Shown: in pieces, positions 1 to 64,000 of the stretch
Numbering within the stretch: position 1 is the stretch's first letter
How the letters are laid out: every line of letters begins with the position of its first letter
NCBI GenBank assembly: GCA_023053575.1
Contig: JAKZAP010000020.1
Coordinates: 21,166,764 to 21,230,763, forward strand
Source of the DNA: Branchinecta lynchi
Taxonomy: Eukaryota > Arthropoda > Branchiopoda > Anostraca > Branchinectidae
DNA length: 64,000 nt
Direction: 5' to 3'
Notes under the pieces: model-generated
What the model was told of the DNA's origin: nothing
Databases searched by the model: none
Seen by the model: the letters and a program-made list of their open reading frames with translations, nothing else
Made by a program: the position numbers and the translations under genes

Positions 1-258
1 GTTTGTCCCTTAATCTGTTTAAAAATATTTTGTTTGTCCCTTAATTTAAACCCCCGCCCCCACCCCTAAATGTAGAGCTACAGGGCCCATCTACGAACTC
101 GACCTTACTCTTGACCCAAAGAATCGTCACAAGAAGTTTCGTCAAAATCTCTCATTCCCTTCAAGATTTATCGTGCTCACAGACGGACGGACAGACGGAC
201 AACTTTTGCGATGTCGTAGGTATCCCTCCACTTACGTTTTGGGATCCCAAAAACAAAA
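1..258 (-). repeat. Family A repeat, partial copy
   Basis: One end of a dispersed repeat that recurs at 8358-9820, 18580-19856 and 31637-32123. Shared landmarks are a short GGAC microsatellite near 180-200, the block reading GATGTCGTAGGTATCCCTCC, and the terminal palindrome TTTTGGGATCCCAAAA at 238-253. The copy is cut by the window edge. The short ORF here is not conserved in the other copies and is not taken as a gene. Confidence 0.7.
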
Positions 259-837
259 CCCGTAAAGATCGGCTCACGTTTTCTATTTGTATGGCCCCTG
301 CAGCCTTCGGGTGAAGTGATCATAATGTCTGTCGGTCGGTCCCTTGAAGCTCTTGTTTTTACGGCCAGAAATTAAATCTTACAGGGACCACTAACTGGCG
401 CGTTGTCGTTGAAGAAGGGCAGCAGAAGTGTAGCGAAGCCGCATCCAAAATAACAGGTGTCCTTTCGCCCCGAGCTAGGCTTTCATAATTTTACAAATTA
501 ATTTCAGTTTAAGTTTTACATAATCTCAAGATATGTTTAAACTCCGGAAGTTTCTAAGTTTCATTTGGAAGTCTCAAACAGTCTCTTGAAATTTTCAACG
601 TTTGCAACGAAAAGTAAGAAATTCCGAACTGAATAATTTTGAAATGTTAAATGGTTGTTGTAAAAGGCACCGAAAGACCAGTGAAGCATCGACAAGACAG
701 CTCCTGAGAAGGCGTGCGTATTTGTGGCACCCAAAAGGCCACCATACCGAGCACTACCCCCCCCCCCTATAGCAAACCGCGTCCAAAGTTACCACCCTAT
801 TTCCTCCTCCCCGCTCCGAAGTCGGATCCCTGCAGTG
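259..837. other. No gene seen
   Basis: No coding signal or recognisable element. There is a poly-C run near 757-767. Confidence 0.5.
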
Positions 838-1290
838 CCATAATAATAATTTTAATTTATTAAAGCCAACAAAGGGCCATACAACAGTATTCATTCTCGC
901 ACTTAACTAACAAAATTGGCCTTCAAAATTACATGCAATAAGATCACTTCTTTTTACCCTTCTACTATTCGCCAAATTACCTCCGATCATAACTTCCAGT
1001 ATACACTTAAAATGTTTACATACCTACCGAATTACCTGACGATTCGTCGACTGCATAATACCAGGAAATAGTATGGGCACCCCACCAAAAAAACTATCTC
1101 TAATTTCCTTCACCCCCGGACAAATTGTCAGCAGATGGCATAGACTCTCTTCTACCTCACCACAAAGTCGGCAAGCACACTCGGCCACTGGCAAAGACCT
1201 ATTCTTTTCAAAAACCAACAGCTTATTCTTACCATCCAGGAAGTTACCCCTTGCTGCCTTCAAACGGGCCTGTTACCCTAGGTTTACCAC
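838..1290 (-). mobile_element. 5'-truncated LINE, 3' end
   Basis: Read on the minus strand, the stretch 1263-1024 encodes a peptide with a C-x2-C...H-x4-C pattern (CRLCGEVEESLCHLLTICPG). This is the zinc-binding C-terminus often found after the reverse transcriptase of non-LTR retrotransposons. It is followed by a short AT-rich 3' end with AATAAA-like sequence and a TTA/AAT tail at 838-862. No other part of ORF2 is present, so it is a dead fragment. Confidence 0.55.
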
Positions 1291-2394
1291 AGAGCAAATC
1301 GCGGCGATGAACGAGATATTTCAATCGCAGCGACAGAAGATTGAGAAGAAAAAAAATCCCTTTTCTCGCTTCTCATGCAAAGTTGGTAGAACTGAACAGC
1401 AATAATTAATGTTTCTAAAAGTCAATCATCAAAAGGGTCGTCCATGTTGCTGTTGCGTGCATAAAATGGTACTGTCGCCCGATTAAGGCTGATTTTCCCA
1501 ACATTGAAAATCGCCTGACGAAGCAACAGAAATCGCCGATTTTGGCGACGAAAATCTTGGCGATGGCCGATATCGCCTCAGTGTGAACGTCTGTGTGAAC
1601 CTAGAGTTTGACTATTGATTGTCCCTAGAACGGTTTCGTGTAAACGCGTGCGGCGCCTCGCTGACCGCTCGGCTCTATATTTATCTATCCGAGCAAAAAT
1701 AGTCTAAACAGGCCCCTTTGATGGCAACAAGGGGTATCCTCCTGCATGGTAGGAATAATGTGGTATCAAATAGGATAGGAAGGGGTTGATTTGATACTGA
1801 AAGAAATCAAGAAATATTTCTTGAGCTGTTCGGTGAAATCGATATATTATGTGTAGTGTCCTTACCTTAGTCCTTGGACACTGGTGTGCCGCAAGAGTCA
1901 CCCAGGGCGTCCACAAATAGGTGCCACTCTTCCCTCTGGTGGGCTGCTGCCATGACATCTTCCCACTCGGGTTGCTGACCTGACTGGACGTTTGCAAGGT
2001 CCCTCTGGTAGGTGCGATGGATGGTGTTTCTCGGTCTTCCCCGTTGACGTCTTCCTTTTGGGTGTCAGTACTCCGAGGACTGTCGAAAACACGCCAGTGG
2101 TCCTCAGGAAGAACGAGAAACGTGTCACTAACGACTCAAACTCAACAGCTCAAATCCTGTGTCAAACAATCACGGCGGTCTTCCGGAGCAGCCATGATAC
2201 CCGAGGGGACACCGCTTCTGGCCCTTCTGCTAGATACCCGCGATTTTGCATCGGCAAGGAGAGTTAGTCATCAAGAGTATTTCGGATGTTGTTTGGCAAC
2301 CTGGATTCATCCATGCGGAGGACGTGGGTGAAGTATCGCCATCCTCTTTTTCTGATAACGTGCGTTACCATCGGCAACCTATGTGTAGTGTAGG
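1291..2394. other. No gene seen
   Basis: Several short overlapping ORFs exist in all frames (1704-2331) but none has recognisable motifs. A 40-bp piece at 1707-1745 is an inverted match to 1231-1270, so part of this is probably the same repeat as the LINE fragment. Confidence 0.4.
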
Positions 2395-2590
2395 GCATCA
2401 CGTATGGGTGGGGAGAGACCCCCCCCCCCCCCAATGTTGTCGTTCAGTCGGCAAAAAGCCGAGTCGGCGCGAAGCTCCGAAATTTTTCGTAAAAACGGTC
2501 GATTTTTTTTTTTATCAAAACAGTCATTGTGTTGCGAGAGCAACACTTTGGTTTTGTCCTCGTTTTTTTTTTTTTTTTTTTTTTTTCCTA
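2395..2590 (-). repeat. Family E repeat copy plus poly-T
   Basis: Family E is recognised by runs such as AAAACCGACTGTTTT spaced about 20 bp apart and a G- or C-rich end. This copy is on the minus strand: a C-run at 2419-2433, then GTCGGCGCGAAGCTCCG and the A/T-rich GTCGATTTTT block. A run of about 26 T (2561-2586) follows, as left by a reverse-inserted retroposon. Confidence 0.5.
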
Positions 2591-3239
2591 TGACTCCGAT
2601 TTCATTTTATTCCTGGTAACTGAGAAGGGTCTAACCTGTGCGGTTTTTACGGAAAGTGTGGACCTTAGGCCGGATTGATGAATATGACATTACATTTTGG
2701 AAAGCTCCGTAGAACTCTTGCCTGGGGCCAATAAGGATGGTTTTTGCTTGTCATCGAGCCAGAGCCTACGGTTTGCGAAGTGAAGTGGAGTTGTATAGCC
2801 TATGTCAGAGAGGACTATCTGAAGTTGTGTAGCGAACCTTTCGTTTCATCAAAAGATGTTTCTGCTTTCCAGTGGAAAGCTCCGTTCTAGCACGCAAGCA
2901 GGCAGGCACCAGTTTCAAATTGAAGATGGACTAAAATCTATAAGTGTTAAATATATGCGGCAGTTACCCGGCCCCACAGCCAACATATCTTCTTTGAGTG
3001 ATGAATAGAAAAATCTACAGAGACCAAAAAGTGGCTTTTTCCCACGGGTCCGAAAGTGCTGCCATCTATTGTTTCTGTCCATGTCTGCGACGATTTCAGC
3101 TGAGTTTATAATTTTTTTTTTTTGCACTTTGGTTTGTGGTAGAGTAACGGTATCAGATGAGCCTCTTAAACTTTAAAAGTTCTCTCATTGCTAAAGAAAC
3201 TAGAGCTTATCCTTTGCTCCTTTCTAAGTCGTGACGTTA
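2591..3239. other. No gene seen
   Basis: No motif or repeat recognised; short ORFs only. Confidence 0.4.
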
Positions 3240-6060
3240 GAAAGTTGGCCTACGGCAAAAAAGTCAACTTTTGAACTAAGACAGGTAGAATTTTTTTTTC
3301 GACGGCAATCGATAGCCACTGATGAGCTGATCAAAGTATATGTCATCCATTTTTTGGTACAAAAATTCCTTCATGAGATACACCAGTTTGAAAATTTCAA
3401 AGGGGTTGACAACTTCATAGTAAGGTACATTGAAACCAAAAATAGGCGATACCAGTTATGATACATATAGGGGACTTTTAAGCAACAGTCGACTGTTAGC
3501 CCATAATCATCTTCGGTAATGAGGGGTTTGCAGCTTTTGCTAGTTGGTATACCTGTTATTTGTTTCCGGTGTATTCGATGGTAAGAACAATTTGGTTCCC
3601 AATGGCAAGATATGCAAGGGACTTGTAAGTAATAATCGGCTGTTATGCTACAATCATCTTCTGCGATGATGGGTTTGCAGCTTTTGCTAGCTGGAGTACC
3701 CACTATTTGTTTCCGGTTATCTTAATGTATATCACGGGAGAGGGACTTGTAAGTAGGAATCGGTTCACGAGGGGCTAGGAATTTTTGCAAATGGGTGCAC
3801 ATTGTATTCGATTTCTATAAATCTGACGGTAAGAAAGTTTGTGTCGATGGTCTATCAATGTAACCGAGGATTAACTGTTTACACAACGGATACAAACGAA
3901 AATGTAAAGCAATGAGGTAGTTTCATAATAATTAGTAGTGTCATCTATGGTATTTTAATCCTGAAAAGTTACGGATAGGTTTCTATTACCAACTAGATTA
4001 TATAAGATATTGTTCCAAGTTTTCATCCGTCACGATGTCTACGATTGAAAAGGATAAAGTACAACTGACTGCAAAGTTAATTTAGTCCCTTCTTCCTATA
4101 TTATTTTGTTGTTGTTTTTACAACGCTGAAGAAATCCTTTTGATCATATGATTAATTTTTTTAGAACATCCCGTTTAAAAAGCTTATGCAATAATCATCT
4201 TCAGCGATGAGGGGCTTGCAACTTTTGATAGCTGGTGTATCCATTATTTGTTTCCCGTGAATTTGATGTCAATAACGGGAGACGGACTTGTAAGTAAGAA
4301 TCGGTTCACGAGGGGCTAGAAATTTTTGAAAATTGGTGCACATTGTATTCGATTTCTGTAAATATGACAGTAAGAAAGTTTGTATCGATGGTCTATCGCT
4401 ATAACCTAGGATTAACTGTTTACGCAACGGGTACAAACGATACGGTAATGTAAAACAATAAGGCAATTTTGTAATAATTAATAGTGTCATCTATGGTATT
4501 TTAATCCTGAAAAGTTACGGATAGCTTTATAATATCAACTAGATTATATAAGATATTGTTCCAAGTTTTCATCCATCACGATATCTACGATTGAAAAGGA
4601 TAAAGTTCAACTTCGACGGCAATCGATAGCCGCTGATGAGCTGATCAAAGTATATGACATCCATTTTTTGGTAAAAAAAATTCCTTTATGAGATACACCA
4701 GTTTGAAAGTTTCAAGGGGTTGACAACTTCAGTAGTAAGGTACACACTGAAACCAAAAATAGGCGATACCAGTTGTGAGACATTTAGGGGACTTGTACGC
4801 GACAGGCGACTGTTAGCTCATAATCATCTTCGGCAATGAGGGGTTTGCAGCTCTCGCTAGTTGGCGTACCTGTCATTTGATGAACAATTTGGTTCCCAAA
4901 TGTAAAACATGCAAGGGACTTGTAAGTAATAATCGGCTGTTATGCTACACAAATCTTCAGCGATGAGAGGTTTTCAACTTTTGCTAGTCGGTGTACCCAT
5001 TATTTTTATCCGGTGAACTTGATGTCTATCACGGGAAAGGGACTTGTCAGTAGAATCGGTGCACGAGGGGCTAGAAATTTGTGCAAATTGTTGCACATTG
5101 TATTCGATTTATCTAAATCTGACGGTAAGAAAGTTTGTATCGTTGGTCTATCGCTGTAACCTAGGATTGACTGTTAACGCAACGGGTACAAACGATACTG
5201 TAATGTAAAACAAGGTAGTTTCGTAATAATTAATAGTGTCATCTATGGTATTTTAATCCTAAGAAGTTACGGATAGCTTTATAATACCAACTAGATTATA
5301 TAGGATATTATTCCAAGTTTTCATCCGTCACGATGTCTACGATTGAAAAGGATAAAGTTCAACTGACTGCAAAGTAAATTTAGTCCCTTTTTCCGATATG
5401 CTTTTGTTGTGGTTATGGCAATCGATAGCCCTTGAAGAGCTGATCAAAATATATGCCATCCATTCTTTTGAACAAAAATCCTTCTTGAGATAAACCAGTT
5501 TGAAAGTTTCAAGGGGTTGACAACTTCAGGAGTAAGGTACACACTGAAACCAAAAATAGGCGATACCAGTTGCGAGACATGTAAAGGACTTGTAAGCAAC
5601 AGTCGACTGTAAGCAACAGTCGACTGTTAGCTCATAATCATCTTCGGCAACGAGGAGTTTGCAGCTTTTGCTAGCTGGTATACCTGTTATTTGTTTCAGG
5701 TGTATTCGATGGTAAGAACAATTTTGTTCCCAATTGTAAGACATGCATGGGACTTGTAAGTAAGATCGGTTCACGAGGGGCTAGAAATTTTTGAAAATTG
5801 GTGCACATTGTATTCGATTTCTGTAAATATGACAGTAAGAAAGTTTGTATCGATGGTCTATCGCTATAACCTAGGATTAACTGTTTACGCAACGGGTACA
5901 AACGATACGGTAATGTAAACCAAGAAGGTAGTTTTGTAATAATTAATAGTGTCATCTATGGTATTTTAATCCTGAAACGTTACGGATAGCCTTCTTCCGA
6001 TATTGTTTTGTTGTTGGTTTTACAACGCTAAACAACAGCTTTTGATTATGTGATTATTCT
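3240..6060. repeat. Complex nested tandem-repeat array
   Basis: Two kinds of unit alternate. Unit 1 starts near GGCAATCGATAGCC at about 3303, 4618 and 5418. Unit 2 contains CACGAGGGGCTAG and runs through GTGTCATCTATGGTATTTTA at about 3765, 4308, 5068 and 5775. A shorter block around CATCTTCGGCAATGAGGGG is repeated at least six times. Order and spacing differ (about 1313 and 806 bp between unit 1 copies), which indicates repeated unequal duplication. ORFs here run across the repeats and are unlikely to be genes. Confidence 0.7.
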
Positions 6061-6099
6061 TTTTAGAACATACCGTTTTAAAAGCTTCGATAAGTTGAC

Positions 6100-6339
6100 A
6101 GTTTCAGCATTTAACCGACAGCGAAGAAACAAAACCAAAGTGTTGCTCTCGCAACACTTTAGCCGGCGAAGCCGGACAAAGGTTGCCGCAACACTTCACG
6201 TTGCCCGGGCAACGTAGGTCTAGTTTTTGTCTTAGAAACAGTCGTTTTTCTGTTAAACATACCCGGTAAAAAAGACCAGCCAGTCGGTAAATACCTTCCC
6301 CCCCACCCCCCAAACATTTTGGCTAGTAACCTCATCTCT
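6100..6339 (-). repeat. Family E fragment with short inverted pieces
   Basis: GAAACAGTCGTTTTTCTG, CCAGTCGGTAAATA and a C-rich end at 6297-6314 mark a minus-strand Family E fragment. The piece before it (6140-6230) has short inverted matches around TTGCCCGGGCAA. Confidence 0.4.
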
Positions 6340-6639
6340 CTCTAGCAGTCGATTTGTACATCAGTAGCACATTAATTCCAAGGGGGCCCGAAATCCCGTA
6401 TGCCTGGGGCATCCGTAGAGTTTCATCAGGCACTACGTCTCTTGCCAGCCAAATGCCAATTCCATTCTTGCTGACCTCACTGCGTACCCGTGGAGCCGTC
6501 GACGTTACGGCCGCACCTTTGCCACCGCTGGAGACGACACTGGAAGCTCCTCCTCTTGGGTCTGATTGGCTTAGAAATTTCCAGCATATTAATTGTTCAT
6601 TAATGGTATTGTTTGCTTAGTGTTATTTCTGTTTTCTAG
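6340..6639 (+). promoter_or_regulatory. Region upstream of KLF exon 1
   Basis: This stretch precedes the first recognised KLF exon, which itself begins at a 3' splice site (TTCTGTTTTCTAG). A still earlier non-coding exon and the promoter should therefore lie in or before this region. I see no TATA box or clear donor that fixes them. The 88-codon ORF here has no recognisable motif. Confidence 0.25.
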
Positions 6640-6737
6640 ACTGGTGCCAACCCCACAGGAGCCCCGAACCCGACCAGGACGATTAACACTGGCTGTGATT
6701 TTGTAAATAGTTGAAGATTAGCCGAAATAAGACAATG
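6640..6737 (+). CDS. KLF exon 1: 5' UTR ending in the start ATG
   Basis: First recognised exon of a Kruppel-like factor gene. A pyrimidine-rich acceptor (TTCTGTTTTCTAG) precedes it. The last three bases, 6735-6737, are ATG in a good context (GACAATGG), followed at once by a GTAAGT donor. The start codon therefore makes up the whole coding part of the exon, and intron 1 is phase 0, matching the next exon at 21521. The predicted protein has 312 residues: 1 from this exon, 2-137 from exon 2, 138-211 from exon 3, to 265 from exon 4, and 266-312 from exon 5. The summed coding length, 939 nt, is exactly 313 codons including stop. KLF proteins are nuclear factors that bind GC/CACCC boxes. The finger sequence most resembles KLF15 ([20 protein letters not shown]). 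The choice of this exon rests on splice signals and phase only, with no transcript evidence. Confidence 0.6.
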
Positions 6738-7017
6738 GTAAGTTTGAAATCCAAGCATTTTCGTTGTTGAGGGTTTCGCCATAGGCCCATGATATGTTTT
6801 TCGTACACTGTCAGTTAGAAATGTTTACACAGGGATGCGCAGTTTCAGTAGAAATGATATCGCACTGTTATAGAAAAAATATGTCATCAGCCTTTAAGTG
6901 TTACATTTCTAACAACATGGTTTGCAAAGTTGCTTTTATTGAACAAATAACACTGAAAGCACCCCTCGCATTGTTTACTATTTACATTCCAGTATTATGT
7001 CATTTTGAATACTTTAA

Positions 7018-7687
7018 AGTTCAATGGGCACATAAAACTACACCAATCCCACTCTGTAACAACCTAGGGACAATGCTTACCCCCTAGATCAGCAGCTTTT
7101 TCAACAGTTTCCTCTCTGTGATATTTCAAAGCTTAATTTTTTTGGGCCAGTAAATGCTCAATTTACTAGCTTGGACAAAGATAAAAGTGATGTTTTTTAT
7201 AATACTTAGTAGATCTTTATTTTATGCATAAATCAGCTAGTATAATTCAGATTTGAATAGGTTATTTGTTTTTGAATGATTTTTCTGGCTATGTTATTAT
7301 TTATAAGCTTATTGCATATTCTGGTACATCTTATAAAACAAGCTAATCAAGCTTCACAACACTATTCCACAAAGAAAAACTTTTAATAGGCACTTTAAAC
7401 CATGGAACTTCTGATGAAACACTAGAACAATCAGGTAAACTGCATCTGCGGCTTGACTTTGGTTGCATCTCAAATACATCCTTTTCTATCAAGCATTGCT
7501 GGGAGTTTTTGAATTTCCTGCCACGACATCCCAGCTCCTAAGATTTGGATCGCAGAAATGCCAGATAGGTAAAGACAAGGGATAACAAGAAAACGGCTGA
7601 TTTTCGTAGCGCCTTCTAAAGAAGTCGGAAATGTTTATTTGTGAAGCATTCAATACAAAGTAAAGCATTACAGGTGTCCATTGTGCT
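7018..7687 (+). mobile_element. Family F TTAA-type MITE, copy 1
   Basis: A non-coding element matching 16784-17445 in the same orientation. It starts after TTAA with AGTTCAATGGGCAC and ends GTGTCCATTGTGCT, so the ends are imperfect inverted repeats. The right-hand TTAA is CTAA here, a point change. A TTAA target is typical of piggyBac-type transposition. Confidence 0.6.
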
Positions 7688-7719
7688 CTAATAAATCACT
7701 CTAATAAACACTCATAATT

Positions 7720-8018
7720 TCCAAGTCCAGAGACCCGAATTTCGTACGGTGCATTCTAGCCCCTCTAACAAATCCTCGCTAATTTTCTCACGTGCCGTAT
7801 TTTGCCACCTTCGATGAGTGGCTGTCTGCGAGAAGTTTTTCCATCAGAAAACCGGTTGTGTAAATTTGTCCCTCTTTTCGCTACAAGTCAGTGGATCTCG
7901 AAAAAGGCGCAAAACAGCCAAGGCCGTGGGTGATTTGTTGAAAGCAGAGCCTAGTTTTAAAGTATTCAGTTATTGTTAAAATACTGAAGGTTGAAGAGTA
8001 AATAGTGCGACGGGTCCT
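7720..8018 (-). mobile_element. Family B2 TTAA-type MITE, truncated copy
   Basis: Reverse-orientation copy of the element at 14781-15152. The GGGTCCT end followed by TTAA (8019-8022) is intact. The other end is lost near 7720 beside the Family F copy. Confidence 0.5.
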
Positions 8019-8357
8019 TTAAGCCTTTGTCCAGCCCTGTTGGCTTCTAGCAAAAACAGAAACATTTATATAAACGATTTTCCTGCCGACGATCTTCTCG
8101 TAAACAATCTTCGGGAGCACGATACACATCGAAAATAGGGAGACACGACAAGTGTAAAAGTTAGTGAGTTGTCGTCGCACTCGCACCTCGCACTATTTAC
8201 TCTTCAACTTACAGTATTTTAAAATACTTTAAAACTAGGATGTGCTTTCAACAAATAACCCACGGTTTTTGCTGTTTGAAGCCTTTTACGAGACCGTTGA
8301 CTTGTAGCAAAAACAGGGAAACAATTTACATAATCGGTTTTTCTGATGAAACAAGAC

Positions 8358-9820
8358 CAAAGGTTTCGATGGGATCCCAAAAATTCAATATCTGATCCAG
8401 ACAACTGGGTCTTGTCTTAGCCAGATCCAGTCTTCGCCAGACTCCTTGAACATTTTTACAATTAAAATTCAGAAACGGATTAAGGCCAAATAGCTAATCA
8501 CCTGAGAAAACCAAGTTCAGATTTGGATTCAGCATGTGTGTTTACCCCTATAAGTCATATCTGTTTTGACGAAAACTTCCTGTCACTTCTGCCAATTTCC
8601 CGGTTCCGGCCGAACTCCAGAACTACTTGTCCGGCGAAAAAAGAAAGCTCAAAGACGAAATCAGGGTATCTTCTTTCCCAGTAATGAACATCTAATCAAC
8701 TTCAAATAGAAATTTAGCTTATAACAAATTTTCCGATTCCAGCCGGATTCCGGTCGAACTATATGTCATTGTAAAATACGATTGTCTCACAGGGACTCAG
8801 CATCTCTTCTTACCCCTAAATCGCTTATCTAATCAACTAGAAATAAAACTTTGACTTCCAACAGTTTTCCGGTTTTGGCCGGATTCCGGACGAACTACAT
8901 GTCCGGGTAGAAACTTGTTTTCACATAAGTGTTCAGCATGTCTTCTTGCCCTAAATCGAACATCCAATCAACTCCAAATTAAACTTTTAATTTTGACAAA
9001 TTTTCCGGTTTGGGCCGGATTCCGGTCGAAATACTTGTCCGTCGAGAAAATAGTTTTCACCATCGTCTTCAGCATGTCTCCCTACCTCTAAATCGAACAT
9101 TTAATCAGCTTCAAATAAAACTTTTACTTTCAACAAACTTTCCGGTTTGGGCCGGATTCCGGGCGAAATACTTGTCCATCGAGAAAATACTTTTCACCAT
9201 CGTCTTCAGCATGTCTTTCTACCCCTAAATCGAACATCTAATCAATTTCAAATAAAACTTTTACTTTCAACAAACTTTCCGGTTTGGACCGGATTCCGGG
9301 CGAAATACTTGTCCGTCGAGAAAATAATTTTCACCATCGTCTTCAGCATGTCTTCCTACCCCTAAATCGAACATCTAATCAACTTCAAATAAAACTTTTA
9401 CTTTCAACAAACTTTCCGGTTTTGGCCGGATTCCGGGCGAACTACTTGTCCGATGACAAAATGGTTTTCACCATCGTGTTCAGCATGTCTTCTTACCCCA
9501 TAATCGACTATCACATTAGCTGTTTCAAAATATTTTGTCTGTCCCTTAATTTCAATCCCCTCCCCCACCCCTAAATGTAGAGCTACAAAGCCCATCTACG
9601 AACTTGACTGGTCCGACGACCCAACGAACCTTCTCACCAAGTTTCATCAAAATATCTCATTCCCTTCGAGAGTTATCGTGCTTACAGACGGACGGACGGA
9701 CGGACGGACGGACGGACGGACGGACGGACAGACGGACGGACGGACGGACGGACGGACAGACGGACAACTTTTGCGATGTCATAGGTATCCCTCCACTTAC
9801 GTTTTGGGATCCCAAAAACT
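8358..9820 (-). mobile_element. Family A repeat, 7 internal units
   Basis: About 1460 bp, inverted relative to 18580-19856. One end carries ACCAAAGGTTTCGATGGGATCCC, the other TTTTGGGATCCCAAAA. Inside are seven degenerate units of about 137 bp, each holding CCGG-TTTGGG-CCGGATTCCGG, at about 8601, 8731, 8868, 9003, 9139, 9276 and 9413. They are followed by a conserved block and a GGAC microsatellite. Apparent ORFs at 9010, 9147 and 9284 are one repeat unit read three times. No transposase is encoded. Confidence 0.75.
9685..9765. repeat. GGAC/CAGA tetranucleotide microsatellite
   Basis: About 80 bp of GGAC repeats with occasional CAGA, expanded within this Family A copy. The other copies have only a few units. 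Confidence 0.9.
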
Positions 9821-10367
9821 ACAACCGTCGACAGCGTGATACACATCGGTGGTAGCAAAACACGGCAAGTGAGAAAATCCGCGTGGTTTTGTTAAAGGGG
9901 TTAGAATTTTCCGTACGAAATTGGAGTCTCCGGGTTTAGAAATATATGAAGTGATTGTGGAAGTAGGTTGCGTTAGTATTATAAGTAAGACAGGTCCCTT
10001 AAGGAGATCGACTGTACCGTATGAAATTTGAAAACATAATGAAGTGATTACGGAGGTAGGTTGCATAGGCATTACTGGTACGACGGGTCCTTAAAAAAGG
10101 TAATAAAAAAATTGCAATGTTAACAGGTGTGTGTGTTTATCTCATTTGCGCATCCTTGTGCAAATGTCATGGGGAAGTTTGGGGAAGAAGACTGAGAGAT
10201 AAGTTAATGGAAGTTGTTTGTGAATTGAAGTCGGGGATATTTACTATGGACAATTGGTTAATTACGTCAAAAAGCACGACGTGCAAATGCGACGGTGTAC
10301 AGACGAAAGGGGCGCAATAATAAACGGCGTGCAAGCAGAGGCGTTACTAGCGAAAGTGTTTGGGCGG

Positions 10368-10560
10368 GGGGTATTTTTTTTTTTTATTATTTATCTATCA
10401 CCCGTCATTTCAAAAAGAAAGGACGGAGTACAAATACGAAAAGAAAAGCAAAAACAAAGAAAAACATAACACTTTCATAGGAAAAAAAATAAACAATTAC
10501 AACTGATTGACAACTGAACACGATTACGGACATGCACACTTGTACTATGAGAATTTTGCT
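10368..10560 (-). mobile_element. Poly-A retroposon 3' end, copy 1
   Basis: A T-run is followed by CCCGTCATTTCAAAAAGAAA and CAACTGAACACGA. The same order is seen at 50892-51130. The minus-strand orientation with a terminal poly-A tract fits a retroposon 3' end. Confidence 0.5.
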
Positions 10561-10605
10561 CCAGGGGTGGGACTGGATTTTTGAGTTGTACTTGTTAATC
10601 ATTTA

Positions 10606-10690
10606 CCGACTGGCTAGTAATTTTTCCCGACTGTTTGCAGAAAAACCGACTGCTTTTAAGAAAAAAACTACTGTTTTGACGAAGAATCTG
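10606..10690 (+). repeat. Family E fragment
   Basis: Three spaced CCGACTG-T blocks (CCCGACTGTTTGCAG, AAACCGACTGCTTTT). It is cut at the insertion site of the MITE at 10701. Confidence 0.5.
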
Positions 10691-10700
10691 CGGATTTTAA

Positions 10701-11140
10701 AGGACACCTGAATGAAGAGTACCAAGTATCATCCCTATCTGTATGACTTCCGTTAACATTGCCTGCAGAAAACCCAATCCAAAGACAAAATAGTGTTTCC
10801 AAGCTATGATTTTTGCTCCATTTTGCATCTGTCCTTATTTCAGTACCGAACAATTTCAGAAATTAACAAATGTCTCCAATCAACCCTTCTTCTGGAATAT
10901 TTTTTAACCAGTTAAGCCCAAATGTATATCTGGAAGAAATTCAAATACAATCCGACCAGCGCTGTACAAGATTTGAATGAATTGCGCTTTTTGTCTTGGA
11001 GTCTGCATATGCAAACCTCCAGAAACGAACATCCCTATTTTGAAAACGTCACGCTCAGGAGAAGAATGCTCTCCGTGGCCTTGTCTGTAAATGCATTATG
11101 CATGGTGTGTTCAAGTATGGTTTCATTGTTCAGGTGTCCT
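10701..11140 (+). mobile_element. Family B1 TTAA-type MITE, copy 1
   Basis: Non-coding 440-bp element with inverted ends AGGACACCTGAA / TTCAGGTGTCCT and an exact TTAA duplication on both sides (10697-10700 and 11141-11144). A second copy is at 21004-21444. Family E sequence stops at its left edge and resumes at its right edge, so it inserted into a Family E copy. Confidence 0.8.
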
Positions 11141-11144
11141 TTAA

Positions 11145-11345
11145 GAGAAACTACTATTTTTTAAGAAAAAATTGACCATTTTTACGAAAAAACCGACTGT
11201 TTTGAAGAAAAATCGATTGTTTCCAAGAAAACAATTCGACTTTTTTTTACGAAAAATCGCGGAACTTCGCGCTGACTCGGTTATTTTTTACCGACTGCCG
11301 ACGACATTGGGGAGGGGTGTCCCCCCATACTTGACGCCTCTGTGT
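11145..11345 (+). repeat. Family E repeat copy
   Basis: Spaced CCGACTG/TCGATTG/TCGACTT blocks, then CTTCGCGCTGACTCGG and a G-rich, then C-rich end. It continues the fragment at 10606 across the inserted B1 MITE. Confidence 0.55.
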
Positions 11346-11734
11346 GCAAGTAAAATCCAGTCTTCACCTCCCAGGTGTCTGGCACTTCCGCACAGTGTAG
11401 CCAACCCTTCCGGATTTTCGTGACAATGATCGTAGCTAATTTTGCTATTCTTCAACATTTCCTACGAGGCTCCTTGAAATCTTTTGCCTCCCCAGCACAA
11501 CTGTCGATCACTCCTCCTTGTTCTCGTAACCGATTCATTTGCATATTCGTTGTGTCTCAAATATGTTGCCTCTATGACACCTTCCAGATTCCGGAATCTC
11601 TTGTGTTCCGACACCTCGGACTTCCAGACGTTTTGCCTGGCTTCACCTTCCGGATTCATTTCCACGAAATGGATGTCTGGAGTCAGGAAGGTGAAGCCTG
11701 CATACGCAAATCATAAAATCGAAACGAAATATGT
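11346..11734. other. No gene seen
   Basis: Overlapping ORFs up to 113 codons on both strands without motifs. A stretch around CACCTTCCRGATTC is repeated with short spacing. Confidence 0.35.
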
Positions 11735-11885
11735 CAATAAGGGGGAGAGGGGGACCCCCCCCCCCCCCCGCCAGTGTTCTCGGCCAGTTGGTAAAACATG
11801 AGCTAGTCGGCGCGAAACAGTCGATTTTTCTTAAAGACAGTCGGTTTTCCTGAAAATCAGTCGATTTTTCGTCAAAACAGTTAAA
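11735..11885 (-). repeat. Family E repeat copy
   Basis: Minus-strand copy with a long C-run (11754-11769), GTCGGCGCGAAACAGTCG and spaced CAGTCGRTTTTTC blocks. Confidence 0.55.
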
Positions 11886-12487
11886 GCACTTGCAATTTCT
11901 GTCCGTCCGTCGGTCTGTCTGTCGGGTCGGTCTGGGTCTTGCCAGTTTGGGCACTTCCATATAAGCTAGGATGATGAAACTTGGGGGACGTTTTCGCATG
12001 GATGGCTGTAGCCCTCGGAGCGGTGTTGAACGGGTTCACCTGTTCCATCCATTCACGCGGAAATGACAAAAAGATCGCAGAATCCACGCGAAAATCTCCG
12101 TCCAGCTCGACTGGAGGTCGACGGGAGCAGAGCCATCCAAGCGAAAACCTCCTCTTGGCAGGCATATCAGGGACTCCAAAAGATTAAGTTGGAAATAGTC
12201 ACTTCCCGATCCAAGCATCTTGGGGGGAGTGGAGGGAGGGGGAATCCGGAATCTTGAGGTATTTATAACCCTTGAACGGGTGATCAGATCTTAATGAAGC
12301 TTGATATAGAAAGATCCCGCGTAGAATCCCGACCGGGTCCGGTGACTTCGGGGGAACCGGAAATCTTGGGAAACGCTTTGAGTGGAGGGATCCGGATGAA
12401 ACTTGGTTGGAAGAGGAAACAAAACAGGAAAGGATTTGGGCACTATGGGGGGGGGGGGGGTCCGGAATTCTGATGATAAATGTTATG
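11886..12487. other. No gene seen
   Basis: GC-richer unique sequence with short ORFs in several frames. No family was recognised. Confidence 0.35.
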
Positions 12488-12637
12488 TTTGACGGTGCAA
12501 AACGGATAAGTCAGCTACATTTTATTAGATTAATTTTCCAGCTTGAGCGGTTTGAGCCTGAAGAGGACCCTTGCCAAGAAGGGTCGAAATATATCTCTAA
12601 TAAAATGTAGCTAACTTATCTGTTTTGCACCGTCAAA
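12488..12637. mobile_element. Family G foldback MITE
   Basis: Arms of about 42 bp (TTTGACGGTGCAAAACGG... and its inverse ending CCGTCAAA) flank a short centre containing GAGGACCCTTGCCAAGAAGG. A second small hairpin around GGCTGAAGGAATAT (12638-12700) follows. Half of another G copy runs to about 12815. Other copies are at 16338 and 22083. Confidence 0.7.
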
Positions 12638-12839
12638 TATGATTGGCAGTCAGCTTCGGCTGAAGGAATATCGATAAATATTCCTTCAGCCCAAGCTGAA
12701 TGTGAATCATATTTGATAGTGCAAAACGGATGCGTCAGCTGAATTTTTTTAGAGCCATATTTCGGCCCTTCTTGGCAAGGGCCCTCTTTCGACTCGAAAG
12801 CCCCTCAAGTTGGAAAAACGAACATGTGGAGTTGTTTGA

Positions 12840-13740
12840 ATTCGCTAGCCGACGTGAAGCCCGGTTGGTGACAAGAAAGTCGTGACACAAATAATGGCGA
12901 CACGAATAACTTTTCTTGTTCTCGCCTGGCCACCATCCGGTAAAGCAAAATCTTAAGATCAGAGCTAAAAATTTGGAGAGCGAAAAACTTTCGACCCGGC
13001 GAACCGTGTTAGAATCTCTAGCCTACGTGAAGTCCGGTCGGAGACGAAAAATTGCTACACAACAAAGGCGACAAGAATAACATATTTCTTCCTCTCGCCT
13101 CGTGACAATCCGGCAAAGCAGTCTAGCCTGTGGCAGAGATGGGCGAATCCGATCACGAAAGGATTCGAATCCGAATCCAGGGCTAGGTACGAATCCGGTT
13201 CCGAATCCACCTTTTCATGCTGAGGATTCGAATACGGAATCGAATCCGGATTCGATTCCGACCTAAACAAAATCACATCATATAATAGGTTATAGTTTAA
13301 AAATCAGAGGTGATAAAGAAGTACTGATGCCTAAGGCAAATAAGACGGTTAACTGGGGATGTAAACCATATTTCAAGGTTTTTATGTGTGGTAGTTCGCA
13401 ACCAGGAACGAATTTAAGCACAAGACCTAAATCACATTGTATAAAAATTGGGAAAAGATTAAAAATTGGAGCGGGTTCGTACGATTCAGGGTCTGGAATC
13501 CGAATCGGAATCCAGCCCGACAAGCAGAAGATTCTAATCCGGATTCGGATTCGCCCATCTCTGGCCTATGGGTCAGAGCCGAACATTTGGCAGCGCGAAA
13601 AAATGGCGAACCGTATTTTAATCGTCAGCTGACCTGACCGGCGATACGAAATTCGCGACACAGATAATGGCGACACAAAATGTTTTTCTTCTTATTCTTC
13701 TTATCGCTTGGCGACCATCCGGTGCAACAAAGTTTTCCGG
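12840..13740. repeat. Three-copy tandem repeat split by a hAT MITE
   Basis: Diverged units beginning near GACGTGAAGCCCGG (12854), ACGTGAAGTCCGG (13024) and CTGACCTGACCGG (13628) each continue to CTCGCC/CGCTTGG...CCATCCGGT. The hAT MITE at 13134-13563 separates units 2 and 3. Confidence 0.5.
13134..13563 (+). mobile_element. Family D hAT-type MITE, copy 1
   Basis: Ends CAGAGATGGGCGAATCC and the inverse GGATTCGCCCATCTCTG, flanked by an 8-bp duplication GCCTGTGG (13126-13133) / GCCTATGG (13564-13571). The CAG start and 8-bp duplication mark a hAT element. Subterminal GGATTCGAATCC-like palindromes are dense. ORFs across it are artefacts of these repeats. Confidence 0.8.
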
Positions 13741-14580
13741 ATGGGAGCCGAAAGTAGAACGATGCAATTCACGCGAAAACTTTCGGCCCGGTGAAACATA
13801 TTTTCACGTGAAATTCGACGTGTGTCAGAACCGACTTTACCCGTGGACGCCACTTGTTAGGTAACAAAGGAAGTTTCATTTCCTGTTCGTCCGAGGTCCC
13901 TCACCCGGCCCAAGGGGTCCCGTCATATACTAGTTGTTTGTTCGAACTTGTTTGACCTTGCGTAGGAACCAGGCATATTTTGGTTAGATAATGCAAACAC
14001 GCGGATGGTCTGTTGTTGGATGTGAACGGTATTGTATAACGGTTAACTTGGATGAAAGACCAGTTTAGTTATGATTAGTATAGTCACACAGGGGGATTAG
14101 GACATTTCTTTAAACAGCTAAACTTGTTGTTGATTTGATTGAATTGTTATTATTGGCCGCACTAGTAACCTCAAGCAGTTGATCATGTATTCGAAGAGTG
14201 CGTCCAAACATTGACTTTTACTTCATCTTTTGCTTCGTACTAGACCACCATCTCACCACATGCCACTTTCCGGCCACATGCCACATTCTGGCCGCATGCC
14301 ACATTCTGGCCACAGGTGCTCGTTTCAGGCACAATACACTCCGTTCATATGTAATAAAGAAATAACTTTGTTTCAGCCAGGCAGATCAACTGCATCATAC
14401 ATTCCTTTCATTTATAATATACATTTATTACAATAACAACTTAATTTTAGCCACACATAGCCTATCGCCACATTATGATCGAGAAGGCAAATAAAAACAT
14501 TTAAAGTATTTGCCGTTATTAGAGGTTTAAAAGGTGAATATCTGACGCTCACAAATATGCCATCGATAACTGTTCACTAA
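13741..14580. other. No gene seen; short 15-bp tandem repeat
   Basis: A small tandem repeat of CACATGCCACATTCTGGC-like units lies at about 14256-14312. The rest holds no recognised feature. Confidence 0.4.
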
Positions 14581-14583
14581 TGA

Positions 14584-14700
14584 GCTATAACCTTAGGATG
14601 GAATTAAGAACCCCGGTATCGCTGAACCATGCAACAAGAGTGACATGCGAGGAGCAAGGGGGCTACAGAAAATAGAAAATCTCGAGGTAGTGCTGTAATT
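14584..14700 (+). repeat. Dispersed repeat, pair with 17960-18080
   Basis: TAGGATGGAATTAAGAACCC and the following 90 bp match TAGGATGGAAATTAGGAACC at about 17969-18080 in the same orientation. The pair is of unknown nature. Confidence 0.45.
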
Positions 14701-14780
14701 GTTCGTTGTTTATGACTCTTTGGTAATTGGTGGAAGGAGAATTTTGAGATTTCGGAAAATAGGGAATGGATTAGTTTTAA

Positions 14781-15152
14781 AGGACCCCTCCCACTATTAT
14801 CCCTTCACCTCACAGTATTTTATAATATTTGAATACTTTAAAACTAGGCTGTGCTGTCAACAGATCACCCACAGATTTTGGCTATTTAAGCCTTTTTCAC
14901 GACCCGTTGACTTGTAGCGAAAACAGGGAAACAATTTACATGATCGGTTATTCTGATGGAAAACCTTCTTGCAGACAGCCGTCGACAGCGTGATAAACAT
15001 AGAGGTTAGCAAAACACGGCAAGTGAGAAAATCAACGTGGTTTTGTTAGAGGGGTTAGAATGTACCTTACGAAATTGGGGTCTCCGGGTTTAGAAATATC
15101 TGCAGTGACTATGGAAGTAGCTTGCATTAGTGTTATAGGTAAGAGAGGTCCT
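14781..15152 (+). mobile_element. Family B2 TTAA-type MITE, full copy
   Basis: 372 bp, ends AGGACC.../...GGTCCT, with an exact TTAA duplication (14777-14780 and 15153-15156). It is the intact reference for the interrupted copy at 8165-10090. Confidence 0.75.
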
Positions 15153-15269
15153 TTAAGCAGATACACCAGATTTTGAGCCCGTCAGTAAATATGGCGAATT
15201 ACCTCATGGAAAACGTGTGAACCAACGGAAGATGTCACCACAGTGGCATGCTGCGGTGGATATGATTGC

Positions 15270-15700
15270 ACACAATTGGCCATATTCCTGTTCAGCGCTT
15301 CCAAGCGGACATTTTTCTGTTAATCCCCCCATGCCTCACCGTCATTATTTGGATCAGACATGGTAAAATAGATCCACAGGTTAGTAAGTGGAAAACCTGT
15401 CATCTGGGTCCCAGGTATTAGAGGTTTTGCATATGATTCAGCAGCCGAAAGTGAAAGTGACCCACTACCCTATGGATTCAACTTTTTACTATGTCTTTAA
15501 CCAACACTTGTGTAGACATAGTAAAAAGTCGAATCCATAGGGTAGTGGGTTGCTTTCCCTTTCTGCTGCTAAAACCTCCATTACCTGGGACACAGATGAC
15601 ATTTTGCCATGTCTGATCCAAGTAATGGCGGTGAGGCATGGGGGGATTAACAGAAACTAGTCCGCTTGGAAGCGCTGAACAGGAATATGGCCAATTAGGA
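15270..15700. mobile_element. Family H large palindrome / foldback element
   Basis: Arms of roughly 200 bp: AATTGGCCATATTCCTGTTC at the left meets its inverse GAACAGGAATATGGCCAATT at the right. The centre is flanked by GACATAGTAAAAAGTC and its inverse. The left arm carries about 30 extra bases. No ORF. Confidence 0.75.
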
Positions 15701-16337
15701 TTTGAACTCGCTTATAGACACCAAGAGCCGCCATCTTAGATTGGAACAATGCAATACACAGGACGTACCCAGACAAAGTGCAAATTCAGATTGAGAAATG
15801 GCCATATCCACTTCCGTTTTCCAACAGTTTGCGAAAGAAATAAATTACCCAGGGAATGCAATTATTCATTCGTTATCGCGAAGCAGCACTCGTACAGAGG
15901 TTTCTAACGGTATTCTTATCAGTGTTAGACTTCCTGTTCAGAATTTGGGCATTTCTTATGACACAGAAGCGCACCTGCACAGTAGAATCTAGGGTCAAAG
16001 GTTCTAATAGCTGAAAAACATGTCAATATGTCGGATAGACTTGATTGATTTCACATCGTTTGTTTGTATCCTCCAGTAAAAAAAAAATCACGCATGTTTC
16101 ATAAAACATTAAATTTTAGTTACTTCAACGTAAAAAAATATATACTGATATCCAGATGACTATACACTTAAAGGACATGTATTCTTTGAGCCCAAGCTGA
16201 CTTTGAAACATTGTTTGAACACATGTTGGTAGTTAGGATACTAATTCATTGTGCTCCGGTAGTATTTCCATTCTCGTTCTTGAGGTTCTGTGTATCCTAT
16301 CTCTCCTATTGGCATCACACTGATTATCACGCTTTGT
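15701..16337. other. No gene seen
   Basis: No motif. AGGACATG follows a TTAA at 16168-16171, and AGGTGTCCT precedes the TTAA at 16780-16783. The segment between could be a diverged TTAA-type element that received the Family G copy, but only 6 terminal bases match. Confidence 0.3.
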
Positions 16338-16523
16338 ATTTGATAGTGCAAAACGGATACGTCAGCTGAATTTTCAGCCGCTCAAGTTCGAAAAAAGTCG
16401 TTTCCCACAAGTTCTTTATTTCCAACTTAAGCGGCTTAGAGCCTGAAGAGGGCCCTTGCCAAGAAGGGCCGAAATATAGCTCTAATAAAATTCAGCTGAC
16501 GTATCCGTTTTGCACTATCAAAT
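16338..16523. mobile_element. Family G foldback MITE, copy 2
   Basis: Arms TTTGATAGTGCAAAACGG / CCGTTTTGCACTATCAAA with GCCCTTGCCAAGAAGGGC in the centre, followed by the family's GGGCTGAAGGAATATTT tail. Confidence 0.7.
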
Positions 16524-16783
16524 ATGATTCGCAGTTAGCATGGGCTGAAGGAATATTTATCACGCTTTCCACGTTAGTTCTCTGTAGATGACGTAGTAGG
16601 CTCCCGATAAGTGTTTCCGGGAAGCTTCTTGGTCAGATGACCGGCTGAGCAAATTTGCTACGTCTAATCCAAGGAAAGGGACATTGACAGATTTTAAAAA
16701 CATCCGAAGTGTTGTGTAATTTGATGTAAAACTATCTGGGAATACCTTAGCTGAAACACTGTGTAGTGCGAGGTGTCCTTTAA

Positions 16784-17445
16784 AGTTCAATGGGCACATC
16801 AAACTAGTCCAATCCCACTCTGTAACAACCTAGGAACAATGCTTACCCCCTAGCTCAGCAGCTTTTCCAACAGTTTCCTCTCTGTGATATTTCAAAGCGT
16901 AATTTTTTGGGACAGTACATGCTCAGTTTACTAGCTTGGACAAATATAAAAGTGATGCTTCTTATAACGCTTAGTAGATCTTTATTTTATGCATAAATCA
17001 GCTTGTATAATTCAGATCTGAACAGGCTATTTGTTTTTGAATAATTTTTGTAGCTATGTTATTTTTTATAAACTTATTGCATATTCTGGTACATTTTATA
17101 AAGCAAGTCAATCAAGCTTCACAACACTATTCCACAAAGAAAAACTTTTAATAGTCACATTAAAACACGGAACTTCTGATGAAACACTAGAACAACTGCA
17201 TCTGCGGCTTGACTTTGGCGACATCTCAAATATATCCTTTTCTATCAAGCATTGCTGGGAGTTTTTTAATTTCCTGCCATGATATCCCAGCTCCTAAGAT
17301 TTGGATCGCCGAAATGCCAGAGAGGTAAAGACAAGTGGATAACAAGAAAACGGCCTATTTTCGTAGCGCCTTCTAAAGGAAGTCGGAAATGTTTATTTGT
17401 GAAGCATGTAATACGACATAAAGCATTAGAAGTGTCCATTGTGCT
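16784..17445 (+). mobile_element. Family F TTAA-type MITE, copy 2
   Basis: 662 bp with exact flanking TTAA (16780-16783 and 17446-17449), ends AGTTCAATGGGCAC / AGTGTCCATTGTGCT. Direct-orientation partner of 7018-7687. No transposase. Confidence 0.7.
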
Positions 17446-17449
17446 TTAA

Positions 17450-18577
17450 AAACTACTTCACCACCGGTCACTCGCAGTGTAAAAAAGAAATACGAAGCAT
17501 TCGCAATTATTAATTGTTTAAAAGGACATGTTTACAACCAAGAACGAATAATCAGATAGAACCTCTGTCTTTGGTACCATGCAGCGACTATGAATACCCC
17601 GACAAAATCGAGCGGAAATATAAGTATTTATTGTATCATTTTACCCGTCTATTCTACTTACGTCTTAGACGTTGCTCATCACAGAGAAAGAAAATGCAGG
17701 AGGCGTACTCCGCGTAATGACCCGCTCTTGAGCACGTCCAAAGAACCAATCAGCTTTGTCTTCTAGCTAATGTAGAGGTAACGAAACGTGTTGTGGCGCG
17801 AAGCTAGTAACCTCCGCTGGTTCACAGCGGAAAAGGTGCGGGGAAATACTCGACTCGGCAACGTCATAGTACCGAGATAGGGAGACGGAGGTTATATCTG
17901 ATTATTTGTTCTTGATAAAACCCATGGATAATTCATTTCTGATTTATTTATAAACTATCTATTAACGTTAGGATGGAAATTAGGAACCCCGGTGTCGAGG
18001 AACCAGGGTGACTGAACAAGAGTGACAGGCGATGATCAGGGGCTACAAACAATTGGAAATCCGACGGTAGTGAATTAATATGTAATTTTGGTCATTATTG
18101 ATGCATATTTAGAAAATAAAATACGACTGATCTGCGGTTAAGGCCCGAGGTTCGGCCGTAGTAGGGGTAGCGCCGGGCGAGGACAGATGGCTGGTCGACG
18201 GGAAGCATGGCAGGATTTGAGTGTCCGGAACTTCGCTGATCAATGCAATTTCTCTAGGTCACAGACACGAAATAAAAATTTCACCATATGGTAATTTTGA
18301 ATGTAAGGTTTGAAGCCAAGCTGAGCTCTGTGGAAGGTTTTGTTCAAAGTGCTTGCAAATTATTGGTGGATTTTTGGAGTTGGCCGTTTGCTGGGTGAAA
18401 GCTTCTGCATTTTCTCAGGTGGATGACTATATAATACAATCACTAAACTGTAAATATACAAAGATTTCAGAATTGCAAATGATCACAGATTTGTACATAT
18501 ACACTTTGAACACGTACATTTTATCTCTCGTTATTTTACTTTTGTCTGCATGTCGTTCAATCCGCATCGTTCTTCTA
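17450..18577. other. No gene seen
   Basis: Holds the second copy of the 14584-14700 repeat (about 17960-18080). A GTAAGGTTTGAAGCCAAGCTGA word at 18302 recurs near 31099. No coding signal. Confidence 0.4.
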
Positions 18578-18579
18578 GT

Positions 18580-19856
18580 TTTTGGGATCCCAAAACGTAA
18601 GTGGAGGGATACCTATGACATCGCAAAAGTTGTCCGTCTGTCCGTCCGTCCGTCTGTAAGCACGATAACTCTCGAAGGGAATGAGATATTTTGATGAAAC
18701 TTGGTGAGAAGGTTCGTTGGGTCGTCGGACCAGTCAAGTTCGTAGATGGGCTTTGTAGCTCTACATTTAGGGGTGGGGGAGGGGATTGAAATTAAGGGAC
18801 AAACAAAATATTTTGAAACAGTTAATGTGATAGTCGATTATGGGGTAAGAAGACATGCTGAACACGATGGTGAAAACCATTTTGTCATCGGACAAGTATT
18901 TCGTCCGGAATCCGGCCCAAACCGGAAAGTTTGTTGAAAGTAAAAGTTTTATTTGAAATTGATTAGATGTTCGATTTAGGGGTAGGAAGACATGCTGAAG
19001 ACGATGGTGAAAATTATTTTCTCGACGGACAAGTATTTCGTCCGGAATCCGGCCCAAACCGGAAAGTTTGTTGAAAGAAAAAGTTTTATTTGAAGTTGAT
19101 TAAATGTTCGATTTAGAGGAAGGGAGACATGCTGAAGACGATGGTGAAAACTATTTTCTCGACGGACAAGTATTTCGACCGGAATCCGGCCCAAACCGGA
19201 AAGTTTGTCAAAATTAAAAGTTTAATTTGGAGTTGATTGGATGTTCGATTTAGGGCAAGAAGACATGCTGAACACTTATGTGAAAACAAGTTTTTACCCG
19301 GACATGTAGTTCGTCCGGAATCCGGCCAAAACCGGAAAACTGTTGGAAGTCAAAGTTTTATTTCTAGTTGATTAGATAAGCGATTTAGGGGTAAGAAGAG
19401 ATGCTGAGTCCCTGTGTGACAATCGTATTTTACCCGGACATATAGTTCGACCGGAATCCGGCTGGAATCGGAAAATTTGTTATAAGCTAAATTTCTATTT
19501 GAAGTTGATTAGATGTTCATTACTGGGGAAAGAAGATACCCTGATTTCGTCTTTGAGCTTTCTTTTTTCGCCGGACAAGTAGTTCTGGAGTTCGGCCGGA
19601 ACCGGGAAATTGGCAGAAGTGGCAGGAAGTTTTCGTCAAAACAGATAGGACTTATAGGGGTAAACACACATGCTGAATCCAAATCTGAACTTGGTTTTCT
19701 CAGGTGATTAGCTATTTGGCCTTAATCTGTTTCTGAATTTTAATTGTAAAAATGTTCAAGGAGTCTGGCGAAGACTGGATCTGTCTAAGACAAGACCCAG
19801 TTGTCTGGATCAGATATTGAATTTTTGGGATCCCATCGAAACCTTTGGTCTTGTTA
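18580..19856 (+). mobile_element. Family A repeat, 6 internal units
   Basis: Inverted partner of 8358-9820. It runs from TTTTTGGGATCCCAAAACG to GGGATCCCATCGAAACCTTT, with six 137-bp-type units (about 18904, 19041, 19178, 19316, 19452 and 19585) and only a short GTCC microsatellite. It is shorter than the other copy by one unit and the microsatellite expansion. Confidence 0.75.
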
Positions 19857-19949
19857 TCTCGGTTTTTATTTACATATCGTTGTATTATTTGTTGCTTCCG
19901 CATCGTTTTCCTGTTGTTATTGTGGTAGATTTTATGATTTAGTTTTGTT

Positions 19950-20016
19950 TTTCGCTAAGGACGGTTTGCCGGATGTGCAACTGAAATGTTTATTGATTGA
20001 TTGAAAAAAAAAAAAA
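19950..20016 (+). mobile_element. LINE/SINE 3' tail remnant
   Basis: GTTTGCCGGATGTGCAAC followed by a TTGA repeat and an A-run, as left at a retroposon 3' end. Too short to classify. Confidence 0.35.
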
Positions 20017-20190
20017 GAAAAACAAATATACTAAATTTTTATTTATCCCTCGCACATCATCTTAGAGGGGTAACAAGCTGACCAAGGTAAAACCCCGAAA
20101 ATCTCATTTTTCTATTTTTATGCCGATCACTAGGAAATCAAGTCACCCGATATGACATTACTTCTGAGCATAGAACTATCGCTTGAACTG

Positions 20191-20497
20191 ATGGTGGGTT
20201 TACACGCTGCGTACAATCCGAGCGTATTTTCGAAAATGAGCGTATTTTAGGCTCGTATTTGGGCTTGAAAAGATCTCTAGCAATACGGACGTATTTATAT
20301 AACAAAACGGACCAATTTCTCTAACCAATTGTTCGTTTCGAGTGTTTTATTTTTGTTTTGTTTTTTATGGTTTTCAAAAACCGTTAAATAAAAGAAATTG
20401 AAATTGAATTGAATACGTCCGTATTGCTAGAGATCTTTTCAAGCCCAAATACGCCCGTAAAATACGCTCGGATTTACGCAGCGTGTAAACGTACCAT
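20191..20497. mobile_element. Family I MITE with about 100-bp TIRs
   Basis: Ends GTTTACACGCTGCGTA and the inverse TACGCAGCGTGTAAAC. The arms continue through GAGCGTATTTT, TTGGGCTTGAAAAGATC and CAATACGGACGTATT. The centre has a poly-T/AATTGAA stretch. No ORF. Confidence 0.75.
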
Positions 20498-20639
20498 GAT
20501 TACTACGATGGAGCTACGATGTGCATGTTTTACAGCAGGGATATGACCTTACGTCGGACTGTGCCATTCCCATCCACTTACTGTCACAGTCGTTACTATC
20601 CAAAATGTTTAGGGGGAGGGGGGGTATTTACCTACTGGT

Positions 20640-20880
20640 TGGTCATTTGTACCGACTGTTTTTGCATAAAACAACGACTGGTTTCAAGAAAAAAAAAACG
20701 AGTTTTGACAAAAATTGACTGATTTTCAGAAAAACCGACTGTTTTCATGAAAACTGTTTTTTACGGAAAACTGTGGCGCTTCCCGCGTCGCGTCGAGTTG
20801 GCCACTTTTAACAACTGGCCGACAAAGTTGGGGGGGGGCGTCCTCCCTCCCCACATGCCTGACGCCCCTGCTTACTGTGA
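20640..20880 (+). repeat. Family E repeat copy
   Basis: Spaced AAAACCGACTGTTTT-like blocks, then TTCCCGCGTCGCGTCGAG and the G-run/C-run end followed by CCTGACGCCCCTG. Confidence 0.55.
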
Positions 20881-21003
20881 CAAAAGTCAACTTAATTACG
20901 AGTCGGCCAAAGCAGTTGTGAGTAAGGGCTCCTAAGAACACCTGAATGAGTGTTTGGGCCTTCGTTTTATCAATTGACCCAAAATTCCACGGGACAGCGT
21001 TAA

Positions 21004-21444
21004 AGAAAACCTGAATGAAGAGAACCAAGTATCATCCCTATCTGTACGACTTCCGTTAACATTGCCTGCAGAAAACCCAATCCAAATACGAAATAGGGTT
21101 TCCAAGCTATGATTTTTGCTCCATCTTGCATCTGTCCTTATTTCAGTACCGAACAATTTTAGAAATGAACAAATATCTCCAATCAATCCTTCTTCTGGAA
21201 TATTTTTTTAACCAGTTAAGCCCAAACGCATATCTAGAAGAAATTCCAATACGATCCGGCCAGCGCCGTACAAGATTTGAATGAATTGCGCTTTTTGTCT
21301 TGGAGTCAGCATGTGCAAACCTCCAGAAACGAACATCCCTATTTTGAAAACGTCACGTTCAGGAGAAGAATGCTCTACGTGGCCATGTCTGTAAATGCAT
21401 TCTTCATGGTGTGTTCAAGTATGGTTTCATTGTTCAGGTGTCCG
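21004..21444 (+). mobile_element. Family B1 TTAA-type MITE, copy 2
   Basis: 441 bp with TTAA at 21000-21003 and 21445-21448. Close to the copy at 10701-11140 over its length. The short ORFs in both copies do not agree in frame, so it is non-coding. It ends only 76 bp before KLF exon 2. Confidence 0.75.
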
Positions 21445-21520
21445 TTAACTAACGTTCAAAGAAGCATCCCTATACTCTAGTTCCCGTACACCGCCAAACT
21501 AATTTGGTCCTTTCTTGCAG

Positions 21521-21928
21521 AACGAAGAACCTTTTCTTCCCGAGATCCTCTTCCCCGACAGCCTGGACCTGGACTTTCCCCTCTGCGAACCCGACGACAC
21601 CGGACTCGGATGGATGGCTGAAATCGACATCACCCCCCTCTGTGAAACCCCACCCTTCACCCCTCCAGCCTACCATGAGAAGCAAGTAGAAGCCACTGAA
21701 GACCTGCTAAATCACTTGATAAAACCCCTAGATCCAAGTGTGTATCTTTCAGAAGGGTATTGGGACCCGGGCTTAGAGCCAGAGAATCCGCCAGAGTTAT
21801 ACAGTTTTGAATATGTTTATGAGGACCAGGACAGATGGCGACACTCTCAAATGCCCTCAGAACAGTATTTTGACACGCAGCCGGAGTTTCACCTAGCAGC
21901 TCACGATTACACGACGCGAAGATATACG
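21521..21928 (+). CDS. KLF exon 2: acidic N-terminal region
   Basis: Codes for residues 2-137 of the predicted KLF protein. The acceptor is TCCTTTCTTGCAG, the donor is ACG|GTAAGA, and both borders are phase 0. The product is acidic and proline-rich (DSLDLDFPLCEPDD, then ETPPFTPPAYHEKQ and DPGLEPENPPELYSFEYVYED). This fits the transactivation region that precedes the fingers in KLF proteins, though this part of the family is poorly conserved and does not fix the subtype. The frame stays open beyond the donor for about 50 codons, but that part loses coding character. Confidence 0.7.
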
Positions 21929-22082
21929 GTAAGAGAAAAACTTATAATATTAGCCTACTGTTTAGTAGAGCGTCAAGTACTTGTAACGAGCCGTTGTTCG
22001 GGATTGTCGGCCAAACCCCATTCCAAAAGGGTTCTCACTTCGACACATTGCCAGGATTGTAAAATTGATCTTCTAGTAAATT

Positions 22083-22400
22083 AGACGGTGCAAAACGTGT
22101 AAGTCAGCTACATTTTATTCGAGCTGTATTTCGGCCCTTCTTGGCAAGGGTCATCTTCAGGCTGAAGCCGCTCAAGCTGGAAAAGTAACTTGTGGAAAAA
22201 CAGTTAAAGATTCTTCCTTAAAGATCTGATTTTGTGAACTTCTTCTCTGAAAGTGGGTTGGAGTTCAATTTGGCATGAGCCTGAAGAGGACCCTTGCCAA
22301 GAAGAGCCGAAACATAGCTCGAATAAAATGTAGACTTATCCGTTTTGCACCGTAAAATATGATTCGCTTTCAGCTTGGGCTGAAGGAACATCTATGATCT
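22083..22400. mobile_element. Family G foldback MITE, copy 3
   Basis: Begins GACGGTGCAAAACG and GTCAGCTACATTTTATT. The inverse arm ends TTTTGCACCGT near 22353, followed by the TTGGGCTGAAGGAACAT tail. The centre is longer than in the other copies. Confidence 0.65.
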
Positions 22401-22455
22401 TCTAGGATTCTTATCACCCCTGCTAAAATTGTCTTACTTTGCACATTAGAGCGCA

Positions 22456-22930
22456 TTCAGATTCAAATTCAAATTCACTTTATTAATCCAAAAACTCTTC
22501 ATTGCGAAAAATAGCATAGGAAAATGTCAACAATATACTAAAAACTTCATGCAATATACAATTTTGGTACAATTTTGGCTAATATTATATACAATTTGTT
22601 TCTGTTACAATAATATTCAATCATCGGGTCAACTACTTATGACTACGTGTAGAAACAACACACTAAAATCACTATTAATAAAACAAATATAAACTTGGTC
22701 CCGTCACAACTGATAAAAATAACAACAATATAATCAAACAGAGTTAAAATGGCGAATAAAATATGGCGCAAAAGATTTCAGATATCGCTCAGATGATTGA
22801 GATGGAGGGAGCTTCAGCTGGGGTTTACTAGCAAGTTTAGCCGCTCTTCTTGTGGCCCTTACGTCTTCCCGCTCTATGAAATCCGGTAGTATGTCCCTGT
22901 GATCATCGAAGTTTAGCATAAGGTCCATGA
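22456..22930 (-). mobile_element. LINE 3' end, minus strand
   Basis: AGATTCAAATTCAAATTCACTTTATT at 22460 is, on the minus strand, an AATAAAG end with a GAATTT-type tail. Upstream on that strand lies a 64-codon ORF (22928-22734) without clear motifs. It is probably the 3' part of a truncated retrotransposon. Confidence 0.4.
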
Positions 22931-23400
22931 TGGATCTGTTGGGCTTCGGTTACTGTTGGATTTGGATGCCTGGTCGGATGGTGTGCTGTTGTCGGGCTCG
23001 CTTATAATTTCTATTTTGAGGATTGACTCAACAGGATTTATAATCCCATTGGCATTTGAATAGTTTGGATGAATAGAGGTATAGGGTAGTGAGAGACGTC
23101 AGCACGGCGTTTCCTGGTTGAAAAATGCGAAGGAACTACTGGGCTCTGCAACAGCTCACCTCAGGTACTAAGTGGGTTTTTTGACAATATCGAAGTAAAA
23201 TCTTCATAGTTTATGGAGGACGTGATTCCTCAAAAGTGCCCGTGATAGATAAGGGGGTCTGGGTCCTATTCTCATTCAGCATTTGCCGTGAGCACATCTA
23301 GTGAAATATTGCCTCATGCTTTACCCTTGGACTGTTTTCTGGTGACGTTGATTTTGGCTCCGCCCACGGACTTTTCTCCTTCGGATCATTTCACTGCGGA

Positions 23401-24471
23401 ATGGCTAGCGAGAAACTCGTTTTGAACGCTTTGCTGAATTTCGTGTCACGTGCGAGAAAAACGGGTTGCCCGGTGGACTCGATAACGAGAATTGCCTGTG
23501 AATTTTTCAAACCCGAAGAAATTGTCGATGCGAAGAAAGTGTTATGGGCTGATGCCGCATCGACGCGACCAACTGAGCGGCAAAAACGGGGCGACAATGT
23601 TCATGATATAGTACGCGCGTTTGACATGTGTGACGAGAAAAAGATAACGTTACCACGTTACGTAATATTTGAACCAGATCAAGTGCCAATAGTACCGGGT
23701 GAAACTACTGCAACACTTACACGCAAGCTGAATGAATTCTACATGGAATTCAAAAACTTTGCAGAACAGAATAGTTCCAAGGCAATCGCCTTTCCCCAGC
23801 CAGGACCGTCCGCTCTTCAAAAATCAAAGACTCTTTACTCCGTCGTTGTCAAAAACCCCCCCAAAGATCTTGACAACCCGTGTGCCCGAAAAGACTTTCT
23901 TGACAATGTTGCCGGGAATAGTAGCTCCAGCATTGTCACTCTCAAGCCACGAAAGGATGAATGGCGAGTCGTAATGTCGAATAAAGATGCTGCCAATTCG
24001 CTTGCTGATGCAGTCAACAAGTCGAACCGAGCTGCCGATGCGAAAGTGACGACTCCTGCATTCTTCGGTATCGTGCGCCGCACGCCTTCTGAAACGACCG
24101 GTCAGAACATTCAGAGTCTCTTAAAGAATTGCGTGGAAGTGACTCAGATTCGCGAAACTAGGTCTTTCCGCCTGAAGTTCGAGACGAGACAGGACCTTCA
24201 ATATGCCGTAGACAATCCGCCAGTGATAGGGTACGAGCGCCTTACCGTCCATGAATATAAGTTCCTTCCCCCGCAGTGCTTCAAATGCCAGGCATATGGT
24301 CACACTGCAAGCAGTTGTGCACAGACTGAGAAGTGTTCTCATTGTGCAGGGCCGCATAGAAATTCGCGAGAAAACCCCTGTCAACTAGCCATGAAGTGTG
24401 CTCTCTGCGGAAAAAGCGATCACCCCTGCTATGCGTACAAGTGTCCTGAAGCCCAGAAGGTAATGAAATGA
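23401..24471 (+). CDS. LINE ORF1, zinc-knuckle nucleic-acid-binding protein
   Basis: 356 residues, ATG in the context GCGGAATGG. The C-terminal quarter has three cysteine/histidine knuckles: CFKCQAYGHTASSC (C-x2-C-x4-H-x4-C), then CSHC...C, then CALCGKSDHPCYAYKC. This is the standard ORF1 arrangement in I/Jockey-type LINEs, where the protein coats the element RNA and acts as a chaperone. The region just before the knuckles (about residues 220-290) aligns by pattern with the RNA-binding part of such ORF1 proteins. Its stop overlaps the start of ORF2 by 4 nt (ATGA, 24468-24471), pointing to reinitiation or coupled translation. No internal stop, so it may be functional. Confidence 0.8.
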   Translation: MASEKLVLNALLNFVSRARKTGCPVDSITRIACEFFKPEEIVDAKKVLWADAASTRPTERQKRGDNVHDIVRAFDMCDEKKITLPRYVIFEPDQVPIVPGETTATLTRKLNEFYMEFKNFAEQNSSKAIAFPQPGPSALQKSKTLYSVVVKNPPKDLDNPCARKDFLDNVAGNSSSSIVTLKPRKDEWRVVMSNKDAANSLADAVNKSNRAADAKVTTPAFFGIVRRTPSETTGQNIQSLLKNCVEVTQIRETRSFRLKFETRQDLQYAVDNPPVIGYERLTVHEYKFLPPQCFKCQAYGHTASSCAQTEKCSHCAGPHRNSRENPCQLAMKCALCGKSDHPCYAYKCPEAQKVMK

Positions 24472-27146
24472 ACCGTTCTCTAAGAATAACCACCTTGAAT
24501 ATTAATGGCTCAGTGATAGATAAAAGACCTGTTCTTGTGCAACTTATGAGCTCATGTGACGTTCTGTGCATACAAGAGCACTTCTTGTCCAGCGATGGAC
24601 TAGACCTGTTAATTCTTGATGGCTGGATTAAGGTTTTTGGAGTTCCTGCTCTTTCAAGCGGAAGGGGCAGGCCCTCTGGTGGTACTGCTGTCTTGGCTCG
24701 TGCAGAACTTTCGCCTGCATTGCACCTGACGTCAGAGTTCTTTGTCTCAGTAAAACTCTGTGACGTTGTAGTCTTCTCGGTATATCTACCAACTGATTAC
24801 CGCGACCGAAACTCAGAAAGAAAGTTTAGCATTGCCTGCAGTAAGCTTGCCAGTGCCGTGACTGCAACCCGTCAACAAGGGCTCGAAATAGTGGTCGCTG
24901 GGGACTTTAACTGTGACCTCAGAAATGCAAACAACCCCAGGACTGAGATTCTTTTAAATGCCTGTGCTGAACTCGAAGTTATAAATAATGACTTGGACTT
25001 CACTTACATGCACAACAGTGGCTCTACATCTAGTCTCGATTTTATAGTTAAGTCAAAACTGAAAGCAACTTCGCTTCACTCACATGTTGACACTTCTACA
25101 AACATTTCCGATCATCTACCTGTCTCGAACTCTTTCGAGATCACGCGCCCCGCGTCTCCTCAAAAATGCGAAAGATGGGTCTGGATAACTGAATGGGAGA
25201 AGATTGTCTTACCTGTGTATCAAGCTGTGTCTGACGACATTCTGTCGAGGATTAAGGTGCCTTACCACCTTCTCCAGGCTGGCTCAAACCTTGACGAGCG
25301 TGAAAAACAGCTGTGTCTTAACATGTTCTGCACCGAAATTGTACACGCCTTGCTTGTCGCTGAATCTGCCGCTGTACCAAGGCGGAGAGTGCGAATTGGT
25401 ACTGAGATTCCAAAGTGGAAAGAAAATCCTGAGCTTGTTGAAGCACGTAAATCTTCCCATTTCTGGTTTAAGTTATGGTGTGAGAATGGAAAACCAAGAG
25501 ATGGAGTAGTGAATCAAACCCGTTTGCATACAAAGAGAAAGTTCGCCAAGTGTTTATCTAAGCATCGTATAAACATCATAGATGAGAATAGTGCTCGTGT
25601 CGCAAGTAACCCTAACGAAGTGTGGAAGTTTCTTCGTAGTAAAAAAAATAAATCGTGTAGCTCCACGCAGCTTGGTCCCTCCGAGACTGAATGGAATGAT
25701 TATTTCTCTGCCGAGTTCTGTGCACCTGACCCACAGCTTGAAGTACAGTTTGAAAAAGAGTTGGATGAAAAACTCGGATGCAGCGATCTTTCTAGCCCCG
25801 GATTTTCTGTTTCGTATTCCAGTGTTTGTGAGGCAATTCGCAAGGTCAAAAAGAAAACTTCTAAGGGCGACGACAAAATATGTGGTCTGCATTTGACTAA
25901 CGGTAGTTTTATGCTTTTTGAATATCTTACATTGCTTTATCAAATGATATTTGCGAGTGGTTTAGTACCTGATTCATTTTCTGTAGGCCTTGTAACACCG
26001 GTTCTGAAAAAGGGCAAAGATCCCTCACAGTGTAGCTCACATCCTCCAATTACTGTTGCGCCTGTGCTCTGTAAAATTTTTGAATTACTTGTTCTTGGTG
26101 AAATTACCCGTGTATGTTATACTCGCGATAACCAATTTGGCTTCAAAAAGGGAAGTAGCAGAGAGCACGCACACCACCTTATTTGTAATGTACTTCTAGA
26201 ATGTGACCGAACCGGTGAGTACGTTATCATTTCAGCGCTCGACGTAACACGAGCTTTCGATTCCGGTATACACGGCCAGCTGCTTCTAAGTGCGTCTAAC
26301 CGCGGTCTTGACCGGTCTATTTTGATTCCTTTTCGTGATCTGTACAGTAAGCTTAAAGTCAAAGTGAAGATCCTTCTGCCAAATGGTGTGAAAATTTCAT
26401 CAGTAGTAATTCCCGTTAGAAAGGGAATACGTCAAGGAGCTCTATCTTCGCCTCCTCTCTACAATAATAGCGTTAGTGAAGCTCAGAATGTGACAAAGCC
26501 CAGTTTTGTGTATTTAGGATTAGATATTTCGTTGTTAAACTACGCTGACGACATTTTGAATCTGAGCCGTTCTATTAGTGCAACAGAGTCAAACTTCCTG
26601 TCCCTAAGCGAGTCGTACAATAAGATCGGCCTTTCATTTAATGAGGCAAAAACAGAGGTTGTTATTTTCAACCGCAAAAGTGGTGATCCTGCTCCTCCTG
26701 TAAAGCTTGGTGATCAGACCATCCAGCCTTCTTCTAGTCTAGTATACCTAGGCCTCCCTATTGGTGATAGTATCAGAACAACTCGTTCTCTATTAGTAGA
26801 GGATTTTGCGAGCAAAACTCGTAAGGCATATGGCATGATCTTATCATCTAAAGCATGTTACAATCGGCATATTCGAGCTCGGCTATTCGCAAGTCTGGTC
26901 ATGCCGCACATACTCGCTCTTTCTCCATTTTGGCGCCTGCTATCAGATCTAAATAAGCGTAAAATTCGTTCTTGCTTTTACCGTTTTTGCAAGTTTCTGC
27001 TAGGTTTACCTCCGTGGACACGGAACACTTATGTGAGCAAGAAGTATAATGTCCCAGAGCCTTTCTGTGCTGTTAAAGACAGAATTGAAAAGTTCCGACA
27101 AAGTTTAAGGTCTGACAATAGTCTCACTGAGGCTATACGTTACTAG
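24468..27146 (+). CDS. LINE ORF2, endonuclease-reverse transcriptase
   Basis: 892 residues. The N-terminal domain is an apurinic-type endonuclease: TTLNINGS at the start, CIQEHFL, AGDFNCDLRN, and ISDHLPVS with the catalytic Asp-His pair. The reverse transcriptase follows at about residues 490-740, with LDVTRAFDSG (motif A), RQGALSSP (motif B) and NYADDIL (motif C, YADD). There is no RNase H domain. The protein nicks target DNA and primes reverse transcription on it. Minor oddity: the usual YRPIT motif reads HPPIT. Translation probably depends on ORF1 through the 4-nt overlap. Long frame without stops suggests recent arrival. Confidence 0.88.
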   Translation: MNRSLRITTLNINGSVIDKRPVLVQLMSSCDVLCIQEHFLSSDGLDLLILDGWIKVFGVPALSSGRGRPSGGTAVLARAELSPALHLTSEFFVSVKLCDVVVFSVYLPTDYRDRNSERKFSIACSKLASAVTATRQQGLEIVVAGDFNCDLRNANNPRTEILLNACAELEVINNDLDFTYMHNSGSTSSLDFIVKSKLKATSLHSHVDTSTNISDHLPVSNSFEITRPASPQKCERWVWITEWEKIVLPVYQAVSDDILSRIKVPYHLLQAGSNLDEREKQLCLNMFCTEIVHALLVAESAAVPRRRVRIGTEIPKWKENPELVEARKSSHFWFKLWCENGKPRDGVVNQTRLHTKRKFAKCLSKHRINIIDENSARVASNPNEVWKFLRSKKNKSCSSTQLGPSETEWNDYFSAEFCAPDPQLEVQFEKELDEKLGCSDLSSPGFSVSYSSVCEAIRKVKKKTSKGDDKICGLHLTNGSFMLFEYLTLLYQMIFASGLVPDSFSVGLVTPVLKKGKDPSQCSSHPPITVAPVLCKIFELLVLGEITRVCYTRDNQFGFKKGSSREHAHHLICNVLLECDRTGEYVIISALDVTRAFDSGIHGQLLLSASNRGLDRSILIPFRDLYSKLKVKVKILLPNGVKISSVVIPVRKGIRQGALSSPPLYNNSVSEAQNVTKPSFVYLGLDISLLNYADDILNLSRSISATESNFLSLSESYNKIGLSFNEAKTEVVIFNRKSGDPAPPVKLGDQTIQPSSSLVYLGLPIGDSIRTTRSLLVEDFASKTRKAYGMILSSKACYNRHIRARLFASLVMPHILALSPFWRLLSDLNKRKIRSCFYRFCKFLLGLPPWTRNTYVSKKYNVPEPFCAVKDRIEKFRQSLRSDNSLTEAIRY

Positions 27147-27341
27147 TTGTGCTTTTGTTTGTAAATATGGGTGTAAACAGTCGAGTTGTTACGAGTTAAA
27201 TGTCTGAGTGCCTGTGTTGAAGTGTTTTTTCTTTCTTTTGATGTTGTGAAATTTTTTGTGATTTTGCTTTCTCTCTTTTCCTATACTCCGCTTTTGTGCT
27301 TTTGCCTTTAATTAGCGGGAAATAAAATTCATTCATTCATT

Positions 27342-28890
27342 CAAAATGCTCAGAAAACTTGAACAAGCCTGCCACAGAGTGCAAGGTTCATTGCAATAAT
27401 CGGTAATAGATGTCATACTGTTATGGAACATTATCTCGCATTTTTGCTCGGTACAGTGGCTGAGAAATAGAAGTTCTCATCATTATCCGTTCTTGGTATG
27501 ATCAGTGGAAATAGTTCGTGGAGCAAAGTTTGAACTGACCTCAACAAAAAGCGGGTATAACGGAAGACTGAACACCGGCTAGAGTGTTCATAAATGCACA
27601 GTATAGAGCGATAGATAGATTAGTGTACATAAAAGTAATGTCATAAAACGTAATTCTAAAAAGTTCCTTGCATAGCTTTACAACGCCGTGACTCTGACTC
27701 ATTTACTGTTTGTGGCTCCGTTCTTGGATCTTTTAAACGCCACGGACAAGAAAAAGTTAAGAAAGCTGTTCATCAAATTTGCTAAATTTCTTCTTCAACT
27801 TCCCCACTAGAGACTCGTTAGAATCCTACCCACAACGCCTGCTGTTTATTAGGTCACACTGGCAAGCAATAAGGCTGTTAATGCCCGCAATCGCCAATGA
27901 CGTAGTTTGTGAAACACCGTTTGGAGCAAGTGGGAAAGGAAGATAAAACCTCTGTATTAACGACAAATCTCGCTGACGAAATTGACTGCAAAGCGTCAAT
28001 GAATCATTAAATATCCTTCAAGCACAAGTCTTACTAGAAATGATCTTTTCCCTATGAAATGAATCGGAAAAAACTCTTTTGGAAATACCATTCCTTTCCA
28101 CCTAAAACTAGCGATTCTCTTGTTAGCGCCTGTCGAGTATATCCAGCCTTCCTGCTCTCCAACGCGGCGGCTGGGCGCAAAACATTCGAAAACTGAACCG
28201 TGCCTAAGTTAAGAAGTGGGAAAACTAAGCAAATAAAAGAAGTAATAAACAGGAGAGTATCACATCCTTGTATAAAAGAAGTAAGAGTTTATATAACTCG
28301 GAGCGCTTTTGAATGTTAATTTTTAGGTTATTTGTATTTTATTAATCGTAGTCTAGCATGTTATTGACCATTTTTATCATAAGACGTCGGTATAAATGTC
28401 GCAAAATTGTTTATATTTGTAGATTGTTGTTATGATGTTATGTTTAGACGTAAAAACAACCCATCGGCTTGTCCGTTATCTGTTTTTTAGATTATATTGA
28501 ATTGAATTGAATTGTATGTGAAAGAACTGTCAGCGTACATTGAAGATCACGGCAAACTTTTTGTTGGGTGACGGGAAACCTAGGAAAGGCCGAAAAAGCG
28601 CTAAGAATCGTAGTTACGAAACGGAACAATGGGGAAAGGTGGGGATTTTAGAAGCTTATAATTCCATATGGGAGCTAAGTATACTATAAAAGGCAGAATA
28701 AGCAATCCTTTCATGATTCTATTATTTCGTCATGACTAAAGAGGGCTACTAAACTAAATTTACTGAGAACGAGAAAAGATTTTTTTGTTGTCAGAAATGT
28801 TAAGTCTGTGTCTTGTTCAGGAATCCTTCTTTTCGTTTTTACTTCCACCAGTTCCGACGAAATAAACTCCAAACAACTCCAATTTCAGTC
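27342..28890. other. Unique-looking intron sequence; one LINE tail
   Basis: No gene. A 3' tail of AATTG repeats at about 28493-28517 following GTTTTTTAGATTATATTG suggests the end of a plus-strand retroposon. Nothing else recognised. Confidence 0.4.
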
Positions 28891-29372
28891 CAGAGATGTG
28901 CGAATCCGGATTCGGATTTTAATCCAGGATTCGTTCTTTTTAGCCGGATTCGAATGTTCCGCTTCTCAGGCTGGATTCGGACTCGGATTCCAAACCCTGA
29001 GCCTTATAAATCCGCTCCCCATTTCTAAACTTTTCCCAGTTCGTGCACACCATGCAAGGTATTGTGCGTAATGAGCCCGAAATTCGTTCCCTTTTACCGA
29101 CAGGAAAACCATACTAACAACCACGAATGAAAACTTAGAAATAGGGTTTACATCCCCCAATTAACCCTTTCATTTGCCTTAGAGCATCAGTGTGCTTTTT
29201 TGTCCCCTCTGATTTTTAAACTATAACCTATGAACATGATTTGATTTTTGTTGGGGTCGGATTTGAATCCCGATTCGATTCCTCAGCATCGAATAGTGGA
29301 TTCGGGTTCAGATTCATACCTAGCCCTGGATTCAGATTCGAATCCTCTCATGGTCGGATTCGCCCATCTCTG
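28891..29372 (+). mobile_element. Family D hAT-type MITE, copy 2
   Basis: Starts CAGAGATGTGCGAATCC, ends GGATTCGCCCATCTCTG, flanked by TTTCAGTC (28883-28890) and CTTCAGTC (29373-29380), a 7/8-matching 8-bp duplication. Non-coding. Confidence 0.8.
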
Positions 29373-29806
29373 CTTCAGTCCCTCACATATAGGCATCACG
29401 TGGTGCGGATTTTCATGTGCTGGTACACATAGGACAGAAGACCGCAACATGACTCTTCTGGTACCTGTTTTACCACCAGAGCAAAATAACTCTAGAGAGT
29501 AATGCGAAGACTTATCCTTCCCATGCATCAAAAATGGGCCTCCGTCGCAGCGCCGCCCATCTCGCTTTGTTCGTGTTTGCAGTGGCGGACGTAGTAAATT
29601 CTGGCAAGGCTAAGATAAGGTGCGGTTCAAACATCGAGGATAGGATCAGAGCCAGCGCTCGTTAACGACTGGTTGAGCTTCAGTAGGGATGTTCGTGTCC
29701 TCTAGCGGAGCTGGTGTCACTGCGATTTGACGATGTGTCACTTTTTCAAAGTTCCCGCATTACTCTCTAGAGTTATTTTGCTCTGTTTACCACCCACCCC
29801 TTCCAG
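29373..29806. other. Intron 2 end
   Basis: No gene. TACTCTCTAGAGTTATTTTGCTC at 29761 is the inverse of GCAAAATAACTCTAGAGAGTA at 29480, making a 300-bp inverted pair. It ends in the acceptor CCCCTTCCAG. Confidence 0.4.
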
Positions 29807-30026
29807 GTAAACTATATAGACGAAGATCCTGGCTATTTCTCAAACTGCTCCCCCCTTCACACAATGGAGGTTCCTCACATGATCCCAAGACTGAAGCGTC
29901 TGCCCAACAACGCCAACTGTGGGGAAAAGAAAGAAGAAGAAAGGTTGTTCGGATGCACGGTAGATGGCTGTGGCAAGCTGTATGCGAAAGCGTCGCATTT
30001 GAAGGCCCACCTACGACGGCATACAG
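29807..30026 (+). CDS. KLF exon 3: linker and first C2H2 finger
   Basis: Codes for residues 138-210 plus one base of codon 211. Acceptor CACCCCTTCCAG, donor CATACAG|GTAAAC, phase 0 in and phase 1 out. The fragment ends with finger 1: C187, C192, H205 and H209 in CTVDGCGKLYAKASHLKAH. The SHLKAH helix is the standard KLF finger 1. The split glycine codon of the HTG-EKP linker is completed by the next exon. A basic, lysine-rich stretch precedes the finger. Confidence 0.88.
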
Positions 30027-31130
30027 GTAAACAGCGCCATGGCTAGGTTTTTTGTCCCCCGTGGCGGCGGGGGGGGGGGGGGGTATTTAAAGGATGCCGG
30101 GGGGAACCTTAGGGCGTTGTTGTATCAGACATTTGAACCGACGGATCTTTCTAATGCCACACTACAAACTCATACATCGGTTACACCTGGAGAGCACTAT
30201 CACGAAATAGTTGTTCGGGTGGGGTTTTCGGGGGGGGGGGGGATTTTGCCCGGTGTCTGTGGGTTTGTGGGGCAGGTGCGCGTCTGTTGGTCAATCGTGG
30301 AATAATTCTTATTTATTTACTCAATTAATTATATGTCAGCTAGGTTTGTTCTTATTATTTTACCAGATTTTCGTCGTTCAATGTTGTAACTGGGGATGGA
30401 GCGTACACTGTAGTCTTTCCGTAGAGAGGGTAACTACGGGTGGTAGTAGCCTATAACTTGAGGTAGCGTAACCGTAGCGTGTAAGGCGGCGGGTAAGTAA
30501 GGGCGGTAGTAGACAAGGTTTACGTTAACATATAGTGGTTTTATTTCTGACTTACTCTTTATAAAGGCAATCCCAATCCGGGTAAATAATATCACGGTCG
30601 ATAACGATAATAGACTAAGTCATGTGTGACTTACAAAATATGAAAGACGAAAGACCCAGCGCTAAGACTGGAAAAAGCTTATATACCCCTAACTGCACAA
30701 GTGAAGGTCCTGACGTAACATACAATTTAGCTTCCTGACCGGAAACTATCTGATGTCGACGTAGTATGGAATTTAGCAATATCCAACTGACGTGGACTTC
30801 AGTTTAACAGGATATTGTTTGGTTCTGAGTCATCATTTGTGCAATTAGATTCTACGAAGTACCAAAGGATCATGTTCACTTCGGTATGTACATATAGTTA
30901 GTTAAGCACTTGACATAGAGACCGACACAACATCAACCTTGTGTCTCCGGCTTCTATCCTCCATTAATAGTTGCGTTTTTGCAGATACCATGGTATCTGT
31001 TACCACGGTCACTGGATTTCCAATTAGTCGTTTTTGCAGTTATCGTGGTATCTGATATACGATTACTCTGCAAAAACGGCAATTGCCGAGATTGAATATA
31101 AGGTTTGAAGCCAAGCTGACCATTCATTAC
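30027..31130. other. Intron 3, poly-G tracts
   Basis: Two G-runs (30069-30082 and 30230-30241). No gene; the ORFs here read through the runs. Confidence 0.45.
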
Positions 31131-31135
31131 GAAAG

Positions 31136-31312
31136 AAATACAAAACCGTGATTTTCAGGGTTTTTTATTGATCCTAATTATCCCTCTAGGATGATAAGCG
31201 AGGGATAAATATCCGAGTTTATATTTATCCCTCGCACATCTTCCAAGAGGGATAATTAGCTGATCAATAAAAAAACCCGAAAATCACGGTTTTTCTATTT
31301 CTGCCGAGATTG
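31136..31312. repeat. Family J hairpin element
   Basis: CCGTGATTTTCAGGGTTTTT and the inverse AAAAACCCGAAAATCACGG flank arms that include TTATCCCTC/GAGGGATAA. Related single arms occur at about 20038-20120 and 52330-52370. Confidence 0.55.
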
Positions 31313-31446
31313 TGCTTTTCGGAGTCGTCCCAAAAGAAAAACTGATATTCAAGTCACATCACTAAGTGGCGAACTTCTTTCCCATCAATTTGACAAAAAT
31401 CGATGAAAGTGAGAAGACTTTTTCAGATACCACGGTCCGACCGATC

Positions 31447-31524
31447 CCAGTAGGGATAAAACTAATCCCAGTAGCAAATACCGCAGTTAACTTCAATCCG
31501 TACTCGGAGAAACTTTTTACAGTG
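31447..31524 (-). mobile_element. Family C MITE, partial copy
   Basis: Matches the right half of the family (GCAAATAC..GCAGTTAACTTCAATCC) and ends TTTTTACAGTG. The left half is missing. Confidence 0.5.
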
Positions 31525-31636
31525 TAAGGATCATTTCGAACTTAGGTGTTGAATTAAACCTTGAACCTTGTTTAATCGAGTTTTAAAGCCTTGGTAAGAT
31601 CATGTGTGCTTTAAAGATATAAAGGTATCAGACCCT

Positions 31637-32123
31637 CTTTTTGGGATCCCAAAACGTAAGTCTGCGAGGGATACCTGTGACATCGCAAAGTTGTCTGTCC
31701 GTCCGTCTATCAGCATGGTAGCTCTCGAAGGGAATGAGATATTTTGATGAAACTTGGTGTGATGATTCTTTCTTTGGGTCAAGGGAAAGGTCGAGTTCGT
31801 AGACGGGCTCTGTAGCCGTGCACTTATGAGTTTAAATTAAGGGGCAAACACAATATTTTTAAAGAGCTAATGAGATAGTCGATTAAGGGGTAAGGAGACA
31901 TGCTGAGCACGATTGTGAAAACCATTTTCTCGCCGGACAAATAGTTCGCCCGGAACTCGGCCCAGACCGGAAAGTTTATTATATGTTCGATTTAGGGGTA
32001 AGAAGAAATGCTGAACAGTTATGTGAAAACATTTTCTACCAGGACAAGTAGTTCGCCCGGAATCCGGCGAAAACCGGAAAATTTGTTAAAATCGAAAGTT
32101 TTTTTTAGTTGATTAGATGTCCG
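31637..32123 (+). mobile_element. Family A repeat, 2 internal units
   Basis: Starts TTTTTGGGATCCCAAAACG, then the conserved block and two CCGGA..CCGG units (about 31945 and 32055). The far end is lost near 32123. Confidence 0.65.
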
Positions 32124-32630
32124 AACAGCACCACCCTGTCAGAAGTTGTATAACATTTACACAAGGATGCTCAGTTTCAACAGAGATGAGGTAAAACACA
32201 TATCTGTTACAGAATATTTCAGCTTTTATAAGTGGGAATTCCTTTTACTAAAAGTAACGTTGCAAACCATGTTTAGTGTTATATTTTAACAGAAACGTAA
32301 CACCTACCGTTTCAATAACGGAAATACTGTGTAATTTCTTCAGATAGTAGTTGTGTTTTGCAGATGCTATAGTATCTGATACTAAGGTCTAAGCTGTTTC
32401 CGCAGTTACCGTAGTATCTGATTCCACGGTCAAAAGACGTTTTTGCAGTTACCGTCGTATCTGGTCATGTACCGCGATATTCGGATACCACGGTCCGACC
32501 GTGGCAACTGGTCGTGGTATCTGAAAACTCATCTCACTTTCGTAACCTTCACATTCATCACTTTCATCGTCACCACACAAAAGTCTAGTTTTTTGTAAAA
32601 TTGGCGAGGAAGAAGTTATGCCACTCTAGG
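32124..32630. other. Short palindromic words, no gene
   Basis: Repeated GGTATCTG/CAGATACC and TTACCGTNGTATCTG words between 32340 and 32530 (and near 30985-31070) form small inverted pairs. They look like remnants of a foldback element. Confidence 0.35.
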
Positions 32631-32935
32631 AGCGTGTTCCATCCTACTTACCGTAGTTACTACGCATGACGTCACGAATCCTGGTTTTTTGCCGTCAAGG
32701 CTGGAAATATTTTTCTATTTTCCAGCAGGATCTCACGCCAGGGGTGAATCCGACCAATTACGTTACAGAGATGCTTGGTTACTACGCTTACTACGCTCCC
32801 GAGCATGGTAAGCAAATAGTAACTATTAGTTACTATTCCGACAAGGTTGGAACGGTCAGCGTAGTAACTTTTCGTGAGGATGGAACGGAAATAGTAACTA
32901 ATAGTAACTATTGTTAGAAGGGTGGAACACACTCT
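32631..32935. mobile_element. Family K MITE, copy 1
   Basis: Ends AGCGTGTTCCATCCTACTTACC and the inverse GTTAGAAGGGTGGAACACACTCT. A similar element lies at 60117-60412. TIRs about 22 bp. The internal repeats of AGTAACTA create the short ORFs seen here. Confidence 0.7.
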
Positions 32936-33623
32936 AGATGTCAGTGGATATCAGTATTTCTTTTTGGACAACTTCAGAAGTACAAATCCGGCAATTGTCG
33001 TTTTTGCAGAGCAACTAGTATCAGATGTAACAACGACCAGTTGCCGATCCAGTTACTGTAGTAACATAGAGTAGAGAGTAGAGTAGAGATACATTTATTA
33101 AAAAAAACAGACACTATTCGCCTTTCGCCTGCCAAGAAAGGCAATGAAGCTTGGAAGGGCAAGCGATGTAATTCATTTATAATTATTCACTACATTCATA
33201 CCGAGCTACCCATACACTAAAAATTCAACTAATGAATGATAAAGACGAAAAACAGAAGAAGAAGATGATACAGCAACAAATAAAGAAAATTGGAGAACAA
33301 TGCCTTGAATAAAATACATCATGGTATCTGCAGAAACACAACTAGTGTGTTATTTCTTATGATGATGATGATCATGAAATTTTATTTACGCGCTTAAGAA
33401 GAAGGAAATAGCGCAGTACAGACAAACCAGCACATGAAACTCTACATTCTTTTCTGGACGATGGATGAAAAATTGTATATTTATTTGTTGTGTTTTAGTT
33501 AATTCTTTTATTTTATTTTACATACTCCACTTTTCAGATGGCGGGTCAGAAATAAATTACTTACTTACTTACTTGTAAAAGGAAAAAATACACTGAGCTT
33601 TCAGTGATGTAGTAAATGCACAA
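32936..33623. other. Retroposon tails and simple repeats
   Basis: TAGAG repeats at 33065-33085 beside a TTTATTAAAAAAAACAG tail on the minus strand; a GATGAT run at 33360; and a plus-strand 3' end with GCGGGTCAGAAATAAATTACTT and TTAC repeats (33541-33578), similar in style to the LINE 3' end at 27300. Confidence 0.4.
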
Positions 33624-33927
33624 CCCGATGAAAAATTTGTAGCCTGCGTAGTAGTATGGTAGTAGTACAAAAACGTTGCATGTAATACTATGTAATAGCA
33701 AAGAATACTATCATTTAATGTGCCTCAGACTGGTCCAATCTTATGTAGTAGTATCCAGTAGCATCCTGTCTTTCCAGAGTAGCATCCGGTCTTGCCAATA
33801 GTAGCATATAGTAGTATGCAGTAACACGGTAGCCTTGAACTAGAGGCATGTAGTAGCATCGTTAGTACTGCATGCTACTTTTTCGTACTACTTCATAGTA
33901 CTATTTTGTGATGAATTTTTCATCGGG
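33624..33927. mobile_element. Family L MITE, copy 1
   Basis: TIR CCCGATGAAAAATT / AATTTTTCATCGGG, interior rich in AGTAGTA and GTAGCAT words. Other copies are at 51328-51637 and 53501-53802. Non-coding. Confidence 0.75.
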
Positions 33928-34100
33928 AAGATAAAAAAATAAATATAAAAAAAAAAGAAAGAGACTAATTGGGTCTAAAAAATCTTCTTCCTAGATGGAG
34001 TGCGGATCTGTTATAACTGCGCATCCTAATGTAAATGTTATGAAAGTTCTGACACTGCAGTGCTGCGTTCACTTCAGAAATGTGATTTTTTTCTTTTTAG

Positions 34101-34264
34101 GAGAGAAGCCGTTTCACTGTAACTGGCCGAATTGTGGTTGGCGGTTTTCACGGTCTGATGAGCTCTCCAGGCACAAGAGATCGCATTCTGGAGATAAACC
34201 GTACGAGTGCTTGGCCTGTCGGAAGAGGTTCTCAAGGTCCGACCATCTTGCTAAACATTTAAAG
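34101..34264 (+). CDS. KLF exon 4: fingers 2 and 3
   Basis: Codes for the end of codon 211 to residue 265. Acceptor TTTTTTTCTTTTTAG, donor AAG|GTATGA, phase 1 in and phase 0 out. Finger 2: C217, C222, H235, H239, with the recognition helix [12 protein letters not shown]. Finger 3: C247, C250, H263, with RSDHLAKH; its fourth ligand is missing here and is supplied by V-H at the start of exon 5. The helix residues and SHSGDKPY linker are the KLF/Sp pattern, closest in my judgement to KLF15. The Polinton begins 43 bp after this exon. Confidence 0.93.
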
Positions 34265-34297
34265 GTATGATTCCCCTTCCTTCGAAGTAACGCTGTA

Positions 34298-34307
34298 GTT
34301 GTGCATA
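34298..34307 (+). other. hAT target duplication and left hAT end, cut by the Polinton
   Basis: GTTGTGCA at 34298-34305 equals GTTGTGCA at 50877-50884. The TA at 34306-34307 is the start of the hAT-like element whose remainder resumes at 47929. The Polinton target TGCATA (34302-34307) overlaps both. Confidence 0.8.
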
Positions 34308-34893
34308 AGTAGTATATAATACCGGCTCCCACTCCACCCTCCCCCCAATTTCAAAACCCCATTTTAACATCAATTTCTTAAATTTTAACATCCTTTTTAC
34401 CAAATTATCCCCCTTTTTAAGAACATTTTTATTTTCTTAATTCCAAAATAAAGGATACAAGAAATGAGAATATTACCCTTTACTACATATAAAATACTAC
34501 AATATACTACTACTTCTTTTTTTTTTACATTTTTCATTTTTTATTCAAATATTACTGAGTAAACAGTTCTAAATCCACATATGTTTCTTTGTTCTTGTTT
34601 TCGCGTACAATCGGTTGCAAAACTAGATTTTTCTTTAAAAGTAATTCGTTAGCAATGGCATTATATTTCTGAGTTATAAACAAATCACATGGTTTGTCAT
34701 TATGATTAATAACTACAACCAACTTATCACCATATTTTGTCTTAGCAATTCTCATTTTAACGATAGTATATTTCAATCCTAGAACTAGTTCTTCTTTCCT
34801 GATTGTCTCATTGTATTTATTCATTCTGATTGTATTCAAGACTTCCTTTGTGGACTCCATTTATTAGGGGATGATTTTATTAAATAAAAATCC
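34308..34893 (+). repeat. Polinton left terminal inverted repeat
   Basis: 586 bp, starting AGTAGTATATAATACCGG. Matches the reverse complement of 47338-47922; the T-run near 34517-34526 has 10 T against 9 A on the right. Contains a full gene (34552-34860). Confidence 0.95.
34552..34860 (-). CDS. TIR-borne Polinton protein, 102 aa, left copy
   Basis: Identical to the product of 47371-47679, because the gene lies wholly inside the TIR. The pattern is a beta-rich small protein: ELVLGLKYTIVKMRIAKTKYGD, then KLVVVI and DLFITQKYN. I recognise this as like a small protein that recurs in animal Polintons with a Y-x-V..R..TKYG..VV..DLFLPKRY style core, possibly an OB-fold or nucleic-acid-binding protein. 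That function is inference only. The start is preceded by CCCCTAATAAATGG, the element's common start motif. It is transcribed outward, toward KLF exon 4. Confidence 0.8.
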   Translation of the reverse strand: MESTKEVLNTIRMNKYNETIRKEELVLGLKYTIVKMRIAKTKYGDKLVVVINHNDKPCDLFITQKYNAIANELLLKKNLVLQPIVRENKNKETYVDLELFTQ

Positions 34894-35432
34894 CAATCGC
34901 TTTGAAACATCTGGTAATAGAAACCAACCACGTTTATCATATAAATGCGATAGATACAAACGCAGTATTGAGTTTGCATGATGATATGATGATTACCGAT
35001 TTTGAACTTTATAAAATATTTTTGCAAAACCCCACACCCCCAGACTTTGAAAATTAAGAGGTGTGATGTTGGTACACCCCGATTGGTGTAGTGTTTGTGG
35101 TGATGTGGCCTTAGTCTGGGGGGCCCTGAACGGGGAACCCGCAAGTTTTTATTACCATCCCACTATCGAGAAACAGAAACTGCGGTCAGTGGGATTCGAA
35201 GGTCTGAATGGTGATGAGTCAACGTTCGGCCGAGCGTTGAGCCACTACACCAAGGGTCCTTGTTCAATTCGCACAAGTTTCCGAGTTAAGATGAGATTGT
35301 GTTAGTCACGCCGGAGACTGTAATTACATCCCAAATTGGCGGCGAGACCTTTGAATGACGCAGCTCATTAATGCGCGTATGAAATAAAGATCTGTTTGAC
35401 AGTTAGGAAACAATATTCAGTATAGCAATAGA
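34894..35432. other. Non-coding Polinton segment with a tRNA-like sequence
   Basis: No ORF with motifs. On the minus strand, 35265-35190 reads as an A-box-like TTGGTGTAGTGGCTCAACGC followed by a B-box-like CTTCGAATCCC about 50 bases later, as in a tRNA gene or the head of a tRNA-derived SINE. The anticodon arm does not fold properly, so it is not a functional tRNA. Confidence 0.4.
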
Positions 35433-35852
35433 CTATATGTTTGGTAATTTCTCTTGACTTTTTATAGATTTATTACAATATTTATAGCCATTCAGACGGA
35501 CTTGTTTCATATATTTTTCGCGAGGAAAAAATCGAAAGGTTTTACGCATCTCTGTTTCTCTCTGAATTACCTCCTCAATTGTTAACTGTCCGCATTTTAG
35601 CATTGACAACAACTCAGTATAAAAATCATAAATAGTCCTAAATTCTGCTTTTCTATCAGCAATGCTTAATTGCTTTTCAATTATTTCGATGATAACAGCA
35701 CCCAAACTTAAAGAAGCTAAAGGTAGCACTAGAAACGCAGACATTCCTGCTGCCGAAAAGAGGAATTTGAATACAAGTAAGCTATTACTTATACGATTGT
35801 AGTACTTGTAACTGCGACGGTAAACATACATTTTCTTTTCTAATTCTTCCAT
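35433..35852 (-). CDS. Small two-TM membrane protein of the Polinton
   Basis: 139 residues. A basic, tyrosine-rich N-terminus (about 1-22) is followed by two hydrophobic stretches at about 23-41 and 42-58 (SLLVFKFLFSAAGMSAFLV, then LASLSLGAVIIEII) that could form a membrane hairpin. A charged helical C-terminal half follows. The layout recalls SLATT-like hairpin proteins, which occur in some Polintons, but I cannot confirm the family. The start lies in TTATATAATAAATGG. It is divergent from the polymerase gene, with the 86-bp repeat array between them. Confidence 0.65.
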   Translation of the reverse strand: MEELEKKMYVYRRSYKYYNRISNSLLVFKFLFSAAGMSAFLVLPLASLSLGAVIIEIIEKQLSIADRKAEFRTIYDFYTELLSMLKCGQLTIEEVIQRETEMRKTFRFFPREKYMKQVRLNGYKYCNKSIKSQEKLPNI

Positions 35853-35897
35853 TTATTATATAATAAAATTGTTTCAGAAATTATTTGATTGAATGAA

Positions 35898-36275
35898 AGG
35901 TTCGCGATTCGGAACACATCCGCCACCTGCTAAACTGTATGGAATCTTTCTTGACTGATCGGAGAGAATCTAGATAGCCCTTGCTCCGTGAAACGCAAAA
36001 CACATCTGCTATCTACGGAACTGTACTGAAACGTTCTTGACTGATCGGAGAGAATCTAGATAGCGCTTGCTCCGTGAAACGCAAAACACATCTGCTATCT
36101 ACGGAACTGTACTGAATCTTTCTTGACTGGTCGGAGAGAATCTAGATAGCGCTTGCTCCGTGAAACGCAAAACACATCTGCTATCTACGGATCTGTACTG
36201 AAACTTTCTTGACTGATTGGAGAGAATCTAGACAGCGCTTGCTCTGTGAAACGCATACTGAAACCAGTGCTTTTC
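35898..36275. repeat. 86-bp tandem array between divergent Polinton genes
   Basis: Units are marked by TTGACTGATCGGAGAGAATC at 35951, 36037, 36123 and 36209, an exact spacing of 86. Each unit contains TAGATAGC...GCTATCTA inverted words and CTTGCTCCGTGAAACGC. A degenerate copy precedes the first. Its position upstream of both the polymerase and the two-TM gene suggests a control region or replication-related site; that is inference. Confidence 0.85.
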
Positions 36276-36334
36276 TTTACGGCTGAGAAAACTCAGACGG
36301 GAGAAATTCATTAATAAAAATGTTCCCCTATTAA

Positions 36335-39300
36335 ATGATGAATACTGCAGAGGTTATTCAGGTTTGTAAAAGGGTTATATCAAACAACAAAGCGGTTATA
36401 CAAAGATTATCGCTATACACATATAATGAACTGCGGACTTATGCGAAAATTAATAAAATCAAAAGAAATGGAGCTAAGAAACATGAAATAACAAATAATA
36501 TAATAAACCATCTTAATAAGTATATTTTGATAGCTGAAGATAAAATTAAAATTGAACGCAGAAACGAAAGAACTCATAATAAGAACAGACCATCCGACTA
36601 CAAACCAGAACCGAGATTACGAACGATTCTGGAAGATGAGATAAAAGAAAATAATATCACCATTACAAAACTAAAACAAGAATACAATGATAACAAAGAA
36701 AAAGAGACAAGCGAATTAAAGAATTTTCTGAAAAACAAGAACCTATCAACTCGCGGAAACCGAGAAGAAGTACTAAAAAGAGTTGGAGAATACTATAATA
36801 ATATTATTACCAAACATAAAGATTCCGTACAGAAAAATAGAGATATCATAAGAGATCAAACAGAAAGACGTGATAACAGTAGACAGAAACCAATTGGTTT
36901 ATCAACTCTCTTCATAAATAAGAAAAAAATCAAAGAAGAAAAATTAATTCCTGATCATTTATTTAGAACTGAAGAAGAAAAACAACCTACTATCTCTAGG
37001 GAAAATGAGAAATTCGCAGATTTGAGACGAAGAATGAATGAACTTTATCAGTATAGAGTTCAGTTTGTAACTCGTGTTATTTTCCATCGACAGGAGAATG
37101 TTGAAGAAGTAGTAGTATATTACAACAGTACTTCTTGGATTTTAAATAAAAATAGCATTCTTACTCATAATCATTTGGATGATAATAACAAGAGACTTAG
37201 TTCTTTAAGTAATACCCCTCGATCTGGGCTACAATTTAGTCGGTATGAAGGAATTGATTATAGGATGACACGAATAGAATCTTACATGGGAGGAACGTTT
37301 AAAATACTGCCAGATTTCGTAAAAAATAAAAGAGCTTGCTTGAATATTGAAAATAACGACCACAAATGTTTCCTTTGGTCTATCTTAGCAAATCTACATC
37401 CAGCTAAGGATCATCCTGAAAGAATTTCGAAATATAAACAATATGAGAACGAATTTGATTTCGAAGGGGTTACCAACTTCCCAATGGATACTAAAGATAT
37501 ACACAAATTTGAAAATAGATACAACATTAAGATTTGTTTATTTCAAACTGAAAAAGAGAAAATTATCAGAAGTCATATACTAAAAAGTACAATCAATGGC
37601 AAAACAGCTAAACATGTTATTAATTTATTATATTTCGATAATCATTATGTACTGGTAAAGGATCTGAGCAGATTAGTTGGTAGTCAAATCTCTAAAAATA
37701 AAACAAAGACATACCTATGCACTTTTTGCGGAAGGCATTTTACAAAAGAAGAACAATATGAAAAACATGAAAGTAAAAATAATTGCGAAGATCCTGATAT
37801 AATAATGCCTCCTGAAGGTTCAAGTATACAATATAAAAATATTGCAAAACAAATGAAAGTACCTTATTGCATAATAGCAGACTTTGAGTCTTATAACGAA
37901 GAATACAATCAGGTAAACGGAAAGAAAACAATAAAAGTAGCCAAACAGAAACCATTTGCTTACGGATTTCAGGTATGCTGTTCCTTTGATACAAACCAGA
38001 ACAAATACTACGATTATTTCGGTGAAGACGCTGCAGAACATTTTGTTAAAACCGTTACAAAAGTATCCACAGAAATTGCAAACAAATATGAAAGCAGACA
38101 AAGAAACCATACTTATACCAATGCAGAAATTACCGAAAAATGGAAAAATCTAATGAATAAGACTTGTCACATCTGTACAACTGAAATTACTGAAAATCCT
38201 CACTTTGATCACGATCACATGACAGGAGAAGATAGGGGATTTGCTCATGCTGAATGTAATATGAAATACAGGATTCCTAGGCATATCCCGGTAGTAATGC
38301 ATAATTTATCTAAATATGATTCCCATCTGTTTGTTAGAGAATTGATACCTGATAACGGAATTTTTGAAAGTGCAGAAAGTTTCATATCATTCTCGAAATC
38401 AATAAGTATAAGAAAGACGGATACGGAAATAAAATATGAGATCCGGTTTATAGATTCGATTAGATTTATGGCTTCATCTTTAGACAAACTATCAGCAAAT
38501 TTAGCGAAATGTGATTGCAAAGTACCTTGTAATCATCTAAGAGAGAATTTCAAGTACACATCGAATAGTTTCAATAACGATGAAGAATTCAAAGAAATAA
38601 TTAAAAAAGGGGTATATCCGTATGAATTCGTAGACAGTTTCGATAAAATGAATTGTACAAACTTACCATCCATAGAAAGCTTTTATTCTAGGTTGACAGG
38701 GAAAGGTATTGACAAAAGTGATTATAAAAGAGCGGTATCTATATGGAAACAATTTAACTGTAAAACATTACTTGATTATACCAAGTTGTACCTAAAAAGT
38801 GATGTGTTAATTCTATCAGATGTTGTGGAGAATTTCAGGAATGTGTGTATACATAATTATGATCTGGATCCACTTCATTACTTCTCAGCTCCTGGGTTGA
38901 CATGGGATTCTTTCTTAAAGCATTCAAAAGTAGAACTACCACTATTCTCGAAGGAAGACATGTATACATTCATTGAAAAGGGGATAAGAGGTGGTGTATC
39001 CCAATGTATAAAAAGATACGCAAAAGCAAATAATAAATATACAAGTGATTATAATAAGCATAAACCATCTAATTATTTAATGTATTTAGACGCTAATAAT
39101 TTATATGGGTGGGCGATGTCGCAGAATTTACCAGCGAATGATTTCCAATTCATTTCCATACCGGATGATTTGAAAGAAAGGAATGAATACGAATCAATCG
39201 AGTATTACAACCATCTAAAAACTCATATCAAGTCGGTGATTACGATTAAGTCGGTGAGACAAGATGTAGGTGCTATATATGAAGTAGATTTAGAATATCC

Positions 39301-40345
39301 AAAAGAACTACACGAATTACACAAGGATTTACCATTAGCACCCGAACACTTTAACGGTAAGCTATGTACCACAGTATTAGATAAAACCAACTATGTAGTT
39401 CACCACAGGAATCTAGAATTCTATTTACAAAACGGTTTGATATTGAAGAGAGTACACAGAATACTAGGATTCACTGAAAGTGCTTACTTAAAAGGATATA
39501 TAGACCACAACACAGCACTTAGAACTAAAGGTACAAATGATTTTGAGAAGGATTTCTTTAAGCTTATGAATAATGCTTGCTTTGGAAAAACTATGGAAAA
39601 CGTAAGGAAGCGAGCGGATATGGAAATAATAACGGATGATGCAACAAGAGAAAAAATAATAAAGAAACCCAACTTTAAATCTGAAATAATATTCAGTGAA
39701 AACTTTTCAGTAGCAAGAATGTCAAAGGAAAAGATAAAATTAGACAAACCAATGTATATCGGCTTTGCTGTATTGGAACTATCCAAGTTATTGATGTATG
39801 AATTCCATTATGATTATATGAAGCCTAAATATGGAGATAAAATTGATTTGTGTTATATGGACACTGATTCTTTCATATATGATATTAGAACTGAAGATTT
39901 TTATCAAGATATCAAACAGGATTTGAATGAGAGGTTCGATACATCTGATTATGCGAAAGATAATCCATATAGGTTTCCTAGTGTAAATAAGAAAGTGATA
40001 GGAATGATGAAAGATGAATTAGGTGGACAGGTTATGACAGAGTTTGTTGGATTACGATCAAAAGTATATGCTTATTTAAAGGACAACCAAGACCCTTCAA
40101 AGGCTAGCAAAAAACTGAAAGGAATAAAAACCAATATAGTTAAAGATAAAATTACGATTCAAAACTATAAGGATGTACTGTTTGGTAAAACGGAAAACCT
40201 TTCTATAACCCAGTATAACTTAAGATCATACAAGCACAATATGTTTCTAGAAGAACAGAATAAAAAAGCGTTAGATCCTAAGGATGATAAAAGGATAGTA
40301 ACAAGCGATAAAATACACACTTTACCTTTAGGTTATAAACATTAA
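36335..40345 (+). CDS. Protein-primed family B DNA polymerase of the Polinton
   Basis: 1336 residues, start in CCCCTATTAAATG. The N-terminus has two SAP-like DNA-binding motifs (about 26-60 and 125-156). A Cys-His domain (C345 in CFLWSIL, H437 in NHYVLV) resembles an OTU/papain-like fold. A C2H2 finger starts at C462. The exonuclease motifs are ExoI ADFES (D516, E518), ExoII NLSKYDSH (D662) and ExoIII YLKSDVLIL (D823). An HNH/endonuclease VII-like insert lies between them (CHIC at 611, HDHMTGEDRGFAHAECN). The polymerase motifs are LDANNLYG (D919), KLMNNACFGKTMEN (K1076) and YMDTDS (D1176, D1178). It copies the element genome using a terminal protein as primer. All catalytic residues are present and no stop interrupts the frame. 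Confidence 0.96.
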   Translation: MMNTAEVIQVCKRVISNNKAVIQRLSLYTYNELRTYAKINKIKRNGAKKHEITNNIINHLNKYILIAEDKIKIERRNERTHNKNRPSDYKPEPRLRTILEDEIKENNITITKLKQEYNDNKEKETSELKNFLKNKNLSTRGNREEVLKRVGEYYNNIITKHKDSVQKNRDIIRDQTERRDNSRQKPIGLSTLFINKKKIKEEKLIPDHLFRTEEEKQPTISRENEKFADLRRRMNELYQYRVQFVTRVIFHRQENVEEVVVYYNSTSWILNKNSILTHNHLDDNNKRLSSLSNTPRSGLQFSRYEGIDYRMTRIESYMGGTFKILPDFVKNKRACLNIENNDHKCFLWSILANLHPAKDHPERISKYKQYENEFDFEGVTNFPMDTKDIHKFENRYNIKICLFQTEKEKIIRSHILKSTINGKTAKHVINLLYFDNHYVLVKDLSRLVGSQISKNKTKTYLCTFCGRHFTKEEQYEKHESKNNCEDPDIIMPPEGSSIQYKNIAKQMKVPYCIIADFESYNEEYNQVNGKKTIKVAKQKPFAYGFQVCCSFDTNQNKYYDYFGEDAAEHFVKTVTKVSTEIANKYESRQRNHTYTNAEITEKWKNLMNKTCHICTTEITENPHFDHDHMTGEDRGFAHAECNMKYRIPRHIPVVMHNLSKYDSHLFVRELIPDNGIFESAESFISFSKSISIRKTDTEIKYEIRFIDSIRFMASSLDKLSANLAKCDCKVPCNHLRENFKYTSNSFNNDEEFKEIIKKGVYPYEFVDSFDKMNCTNLPSIESFYSRLTGKGIDKSDYKRAVSIWKQFNCKTLLDYTKLYLKSDVLILSDVVENFRNVCIHNYDLDPLHYFSAPGLTWDSFLKHSKVELPLFSKEDMYTFIEKGIRGGVSQCIKRYAKANNKYTSDYNKHKPSNYLMYLDANNLYGWAMSQNLPANDFQFISIPDDLKERNEYESIEYYNHLKTHIKSVITIKSVRQDVGAIYEVDLEYPKELHELHKDLPLAPEHFNGKLCTTVLDKTNYVVHHRNLEFYLQNGLILKRVHRILGFTESAYLKGYIDHNTALRTKGTNDFEKDFFKLMNNACFGKTMENVRKRADMEIITDDATREKIIKKPNFKSEIIFSENFSVARMSKEKIKLDKPMYIGFAVLELSKLLMYEFHYDYMKPKYGDKIDLCYMDTDSFIYDIRTEDFYQDIKQDLNERFDTSDYAKDNPYRFPSVNKKVIGMMKDELGGQVMTEFVGLRSKVYAYLKDNQDPSKASKKLKGIKTNIVKDKITIQNYKDVLFGKTENLSITQYNLRSYKHNMFLEEQNKKALDPKDDKRIVTSDKIHTLPLGYKH

Positions 40346-40612
40346 ATTCAAGTACCTACTTAAAAACTTCAAGTACCTACTTAAAAACTTCAAGTACCTA
40401 CTTAAAAAATTCAAGTACCTACTTAAAAAATTCAAGTACCTACTTAAAAAATTCAAGTACCTACTTAAAAAATCAAGAACCTACTTAAAAAATTCAAGTA
40501 CCTACTTAAAAAATTCAAGTACCTACTTAAAAAATTCAAGTACCTACTTAAAAAATTCAAGTACCTACTTCAAAACTTCAAGTATATACTTAAAATACTC
40601 AAGTAAATCTTA
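40346..40612. repeat. 21-bp tandem array of small palindromes
   Basis: About 11 units of 21 bp plus two degraded units. Each carries AAGTACCTACTT, i.e. AAGTA and its inverse TACTT around CC, starting at 40350, 40371, 40392, 40413 and onward. Spacers are AAAAATTC or AAAAACTTC; one unit reads AAGAACC and is one base shorter. It follows the polymerase stop directly and precedes the ATPase gene. Confidence 0.9.
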
Positions 40613-40636
40613 TAATGAAAAATTCTTCCTAAATAA

Positions 40637-41314
40637 ATGAATGAAAAGGCTCCAATCAAAGTCTATGATTTTAGTGAAAAGAACACTTATCAGAATAAGC
40701 ACGACCTTGCACCTCAGTGGCCATTTAGACTCTTAATTTGTGGTAGTTCTGGAACAGGGAAAACTAACCTTCTTTTGAATTTAATTTATGAATATCTTTG
40801 TTTCAACCGAATATACTTGTATGCAAAAGATCTTGAAGAAGATAAGTATCAAGACCTTATAACCAATTTAACCACTTTGGAGTCACAATGCAAATCGAAA
40901 GTCTTAACAGTAAGTAACAATCTTGATGATATTGTCGATGTTGACGACTTAGACCCTGAATACCAAAACTTGATTATCTTTGACGATTTTGTCACTGAAA
41001 AAGACCAGAAGAAAATAGAAGATTTATTCATAAGAGGAAGAAAGAAAAATGCCTCAATTATTTACTTGTCTCAAAGCTATCATAAAACGCCAAAGGTGGT
41101 AAGGCTCCAGTGCAATTATTTTGCATTCTTTCAGTGTTCTAATCCAAAAGAAGTAAAATTAATAAGACAAAGCCATGTATCCAGTATAGACGATGAAAAA
41201 TTTCTCAAACAATTCGAGACTGCAACCAAGGGCTACGGTTTTTTCTTCATAGATTTAAAAATAAAAGATAAAACCCTTAAGTACAGGAAAAACTTTGAAA
41301 AATTTACCGGATAA
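40637..41314 (+). CDS. A32-like genome-packaging ATPase
   Basis: 225 residues, FtsK/HerA-type ATPase. Walker A is GSSGTGKT (residues 36-43) after FRLLIC; Walker B is LIIFDDF (D116, D117). SIIYLSQSYHKTP after Walker B fits sensor residues of the A32 packaging family used by poxviruses, polintoviruses and virophages. It is expected to pump DNA into the capsid. Start in TCCTAAATAAATG, just after the 21-bp array. Length is usual for Polinton ATPases. Confidence 0.93.
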   Translation: MNEKAPIKVYDFSEKNTYQNKHDLAPQWPFRLLICGSSGTGKTNLLLNLIYEYLCFNRIYLYAKDLEEDKYQDLITNLTTLESQCKSKVLTVSNNLDDIVDVDDLDPEYQNLIIFDDFVTEKDQKKIEDLFIRGRKKNASIIYLSQSYHKTPKVVRLQCNYFAFFQCSNPKEVKLIRQSHVSSIDDEKFLKQFETATKGYGFFFIDLKIKDKTLKYRKNFEKFTG

Positions 41315-41330
41315 TTTATTTCTATAATAA

Positions 41331-41954
41331 ATGAATAAATTTGGTAGTGTTGGAAAAAAGGTTAGTAATGAATCGAATGAAAAGAGAGTTACTGATGACA
41401 ACGGTAATATTAACCTACAAGGTAAGAGAATTATTATGTTAGGGGATGCGAAAGCTGACCAGGACGCTATTAGCTTAAGATCTATGACTGTGATTATGAA
41501 TCAATTTAAAGAACAAATGACTGCAGGACAAGTGCAAGCCAACCAATACTTTAGCGAAGATATCAACAGATTAACTGCGATAGATGATTCTCCTGATAAT
41601 TTATTGGTAAGGATTAAAGATAAAGGGTTATTTGTAAAAGAAATAGTTCGAGTTAATGATAAAGAGATTAACGCTGAAAACAAGTTGATAACAAATGTTC
41701 AAAACCCTAGAAACAAAAATGATGCTGTTAATTTAGCAACGTTAACTATGAATCTTTTAGATTATGACAAAAAGCTTCTTGGGCAACACACCCATAACGG
41801 TATAATTGAAGGAAAGATTGCTGGTCAAAAAACTCGTATCGATAATATTGAAAGAGCAGTAGTAAATATTTTAAAAAGGCTTCTAGAGCTAGAGCTAAAA
41901 CCTGTTGACAAACCATTCGTTACCAGAATAGAAAAAATGATGGCTGGTAAATAA
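41331..41954 (+). CDS. Putative fibre-like virion protein
   Basis: 207 residues, start in TCTATAATAAATG, 16 nt after the ATPase stop. It has two motifs of a kind seen in phage and virus tail-fibre proteins: GKRIIMLGDAKADQDAISL (about 32-49) and NVQNPRNKNDAVNLATL (about 123-139). In such proteins the sequence runs 'v..P.n..DAv..' before a trimeric coiled coil. A short leucine-rich helix near 175-200 could trimerise. The placement between ATPase and core-protein genes fits a structural role. Function is inferred from this motif similarity only. Confidence 0.5.
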   Translation: MNKFGSVGKKVSNESNEKRVTDDNGNINLQGKRIIMLGDAKADQDAISLRSMTVIMNQFKEQMTAGQVQANQYFSEDINRLTAIDDSPDNLLVRIKDKGLFVKEIVRVNDKEINAENKLITNVQNPRNKNDAVNLATLTMNLLDYDKKLLGQHTHNGIIEGKIAGQKTRIDNIERAVVNILKRLLELELKPVDKPFVTRIEKMMAGK

Positions 41955-41984
41955 ATTTTATAAGATAAATTAATTCCCTAATAA

Positions 41985-42542
41985 ATGGTTGAAACAATGG
42001 AGTATACAGTTTATTTGTCAAAGCTTCAGAAAGGAAAGCTGAAGAAATGCTTTGGTGCTAAACAAAAATGTCAGATACGTGTTAGTCATAGTAGACAAAA
42101 TGAACGAGAACCAGTTAAGTTACTTTTAAGTAAACGACAAATTGATAAAATTGAAACATGTAAAATGAATAATAAGGGCTGTGATATTGATGTATCATAC
42201 AAACAGATGAAAGAAGCGATTCAAAAGGGTGGATTACTTCCATTTTTAATACCGCTAGCAATTACCCTTGGTAAGGCAGCTTTAACAAGTGGTGCTGCTG
42301 CTTTGGGTACATTCGCTGGTAAGAAAATTATGGATAAAATGACCAACACAGGTGGAGCGCTAAAACTTCCTGGAACACAAAAAGTTGTGGGTAATGGGTT
42401 ACGTGGGAAGGAAACCGATGATGTCAACATAGGTGGAGCGCTTACACTCCCTGGAACACAAAAAGTTGTGGGTAATGGAGTACGTGGAAGGCCTAGGAAG
42501 TCAAAAAACGGGGACATCAAAAAAGAAGCAAAAGTAAAGTAG
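41985..42542 (+). CDS. pX/pVI-like basic virion protein, likely feeds the protease frame
   Basis: 185 residues, start in CCCTAATAAATGG. The N-terminal half is basic with four cysteines. After IQKGG comes a long hydrophobic stretch LLPFLIPLAITLGKAALTSG (about 84-103), continuing to about 112. This resembles the membrane-active or DNA-condensing segment of adenovirus pVI/pX-type core proteins. The C-terminus has two copies of a 20-residue block, GGALxLPGTQKVVGNGxRG, and a basic tail. Near its end, 42503-42509 reads A AAA AAC in the coding phase, and the -1 frame is open from there into the protease ORF. The product may thus occur alone and as a frameshifted extension. The pX-like assignment is inference. 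Confidence 0.65.
   Translation: MVETMEYTVYLSKLQKGKLKKCFGAKQKCQIRVSHSRQNEREPVKLLLSKRQIDKIETCKMNNKGCDIDVSYKQMKEAIQKGGLLPFLIPLAITLGKAALTSGAAALGTFAGKKIMDKMTNTGGALKLPGTQKVVGNGLRGKETDDVNIGGALTLPGTQKVVGNGVRGRPRKSKNGDIKKEAKVK
42503..42509 (+). promoter_or_regulatory. Candidate -1 ribosomal frameshift site (core protein to protease)
   Basis: A AAA AAC, split as (TC)A AAA AAC in the zero frame of 41985-42542: the X XXY YYZ pattern with the right phase. MMTV uses this heptamer for gag-pro. The -1 frame has no stop from here to the protease ATG at 42566. No obvious downstream pseudoknot was seen by eye. Confidence 0.6.
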
Positions 42543-42565
42543 GACCTCTAACCAATTTTGATATT

Positions 42566-42910
42566 ATGGATGCATTAGGGAGTATACCACAGTTTAGAGG
42601 TGTGTTCTCTTTAGATACGCTACCCAAACATATAAACGATTCGGAATGTGGTGTAATCAACTATGACAAACGTGGAATGCCTGGAACACATTGGGTTGCC
42701 TATTGTAATCTACCTGAATCCCCCTATGTCGAATTTTTCGATTCTTTCGGTATTCCTCCAGGAAAAGAAATAGTTAAATATCTAAAAAATTCAAAGAAAA
42801 AAATAGCTTATGAAAATCTTGCTGTTCAAAATATAGATGAATTAAACTGTGGTTTTCACTGCATTTCCTACATCCAGCGCAAAATGAAGTTGGTAGCTTT
42901 TCGTTTATAA
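42566..42910 (+). CDS. Adenain-like cysteine protease
   Basis: 114 residues from the first ATG. Catalytic residues by pattern: H42 (GTHWVAY), D59 (EFFDSFG), Q88 (VQNID) and C95 (CGFHC). FRGVFSLDTLP and ECGVINYD precede them, as in Polinton and adenovirus maturation proteases, which cleave capsid proteins in the virion. It lacks the TAAATG motif found at the other gene starts. The frame is open upstream to at least 42509, and codons before the ATG (42545-42565) read like the normal start of this family, so translation probably enters by -1 frameshift from the preceding gene. Confidence 0.85.
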   Translation: MDALGSIPQFRGVFSLDTLPKHINDSECGVINYDKRGMPGTHWVAYCNLPESPYVEFFDSFGIPPGKEIVKYLKNSKKKIAYENLAVQNIDELNCGFHCISYIQRKMKLVAFRL

Positions 42911-42927
42911 AAATTGTTTTCTAATAA

Positions 42928-43095
42928 ATGGAGATTTATTGTATGAAATGTAAAAAGAGCACTGATACTGAATCAATGTTTAAGGCAGTGTCACAAAAAA
43001 ATAATGTTCCAATGCTGAAAGGGAATTGTGTTATTTGCGGATCGAGGAAAAATCGCTTTTTAAAAAAAACCTCAACGCAGAAACAGATATTTTAA
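42928..43095 (+). CDS. Short zinc-ribbon ORF, 55 aa, upstream of integrase
   Basis: ATG at 42928 in TTTCTAATAAATGG. The product has two C-x2-C pairs, YCMKCKK (C5, C8) and NCVICGS (C34, C37), followed by RKNRFLKK. This is a compact zinc ribbon similar in pattern to small proteins of giant viruses and Polintons (DUF5679-like, from memory). Its last part overlaps the integrase frame, and 43062-43068 is a slippery A AAA AAA in its zero phase. It may be a stand-alone protein and also the N-terminal part of integrase. Confidence 0.75.
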   Translation: MEIYCMKCKKSTDTESMFKAVSQKNNVPMLKGNCVICGSRKNRFLKKTSTQKQIF

Positions 43096-43997
43096 AGACA
43101 TATTATTCTAATTATTCAGGTGTGGATGATATTTACAGAAAATTAAAAGAAAATGGTGTTAAGGTTTCCAAGGATAAAATGAAAAATGTGTTGCAAAATG
43201 AGAATGTGTATACGTTACACAAACCTTCCTATCATAACTTTGAAAGGAGGCGAGTGTATGTTCACTATGTTGATGAGCAATGGCAAGCTGATTTAGTTGA
43301 CATGCAGAAATATAAAAAAGAAAATAATAAAACAAATTACATTTTAACTGTTATTGATTGCTTTAGTAAATATGCTTGGTGTATCCCTCTGAAAGACAAA
43401 ACGGGTGCTGAAATAATAAAAGCATTCAGTGTTATATTTAAAGAAAGAATTCCTAAGAAACTACAAACTGATAAAGGTAAAGAATTTGTGATGAGAAATG
43501 TTCAATCTTTTTTGAAAAATAGCGGCATACACTGGTTTGCATCTGAAAGCGAATTGAAAGCGCAAATTGTAGAACGATTCAACAGAACGCTAAAAGAAAA
43601 GTTATGGAAATATTTCACTCACAATAACACTACTAATTGGATTGATATTTTACCTTTATTTGTGAGTAATTATAATAACTCGTACCACCGTTCAATACAA
43701 ATGAAACCAGCTGATGCTAGTAAAAAGGTTAATCAGAAAAAGGTTTTTAGTGCTCTGTTTCCTCCAGTAGATGACTACAAAATCACAGGAAACGTCAAAG
43801 TAGGGGATTTAGTCAGAATTAAAAAAGAAAAAAGTATTTTCGATAAAGGATATTTACCTAATTATACGGATGAAGTATTTCAGATAGCAACCATCAGACC
43901 TACCATTCCCATTTCTTATGAAATATCTGACAAAAGTGGGGAATTAATTCAAGGAGGGTTTTATGAAAAAGAACTTTCAAAATTTATTATGAAATAA
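43026..43997 (+). CDS. Retrovirus-like integrase, no ATG start
   Basis: The frame opens before 43026 (the first codon given is TTG) and the first ATG lies inside the conserved region, so normal initiation is unlikely. Taking 43026 as residue 1, the DDE triad is D89 (WQADLVDM), D149 (QTDKGKEF) and E183 (AQIVERFNRTLK). A C-terminal SH3-like part includes GDLVRIKKEKSIFDKGYLPN. It cuts and joins element ends to target DNA, making the 6-bp duplication. It lacks the usual HHCC domain; the zinc-ribbon ORF joined by -1 frameshift could supply a zinc-binding N-terminus. A lost base in the A8 run would give the same picture. Confidence 0.88.
   Translation: MCYLRIEEKSLFKKNLNAETDILKTYYSNYSGVDDIYRKLKENGVKVSKDKMKNVLQNENVYTLHKPSYHNFERRRVYVHYVDEQWQADLVDMQKYKKENNKTNYILTVIDCFSKYAWCIPLKDKTGAEIIKAFSVIFKERIPKKLQTDKGKEFVMRNVQSFLKNSGIHWFASESELKAQIVERFNRTLKEKLWKYFTHNNTTNWIDILPLFVSNYNNSYHRSIQMKPADASKKVNQKKVFSALFPPVDDYKITGNVKVGDLVRIKKEKSIFDKGYLPNYTDEVFQIATIRPTIPISYEISDKSGELIQGGFYEKELSKFIMK
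43062..43068 (+). promoter_or_regulatory. Candidate -1 ribosomal frameshift site (zinc ribbon to integrase)
   Basis: A AAA AAA, split as (TT)A AAA AAA in the zero frame of 42928-43095, within an A8 run. A -1 slip enters the integrase frame directly (next codon 43068-43070). No clear stimulatory stem was noticed. Confidence 0.55.
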
Positions 43998-44013
43998 AAT
44001 TACTTGTATATAA

Positions 44014-44838
44014 ATGGATTCAAGACGCTTGAGTGATATGTTATCGGATATAGTGAAGAACAGAGAAGTTCAGAGAAGAAAGGTTCAACAAAATGAGATG
44101 GAGAAGGCAGGATTTCGGGAATATGCTTCAGAGTTAAACGCTCCAGTTATTATAGCACAAAAAGAAAACACTAAAGACACCATCAAAAAATTACAAGAGA
44201 ACACTGAAATGATCATAAATAAACTACAGGAAGGTGATGATAGTTCAAGAACAAGGCTTCTCCAGATAGGTGAAACGAATCAACCATATCAGCTTCCAGT
44301 TTCAGGGGTAGAAATGCAGTCAACCGCTTTAGAAGCATCTCCAACAAGTATAAAAGTTGTTGATCTGAATGAAGGTGTTGATAAAGAGTTATTAAAAGCA
44401 CTTAATGTGAAATATAGAGATAATCATAGAAGATATGAAGGGGAATATTTTGAGATGCCTCATTTTTATTATGATAACCCAGAGAATATAGAAGATGCTT
44501 TGGCTGAATTAACACCGATAAGTCAAAGTTATGGTGGTCTGAAAAGTAAAAGTTATAGTTCTAGTAAGTATGATAAAATTATTTTATTTATACAAGACTA
44601 TAAGGATAGATTAAGAAAAATTCAATCTAGTATACCCTTTATCAGACAACAAGGAACTGGAATATTTATGAATTGTGATGAAATGATTTCAAAATTATAC
44701 ACTTTGATAGGTAGCAGAGTAAACGGAAATACATCTGATGAGGTGAGAAATGAAGCTATTGATATTTTGGATTCGTTAATGCGAAATAAATTTCTTACGA
44801 AGAGAAATTACAATTCAATATATAAAAAATATTTCTAA
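44014..44838 (+). CDS. Conserved Polinton protein of unknown function
   Basis: 274 residues, start in TGTATATAAATGG. The N-terminal third is charged and likely coiled-coil (ENTKDTIKKLQENTEMIINK). The C-terminal part has KYDKIILFIQDYKDRLRKI, then QQGTGIFM and GSRVNGNTSDEVRNEAIDI. I recognise the C-terminal pattern (L-I-x-x-R-x-N-G-N near S-x-E-V-x-N-E) from hypothetical proteins near capsid genes of animal Polintons. No function is known to me. Its stop abuts the minor capsid start (4-nt spacing), so the genes are tightly packed. Confidence 0.6.
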   Translation: MDSRRLSDMLSDIVKNREVQRRKVQQNEMEKAGFREYASELNAPVIIAQKENTKDTIKKLQENTEMIINKLQEGDDSSRTRLLQIGETNQPYQLPVSGVEMQSTALEASPTSIKVVDLNEGVDKELLKALNVKYRDNHRRYEGEYFEMPHFYYDNPENIEDALAELTPISQSYGGLKSKSYSSSKYDKIILFIQDYKDRLRKIQSSIPFIRQQGTGIFMNCDEMISKLYTLIGSRVNGNTSDEVRNEAIDILDSLMRNKFLTKRNYNSIYKKYF

Positions 44839-44841
44839 TAA

Positions 44842-45564
44842 ATGGTGTTGTTAAACATTGAAGGTAATGAAAGTATCATTGATATAACATTTAGTCAACC
44901 AATCGAATTGAATCGTAATTGGGATTATGAAATAGGTTTGAATCAGTGTACTTTGTGGTATTCATGGCATAATATAAGTGATAAATTTGGAAATAATACA
45001 TTTCAATACAGGAAAGATGAAGATAATAATGCAACAGAATGGATGAATGTTACTATTCCTAATGGGATGTATAACGATGATTGTTTGAATTATTTTTTGT
45101 GTCAGTATTTTGATACCCCAAAAGATAAATGTCCTATTGTAATTTCATCCAATCCAGCATCTATGAGATTTGTCATACTATTACAAGAAAAATATGTGTT
45201 TAGATTTAATAGTGACTTGTGTCAGATTTTAGGATTTGAGAAGGATAGTGAGATATCTAAGAAAATCAATGAAGGTACAAAGCTTCCTAATATAACAAGA
45301 AGCGTTGATAAAATTCAAATTCACTGCTCTCTCGTAAACAGTTCTATCGTAAACAAAAGTAAATCAGATGTCATTTGGACATTTGTTCCTAATACAGAAC
45401 CGGGTTGTCAAATTGTTGAGAATCCTAGACAATTAATCTACCTTCCTATTAATACAAAAGACTTTATTTACTCCTTGAGAATGACAATTACTGATCAGTT
45501 GGGAAGACCTATCGATTTGAATGGTGATAACGTTGGATACGTGCTGCATTTAAGAAAAGCTTAA
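44842..45564 (+). CDS. Minor capsid protein (penton-like single jelly roll)
   Basis: 240 residues, start in TTTCTAATAAATGG; the motif overlaps the stop of the previous gene. It has features of the Polinton minor capsid protein: MNVTIPNGMYNDDCLNYFLC near 68-87, QILGFEKDSEIS, then IQIHCSLVNSSIVN, WTFVPNTEPGCQIVENPRQL and DQLGRPIDLNGDN before a final hydrophobic strand. These map to strands of a single jelly roll that forms the pentamers at capsid vertices. Length and order match the family. No break is seen. Confidence 0.85.
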   Translation: MVLLNIEGNESIIDITFSQPIELNRNWDYEIGLNQCTLWYSWHNISDKFGNNTFQYRKDEDNNATEWMNVTIPNGMYNDDCLNYFLCQYFDTPKDKCPIVISSNPASMRFVILLQEKYVFRFNSDLCQILGFEKDSEISKKINEGTKLPNITRSVDKIQIHCSLVNSSIVNKSKSDVIWTFVPNTEPGCQIVENPRQLIYLPINTKDFIYSLRMTITDQLGRPIDLNGDNVGYVLHLRKA

Positions 45565-45596
45565 AGGATTAGTGAAATAAAATTATTTACCTATAA

Positions 45597-45953
45597 ATGT
45601 TGATTAATAATAAGCGATTACTTTATAAAAGGCAGTATGGAAGTGGAATCGGTAGTGTATTCAAAAACATTGTTAATTCCCAGTTATTTCAAACGTCAGC
45701 AAAACAAATAAAAGATGGGGCTATGTCAATGTATAATAATATTATTAAACCGAGATTTGAGTTGTTGAAAAACAGAGCAATAGAATATGGGAAAGATCTG
45801 ATCAATGTAAACAAGAAGGAACTCATTGATGTAATTGGAAACAAAAAATCGATGAAGGATCTTATCGGTACAAATAAAAGGATTTTAAATCAAAGAAGTC
45901 AGGACTTGATCAAAACGTTAATGACTGGAAATGGATTAAAGATTCTGAAATAA
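45597..45953 (+). CDS. Small pVI-like or minor virion protein
   Basis: 118 residues, start in CCTATAAATG. The N-terminus has RQYGSGIGSVFKNIVNSQ followed by an amphipathic helix, and the end has TGNGLKIL. A Gly-Ser-Gly site before an amphipathic helix between minor and major capsid genes recalls adenovirus pVI, a protease-cleaved, membrane-lytic protein. That similarity is by layout only; sequence identity cannot be claimed. Confidence 0.5.
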   Translation: MLINNKRLLYKRQYGSGIGSVFKNIVNSQLFQTSAKQIKDGAMSMYNNIIKPRFELLKNRAIEYGKDLINVNKKELIDVIGNKKSMKDLIGTNKRILNQRSQDLIKTLMTGNGLKILK

Positions 45954-45983
45954 GTTTTATTTAATAATTTCTTTCTTATATAA

Positions 45984-47333
45984 ATGGCAGTAAATAAAGT
46001 TATCAGTCCGCAATGGAACATATTTGACGAACCGCTTGTGGATGATACAGTGGTTAAATATGAATTTAAAGAAATTCGAGAAACAGATGTGACTGTATCT
46101 AATAAATCAGAGTTTGAATTCGTAACAAAGAAATTAGATTCCTGGTTTTATCCAAGTGAAAGTTATCTTGATGTCAGTGTAAGAATAGTAAACGAAGATG
46201 GGACTCCTATAGCTGCAACCGATGTTGCTACTTTAACGAATAATGGATTTAATTTATTCAGTACCGCTGAGTATGTAATAAACGATGAATCGGTTGAAAA
46301 AATTAATCATGTTGGTATTACAACTACCGTTACAAAGTTGATTGAATACTCTGATGATTATTCTAGAAGTGCAGCAAGAAATCATTTCTGGTATAAGGAT
46401 TATAATCAAGGAAAAGAAATTAATCCTGTTATTGCTTCGTTTACTGCAGGGGCTGCAGCAGGGGGTGGAACAGTCAGTTTGAGAAATAATAATAATTATA
46501 ATAAAGGATTTGAAAAAAGATATAACAGAACAAAGAGCAGTAAATTAGTAAATATGTATTTACCATTATCAGAATTGTTTGGATTTCTGAAAGGAAACAA
46601 ACGATTCTTCAGAGGTGCATCGCATAAATTATTTCTAAGAAGAAATGATGATAACAACATGATTATAAGAAATGGAAATACTAATTTCAAAGTAGTAATC
46701 GAGTATTTATCCTGGAAGATCCCTATTGTAGCTCCTAGTATCGAAATGATGAGTGAATTAGAAAAGGATCTTGCTAAGGATAAAAAGCATAATCTGATGT
46801 GGGAAGCATGTAATAGTTATAAAAGTGATGTTAGTCAGAATAAGGAACACACTTGGAAAGTTATATCTGAGAGAAACAATCCAACAAAAGTAGTTGTGAT
46901 GCTACAGAAAAATGAAAAGCATAACAATCAATTAATGAATAATATGGTGTTTGATCATATGAATTTAACAGACATAGAACTTAGAATTAATGGGGATAAA
47001 TATCCTGAAGAACCACTTAAATGTGATTTTAGCGATGATAAATGTAAATACTCAAATCTTTACAATAGGTTCATACATTTGGGTTATAAACAATTAGCAT
47101 TTGATACTGGTAGTGTTGTTAGTATAGAAGAATTTAAAGAAGTATATCCACTATTCTGTTTCGGTGTTTCCAAACACGAATCAAGTATATATAATGGAAC
47201 AACTGCTGATATTGAAATAAGTTTAACATTAAAACACGCTCAGCCTGTACCATATAATATTTACTGTGTTATATATTATGAAAGAAAAGCTACATTAGGT
47301 ATTATTAACAAAAATATGTATGTGAGTTTGTGA
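45984..47333 (+). CDS. Major capsid protein (double jelly roll)
   Basis: 449 residues, start in CTTATATAAATGG. The N-terminal part has the Polinton MCP pattern: FVTKKLDSWFYPSESYLDV, ATLTNNGFNLFSTAEYVIND and KLIEYSDDYSRSAARNHFWY. Later, ARG-rich and HNNQLMNN segments precede DIELRINGDKYPEEPL and HAQPVPYNIYCVIYYERKATL at the end. Double-jelly-roll capsid proteins form hexon-like capsomers in polintoviruses, virophages and adenoviruses. Usual length, no break. This and the minor capsid, protease and ATPase genes make a complete morphogenesis module. Confidence 0.92.
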   Translation: MAVNKVISPQWNIFDEPLVDDTVVKYEFKEIRETDVTVSNKSEFEFVTKKLDSWFYPSESYLDVSVRIVNEDGTPIAATDVATLTNNGFNLFSTAEYVINDESVEKINHVGITTTVTKLIEYSDDYSRSAARNHFWYKDYNQGKEINPVIASFTAGAAAGGGTVSLRNNNNYNKGFEKRYNRTKSSKLVNMYLPLSELFGFLKGNKRFFRGASHKLFLRRNDDNNMIIRNGNTNFKVVIEYLSWKIPIVAPSIEMMSELEKDLAKDKKHNLMWEACNSYKSDVSQNKEHTWKVISERNNPTKVVVMLQKNEKHNNQLMNNMVFDHMNLTDIELRINGDKYPEEPLKCDFSDDKCKYSNLYNRFIHLGYKQLAFDTGSVVSIEEFKEVYPLFCFGVSKHESSIYNGTTADIEISLTLKHAQPVPYNIYCVIYYERKATLGIINKNMYVSL

Positions 47334-47337
47334 GTCT

Positions 47338-47922
47338 GGATTTTTATTTAATAAAATCATCCCCTAATAAATGGAGTCCACAAAGGAAGTCTTGAATACA
47401 ATCAGAATGAATAAATACAATGAGACAATCAGGAAAGAAGAACTAGTTCTAGGATTGAAATATACTATCGTTAAAATGAGAATTGCTAAGACAAAATATG
47501 GTGATAAGTTGGTTGTAGTTATTAATCATAATGACAAACCATGTGATTTGTTTATAACTCAGAAATATAATGCCATTGCTAACGAATTACTTTTAAAGAA
47601 AAATCTAGTTTTGCAACCGATTGTACGCGAAAACAAGAACAAAGAAACATATGTGGATTTAGAACTGTTTACTCAGTAATATTTGAATAAAAAATGAAAA
47701 ATGTAAAAAAAAAGAAGTAGTAGTATATTGTAGTATTTTATATGTAGTAAAGGGTAATATTCTCATTTCTTGTATCCTTTATTTTGGAATTAAGAAAATA
47801 AAAATGTTCTTAAAAAGGGGGATAATTTGGTAAAAAGGATGTTAAAATTTAAGAAATTGATGTTAAAATGGGGTTTTGAAATTGGGGGGAGGGTGGAGTG
47901 GGAGCCGGTATTATATACTACT
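47338..47922 (-). repeat. Polinton right terminal inverted repeat
   Basis: 585 bp, inverse of 34308-34893 with a single length difference in an A-run. It ends CCGGTATTATATACTACT, followed by the target duplication TGCATA (47923-47928). Confidence 0.95.
47371..47679 (+). CDS. TIR-borne Polinton protein, 102 aa, right copy
   Basis: Same protein and start motif (CCCCTAATAAATGG) as 34552-34860. Here it follows the major capsid gene with a 37-nt gap and is transcribed toward the right flank. Two identical outward-facing genes per element double the dose, and they can stay identical because the TIRs are corrected together. Confidence 0.8.
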   Translation: MESTKEVLNTIRMNKYNETIRKEELVLGLKYTIVKMRIAKTKYGDKLVVVINHNDKPCDLFITQKYNAIANELLLKKNLVLQPIVRENKNKETYVDLELFTQ

Positions 47923-48536
47923 TGCATAGGCATGGGCACTGTTCTGTTTTTGCATTCAAACAGGAACAGGCAGAAACAGGTCACATAAGAACAGAAACAG
48001 AAAGAAAACAGGAAACTTGAAAACAGGTCCTGTTCTGTTTTAACAGAAATGATGACTTCGAAAACAGAAACAGCTGTTAAACAGGCAGAAAAAAACAGAA
48101 CCGGATGTTTAAAACAGTTTTTTTTTTATTATTTGATTTCCCGTATTTTTGTATTATGTTTATGGCAGAGTTCACCTATAGTTTGCCCTGTACCATGAAG
48201 TATCTTAAATAGTTTTTCCTTGCACCGCACAGATGCCTTTCTTCGAGTTCATTTCATAGAACAACAAATATCTTGGTCCAGAATTCCAGCTGCCTTTTTT
48301 ATGAGTTACACTTTTTCCCGATGGAAAATGAGCCATGGAAGTTTCGTTTGTCTTAACAACAAATTTTCGCATAGCCTACCTTTCCACTTGGATTGTTTGT
48401 AATAGTGATCGGTAATAAACTAAAATTCAAAGTTAAGCAAGCTTCACTTCGTGACAGTGGTTGGTGATGATGGTCATTTTTTTGTGAGGGGAGGGTCGCG
48501 AAGGATCCATGTTAAATCAGAATACCGAATAGCTTT

Positions 48537-48590
48537 TCCTCGGTGGTTTCTTTTTCCTCGGTGGTTTCTTTTTCCTCGGTGGTTTCTTTA
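48537..48590. repeat. Short tandem repeat, 3 units of about 19 bp
   Basis: TCCTCGGTGGTTTCTTTT repeated three times, last unit diverging. Confidence 0.8.
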
Positions 48591-49097
48591 ATTTGAAACT
48601 TGGTGTACTTGTGGGCCTTGGGGTCTAGTTGTCACTTTTGGGATTCAAGCCCCGATACACTCTCGGTTCAAGGGCAATTGGTCACAATTCCCCCAGTGAC
48701 TAATGTTTCCTTTAACCTAAAAACGCTGGGATAGGACAATCTAGTTATCCATGACTTATTCACTTAAAACAGCTTGAAGAGCCGCTGAAAATGCGTTACT
48801 TCATTGTTCCGCTATTCACGAATAATTGTTTTTCAAATAGTGGAATTTCCGTGTGATTTGTGGTACCTCTATGCGCTTGTATTTTTGTTGCACCCCTTAC
48901 GAGAAAGATTTATGATTTTTCTTTTGTTCCGGCACTAAACAATCTTCACCAATCTCACCACTGCCCAACGAAAAGTAGCGTTTGTATTTAGATTAAGATT
49001 TCCCGAGTCATAATAGAATTTGCGTTGTGTTGACGGCCGCACATATTCTGAACGTCATAACTAGAGCAGATAGTGGAAGATAAAAAATTCCGCAACT

Positions 49098-49559
49098 TTT
49101 ACTCTGGGCAATCCGGGCCCAGTTGCACATAATTCGCAAAACGGTGGTAAGCCTTTAAAATTTAACTGAAAAGCCAACTATTTTAGTGTCATTTCATTAA
49201 ACATACTGAATTATTGGGATTCTACAATGATGTTCACGCATTCAAAATTTCCACCTTAGCACCAGGCATGTTTTTTACGCAATGGGCTTTAGACAACCAA
49301 ATTTGTTTGGTGTCCACCACCAAATATGTTAAGTAATCTATCCCATTATCTGATTACCTGAAATATCAGTGTTTTTTGTCACCTCTGATTTTTAAACTAT
49401 AACCTGTGAACATGATTTAATTTTTCCTTTGTAGAATCCCAATAATTCAGTATGTTTAATGAAATGACACAAAAATTAGTTGGCTTTTCAGTTAAATTTT
49501 AAAGGCTTACCACCGTTTTGCGAATTATGTGCAACTGGGCCCGGATTGCCCAGAGTAAA
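49098..49559. mobile_element. Palindromic MITE with a Family D core inside
   Basis: TTTACTCTGGGCAATCCGGG and its inverse flank arms of roughly 130 bp. The middle, from TTTTTTACGCAATGGGC (about 49270-49425), is nearly identical to the core of the Family D copy at 49977-50133. Inverse matches continue past the right arm (49575-49635), so the history is complex. Confidence 0.55.
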
Positions 49560-49802
49560 TTGCCTGACCAAATTCGCAAACTTGCTAAACATGCCTGGTA
49601 CTAAGGTGGAAATTTGGAATGCGTGAACATCATTGTCCAGATGGGTCTTTGGACCCACCCAAAGACCCATCTAGATGAACCTTTCGGTGATACTCCACCC
49701 CCACCCCCCACATCCAAACGCTGGTAACTGTGCCCATATTGACCAATGAATTAAAAGTCAAGGGCGAATGGTTATTAGGCTGTTCGTACACTATATATGA
49801 TA

Positions 49803-50263
49803 CAGAGCTGGGCGAATCCGAATCCGGATTCAGATTTGAATCCAGGATTCGTCCTTTTGGCCGGATTCGAATCTTCTGCTTCTCAGGCTGGATTCGGTTT
49901 CGGACTCGGATTCCAAACCCTCAATCTTACGAATCCGCTCAGATTTCTATGCTACATCCTTTCAGTTTCCGTTTTCCCAATTTTTACGCAATGGGCTTTA
50001 GACAACCATATTTGTTTGGTGTCCACCACCAAATATGTTAAGTAATCTATCACATTATCTGATTACCTGACATATCAGTGTTTTTTGTCACCTCTGATTT
50101 TTAAACTATAACCTATGAACATGATTTAATTTTTGCTAAGGTTGGATTCGAATCCGGATTCAATTTCGGATTCGAATCCTCAGCATGAAATGGTAGATTC
50201 GGATTCGTACCTAGCCCTGGATTCGGATTCGAATCCTTTCATGATCGGATTCGCCCATCTCTG
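49803..50263 (+). mobile_element. Family D hAT-type MITE, copy 3
   Basis: CAGAGCTGGGCGAATCC ... GGATTCGCCCATCTCTG with an exact 8-bp duplication ATATGATA (49795-49802 and 50264-50271). Dense GGATTCGAATCC words at both ends. Confidence 0.85.
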
Positions 50264-50891
50264 ATATGATATACGTTTTACTTTTACACATTACGTTTGA
50301 GCGCTTGCGCACTTTTTCATATTGGACCCGAAGACGGCTGCTGCCACGAAGGGTCAGCGGAAAGCTGCAACAGTAGTCTAAGACTTAGCTGACTACGTAT
50401 CCATTTAGCTCAGTCAAATGCAATTCGCCGTCAGCTTGAGCTGAATAAATATTTACAGTATGTGAAGTTCCCATTTTTTGCTGTTGTTCCTACTATTGCT
50501 TGATTCTTGCTCAATATTTTTGATAGCCGTCATCGCATCCACATTTCGCGTGGGTCACTGGTAAGGTTGACAAATTGGCCTCTTTTGGAATGTGGCATTT
50601 CGAAATGATGCAAATCTTGAGTTAAAAGATTTGTTTTATTGATAAGGCGGGTTGCCCCCCGAAAAACAGATTTGGCTGTTTAAACAGGTAAAAAAAAACA
50701 GGAACAGGGCAAACAGGATACACCAAAACGGAACAGAACAGGTGAGAAAAAAAACAGTTGGCTTCAAAACAGCTGTTCTGTTTACTTAGGGTCCCTGAAA
50801 CAGAAAACAGTAAACAGTAAAACAGGAGGAAAAAAACAGAAACAGAAACAGAAAACAGGAACAGTGCCCATGCCTAGTTGTGCACTTCGGT

Positions 50892-51130
50892 CGTTTTTTT
50901 TTTTTTTTTGTATTTATCACACGTCATTTCAAAAAGAAAAAGGACGGAGTACAAAAACGAAAGAAAAGCAAAACCAAATAAAAACATAACATTTTCATAA
51001 GAAAAAATCAACAAATAAAACTGAAAAACTCTCTGATCGACAACTGAACACGAACATACATGCACATACACGATCAAGGTTTGAAGGACCCGATCCAGGT
51101 GTACTTGGGAAAGCAGGATCAGATAAACGA
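50892..51130 (-). mobile_element. Poly-A retroposon 3' end, copy 2
   Basis: T-run followed by CACGTCATTTCAAAAAG and ACTGAACACGAACATAC, as at 10368-10560. It begins just past the hAT target duplication. Confidence 0.5.
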
Positions 51131-52449
51131 CTGCTACTATCATCTTGGCCACCATTTTTAACCAAGTCCATGTCTTCTTGAATTCTTGTCCTATTTAGTA
51201 TGGCGTTTTAGTTATTACTGTTTGTTATTGTATTACTTATCGTTTTATTTCTAGTTTTATGGATTTATTTGCTTTGAGATCAGGGAACATCGTGATCTGA
51301 AATGGAAGCGCATAATTTTCTGTTATACCCGATGAATTTTTTTTCTCAAAACAGTACTATGAAGTAGTACGACAAAGTAGCATGCAGTACTAACGATGCT
51401 ACGACATGCTTCTACTTCAAGGCCATCGTGTTACTGCATAGGCCTACTACTATATGCTCCTATTAGCAAGACTGGATGCTACTATGGCAAGACAGGATGC
51501 TACTGGATACTACTACATAAGATTGGACCAGTCTGAGGCATATTAAATGATAGTATTCTTTGCTATTACATAGTATTACGTGCAACGCTTTCGTACTACT
51601 ACCATACTACTAGGCAGGCTACAAATTTTTCATCGGGTAGCATTATATGTCCCGTAATTTTAGCGAAATAAAAGCCTTTATTATTCTGATATTAGAATTA
51701 CTTATTTTAATCATGGGCACTAGACGTTAGATGAACGTGTCAGTAGCCTACTGAAATCTACAAAAGTAACATATAACAGAAAGCTGGTTAACAGTCAGTT
51801 ACTTGAAAAAGTATGTGAAAATTAATGTAAAGCGAAGTTTTTTTTTTTACTGCCCCCACAGGCCCATTCGGGCTTTCCTGAAGTTAGAAGTATCAGCTAC
51901 ATTTATAAAGGATGTTAAGAGGGTTACAAAAGGTCTGTTCGTGTAGTTTAACATGTAAAAGTTGGTTTGTATAATAAAGAGTATTAAAAAAAAAACAAAA
52001 AAAAACTTATGGATGACAGTCATCAACGAGATTTTCGGGGTTCTAACATGTATTTATTTGTAGCACAAAACTGTAACACTATGCGCTACAGTAGAAGCTT
52101 TGTGCCGAGCTTCGTAAAACAGTACACTGATCTTTGGCATTTATCTGCCTTGCTAATTTTTGTTCTTTTAAATTATTTACCTTGTTAAGTTGTGTTCTTT
52201 TAAGTTATCTGCTGACAAATTATTTTATCTTAATTCATGAATACAAAAACATCGTATTTGGGCTCTGCCCACGAGAGATATTTTTTGCTTTGTCATTTAA
52301 TAAATTAAAATTAAATTGAACAACATCTTAAAGTTGATCAACAAAAACCGCGAAAATCCCATTTTTGGCTTTAAACCTTACATTAGACAACAGTCAGCTG
52401 AGATGTGTCGATCAACTCTTGGGCTTTGGCTGAAAATGTCAGCCTTAGT
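51131..52449. other. Intron 4 sequence and Family L MITE, no gene
   Basis: Apart from the Family L copy at 51328-51637, nothing is recognised. Poly-T at 51840 and the A-rich tract at 51987-52008 look like retroposon tails. Confidence 0.4.
51328..51637. mobile_element. Family L MITE, copy 2
   Basis: CCCGATGAATTTTTTTTC ... AATTTTTCATCGGG, inverted relative to the other copies, flanked by TA on both sides (TA target duplication). Confidence 0.75.
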
Positions 52450-52965
52450 CCCCCGGACCCTGTAATGCCCCATGCCAACACAGACTAAGACTTGTCACGC
52501 CATCTAAGCAAGTTCAGAGACGAGCAACAAAAACAATGCCAGCCATTCGCCATCTGCCTTGTGAAGATCGACTTAAAAAATTACGATTACCAAGTTTATC
52601 TTCTAGATTTCTCCGAGGTGATTTGATTGAAACTTTTAAGAATTGTCATAGTTACTATGATAACATAAGGCTTAATGATGTCCTCACTTTCAATCACAAC
52701 GGTCTCAGAGGACACACCTTGAAAATTCTTGGTGAGAAATTCCGAAAAGACATTAGAAAATGGAGCTTCAAAAACCGGATAGTGGAATACTGCAATAATC
52801 GCCCCGAAAATGTCGTAAATGACGAAAATATCAATCAGTTTAAAGCAGGCGTGGATCGACACCTGGCTGAAATTGAATTTAGTGTATACAGTGTCTCGAA
52901 AAAGTTAACAGAAGCGAAAGCCTTTTTTACTGCAGTTATATTATTATTATTATTATTATTATCTA
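52450..52965 (+). pseudogene. 5'-truncated LINE, C-terminal RT fragment
   Basis: The frame (from before 52536 to 52920) carries the end of a CR1/I-type reverse transcriptase: QRRATKTMPAIRHLPCEDRL, LPSLSSRFLRGDLIETFKN, RGHTLKILGEKFRKDIRKW and then NRIVEYCNNRPENVV. It ends in a TTA trinucleotide tail (52942-52962). The 5' part is lost. It is not related in frame or sequence to the full LINE at 24468. Confidence 0.75.
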
Positions 52966-53094
52966 AACAGTTCATGTTGCTGATGTCAAACCCTTTAAAA
53001 AATGGATTTCATACCATAGCTGGAAAGGATCAACATGTTACAACATGCTGGTGTTCGAAAAACACATTGCTAAATATTCAGTGATGATTTATGA

Positions 53095-53373
53095 TTGCGT
53101 TCCCAAACTTAACAATTGTTAACAATCGTTAACTTTACTTCGGGGCGGAGCTAACTACAGCTTTAACGATCATTAACGTTTCCCAGTTCTACAATTGTTA
53201 ACTATTTTGTAACGATGCTCACCGACCATCGTTACAAAATGGTTAACAATCGTTAAGCTCCGGAACGGAAATTGTAGGTGGGCGGAGCTTAAATTTCGAA
53301 ATCAGAAACGTGGAATGCAAAAAGGTAACAACTGTTAACAATTTGTTAACGATCGTTAAGTTGCGGAACGCAA
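53095..53373. mobile_element. Family M MITE with palindromic interior
   Basis: TTGCGTTCCCAAACTTAAC and the inverse GTTAAGTTGCGGAACGCAA, with repeated GTTAACAATTGTTAAC-like words inside and a central palindrome around TTTTGTAACGATG. TATGA appears at both flanks as a possible duplication. Confidence 0.65.
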
Positions 53374-53428
53374 CCTATGATGCCCGTGGAAGGAAATTAT
53401 GAATCCCAGCCACGTCGAACCGCATCCA

Positions 53429-53901
53429 CACTGTAAAAAGTTTCTCCGAGTAAGGATTAAAGTTAACTGCAGTATTTACTACTGGGATTAATCTTATCTT
53501 CCCGATAAAAATGTCTAGCCTGCGTAGTAGTATGGTAGTAATACACAAAAGTTACATGTACTACTATGTAATAGCAAAGAATACTATCATTCAATGTGCC
53601 TAAGACTGGTCCAATCTTAAGTAGTAGTATCCAGTAGCATCCTGTCTTGCCATAGTAGGATCCAGTCTTGCTAATAGTAGCATATAGTAGTATGCAGTAA
53701 CAGGGTAGCCTTAGTAGAAGCATGTAGTAGCATCAGTTAGTACTGCATGCTACTTTTTCATACTACTTCATAGTACTATTTTGAGATGAATTTTTCATCG
53801 GGTCTGCTGAAATAAGATTGATCCGAATTACAGATAAGATTATCTTTTTAGAGACAACTTTAATCCCAATAGCAAATACTGCAAGATTTTTTTTTACAGT
53901 G
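53429..53901. mobile_element. Family C MITE carrying a nested Family L MITE
   Basis: CACTGTAAAAAG...TTTTTACAGTG ends. Interior AACTGCAGTATTTRCTACTGG continues into TTAATCTTATC, is broken by 53501-53802, and resumes with AAATAAGATTGATCC...GCAAATACTGCA. Intact relatives at 61169-61338 and 63323-63491 show the uninterrupted form. Confidence 0.8.
53501..53802. mobile_element. Family L MITE, copy 3, nested in Family C
   Basis: CCCGATAAAAATG ... AATTTTTCATCGGG. The interior matches 33624-33927 closely. Confidence 0.8.
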
Positions 53902-54713
53902 CAGATAGTAGGCTAAGCAAAAGGGTAAGACTCTTGCAAGTATCGACTTCAAGGAGTGGAGTTATACTACCTTGGAGTCAAAAGACGGCAGGTATCACGA
54001 AATGCAGATAGTTCTTTAACGTAGAAAGAGCGTATTTTGAGGCCCTATTTAATGGTGCAAACCAAACCTTAGCTAATTATCTACGGCCCGTGACGTTTTC
54101 TTGACGTCATGAATAAATATGGAAATTCGATTAAACTAATGTTGCACAATATATATTTGTATCTGTATATATATTCCTTTTCTAGCTTTTAGCTATTCGG
54201 ATTAAACTTGATTGATTGATTGATTGATATAACGTCCCGCGAGCCGCCGGACGCGTTTACACATACACTGTTCTTGGGACAATCAGTTTTGTTAGTAAAT
54301 GGAATGATGCATTGACTTTTCTGTGACGTCACGAGCAAGAGATAATCGGCTAAAGTTTATTCAAATTCAAATATCAAATTCGTTATATTCCTTTTTTGAT
54401 GTATCATTGACTTACGGTGGTTACATTTAAACGATACGAATAAAAATAAATAAACTTCTATGAATAAATGTAAATAAAAAGTCATTAATTCATAAAAGTT
54501 TAAACTAATCGGTAACTATATATCTACAACCATGAAATGACAATATATACAATTAGCCTAGGTCACCAATACCTCAAAATATTTACAGTTGGAAGTCATT
54601 TTGTTGTATCGAATTAAAATGTTTCACGAAATACGGCAAGAAAGACTTGAGAAAACGATCCGACGAAGCAGCTGGAGGCATTTAAACCTATTTAAACACC
54701 TATTCTATTTCAG
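53902..54713. other. Intron 4 end with retroposon remnants
   Basis: TTGA repeats at 54207-54227 mark a plus-strand retroposon 3' end. ATTCAAATTCAAATATC (54360) looks like the minus-strand end of another. The tract before 54713 (CACCTATTCTATTTCAG) is the KLF exon 5 acceptor. Confidence 0.45.
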
Positions 54714-54857
54714 GTTCATCGCCGGGATAGGATAATTAGCCAATGCAGCGGCAACACCATATCCATGGCCGGAAGAAGAGGACGCCTTCCAAACTCACTC
54801 CTGAAAATAATCCAAGAGAGGGAAGCGCAGCTGCAGCATAGCATTCCACCCTTATAG
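54714..54857 (+). CDS. KLF exon 5: end of finger 3 and C-terminal tail
   Basis: Codes for residues 266-312 and a TAG stop (54855-54857). The acceptor is CTATTCTATTTCAG and entry is phase 0. The first codons are V266 H267: H267 is the fourth zinc ligand of finger 3 (C247, C250, H263, H267), exactly what the open finger in exon 4 needs. The tail is basic then amphipathic (GRRGRLPNSLLKIIQEREAQL). I identified it by searching for an acceptor followed by Val-His in the right phase; the whole-gene frame then closes. It lies 20.4 kb after exon 4. Confidence 0.8.
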   Translation, partial: VHRRDRIISQCSGNTISMAGRRGRLPNSLLKIIQEREAQLQHSIPPL

Positions 54858-56184
54858 CCTACGGGATGTGACTTGGGAGTAATTCAGGCCCCCCAAATAA
54901 GGTATCTGACGAGAGTAGGGGTTTTTAGATACGACAATCGCCACCACCTAACCTCTGAGTCTTGGTTCCGAGTCGGAATTTTATCATCGTATTCGGATTC
55001 GCATCATGAAGATAAGCCGGCCTGAACAGCGTGAAACATCTAAACTGAAAAATAAAAAATATACTGCTCACGATACATTACTCCTCTTTATAAATTGGAT
55101 ACCAATTCTAACTAAACTAAAGCTTTCTGTGAATTTGTTACCGCTAAAACGTTTGGAGACAGGCTGCACCGTCAGAACTTTGATAACAGATAACACTTTT
55201 TCGTTTTACGTTGTTCTTCCGCTACCACCTTGTGTATTCGGAGGGTTGCAAATAAAATATAATATGTATATATATAACTCATGTTTGCGCATCCATACGT
55301 TAAATGTTAGGTTGGATGCCGAGTACATTTCTGTTATGGCACTTTTAAGTGTTATGTGTCCAGACAAAACTTGTGTAAGGAGTAAAGGACACTTTTAAAT
55401 GTTTAAAGAGATCTTCAGTTATATTCTCATAACGTTTAAGGGAAGGATGCAGAAACATGTGTTATGAATGAAATGCTTTTATTCCGCCAAAATGACGAGA
55501 CAAGAATAAGGCTAAAGTTAAGGCGTTTACAATGCGTACATCGACATTTTCTGATCCGAAGACTTACAGATAGAAATAAGAAATACAAAAATATCGACGA
55601 ATTTTTTTGTTTTTGTTTTTTAAACAGGGCAATATTTATTTTTGCTTTTTAGAGCTCACCTGGATCGGATCCTTCAAACCTAGATCATGTATCATCAAGC
55701 GATTTGAATGATATCGGTTATGCTTGCACAGGCCACTTGCCAAATTTGAAAAAGTTCTAATATGAGAAATGTTTGAAGAAGTAAGAAAAGGGAAGATAGA
55801 GCTACTCATATTCCTCCTGCAGCTATATTCCTCTTCCAGGTTTAAGCTATTTGCTTTTTGCCAGGACGATCCACGTTTGTCGCTGGACAATGCGGTTTAA
55901 GGTAAATTTAAGGTAATAAACTTGAGTGATTGATAAGTAGCCTACCTGAGGAAGAGCCACAGTGTTAAAAATTCTGGCGAGAGTCTGGAGATCCGCGTCC
56001 GGCCTACGAGCGGGTAGCGTGCTAGGCTGATCAGCATTTAAAGCCCGTGATACAAGTTTTTTGGAGGTCTACCAAAAATAACCCAACAAAAACCTAGGGC
56101 TGAGAGGGTGGGAGCTGAACTCTCACTTCGCTAGTGCTCTCCTTGTTCGGGATAACAAGGATCAAACTTTACCTCTGGTAAGGC
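54858..56184. other. KLF 3' flank
   Basis: A possible poly-A signal AATAAA lies at 55251-55256, about 394 nt after the stop. The 130-codon ORF at 55006 shows no motif and is taken as chance. Confidence 0.35.
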
Positions 56185-56418
56185 TTGTTTAATCCTCCTA
56201 TTATCCCCCCCAGAGTACTGGCTCGTGATAGTTCAGCTGAGATTTTAGAGCTGAACTCCAATGGCGTGAAAGTGGCCCGTTGTCTTACTTCAGCTTGTGG
56301 CTCAGAACGTACTTTGATTTCCCGAAAGTTTTTTGAAAGTTTACCTGAAGAAAACAAAAAGAGATTGAAACCGTCAAATATTCGCGTTGTCGAAATAAGA
56401 ACTCTCTCAGGCAAATGA
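56185..56418 (+). pseudogene. Possible retrotransposon protease fragment
   Basis: The 77-codon frame contains SACGSERTLISRKFFESLP, which resembles the active-site region of retroviral-like proteases (usually D-[ST]-G-x-x-x-T-L-I-S) with the catalytic DTG changed. This fits a decayed Gypsy/BEL-type element. No other part of such an element is nearby. Weak call. Confidence 0.25.
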
Positions 56419-56506
56419 CCGCACCATAACTGGTGCGCAACCGGTATCTGTTATCAAACTTCCGACAGTGTGTCAGAAACGCAGGCTTTCTGGAACTTTG
56501 AATGCA

Positions 56507-57029
56507 TTAATATTCTCCGCAGCCGGGAGGTTGGCGGCGCATTAGCTGCGTTCCTTTTCGTCTTTCGGTTCGCCGTTCCAACCGTCGTTCTACTAACAAG
56601 CGTTTTCTTTGCCGTTCGTGAACGGCGTTGAACTGACGAGAATAAGGAGTTTTCTTTGTTCGGTTGAACTGCCGTTTCATTCGTCGTTCCTGAAACGACG
56701 AACTGAGCCGAAATGTCGGTTTCAGCATCTCCGTTCAGTAATTAGGCGCCAATTTGCAAAATTGTCGACAATAAAGTTGTAAACCATGTTTAAAAACAAT
56801 GATCATGTTATGCTAAAATCCATTTTAGTACTTTATTAAAGCTACTGTTGCAAATATTAAGTTAGTTCGACTATTAACGTTTTCGTATCAACTTCGTTCG
56901 TGAAACGACGTTTATAGATCGTGCCAAAGAAAACACTAAAATGAAAATATTTAAACGACGTTCTTCGTACCGACAACGCCGAACGACGAAAACGCGGCTA
57001 TTAATATTTTCCGCAGCCGGAAGGTCGGC
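56507..57029. repeat. Putative MITE flanked by a 31-bp direct repeat
   Basis: ATTAATATTCTCCGCAGCCGG at 56507 recurs with few changes at 56999 in the same orientation. Between them, GTTCCTTTTCGTCTTTCGG near the left and an inverse-like CGAACGACGAAAACGCGG at the right look like terminal inverted repeats, with many CGTTCGTG/GAACGACG words inside. Confidence 0.5.
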
Positions 57030-60000
57030 GTTCTTTGCAAATGTCTAGCAATTTCGCCCCGGTTTCTCTGGAAACCTGGCTTAAGTAAAAGTCAAATACT
57101 CTAGATTCGGTCTCATAATAATAATAATAACATAACTGCATCAAAAGGCTTTCGCCTCTATAAATTATAAATTCGCCTCTAATGGGAAAACAAGTCGGCA
57201 TCGAATCCCATCGGCACGTTTTAATATACATTCTTGCGGGCAGTTGTATTTTTTCCGGACCTTAAGTTTGTAAATAGTTGTATTTATATTTATTTATGTG
57301 GTTGTGCTTATTAATGTTGCGTTGTTGCCCCGTCGGTTTCTTAAAGGAACTTTCTGGGCAAGGTTGAGTTGTCACTCGTTAAAGGACCGAGTGTAATTTA
57401 CTTATTGAGGTTATGAGTATGAAGGCATTACCAATCTTGGTTATGCCTTTAAACTCCGGATGAACTATTTTTGAAGGCGGAATAGCTCGAGCCTAGATAG
57501 CAAACCCCGGTTTCTCCTTTTTTCCCTTTCCCTCTGGTATCTTAGTCCCCTCCTCTCTACTTCTCCATCCCCTCACTGTTAGATACTTCCCTCATTTATT
57601 TACCACGTGCCTGAAATCCAAAAAATTTCTGAATAACCACCGTGATCTGCAAACAGACGATCAGGGTTTGGCGGTCCCTGCCTGGAACCTTCTAGAGTTT
57701 TCACCACAATCATTAGTTCCGTACGGAAAAGCTGAGATATTTTGCGCCCGGACATGATGAAAAGGGAGAACACGCAGCCGGGAGAACCTCGCCGTCTGTC
57801 AGACTAGTCGTAGTATTGACCGAAAGCGCAGCAGATTTGGTTCGTAGACCAACTATATTGTGACAATGGCATCTGCTCCTTTCGTTGCCACTCTTTTAAG
57901 TGCGTCACGCAGACGAAATAAAAATAAAAATTAGGAGTTCGCCTGTCTGATGCGCAGTTGCTGTTGTGTTAATTTTAACTAACATCACTGGGATAACACT
58001 AGTGCTGTTATTTCACCCTGGTGTCTTTCACATAATGCGTTCTTGCTCAGGGGTATAGAGACACTGCCGTTTTTAAAAGTAAAAAATTTATCATTTTTAC
58101 CGTCAGCTGGATAATAGACAAAAAAAAGAAAAAAAAAAAAGCTGAAATATCAGGTCCAGTAATTGTAGATTTAGAGACAGGATACAACCACCGGAGGGGT
58201 TTAAAACTATCGGGCCCTAGGTGGATATTTGGCAGAGACACGCTGTACTAAGAACGGATAATATTAAGAACTTCTGTCTCCCTGCGATTGCGCCGTTATA
58301 GCATGTTCCGTAAATACTGAGTGGGTGCTTGTATCGGATTTTATTATTGTTGATTTATTTCCCGTCATAATGCACACCTGTACAGGAAGAAAAAGAAAAC
58401 AAAAGAATTAGAACATGAAATGACAGCATCAAAACTGGCAATCTCGAATAAATGACTGAGTAGTTACGGAATGTAGAGGTGTTCGGCTGAGATTGCGCTT
58501 AAATGGCGGCAAGGAGGTCAGAGAAGGGAGACGGATTTTCTACTACTCAGTAGTATTACAAGTTCTTGGTTGTATACAAGATTAGGGTTAGGACCCGATA
58601 TCGGATGTTGGACCAAATAAAACGTCATTAGCTTTAGGGACATTAGGTTAGAAAGGTCGGTAGAGCGTTCGTTCTGAAGTGAAAGGAGCAGTGGTTTAGT
58701 AAAGCTGTACCCAGGAGGGGTATTAGAGGGTAACCTCCCCCAACCGTAGCCCTGGGTACGCTTTTAGAGTTTATTTTTAGCCAAGTTAAAGTGTTTACGT
58801 TGGGTCCGGGTTCATAGGGGGTATGAAGGAGTTGAGATCTCACAGTGACAGGACTGCGAAGTGGACAGGGAGGCAGACTGGGAAGTTGGGGTGAGGTCTT
58901 AAAATAGGGGTTTTTTGAGGGTGAAGTGCAAAGAGTGCAAGTGCAAATTCTAGGCCTAGCTTTCTTTTTGAAAAATTTTGGTAACCAGCATTTCAAAACT
59001 GCAAAATTTTGGGAGCGAAAAATTATTCATTTAAATAATGAAGCTGTCAAAATTGGTAAAACCGATAACTGCGGACTATTCCAGCTTTAAATACACTGCA
59101 TCACCATTTTTGGCGAGCTGCTTGGGATATTATGAAAAGGAATGGCCATTTCCTTTGCCACCATAATGTCTAAGTTGGCTGTCTGGAACTGCCACTTTTC
59201 AACGACACGACGACAAATCACTGCTGTACCAATAAACCTAACCTGATTAGTTAGATCCATACCATTTAAACAAACAAAAAAATACCATTCTTCAAAAACA
59301 ATTAACGTTTCCAGTTGTATAATCTTCATTTTTGAAGGGTCCTGAATAAATTGAAATAATTCAGAATTACATTTTATTACATATTTTTCATTTTCTCTCC
59401 AGGAATTGTTCCGACAGATTTGGTGCAGAGGTTTTGTTTGTTGTGCCGTGTCGTACTTAAAATAATGACAAAATAAGTTTTGCTTTTAGAAGAAAATTTG
59501 AGGTAAAAGACGGATGACAGGGTGGAGCCCATTTTAACATATGGACAAAGGATATTAAATCCCCCTGAAAACTTTTAACATCTGAGACAACATACTATAC
59601 TCATAAGATTCAAATTTTCCGCAAAAACGTCAGTTTTGACAAAAATAAGTATCATACTACTAAAAACGCTGCTACAAGAAGCTGCCCTTAGGCTTAAACG
59701 CCTAACATCTTCCTCGTACGGAAGAAGTGATATTCTGTACCTTTACTTTGAGGCATACTGCGGCCAATCCAGTGATTAAATAATCTGATAGCCTATTGCC
59801 TCGGCGTCGAGATCTTTTGTTACTGACCAACTAAAAAATGAAAGGAACAAAGAATTTAGTATGCTGATCGATGTCTATGCAGATATTTAGTACTATGTAT
59901 TTAGACCGCAGTACGTCCTTCTGATCTTGGCAAGGACCTATGATGTGTTGTTTTATAGTTTGTTACAGGGTCCGCGTACCCGTAGCATGATTTATCGCCA

Positions 60001-60116
60001 GTTCCCTCCCCATTTTAAGTTCCCTCGGTTTCTGCTAGCTTCGACGTCAGGTAGATTATGCTCTGCACGCAACTTTTCACAGATGGAAATAATGATTTGT
60101 GAGAATTGAAACTAAA
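57030..60116. other. No gene recognised
   Basis: ATAATA simple repeat at 57116-57131, T- and A-runs at 58122-58141, AT-rich tails. ORFs of up to 117 codons on the minus strand at 58643-58996 have no motif. Nothing else recognised. Confidence 0.35.
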
Positions 60117-60412
60117 AGCGTGTTCCACCCTACTTACCTTAGTTACTACGCATGACGTCACAAATTTTGGCTTTTTGACGCCAAGGCTGGAACACATTTT
60201 TAAATTTTCGGTAAAACATCACTCCACGGGTTAACCCGGCCAATTACGTTACAGAAATCCGTAGTTACCACGCTTACGACACTCCGAGCATGGTAAGCAA
60301 TAGTTATTATTTCGAAAAGGTTGGAACGGTCAGCGTAGTAACTTTTCGTGAGGTTGGAACGGAAATACCGTAGTAACTAATAGTTACTACTGTTAGAAGG
60401 GTGGAACACGCT
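60117..60412. mobile_element. Family K MITE, copy 2
   Basis: AGCGTGTTCCACCCTACTTACC ... GTTAGAAGGGTGGAACACGCTCT. Internal order (TGACGTCA, CAAGGCTGGAAC, GGTCAGCGTAGTAACTTTTC) equals copy 1 at 32631-32935. Confidence 0.75.
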
Positions 60413-61168
60413 CTAAGAATAATGGTGGACTGCTTCTCTGACCAAAAGAGAGAGCGACATACAAGACAGCGGGTAAAAGGGAAGAAGATGGGCGTATTCG
60501 AAAGAATAGGTGGTAGAACGCCACTGAAAAACGAGCTGTGAACAAATTATTATGGGCCCTTGTCAGCATAGTAGTGAAATCTAAAGAAGCTGCCCAACCA
60601 ACACATGTTCTATGAGCTGTGTTATCCAGGACCAAATGATAATGATCGCATAAGAAGCATAGCCTCTTACTACGTCGTCTGTAATAAGTTTTCGAAAGAC
60701 TCCCAAGTGAAATAGTATGCTGCAGGGAGTGTCAGAAGAGAAAGAGTTCGAGACTCGTCGGAGATAGGTAGTACTTTTGGCACAGAAAGAGAGCAGTGAT
60801 GTTTGCCGATGTCGAGATTTCAGGGGGTAGGGACGTTGTACAAAGCGCTGGGGTGTTTTCCAAACCATCCGCATTTTGGCACGTGGGTTGGAAAATAATT
60901 CAGCTTGATGAATCTTCCTTCCCCCTCTGAAAAGCAAACCGATCGCTCAGTTGCCATCGATTCGGTATTCTGTGCTCCCCGGAGACACTGACAACGTCCA
61001 TGCATTATGCGTACACTGTAAAAAGTCCCTACTTTTATCGGAATCTAGTAGTTGTGCGTCACCGACTCGGGACATTTTTATTCCTTATTGGGAGAATTAA
61101 AATCCGAATTCGGAAAGTTATAATCCGATGCACGGCAAAACGCTAGAATGCAAAATACTGCAAGTATA
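60413..61168. other. No gene recognised
   Basis: ORFs on the minus strand (60393-61005) lack motifs. ACACTGTAAAAAGTCCC at 61013 is a single diverged Family C end. Confidence 0.35.
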
Positions 61169-61338
61169 CACTGTAAAAAACTAATCTTGCAGTATTTGCT
61201 ACTGGGATTAATATTTTCTCTACTGAGATAAAATTATTTTTAATTCGGATTAATCTTATCCCAGTAGAGATAAGATTAATCCCATTAGCAAATACTGCAG
61301 TTAACTTTAATCCTTTCTCAGAGAATCTTTTTACAGTG
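61169..61338. mobile_element. Family C MITE, compact copy
   Basis: 170 bp, CACTGTAAAAAACTAATC ... TTTTTACAGTG, flanked by TA on both sides. Interior GGGATTAAT/ATTAATCCC palindromes. Confidence 0.8.
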
Positions 61339-63322
61339 TACTCTGTAGGATTACATCAGTGCATGTTTCATCTGGTCCTCGTAGTTCCCGTACCTGCTAT
61401 TTTTTACATTTATAAGAAAGCAAGAACCTAGGAAATAAATGCTAGCAACGCTGCCCTAACCTTCGATCGGGATCGAATATTGACCCTGAGCTTAAGTGTC
61501 AAACGAGAAAGTCTGAGGGTGCATTCACTGTAGACTAGATTTGAAGTGGGTCTCTCCCTAGTTATCCAGACTGCCGCTCTGCGGCCAGATCTGGTCCTGT
61601 GGGACACCTGCGACCCTGACTTAAGTGCCTTCAGACACCCGTATGTGGTCGATACCGACCGGGAGGGTGTACTGTTCCAAGAAATTGGCTGTGCAAAATA
61701 CTGCCGAAAGTAGGCTCGCTAAGTTGCGACCCAAAGGGGCAGGAAATGGTGATTTGCCGCTTAGGATACCCTTTCTGAAACCTGGCTGCGGCAATGTCCA
61801 TCCAGACTGGAAATCAGATATATGATCTATCTTAAGCCATGGATATTCCTAGACCCTAGCCTTTGGGGTTGCCTTCAAAATAGTATATTTTTAAGTTTTG
61901 TAACGAATTAAAACTTGAAATTAGGGACTTCAAGGAAAAGAACAGGAGTGAGTGCTGCACTAACTCACGACAAGAACATATAAACCTCTAAGGAGAGATC
62001 TCAGCAGCTCCATGCCCAGACATTTTGGAAACTCGTGGAGCTTGTAAAGCTGTGGCTGAATCGGTCTATGGAAATGCGTTTCAGACAAGCGGCAAGAAGA
62101 TCGAATTCGAGTCATCCAACGTCCATGTTCTCCTGAGAGTCTTATATGTCCTTGCTCATGGGATCAAACCTCATGTAACACCCCCACTAAACTTCCCTCC
62201 TCCCTTACACGTGACTGGAGTTTGCTATTTAGATTCGAGCTCCCCGTATTTTCACTTTTGAGCTTTCATGTGTGGTTGTGAATTCGTTTGTAAATATCTG
62301 TTTTCGATTTTTGTCTCTTAATTTAATAAAGCCTTGGAGACCAATTTGAGAATCTACCAGTTACAGGGTTACAGCTTTAGAGACCGATTTCGTCACCGGA
62401 TTGAGTCTGGATGAACCTCAACAGAGAGCCGAACAAAGACCATACGGAGGCATTCCTTGTGGTTTCGTTGTTTACCGTCCGACCCAGGAAGTGACTCCAT
62501 CTATTCTCGCGGTTCCCTTCGATCAAGGAGAGTCACGGGGTAACTACGGGCGTGCACCTTAATCGTATGTCTAAAAACGCAAGAATATTTGAAATAATAT
62601 ATTTCCGGTATAATATGACTTAAATAGCTGAAAGCACACAAAATACGTGGACTTAACTAATAAAACAAATTGCAACGTGATTCGTTGACTAGCCTTAAAA
62701 AAACAAGCATATTTTCTTTGCACTTGTTTTGTTCTTTATTTAATGTTATTCCAGTTTTTGAAAGAAAATGTGCTTGGACCCGAGATTTACTCGTTCATCT
62801 TCCGACATGTAGATCAGACACTCAAAATTTACAACAGTTACAGATTTGGGACACGGGATTATGGAGAAAAAAATATGGGTACCCGTACGGAAATGTACCA
62901 CCTGATATCAACCTAGACAATGATTACGACCCGGTTTCACGTTATTTTCTTCCTCGGATCGAACGGAATGTCGGCCTCGGCTCTAACTTGAAATCGGGTC
63001 AAAATCTGTTTCATTTTGTCTGGGTCAATTTCAGGCAGAAAATTTCCGTAAGGGTAGAAATGGTTAACGGTGGGCAAACGATCAGGTTTTCAAGGCCGGA
63101 TTTTCTACACTTTCAACACAAAACCGAAAAAATCTCAACTTTTCCTCAATGAACTAACGATGTAAAGCTAGGTTGTGTGCCTGGGACAGAAGATGTACGA
63201 GTATATCTACTGCCTCGACGCTTTCGGTGAACACGAGCAAATGAAGACAACAGTGAGTCGGTGATTACGCGTAAAGGACAGGCACTAAAGTCTGGCTAAC
63301 CCTTGTTCACAAAGCTGCGTTA
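61339..63322. other. No gene recognised
   Basis: The 160-codon frame at 62670-63152 begins at TTG, has no family motif and low coding character. AATAAAGCC near 62324 may be a polyadenylation signal of a decayed element. Confidence 0.3.
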
Positions 63323-63491
63323 CACTGTAAAAGGCTTCTCCAAGCAAGGATTAAAGTTAACTGCAGTATTTGCTACTGGGATTAATCTTATCTATACTGA
63401 GATAAGATTAACCCGAATCAGAGATAAGATTATCTTTTTAGAGACAAAATTAATCCCAGTAGCAAATACTGCAAGATTTGTTTTTACAGTG
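63323..63491. mobile_element. Family C MITE, copy with full interior
   Basis: CACTGTAAAAGG ... TTTTTACAGTG, interior AACTGCAGTATTTGCTACTG and the inverse CAGTAGCAAATACTGCA. TA on the left flank only. Confidence 0.75.
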
Positions 63492-63670
63492 AAGATCGAC
63501 TAAGCCATATGCGGAGACATTTTCTTCGTAAATAACATGAGAAGTTCACCATATACCAGTTCGGCGCTTCCAACTAGTTTCTATAAACCCCCCCCCCCCC
63601 GCGTCTCATTATCAGGACTTACTCACATATATAATAAAATAGATTCAAAAGTTGATGAGGAATTATGCAG

Positions 63671-64000
63671 ACGAAAAAGAGGAGACGTCATCCCAGAGCT
63701 GGTGGACTCGGACTCTGGACTCGTCTCGAGACACCTTTTTCAAGGACTCGAACTCGTCTTTCACGGAGCTGTCCGTCCGCCAGTGCGACTTGTCTCGGAC
63801 TCGGGTTTTGCTGGACTCGCAGCAGCTCTGCGTCATCCAGGCCTACAAGATCCTCAAGACGAGCCTGTCTCCCAAACTCTTCGCACCAAACCCAGCCATC
63901 AACACGCGTGGCCAGAGCAGAAGAAAACAAAGAAAAAAAAAAAAAATGCTTCAACAAGAATCCAGCAGAGCAATACCACTTCGAAATTCCCTCTCCAAAA
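63671..64000 (+). CDS. Possible exon of an unidentified gene, runs off the window
   Basis: The frame starting at 63673 (after an AG at 63669-63670) is open to the window end, about 109 codons. It has strong G/C third positions (CTC AAG, ATC CTC, GCC) that set it apart from the neighbouring sequence. The product reads SRDTFFKDSNSSFTELS, then QLCVIQAYKILKTSL and a basic stretch RRKQRKKKKC. I recognise no domain. Its phase does not continue KLF, and KLF already ends at 54857. The other two frames are also mostly open, so coding is not proven. Confidence 0.35.

Follow-up and report, generated by a model that had tools for sequence, protein, structure and literature searches.

The gag-pro junction of MMTV carries the slippery heptamer A AAA AAC. 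In betaretroviruses gag-pro-pol is expressed by two −1 frameshifts, and A AAA AAC is given as an astrovirus heptamer, according to the excerpted text of PMC3835772. For adintoviruses, slippery sites have been predicted in Penton genes, and a similar relation has been raised for potential Hexon-Adenain fusion proteins (PMC11071296, excerpt). This hypothesis resembles the case described here in that it concerns the same virus group, proposes slippery sites and has the adenain protease as one partner. It differs in pairing the protease with the major capsid protein and in resting on a prediction program; here core protein and zinc ribbon take the partner role, and the evidence comes from genomic copies and, for the integrase, also from other lineages. 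Adenain itself acts in virion maturation and has its own ATG; it is not known to be a frameshift product.

Particles of Polinton elements had not been observed by 2021, as stated in the excerpted text of PMC8097293. In the literature searched, we found no description of −1 frameshifting at the core/protease or ribbon/integrase junctions of Polintons, which does not prove that none exists, and the word "frameshift" is absent from the main text of PMC4028283. An earlier reading of the same DNA from its letters alone (the sequence-only reading) had known of no such description in Polintons; this is nearly right, the exception being the adintovirus Penton and Hexon-Adenain hypothesis, which concerns other junctions (PMC11071296, excerpt). 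Here we analysed the window, that is, the whole 64,000-nucleotide stretch of Branchinecta lynchi DNA, together with copies of its Polinton in the same genome and relatives in other lineages.

The element and its gene starts

The window contains a complete Polinton/Maverick element, delimited by terminal inverted repeats and a 6-bp target duplication (Table 1). Its gene set comprises a putative PolB, an A32-type ATPase, the core protein, an adenain-type protease, a DUF5679 zinc ribbon, an RVE integrase and a double jelly-roll capsid. Pfam matches in the element (rve, 2.5e-14; Pox_A32, 2.1e-13; DJR-like, 3.3e-26) cover the combination of RVE integrase, A32-type packaging ATPase and double jelly-roll capsid by which a Polinton is recognised. 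No PolB family matched the 1336-aa ORF in Pfam at E 0.1; motifs such as YMDTDS are visible in it and it matches the distant Polinton L011 at 6.6e-173, and with these signs we take it as a putative PolB. Likewise, no Pfam family matched the core-protein ORF, and the name "core protein" is that of the sequence-only reading.

Table 1. Coordinates of the Polinton and of the features at its two overlapping junctions (positions in the window).
Feature	Position	Strand	Remarks
Polinton/Maverick element	34308..47922	+	6-bp target-site duplication TGCATA, AGTAGTATATAA ends, inverted repeats
Left terminal inverted repeat	34307..34893	+	two blocks, 97% and 100% complementary; encodes 102-aa ORF
Right terminal inverted repeat	47338..47923	-	
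Core-protein ORF, 185 aa, zero frame	41985..42542	+	relatives P0068 (86%), P0069 (62%)
-1 open frame: core-tail overlap, protease N-terminus and protease	42497..42910	+	
Slippery heptamer A AAA AAC, in phase	42503..42509	+	zero-frame codons TCA AAA AAC
Candidate H-type pseudoknot, spacer 6 nt	42516..42601	+	S1 42516-42522/42556-42562; S2 42544-42551/42594-42601
PLTNFDI, N-terminal motif of protease, 5' of ATG	42545..42565	+	alignment, census, model
Protease ATG as listed	42566..42568	+	within helix 1, without TAAATG start motif
DUF5679 zinc-ribbon ORF, 55 aa	42928..43095	+	start motif TTCTAATAAATG, in 88/88 copies
Integrase frame, -1 relative to zinc ribbon	43005..43997	+	first in-frame ATG at 43179
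Second slippery run, in phase	43059..43068	+	T TTA AAA 43059-43065, A AAA AAA 43062-43068

Several repeats and one further ORF were observed within the element. The core protein contains a repeat of the form GGAL.LPGTQKVVGNG (window 42344-42496), with GGAL.LPG present in each unit, and the length of this repeat varies among copies L030-L117 through insertions of 93, 90 or 81 nt plus 3- and 9-nt steps. A tandem repeat with 21-bp spacing (40281-40656) extends from the end of the PolB ORF to the start of the ATPase, and a repeat with 86-bp spacing (35913-36255) lies near the left end of the element. The 207-aa ORF at 41331-41954 shows a weak match to the N-terminal domain of the phage T7 tail fibre (PF03906, 3.1e-5, 24.2 of 25.2 bits) and is a possible fibre protein.

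Gene starts of the element (34308-47922) read TAAATG, mostly TAATAAATG or TATAAATG. TAA directly precedes ATG at all 12 other starts taken as genes (10 on the plus and two on the minus strand, with the inverted-repeat ORF entered at both ends and antisense ORFs excluded), the background in the element being 14 of 299 plus-strand and 6 of 177 minus-strand ATGs. The poxvirus late-promoter/start signal is much like these starts, and TAAATG may possibly serve as a combined promoter and start; it is not mentioned in the Polinton-related literature among the matches listed. The sequence-only reading had claimed that the protease ATG at 42566 lacks the start motif of the other genes, and indeed ATT, not TAA, precedes it.

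The core/protease and zinc-ribbon/integrase junctions

At both junctions, an X XXY YYZ heptamer was found in phase within the overlap of two open reading frames. The core ORF terminates at a TAG at 42540-42542 and shares 46 nt with the protease frame, which opens after a TAG at 42494-42496, six bases 5' of the heptamer, and continues to the protease stop ending at 42910. The earlier statements that A AAA AAC stands in exact phase within the core ORF, and that the −1 frame is open through the protease ORF, were both borne out.

Judged from its sequence, the zinc-ribbon/integrase junction, which had escaped the sequence-only reading, is the same arrangement as the core/protease junction, with stronger cross-lineage evidence. 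The two frames overlap there by 91 nt. No ATG occurs in the integrase frame between 43005 and 43178, where TTG codons stand at 43026 and 43035, and the nearly invariant integrase residues Y15, G20 and K27 (aligned piece, 43104-43142) precede the ATG at 43179.

Codons 5' of ATG 42566 in the −1 frame read VGPLTNFDI. A regular-expression search recovered a PLTNFDI-like motif before FRGVF in 54 of 67 protease homologues, bearing out the earlier suggestion that the usual N-terminus of the family precedes this ATG; the expression failed in 12 (P0036 and P0055 being near variants by eye), and one homologue is without FRGVF. Among the eight closest homologues, the called protein is without the motif in P0001, P0003, P0004 and P0006, carries it in three and is unscorable in P0008. 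Such motif-less calls would be the pattern expected if start callers take an internal codon.

The −1 frame product was modelled from 42509 onwards with AlphaFold2 on an alignment of 63 sequences (mean pLDDT 91.9, pTM 0.85); in this model, helix 1 spans residues 16-23 and the Met of ATG 42566 is residue 20. ATG 42566 is probably not the real protease start, because PLTNFDI lies upstream, helix 1 would be cut and the TAA motif is absent. Near-cognate initiation was considered and rejected: between 42497 and 42565 the protease frame contains no ATG, CTG, GTG, TTG or ACG, the sole candidate codon being ATT at 42563.

The single protease sequence did not reach the Pfam cutoff (15.4 of 21.3 bits), and the family profile reached ASFV S273R (3.8e-9) and the homologous adenovirus adenain (PDB 1avp, 1.7e-8), with unrelated prolyl hydroxylases lower down at 3e-4. 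In the alignment H61 is invariant and C114 nearly invariant, and profile and His/Cys residues together identify the protein, at the sequence level, as an adenain-type cysteine protease (C5). Its homologues include P0007 and P0016, listed as coming from a mite and a spider, respectively.

Minimum-energy folding 3' of both slippery sites is ordinary (z −0.10 and 0.01). A home-made H-type scan revealed one candidate pseudoknot 3' of the core/protease heptamer, with stems AUCAAAA/UUUUGAU and ACCUCUAA/UUAGAGGU, which was equalled by 3 of 300 dinucleotide shuffles with spacers of 5-9 nt and by 6 of 300 with spacers of 1-11 nt. The synonymous change 42596 A>C, inside S2, is present in 59 of 88 copies and breaks the candidate; the best scan score then goes from −13.8 to −6.3, under a loop limit that omits the shortened second stem. 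At the integrase site the scan gave no knot beyond shuffles, 19 of 40 being equally good. The pseudoknot search proposed with the sequence-only reading thus yields a candidate at a fitting spacer, but not a conserved one, and on these sequences we lean against a conserved stimulatory pseudoknot at the core/protease site.

Copies in the genome and relatives in other lineages

Copies were collected by protein searches of the animal's own genome (576 Mb, 216 contigs). The protease query supplied the best 150 of 956 candidates, and two further queries supplied the best 150 matches each, with overlapping lists; junctions were read at 108 loci, including the window's own copy (L034). The core-to-protease offset was −1 at 97 loci, +1 at six, in frame at two and unscorable at three, and an in-phase heptamer was present at 94 of the 97 loci with the −1 offset (A AAA AAC at 93, A AAA AAT at one). 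An alignment of sister copies had been proposed as a check on the sequence-only reading, and its outcome favours that reading. For the ribbon-to-integrase junction, the offset was −1 at 98 of the 108 loci, +1 at four, in frame at three and not computed at three; A AAA AAA was found at 97 and T TTA AAA at 96 of the 98. Two offset scorings with different anchors disagree for a few decayed copies, L052 and L053 being scored +1 by one and −1 by the other at the integrase. Heptamer and −1 offset are thus conserved within one genome, and across lineages for the integrase only, at the protein level.

By chance, in-phase heptamers are frequent in this A-rich DNA. For the core/protease overlap, one appeared in 39% of shuffles by codon and 25% of shuffles by base, and for the ribbon/integrase overlap the figures are 42% and 11%, respectively; across the window AAAAAAC is not enriched (43 observed versus 44.5 expected). 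The heptamer alone is therefore weak evidence, and it gains weight because −1 offset and heptamer recur as they do in the copy survey. Protease identity among the copies seen is 87-100%, and their sequences indicate that the copies are a recent burst, for which reason their agreement does not amount to many independent trials.

The composition of the sample also affects these counts. Exceptions are over-represented, because some copies were picked for an unusual protease frame length (in the 20-copy batch, 14 copies have a protease frame of a length different from 137 aa, which was part of the reason for choosing them, and the same holds for 7 of the 80-copy batch), and badly decayed copies are under-represented, because all copies are best matches to a protease query. 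The protease open frame is 137 aa in most of the best 150 matches, and it exceeds 189 aa at a single place in the three overlapping lists of best 150 matches taken together.

Sister copies with both genes in one frame, or with a broken heptamer beside an intact protease, had been named in advance as evidence against a −1 fusion. Copies of the first kind are rare, with one clear case: L118 is a real in-frame copy whose core and protease share a 308-aa open frame, and its exact junction pattern occurs at at least one place genome-wide, a count without denominator. L125 also scores as in frame, but its core is decayed. Copies of the second kind are L052 and L053, in which the A run at the junction is shorter, the heptamer lost, the offset +1 and the protease frame open; a second AAAAAAC lies further upstream in their longer overlap, where a −1 shift would miss the protease. 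These two copies and L118 count against the reading, and the heptamer at nearly all −1 loci counts for it. In L054, a stop stands in the −1 frame 3' of the heptamer. In-frame ribbon/integrase junctions occur at at least 12 places genome-wide by exact pattern, again without denominator; L135, in frame in the 108-locus survey, lies outside these places.

Across 83 copies, the core repeat shows 104 in-frame length changes and no frame-breaking one, a result rendered partly trivial by frame-based selection, since five of the 88 copies had been removed for a shift or an early stop in the core. The core/protease overlap showed one in-frame deletion in the first sampling. Per-site diversity was 0.0076 for the overlap and 0.0034 for the heptamer, compared with 0.068 for the core repeats and 0.038 for the protease, and low diversity is not peculiar to the overlap (ribbon 0.014, integrase 0.017). 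A pN/pS-like ratio of 0.35 in the protease (42566-42880, 80 copies) indicates a constrained frame, as does 0.27 in the integrase stretch before the first ATG (43096-43178); the ribbon (0.57) and integrase 43179-43300 (0.75) are weakly constrained. The 56 nt before the protease ATG contain 3 synonymous changes, 4 replacements and 1 stop, too few to judge.

Relatives in other lineages carry the same domain pairs in the same order as the window's two junctions. P0027 is a core-protease fusion in a single frame, and five of 120 listed homologues (P0112, P0140, P0157, P0168 and P0175) are in-frame ribbon-integrase fusions with DUF5679 N-terminal; being in one reading frame, these proteins entail no minor product, unlike the window element. 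The core relatives P0068 and P0069 are separate proteins that end, as the window's core does, in KN plus ten residues, ends that are compatible with conservation of the heptamer across lineages; for this junction the evidence from other lineages is thus indirect and at the protein level.

Other fusions were also observed. P0083 joins protease and integrase in frame, and in P0109, P0107, P0128 and similar proteins the integrase is fused in frame to the parvovirus coat N-terminal domain PF08398. Such varied in-frame fusions suggest that the integrase has repeatedly been tethered to virion proteins.

Two integrase homologues bear on the age of the second overlap: P0071, 70% identical, starts MWLQEKSFFKKG, and P0149, 52% identical, starts MWLKKESFFKKQ. 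When these starts are read through possible codons one base later, they fit the ribbon end CGSRKNRFLKK at 11 of 11 positions in P0071 and 10 of 11 in P0149. None of the other 118 listed homologues exceeds 8 positions, and none of 5000 shuffles of the P0071 start reached 11; P0071 had been noticed by eye before the test, P0149 had not. As both proteins begin with a −1 reading of the ribbon end, the ribbon/integrase −1 overlap is very likely older than the burst.

Among the viral contigs scanned for relatives, none was confirmed. The scan of genome contigs returned 29 loci; those examined (L001-L015) are distant Polintons with mostly different gene order, in which an in-frame ATG stands at or before the matched protease or integrase start in 15 of 16 starts (11 loci). 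L001-L015 are Polinton-type integrase contigs within GTDB bacterial genomes (Nomurabacteria, Ignavibacteria, Limnohabitans and others), their presence there being probably due to contamination of the bins with eukaryotic or viral DNA. In L008 (4711-4739) and L007 (10142-10149), the protease frame begins within the end of the preceding ORF, which in L008 is the capsid by tblastn; the offset is +1, and an overlap of this kind could couple translation of the two genes.

Expression of the protease and integrase

We consider it likely that −1 ribosomal frameshifting adds the protease and the integrase to the C-termini of small proteins encoded upstream. The arguments are the frames, the heptamers, the missing starts, the conservation among copies and the in-frame fusion homologues, together with two other lineages in which the integrase shows this −1 overlap, as seen at the protein level. 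The sequence-only reading had proposed such a core-protease fusion for the protease; with the −1 offset at 97 of 108 loci this is the best explanation, against which stand the in-frame and heptamer-less copies.

According to this mechanism, the majority of ribosomes would end the core protein at 42540, and a minority would slip back one base on A AAA AAC to produce core-protease. Some 0.5 kb downstream, ribosomes on the zinc-ribbon ORF would produce ribbon-integrase by slipping at T TTA AAA or at the A AAA AAA that overlaps it. Through its tether to the core, the protease would reach the particle in few molecules and do its work there. Adenain cleavage sites contain a double glycine, and the repeated GGAL.LPG stretches of the core resemble them. 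We infer that the ribosome rather than the polymerase slips, that the fusions are the minor product and that the protease enters the particle by way of its core part.

The main rival, which we hold to be unlikely, is transcriptional slippage, in which RNA polymerase would gain or lose an A at the A6 and A8 runs and give one-frame fusion mRNAs with the same products as ribosomal slipping. Both junctions do contain A runs, and A8 is the better candidate of the two; however, A AAA AAC and T TTA AAA stand in exact ribosomal phase, and six A is a short run for polymerase slippage.

More doubtful still is separate initiation, with the protease starting from ATG 42566 (by reinitiation 23 nt after the core stop, or by leaky scanning) and the integrase from a TTG or from ATG 43179. 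The closeness of ATG 42566 to the core stop, the own ATG of the protease ORFs in many distant relatives and the two TTG codons of the integrase frame agree with it. Yet a protease begun at ATG 42566, which is without TAAATG, would lose the PLTNF that regular expression found in 54 of 67 homologues and would have helix 1 cut, and an integrase begun at ATG 43179 would drop conserved residues.

Improbable, in our view, is a founder lesion, by which the burst arose from an element with frame breaks whose enzymes were supplied in trans by other copies. It would account for a state common to most sampled copies in a recent burst, but it would need a lesion of the same sign at two junctions, and the continuing constraint on the protease frame and the integrase N-terminal stretch speaks against it, as does the recurrence of the integrase overlap at 70% and 52% identity. 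Assembly error, suggested by the homopolymers at both junctions, was rejected as having practically no chance, the offset being identical at 97 and 98 of 108 places, and P0068 and P0069, from other database sources, being likewise separate proteins. An intron joining the frames was judged unlikely, given the purine-rich stretch 5' of the junction and the description of intact vertebrate elements as lacking introns (PMC8097293, excerpt).

Read as −1 ribosomal frameshifting, the element resembles a betaretrovirus in having a structural ORF followed by a protease in the −1 frame, a further −1 junction to an integrating enzyme, and typical heptamers. Unlike a betaretrovirus, the Polinton is a DNA element with an adenain-type cysteine protease, no conserved pseudoknot was found at its sites, and its second shift begins in the zinc-ribbon ORF, which is separate and carries a start of its own, so that the shifts are not on one polyprotein. 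Nor is an aspartic protease joined to gag, as in retroviral gag-pro-pol, and the likeness is one of expression strategy only.

We regard as evenly balanced the broader proposal that this Polinton lineage independently reached a betaretrovirus-like double −1 scheme. Protease and integrase would then exist only as minor fusions to the core and the zinc ribbon and hence be particle-borne, and the integrase shift would be old (homologues down to 52%), alternating with in-frame fusions. For annotation, this means that gene calls in this clade may truncate proteases and integrases whose true N-termini would lie in another frame. If the proposal is true, ratio-controlled −1 frameshifting would be placed in a eukaryotic double-stranded DNA element, and obligate minor fusions would provide a direct and testable answer to how protease and integrase are loaded into the capsid, as well as a sign of an element built for particle production.
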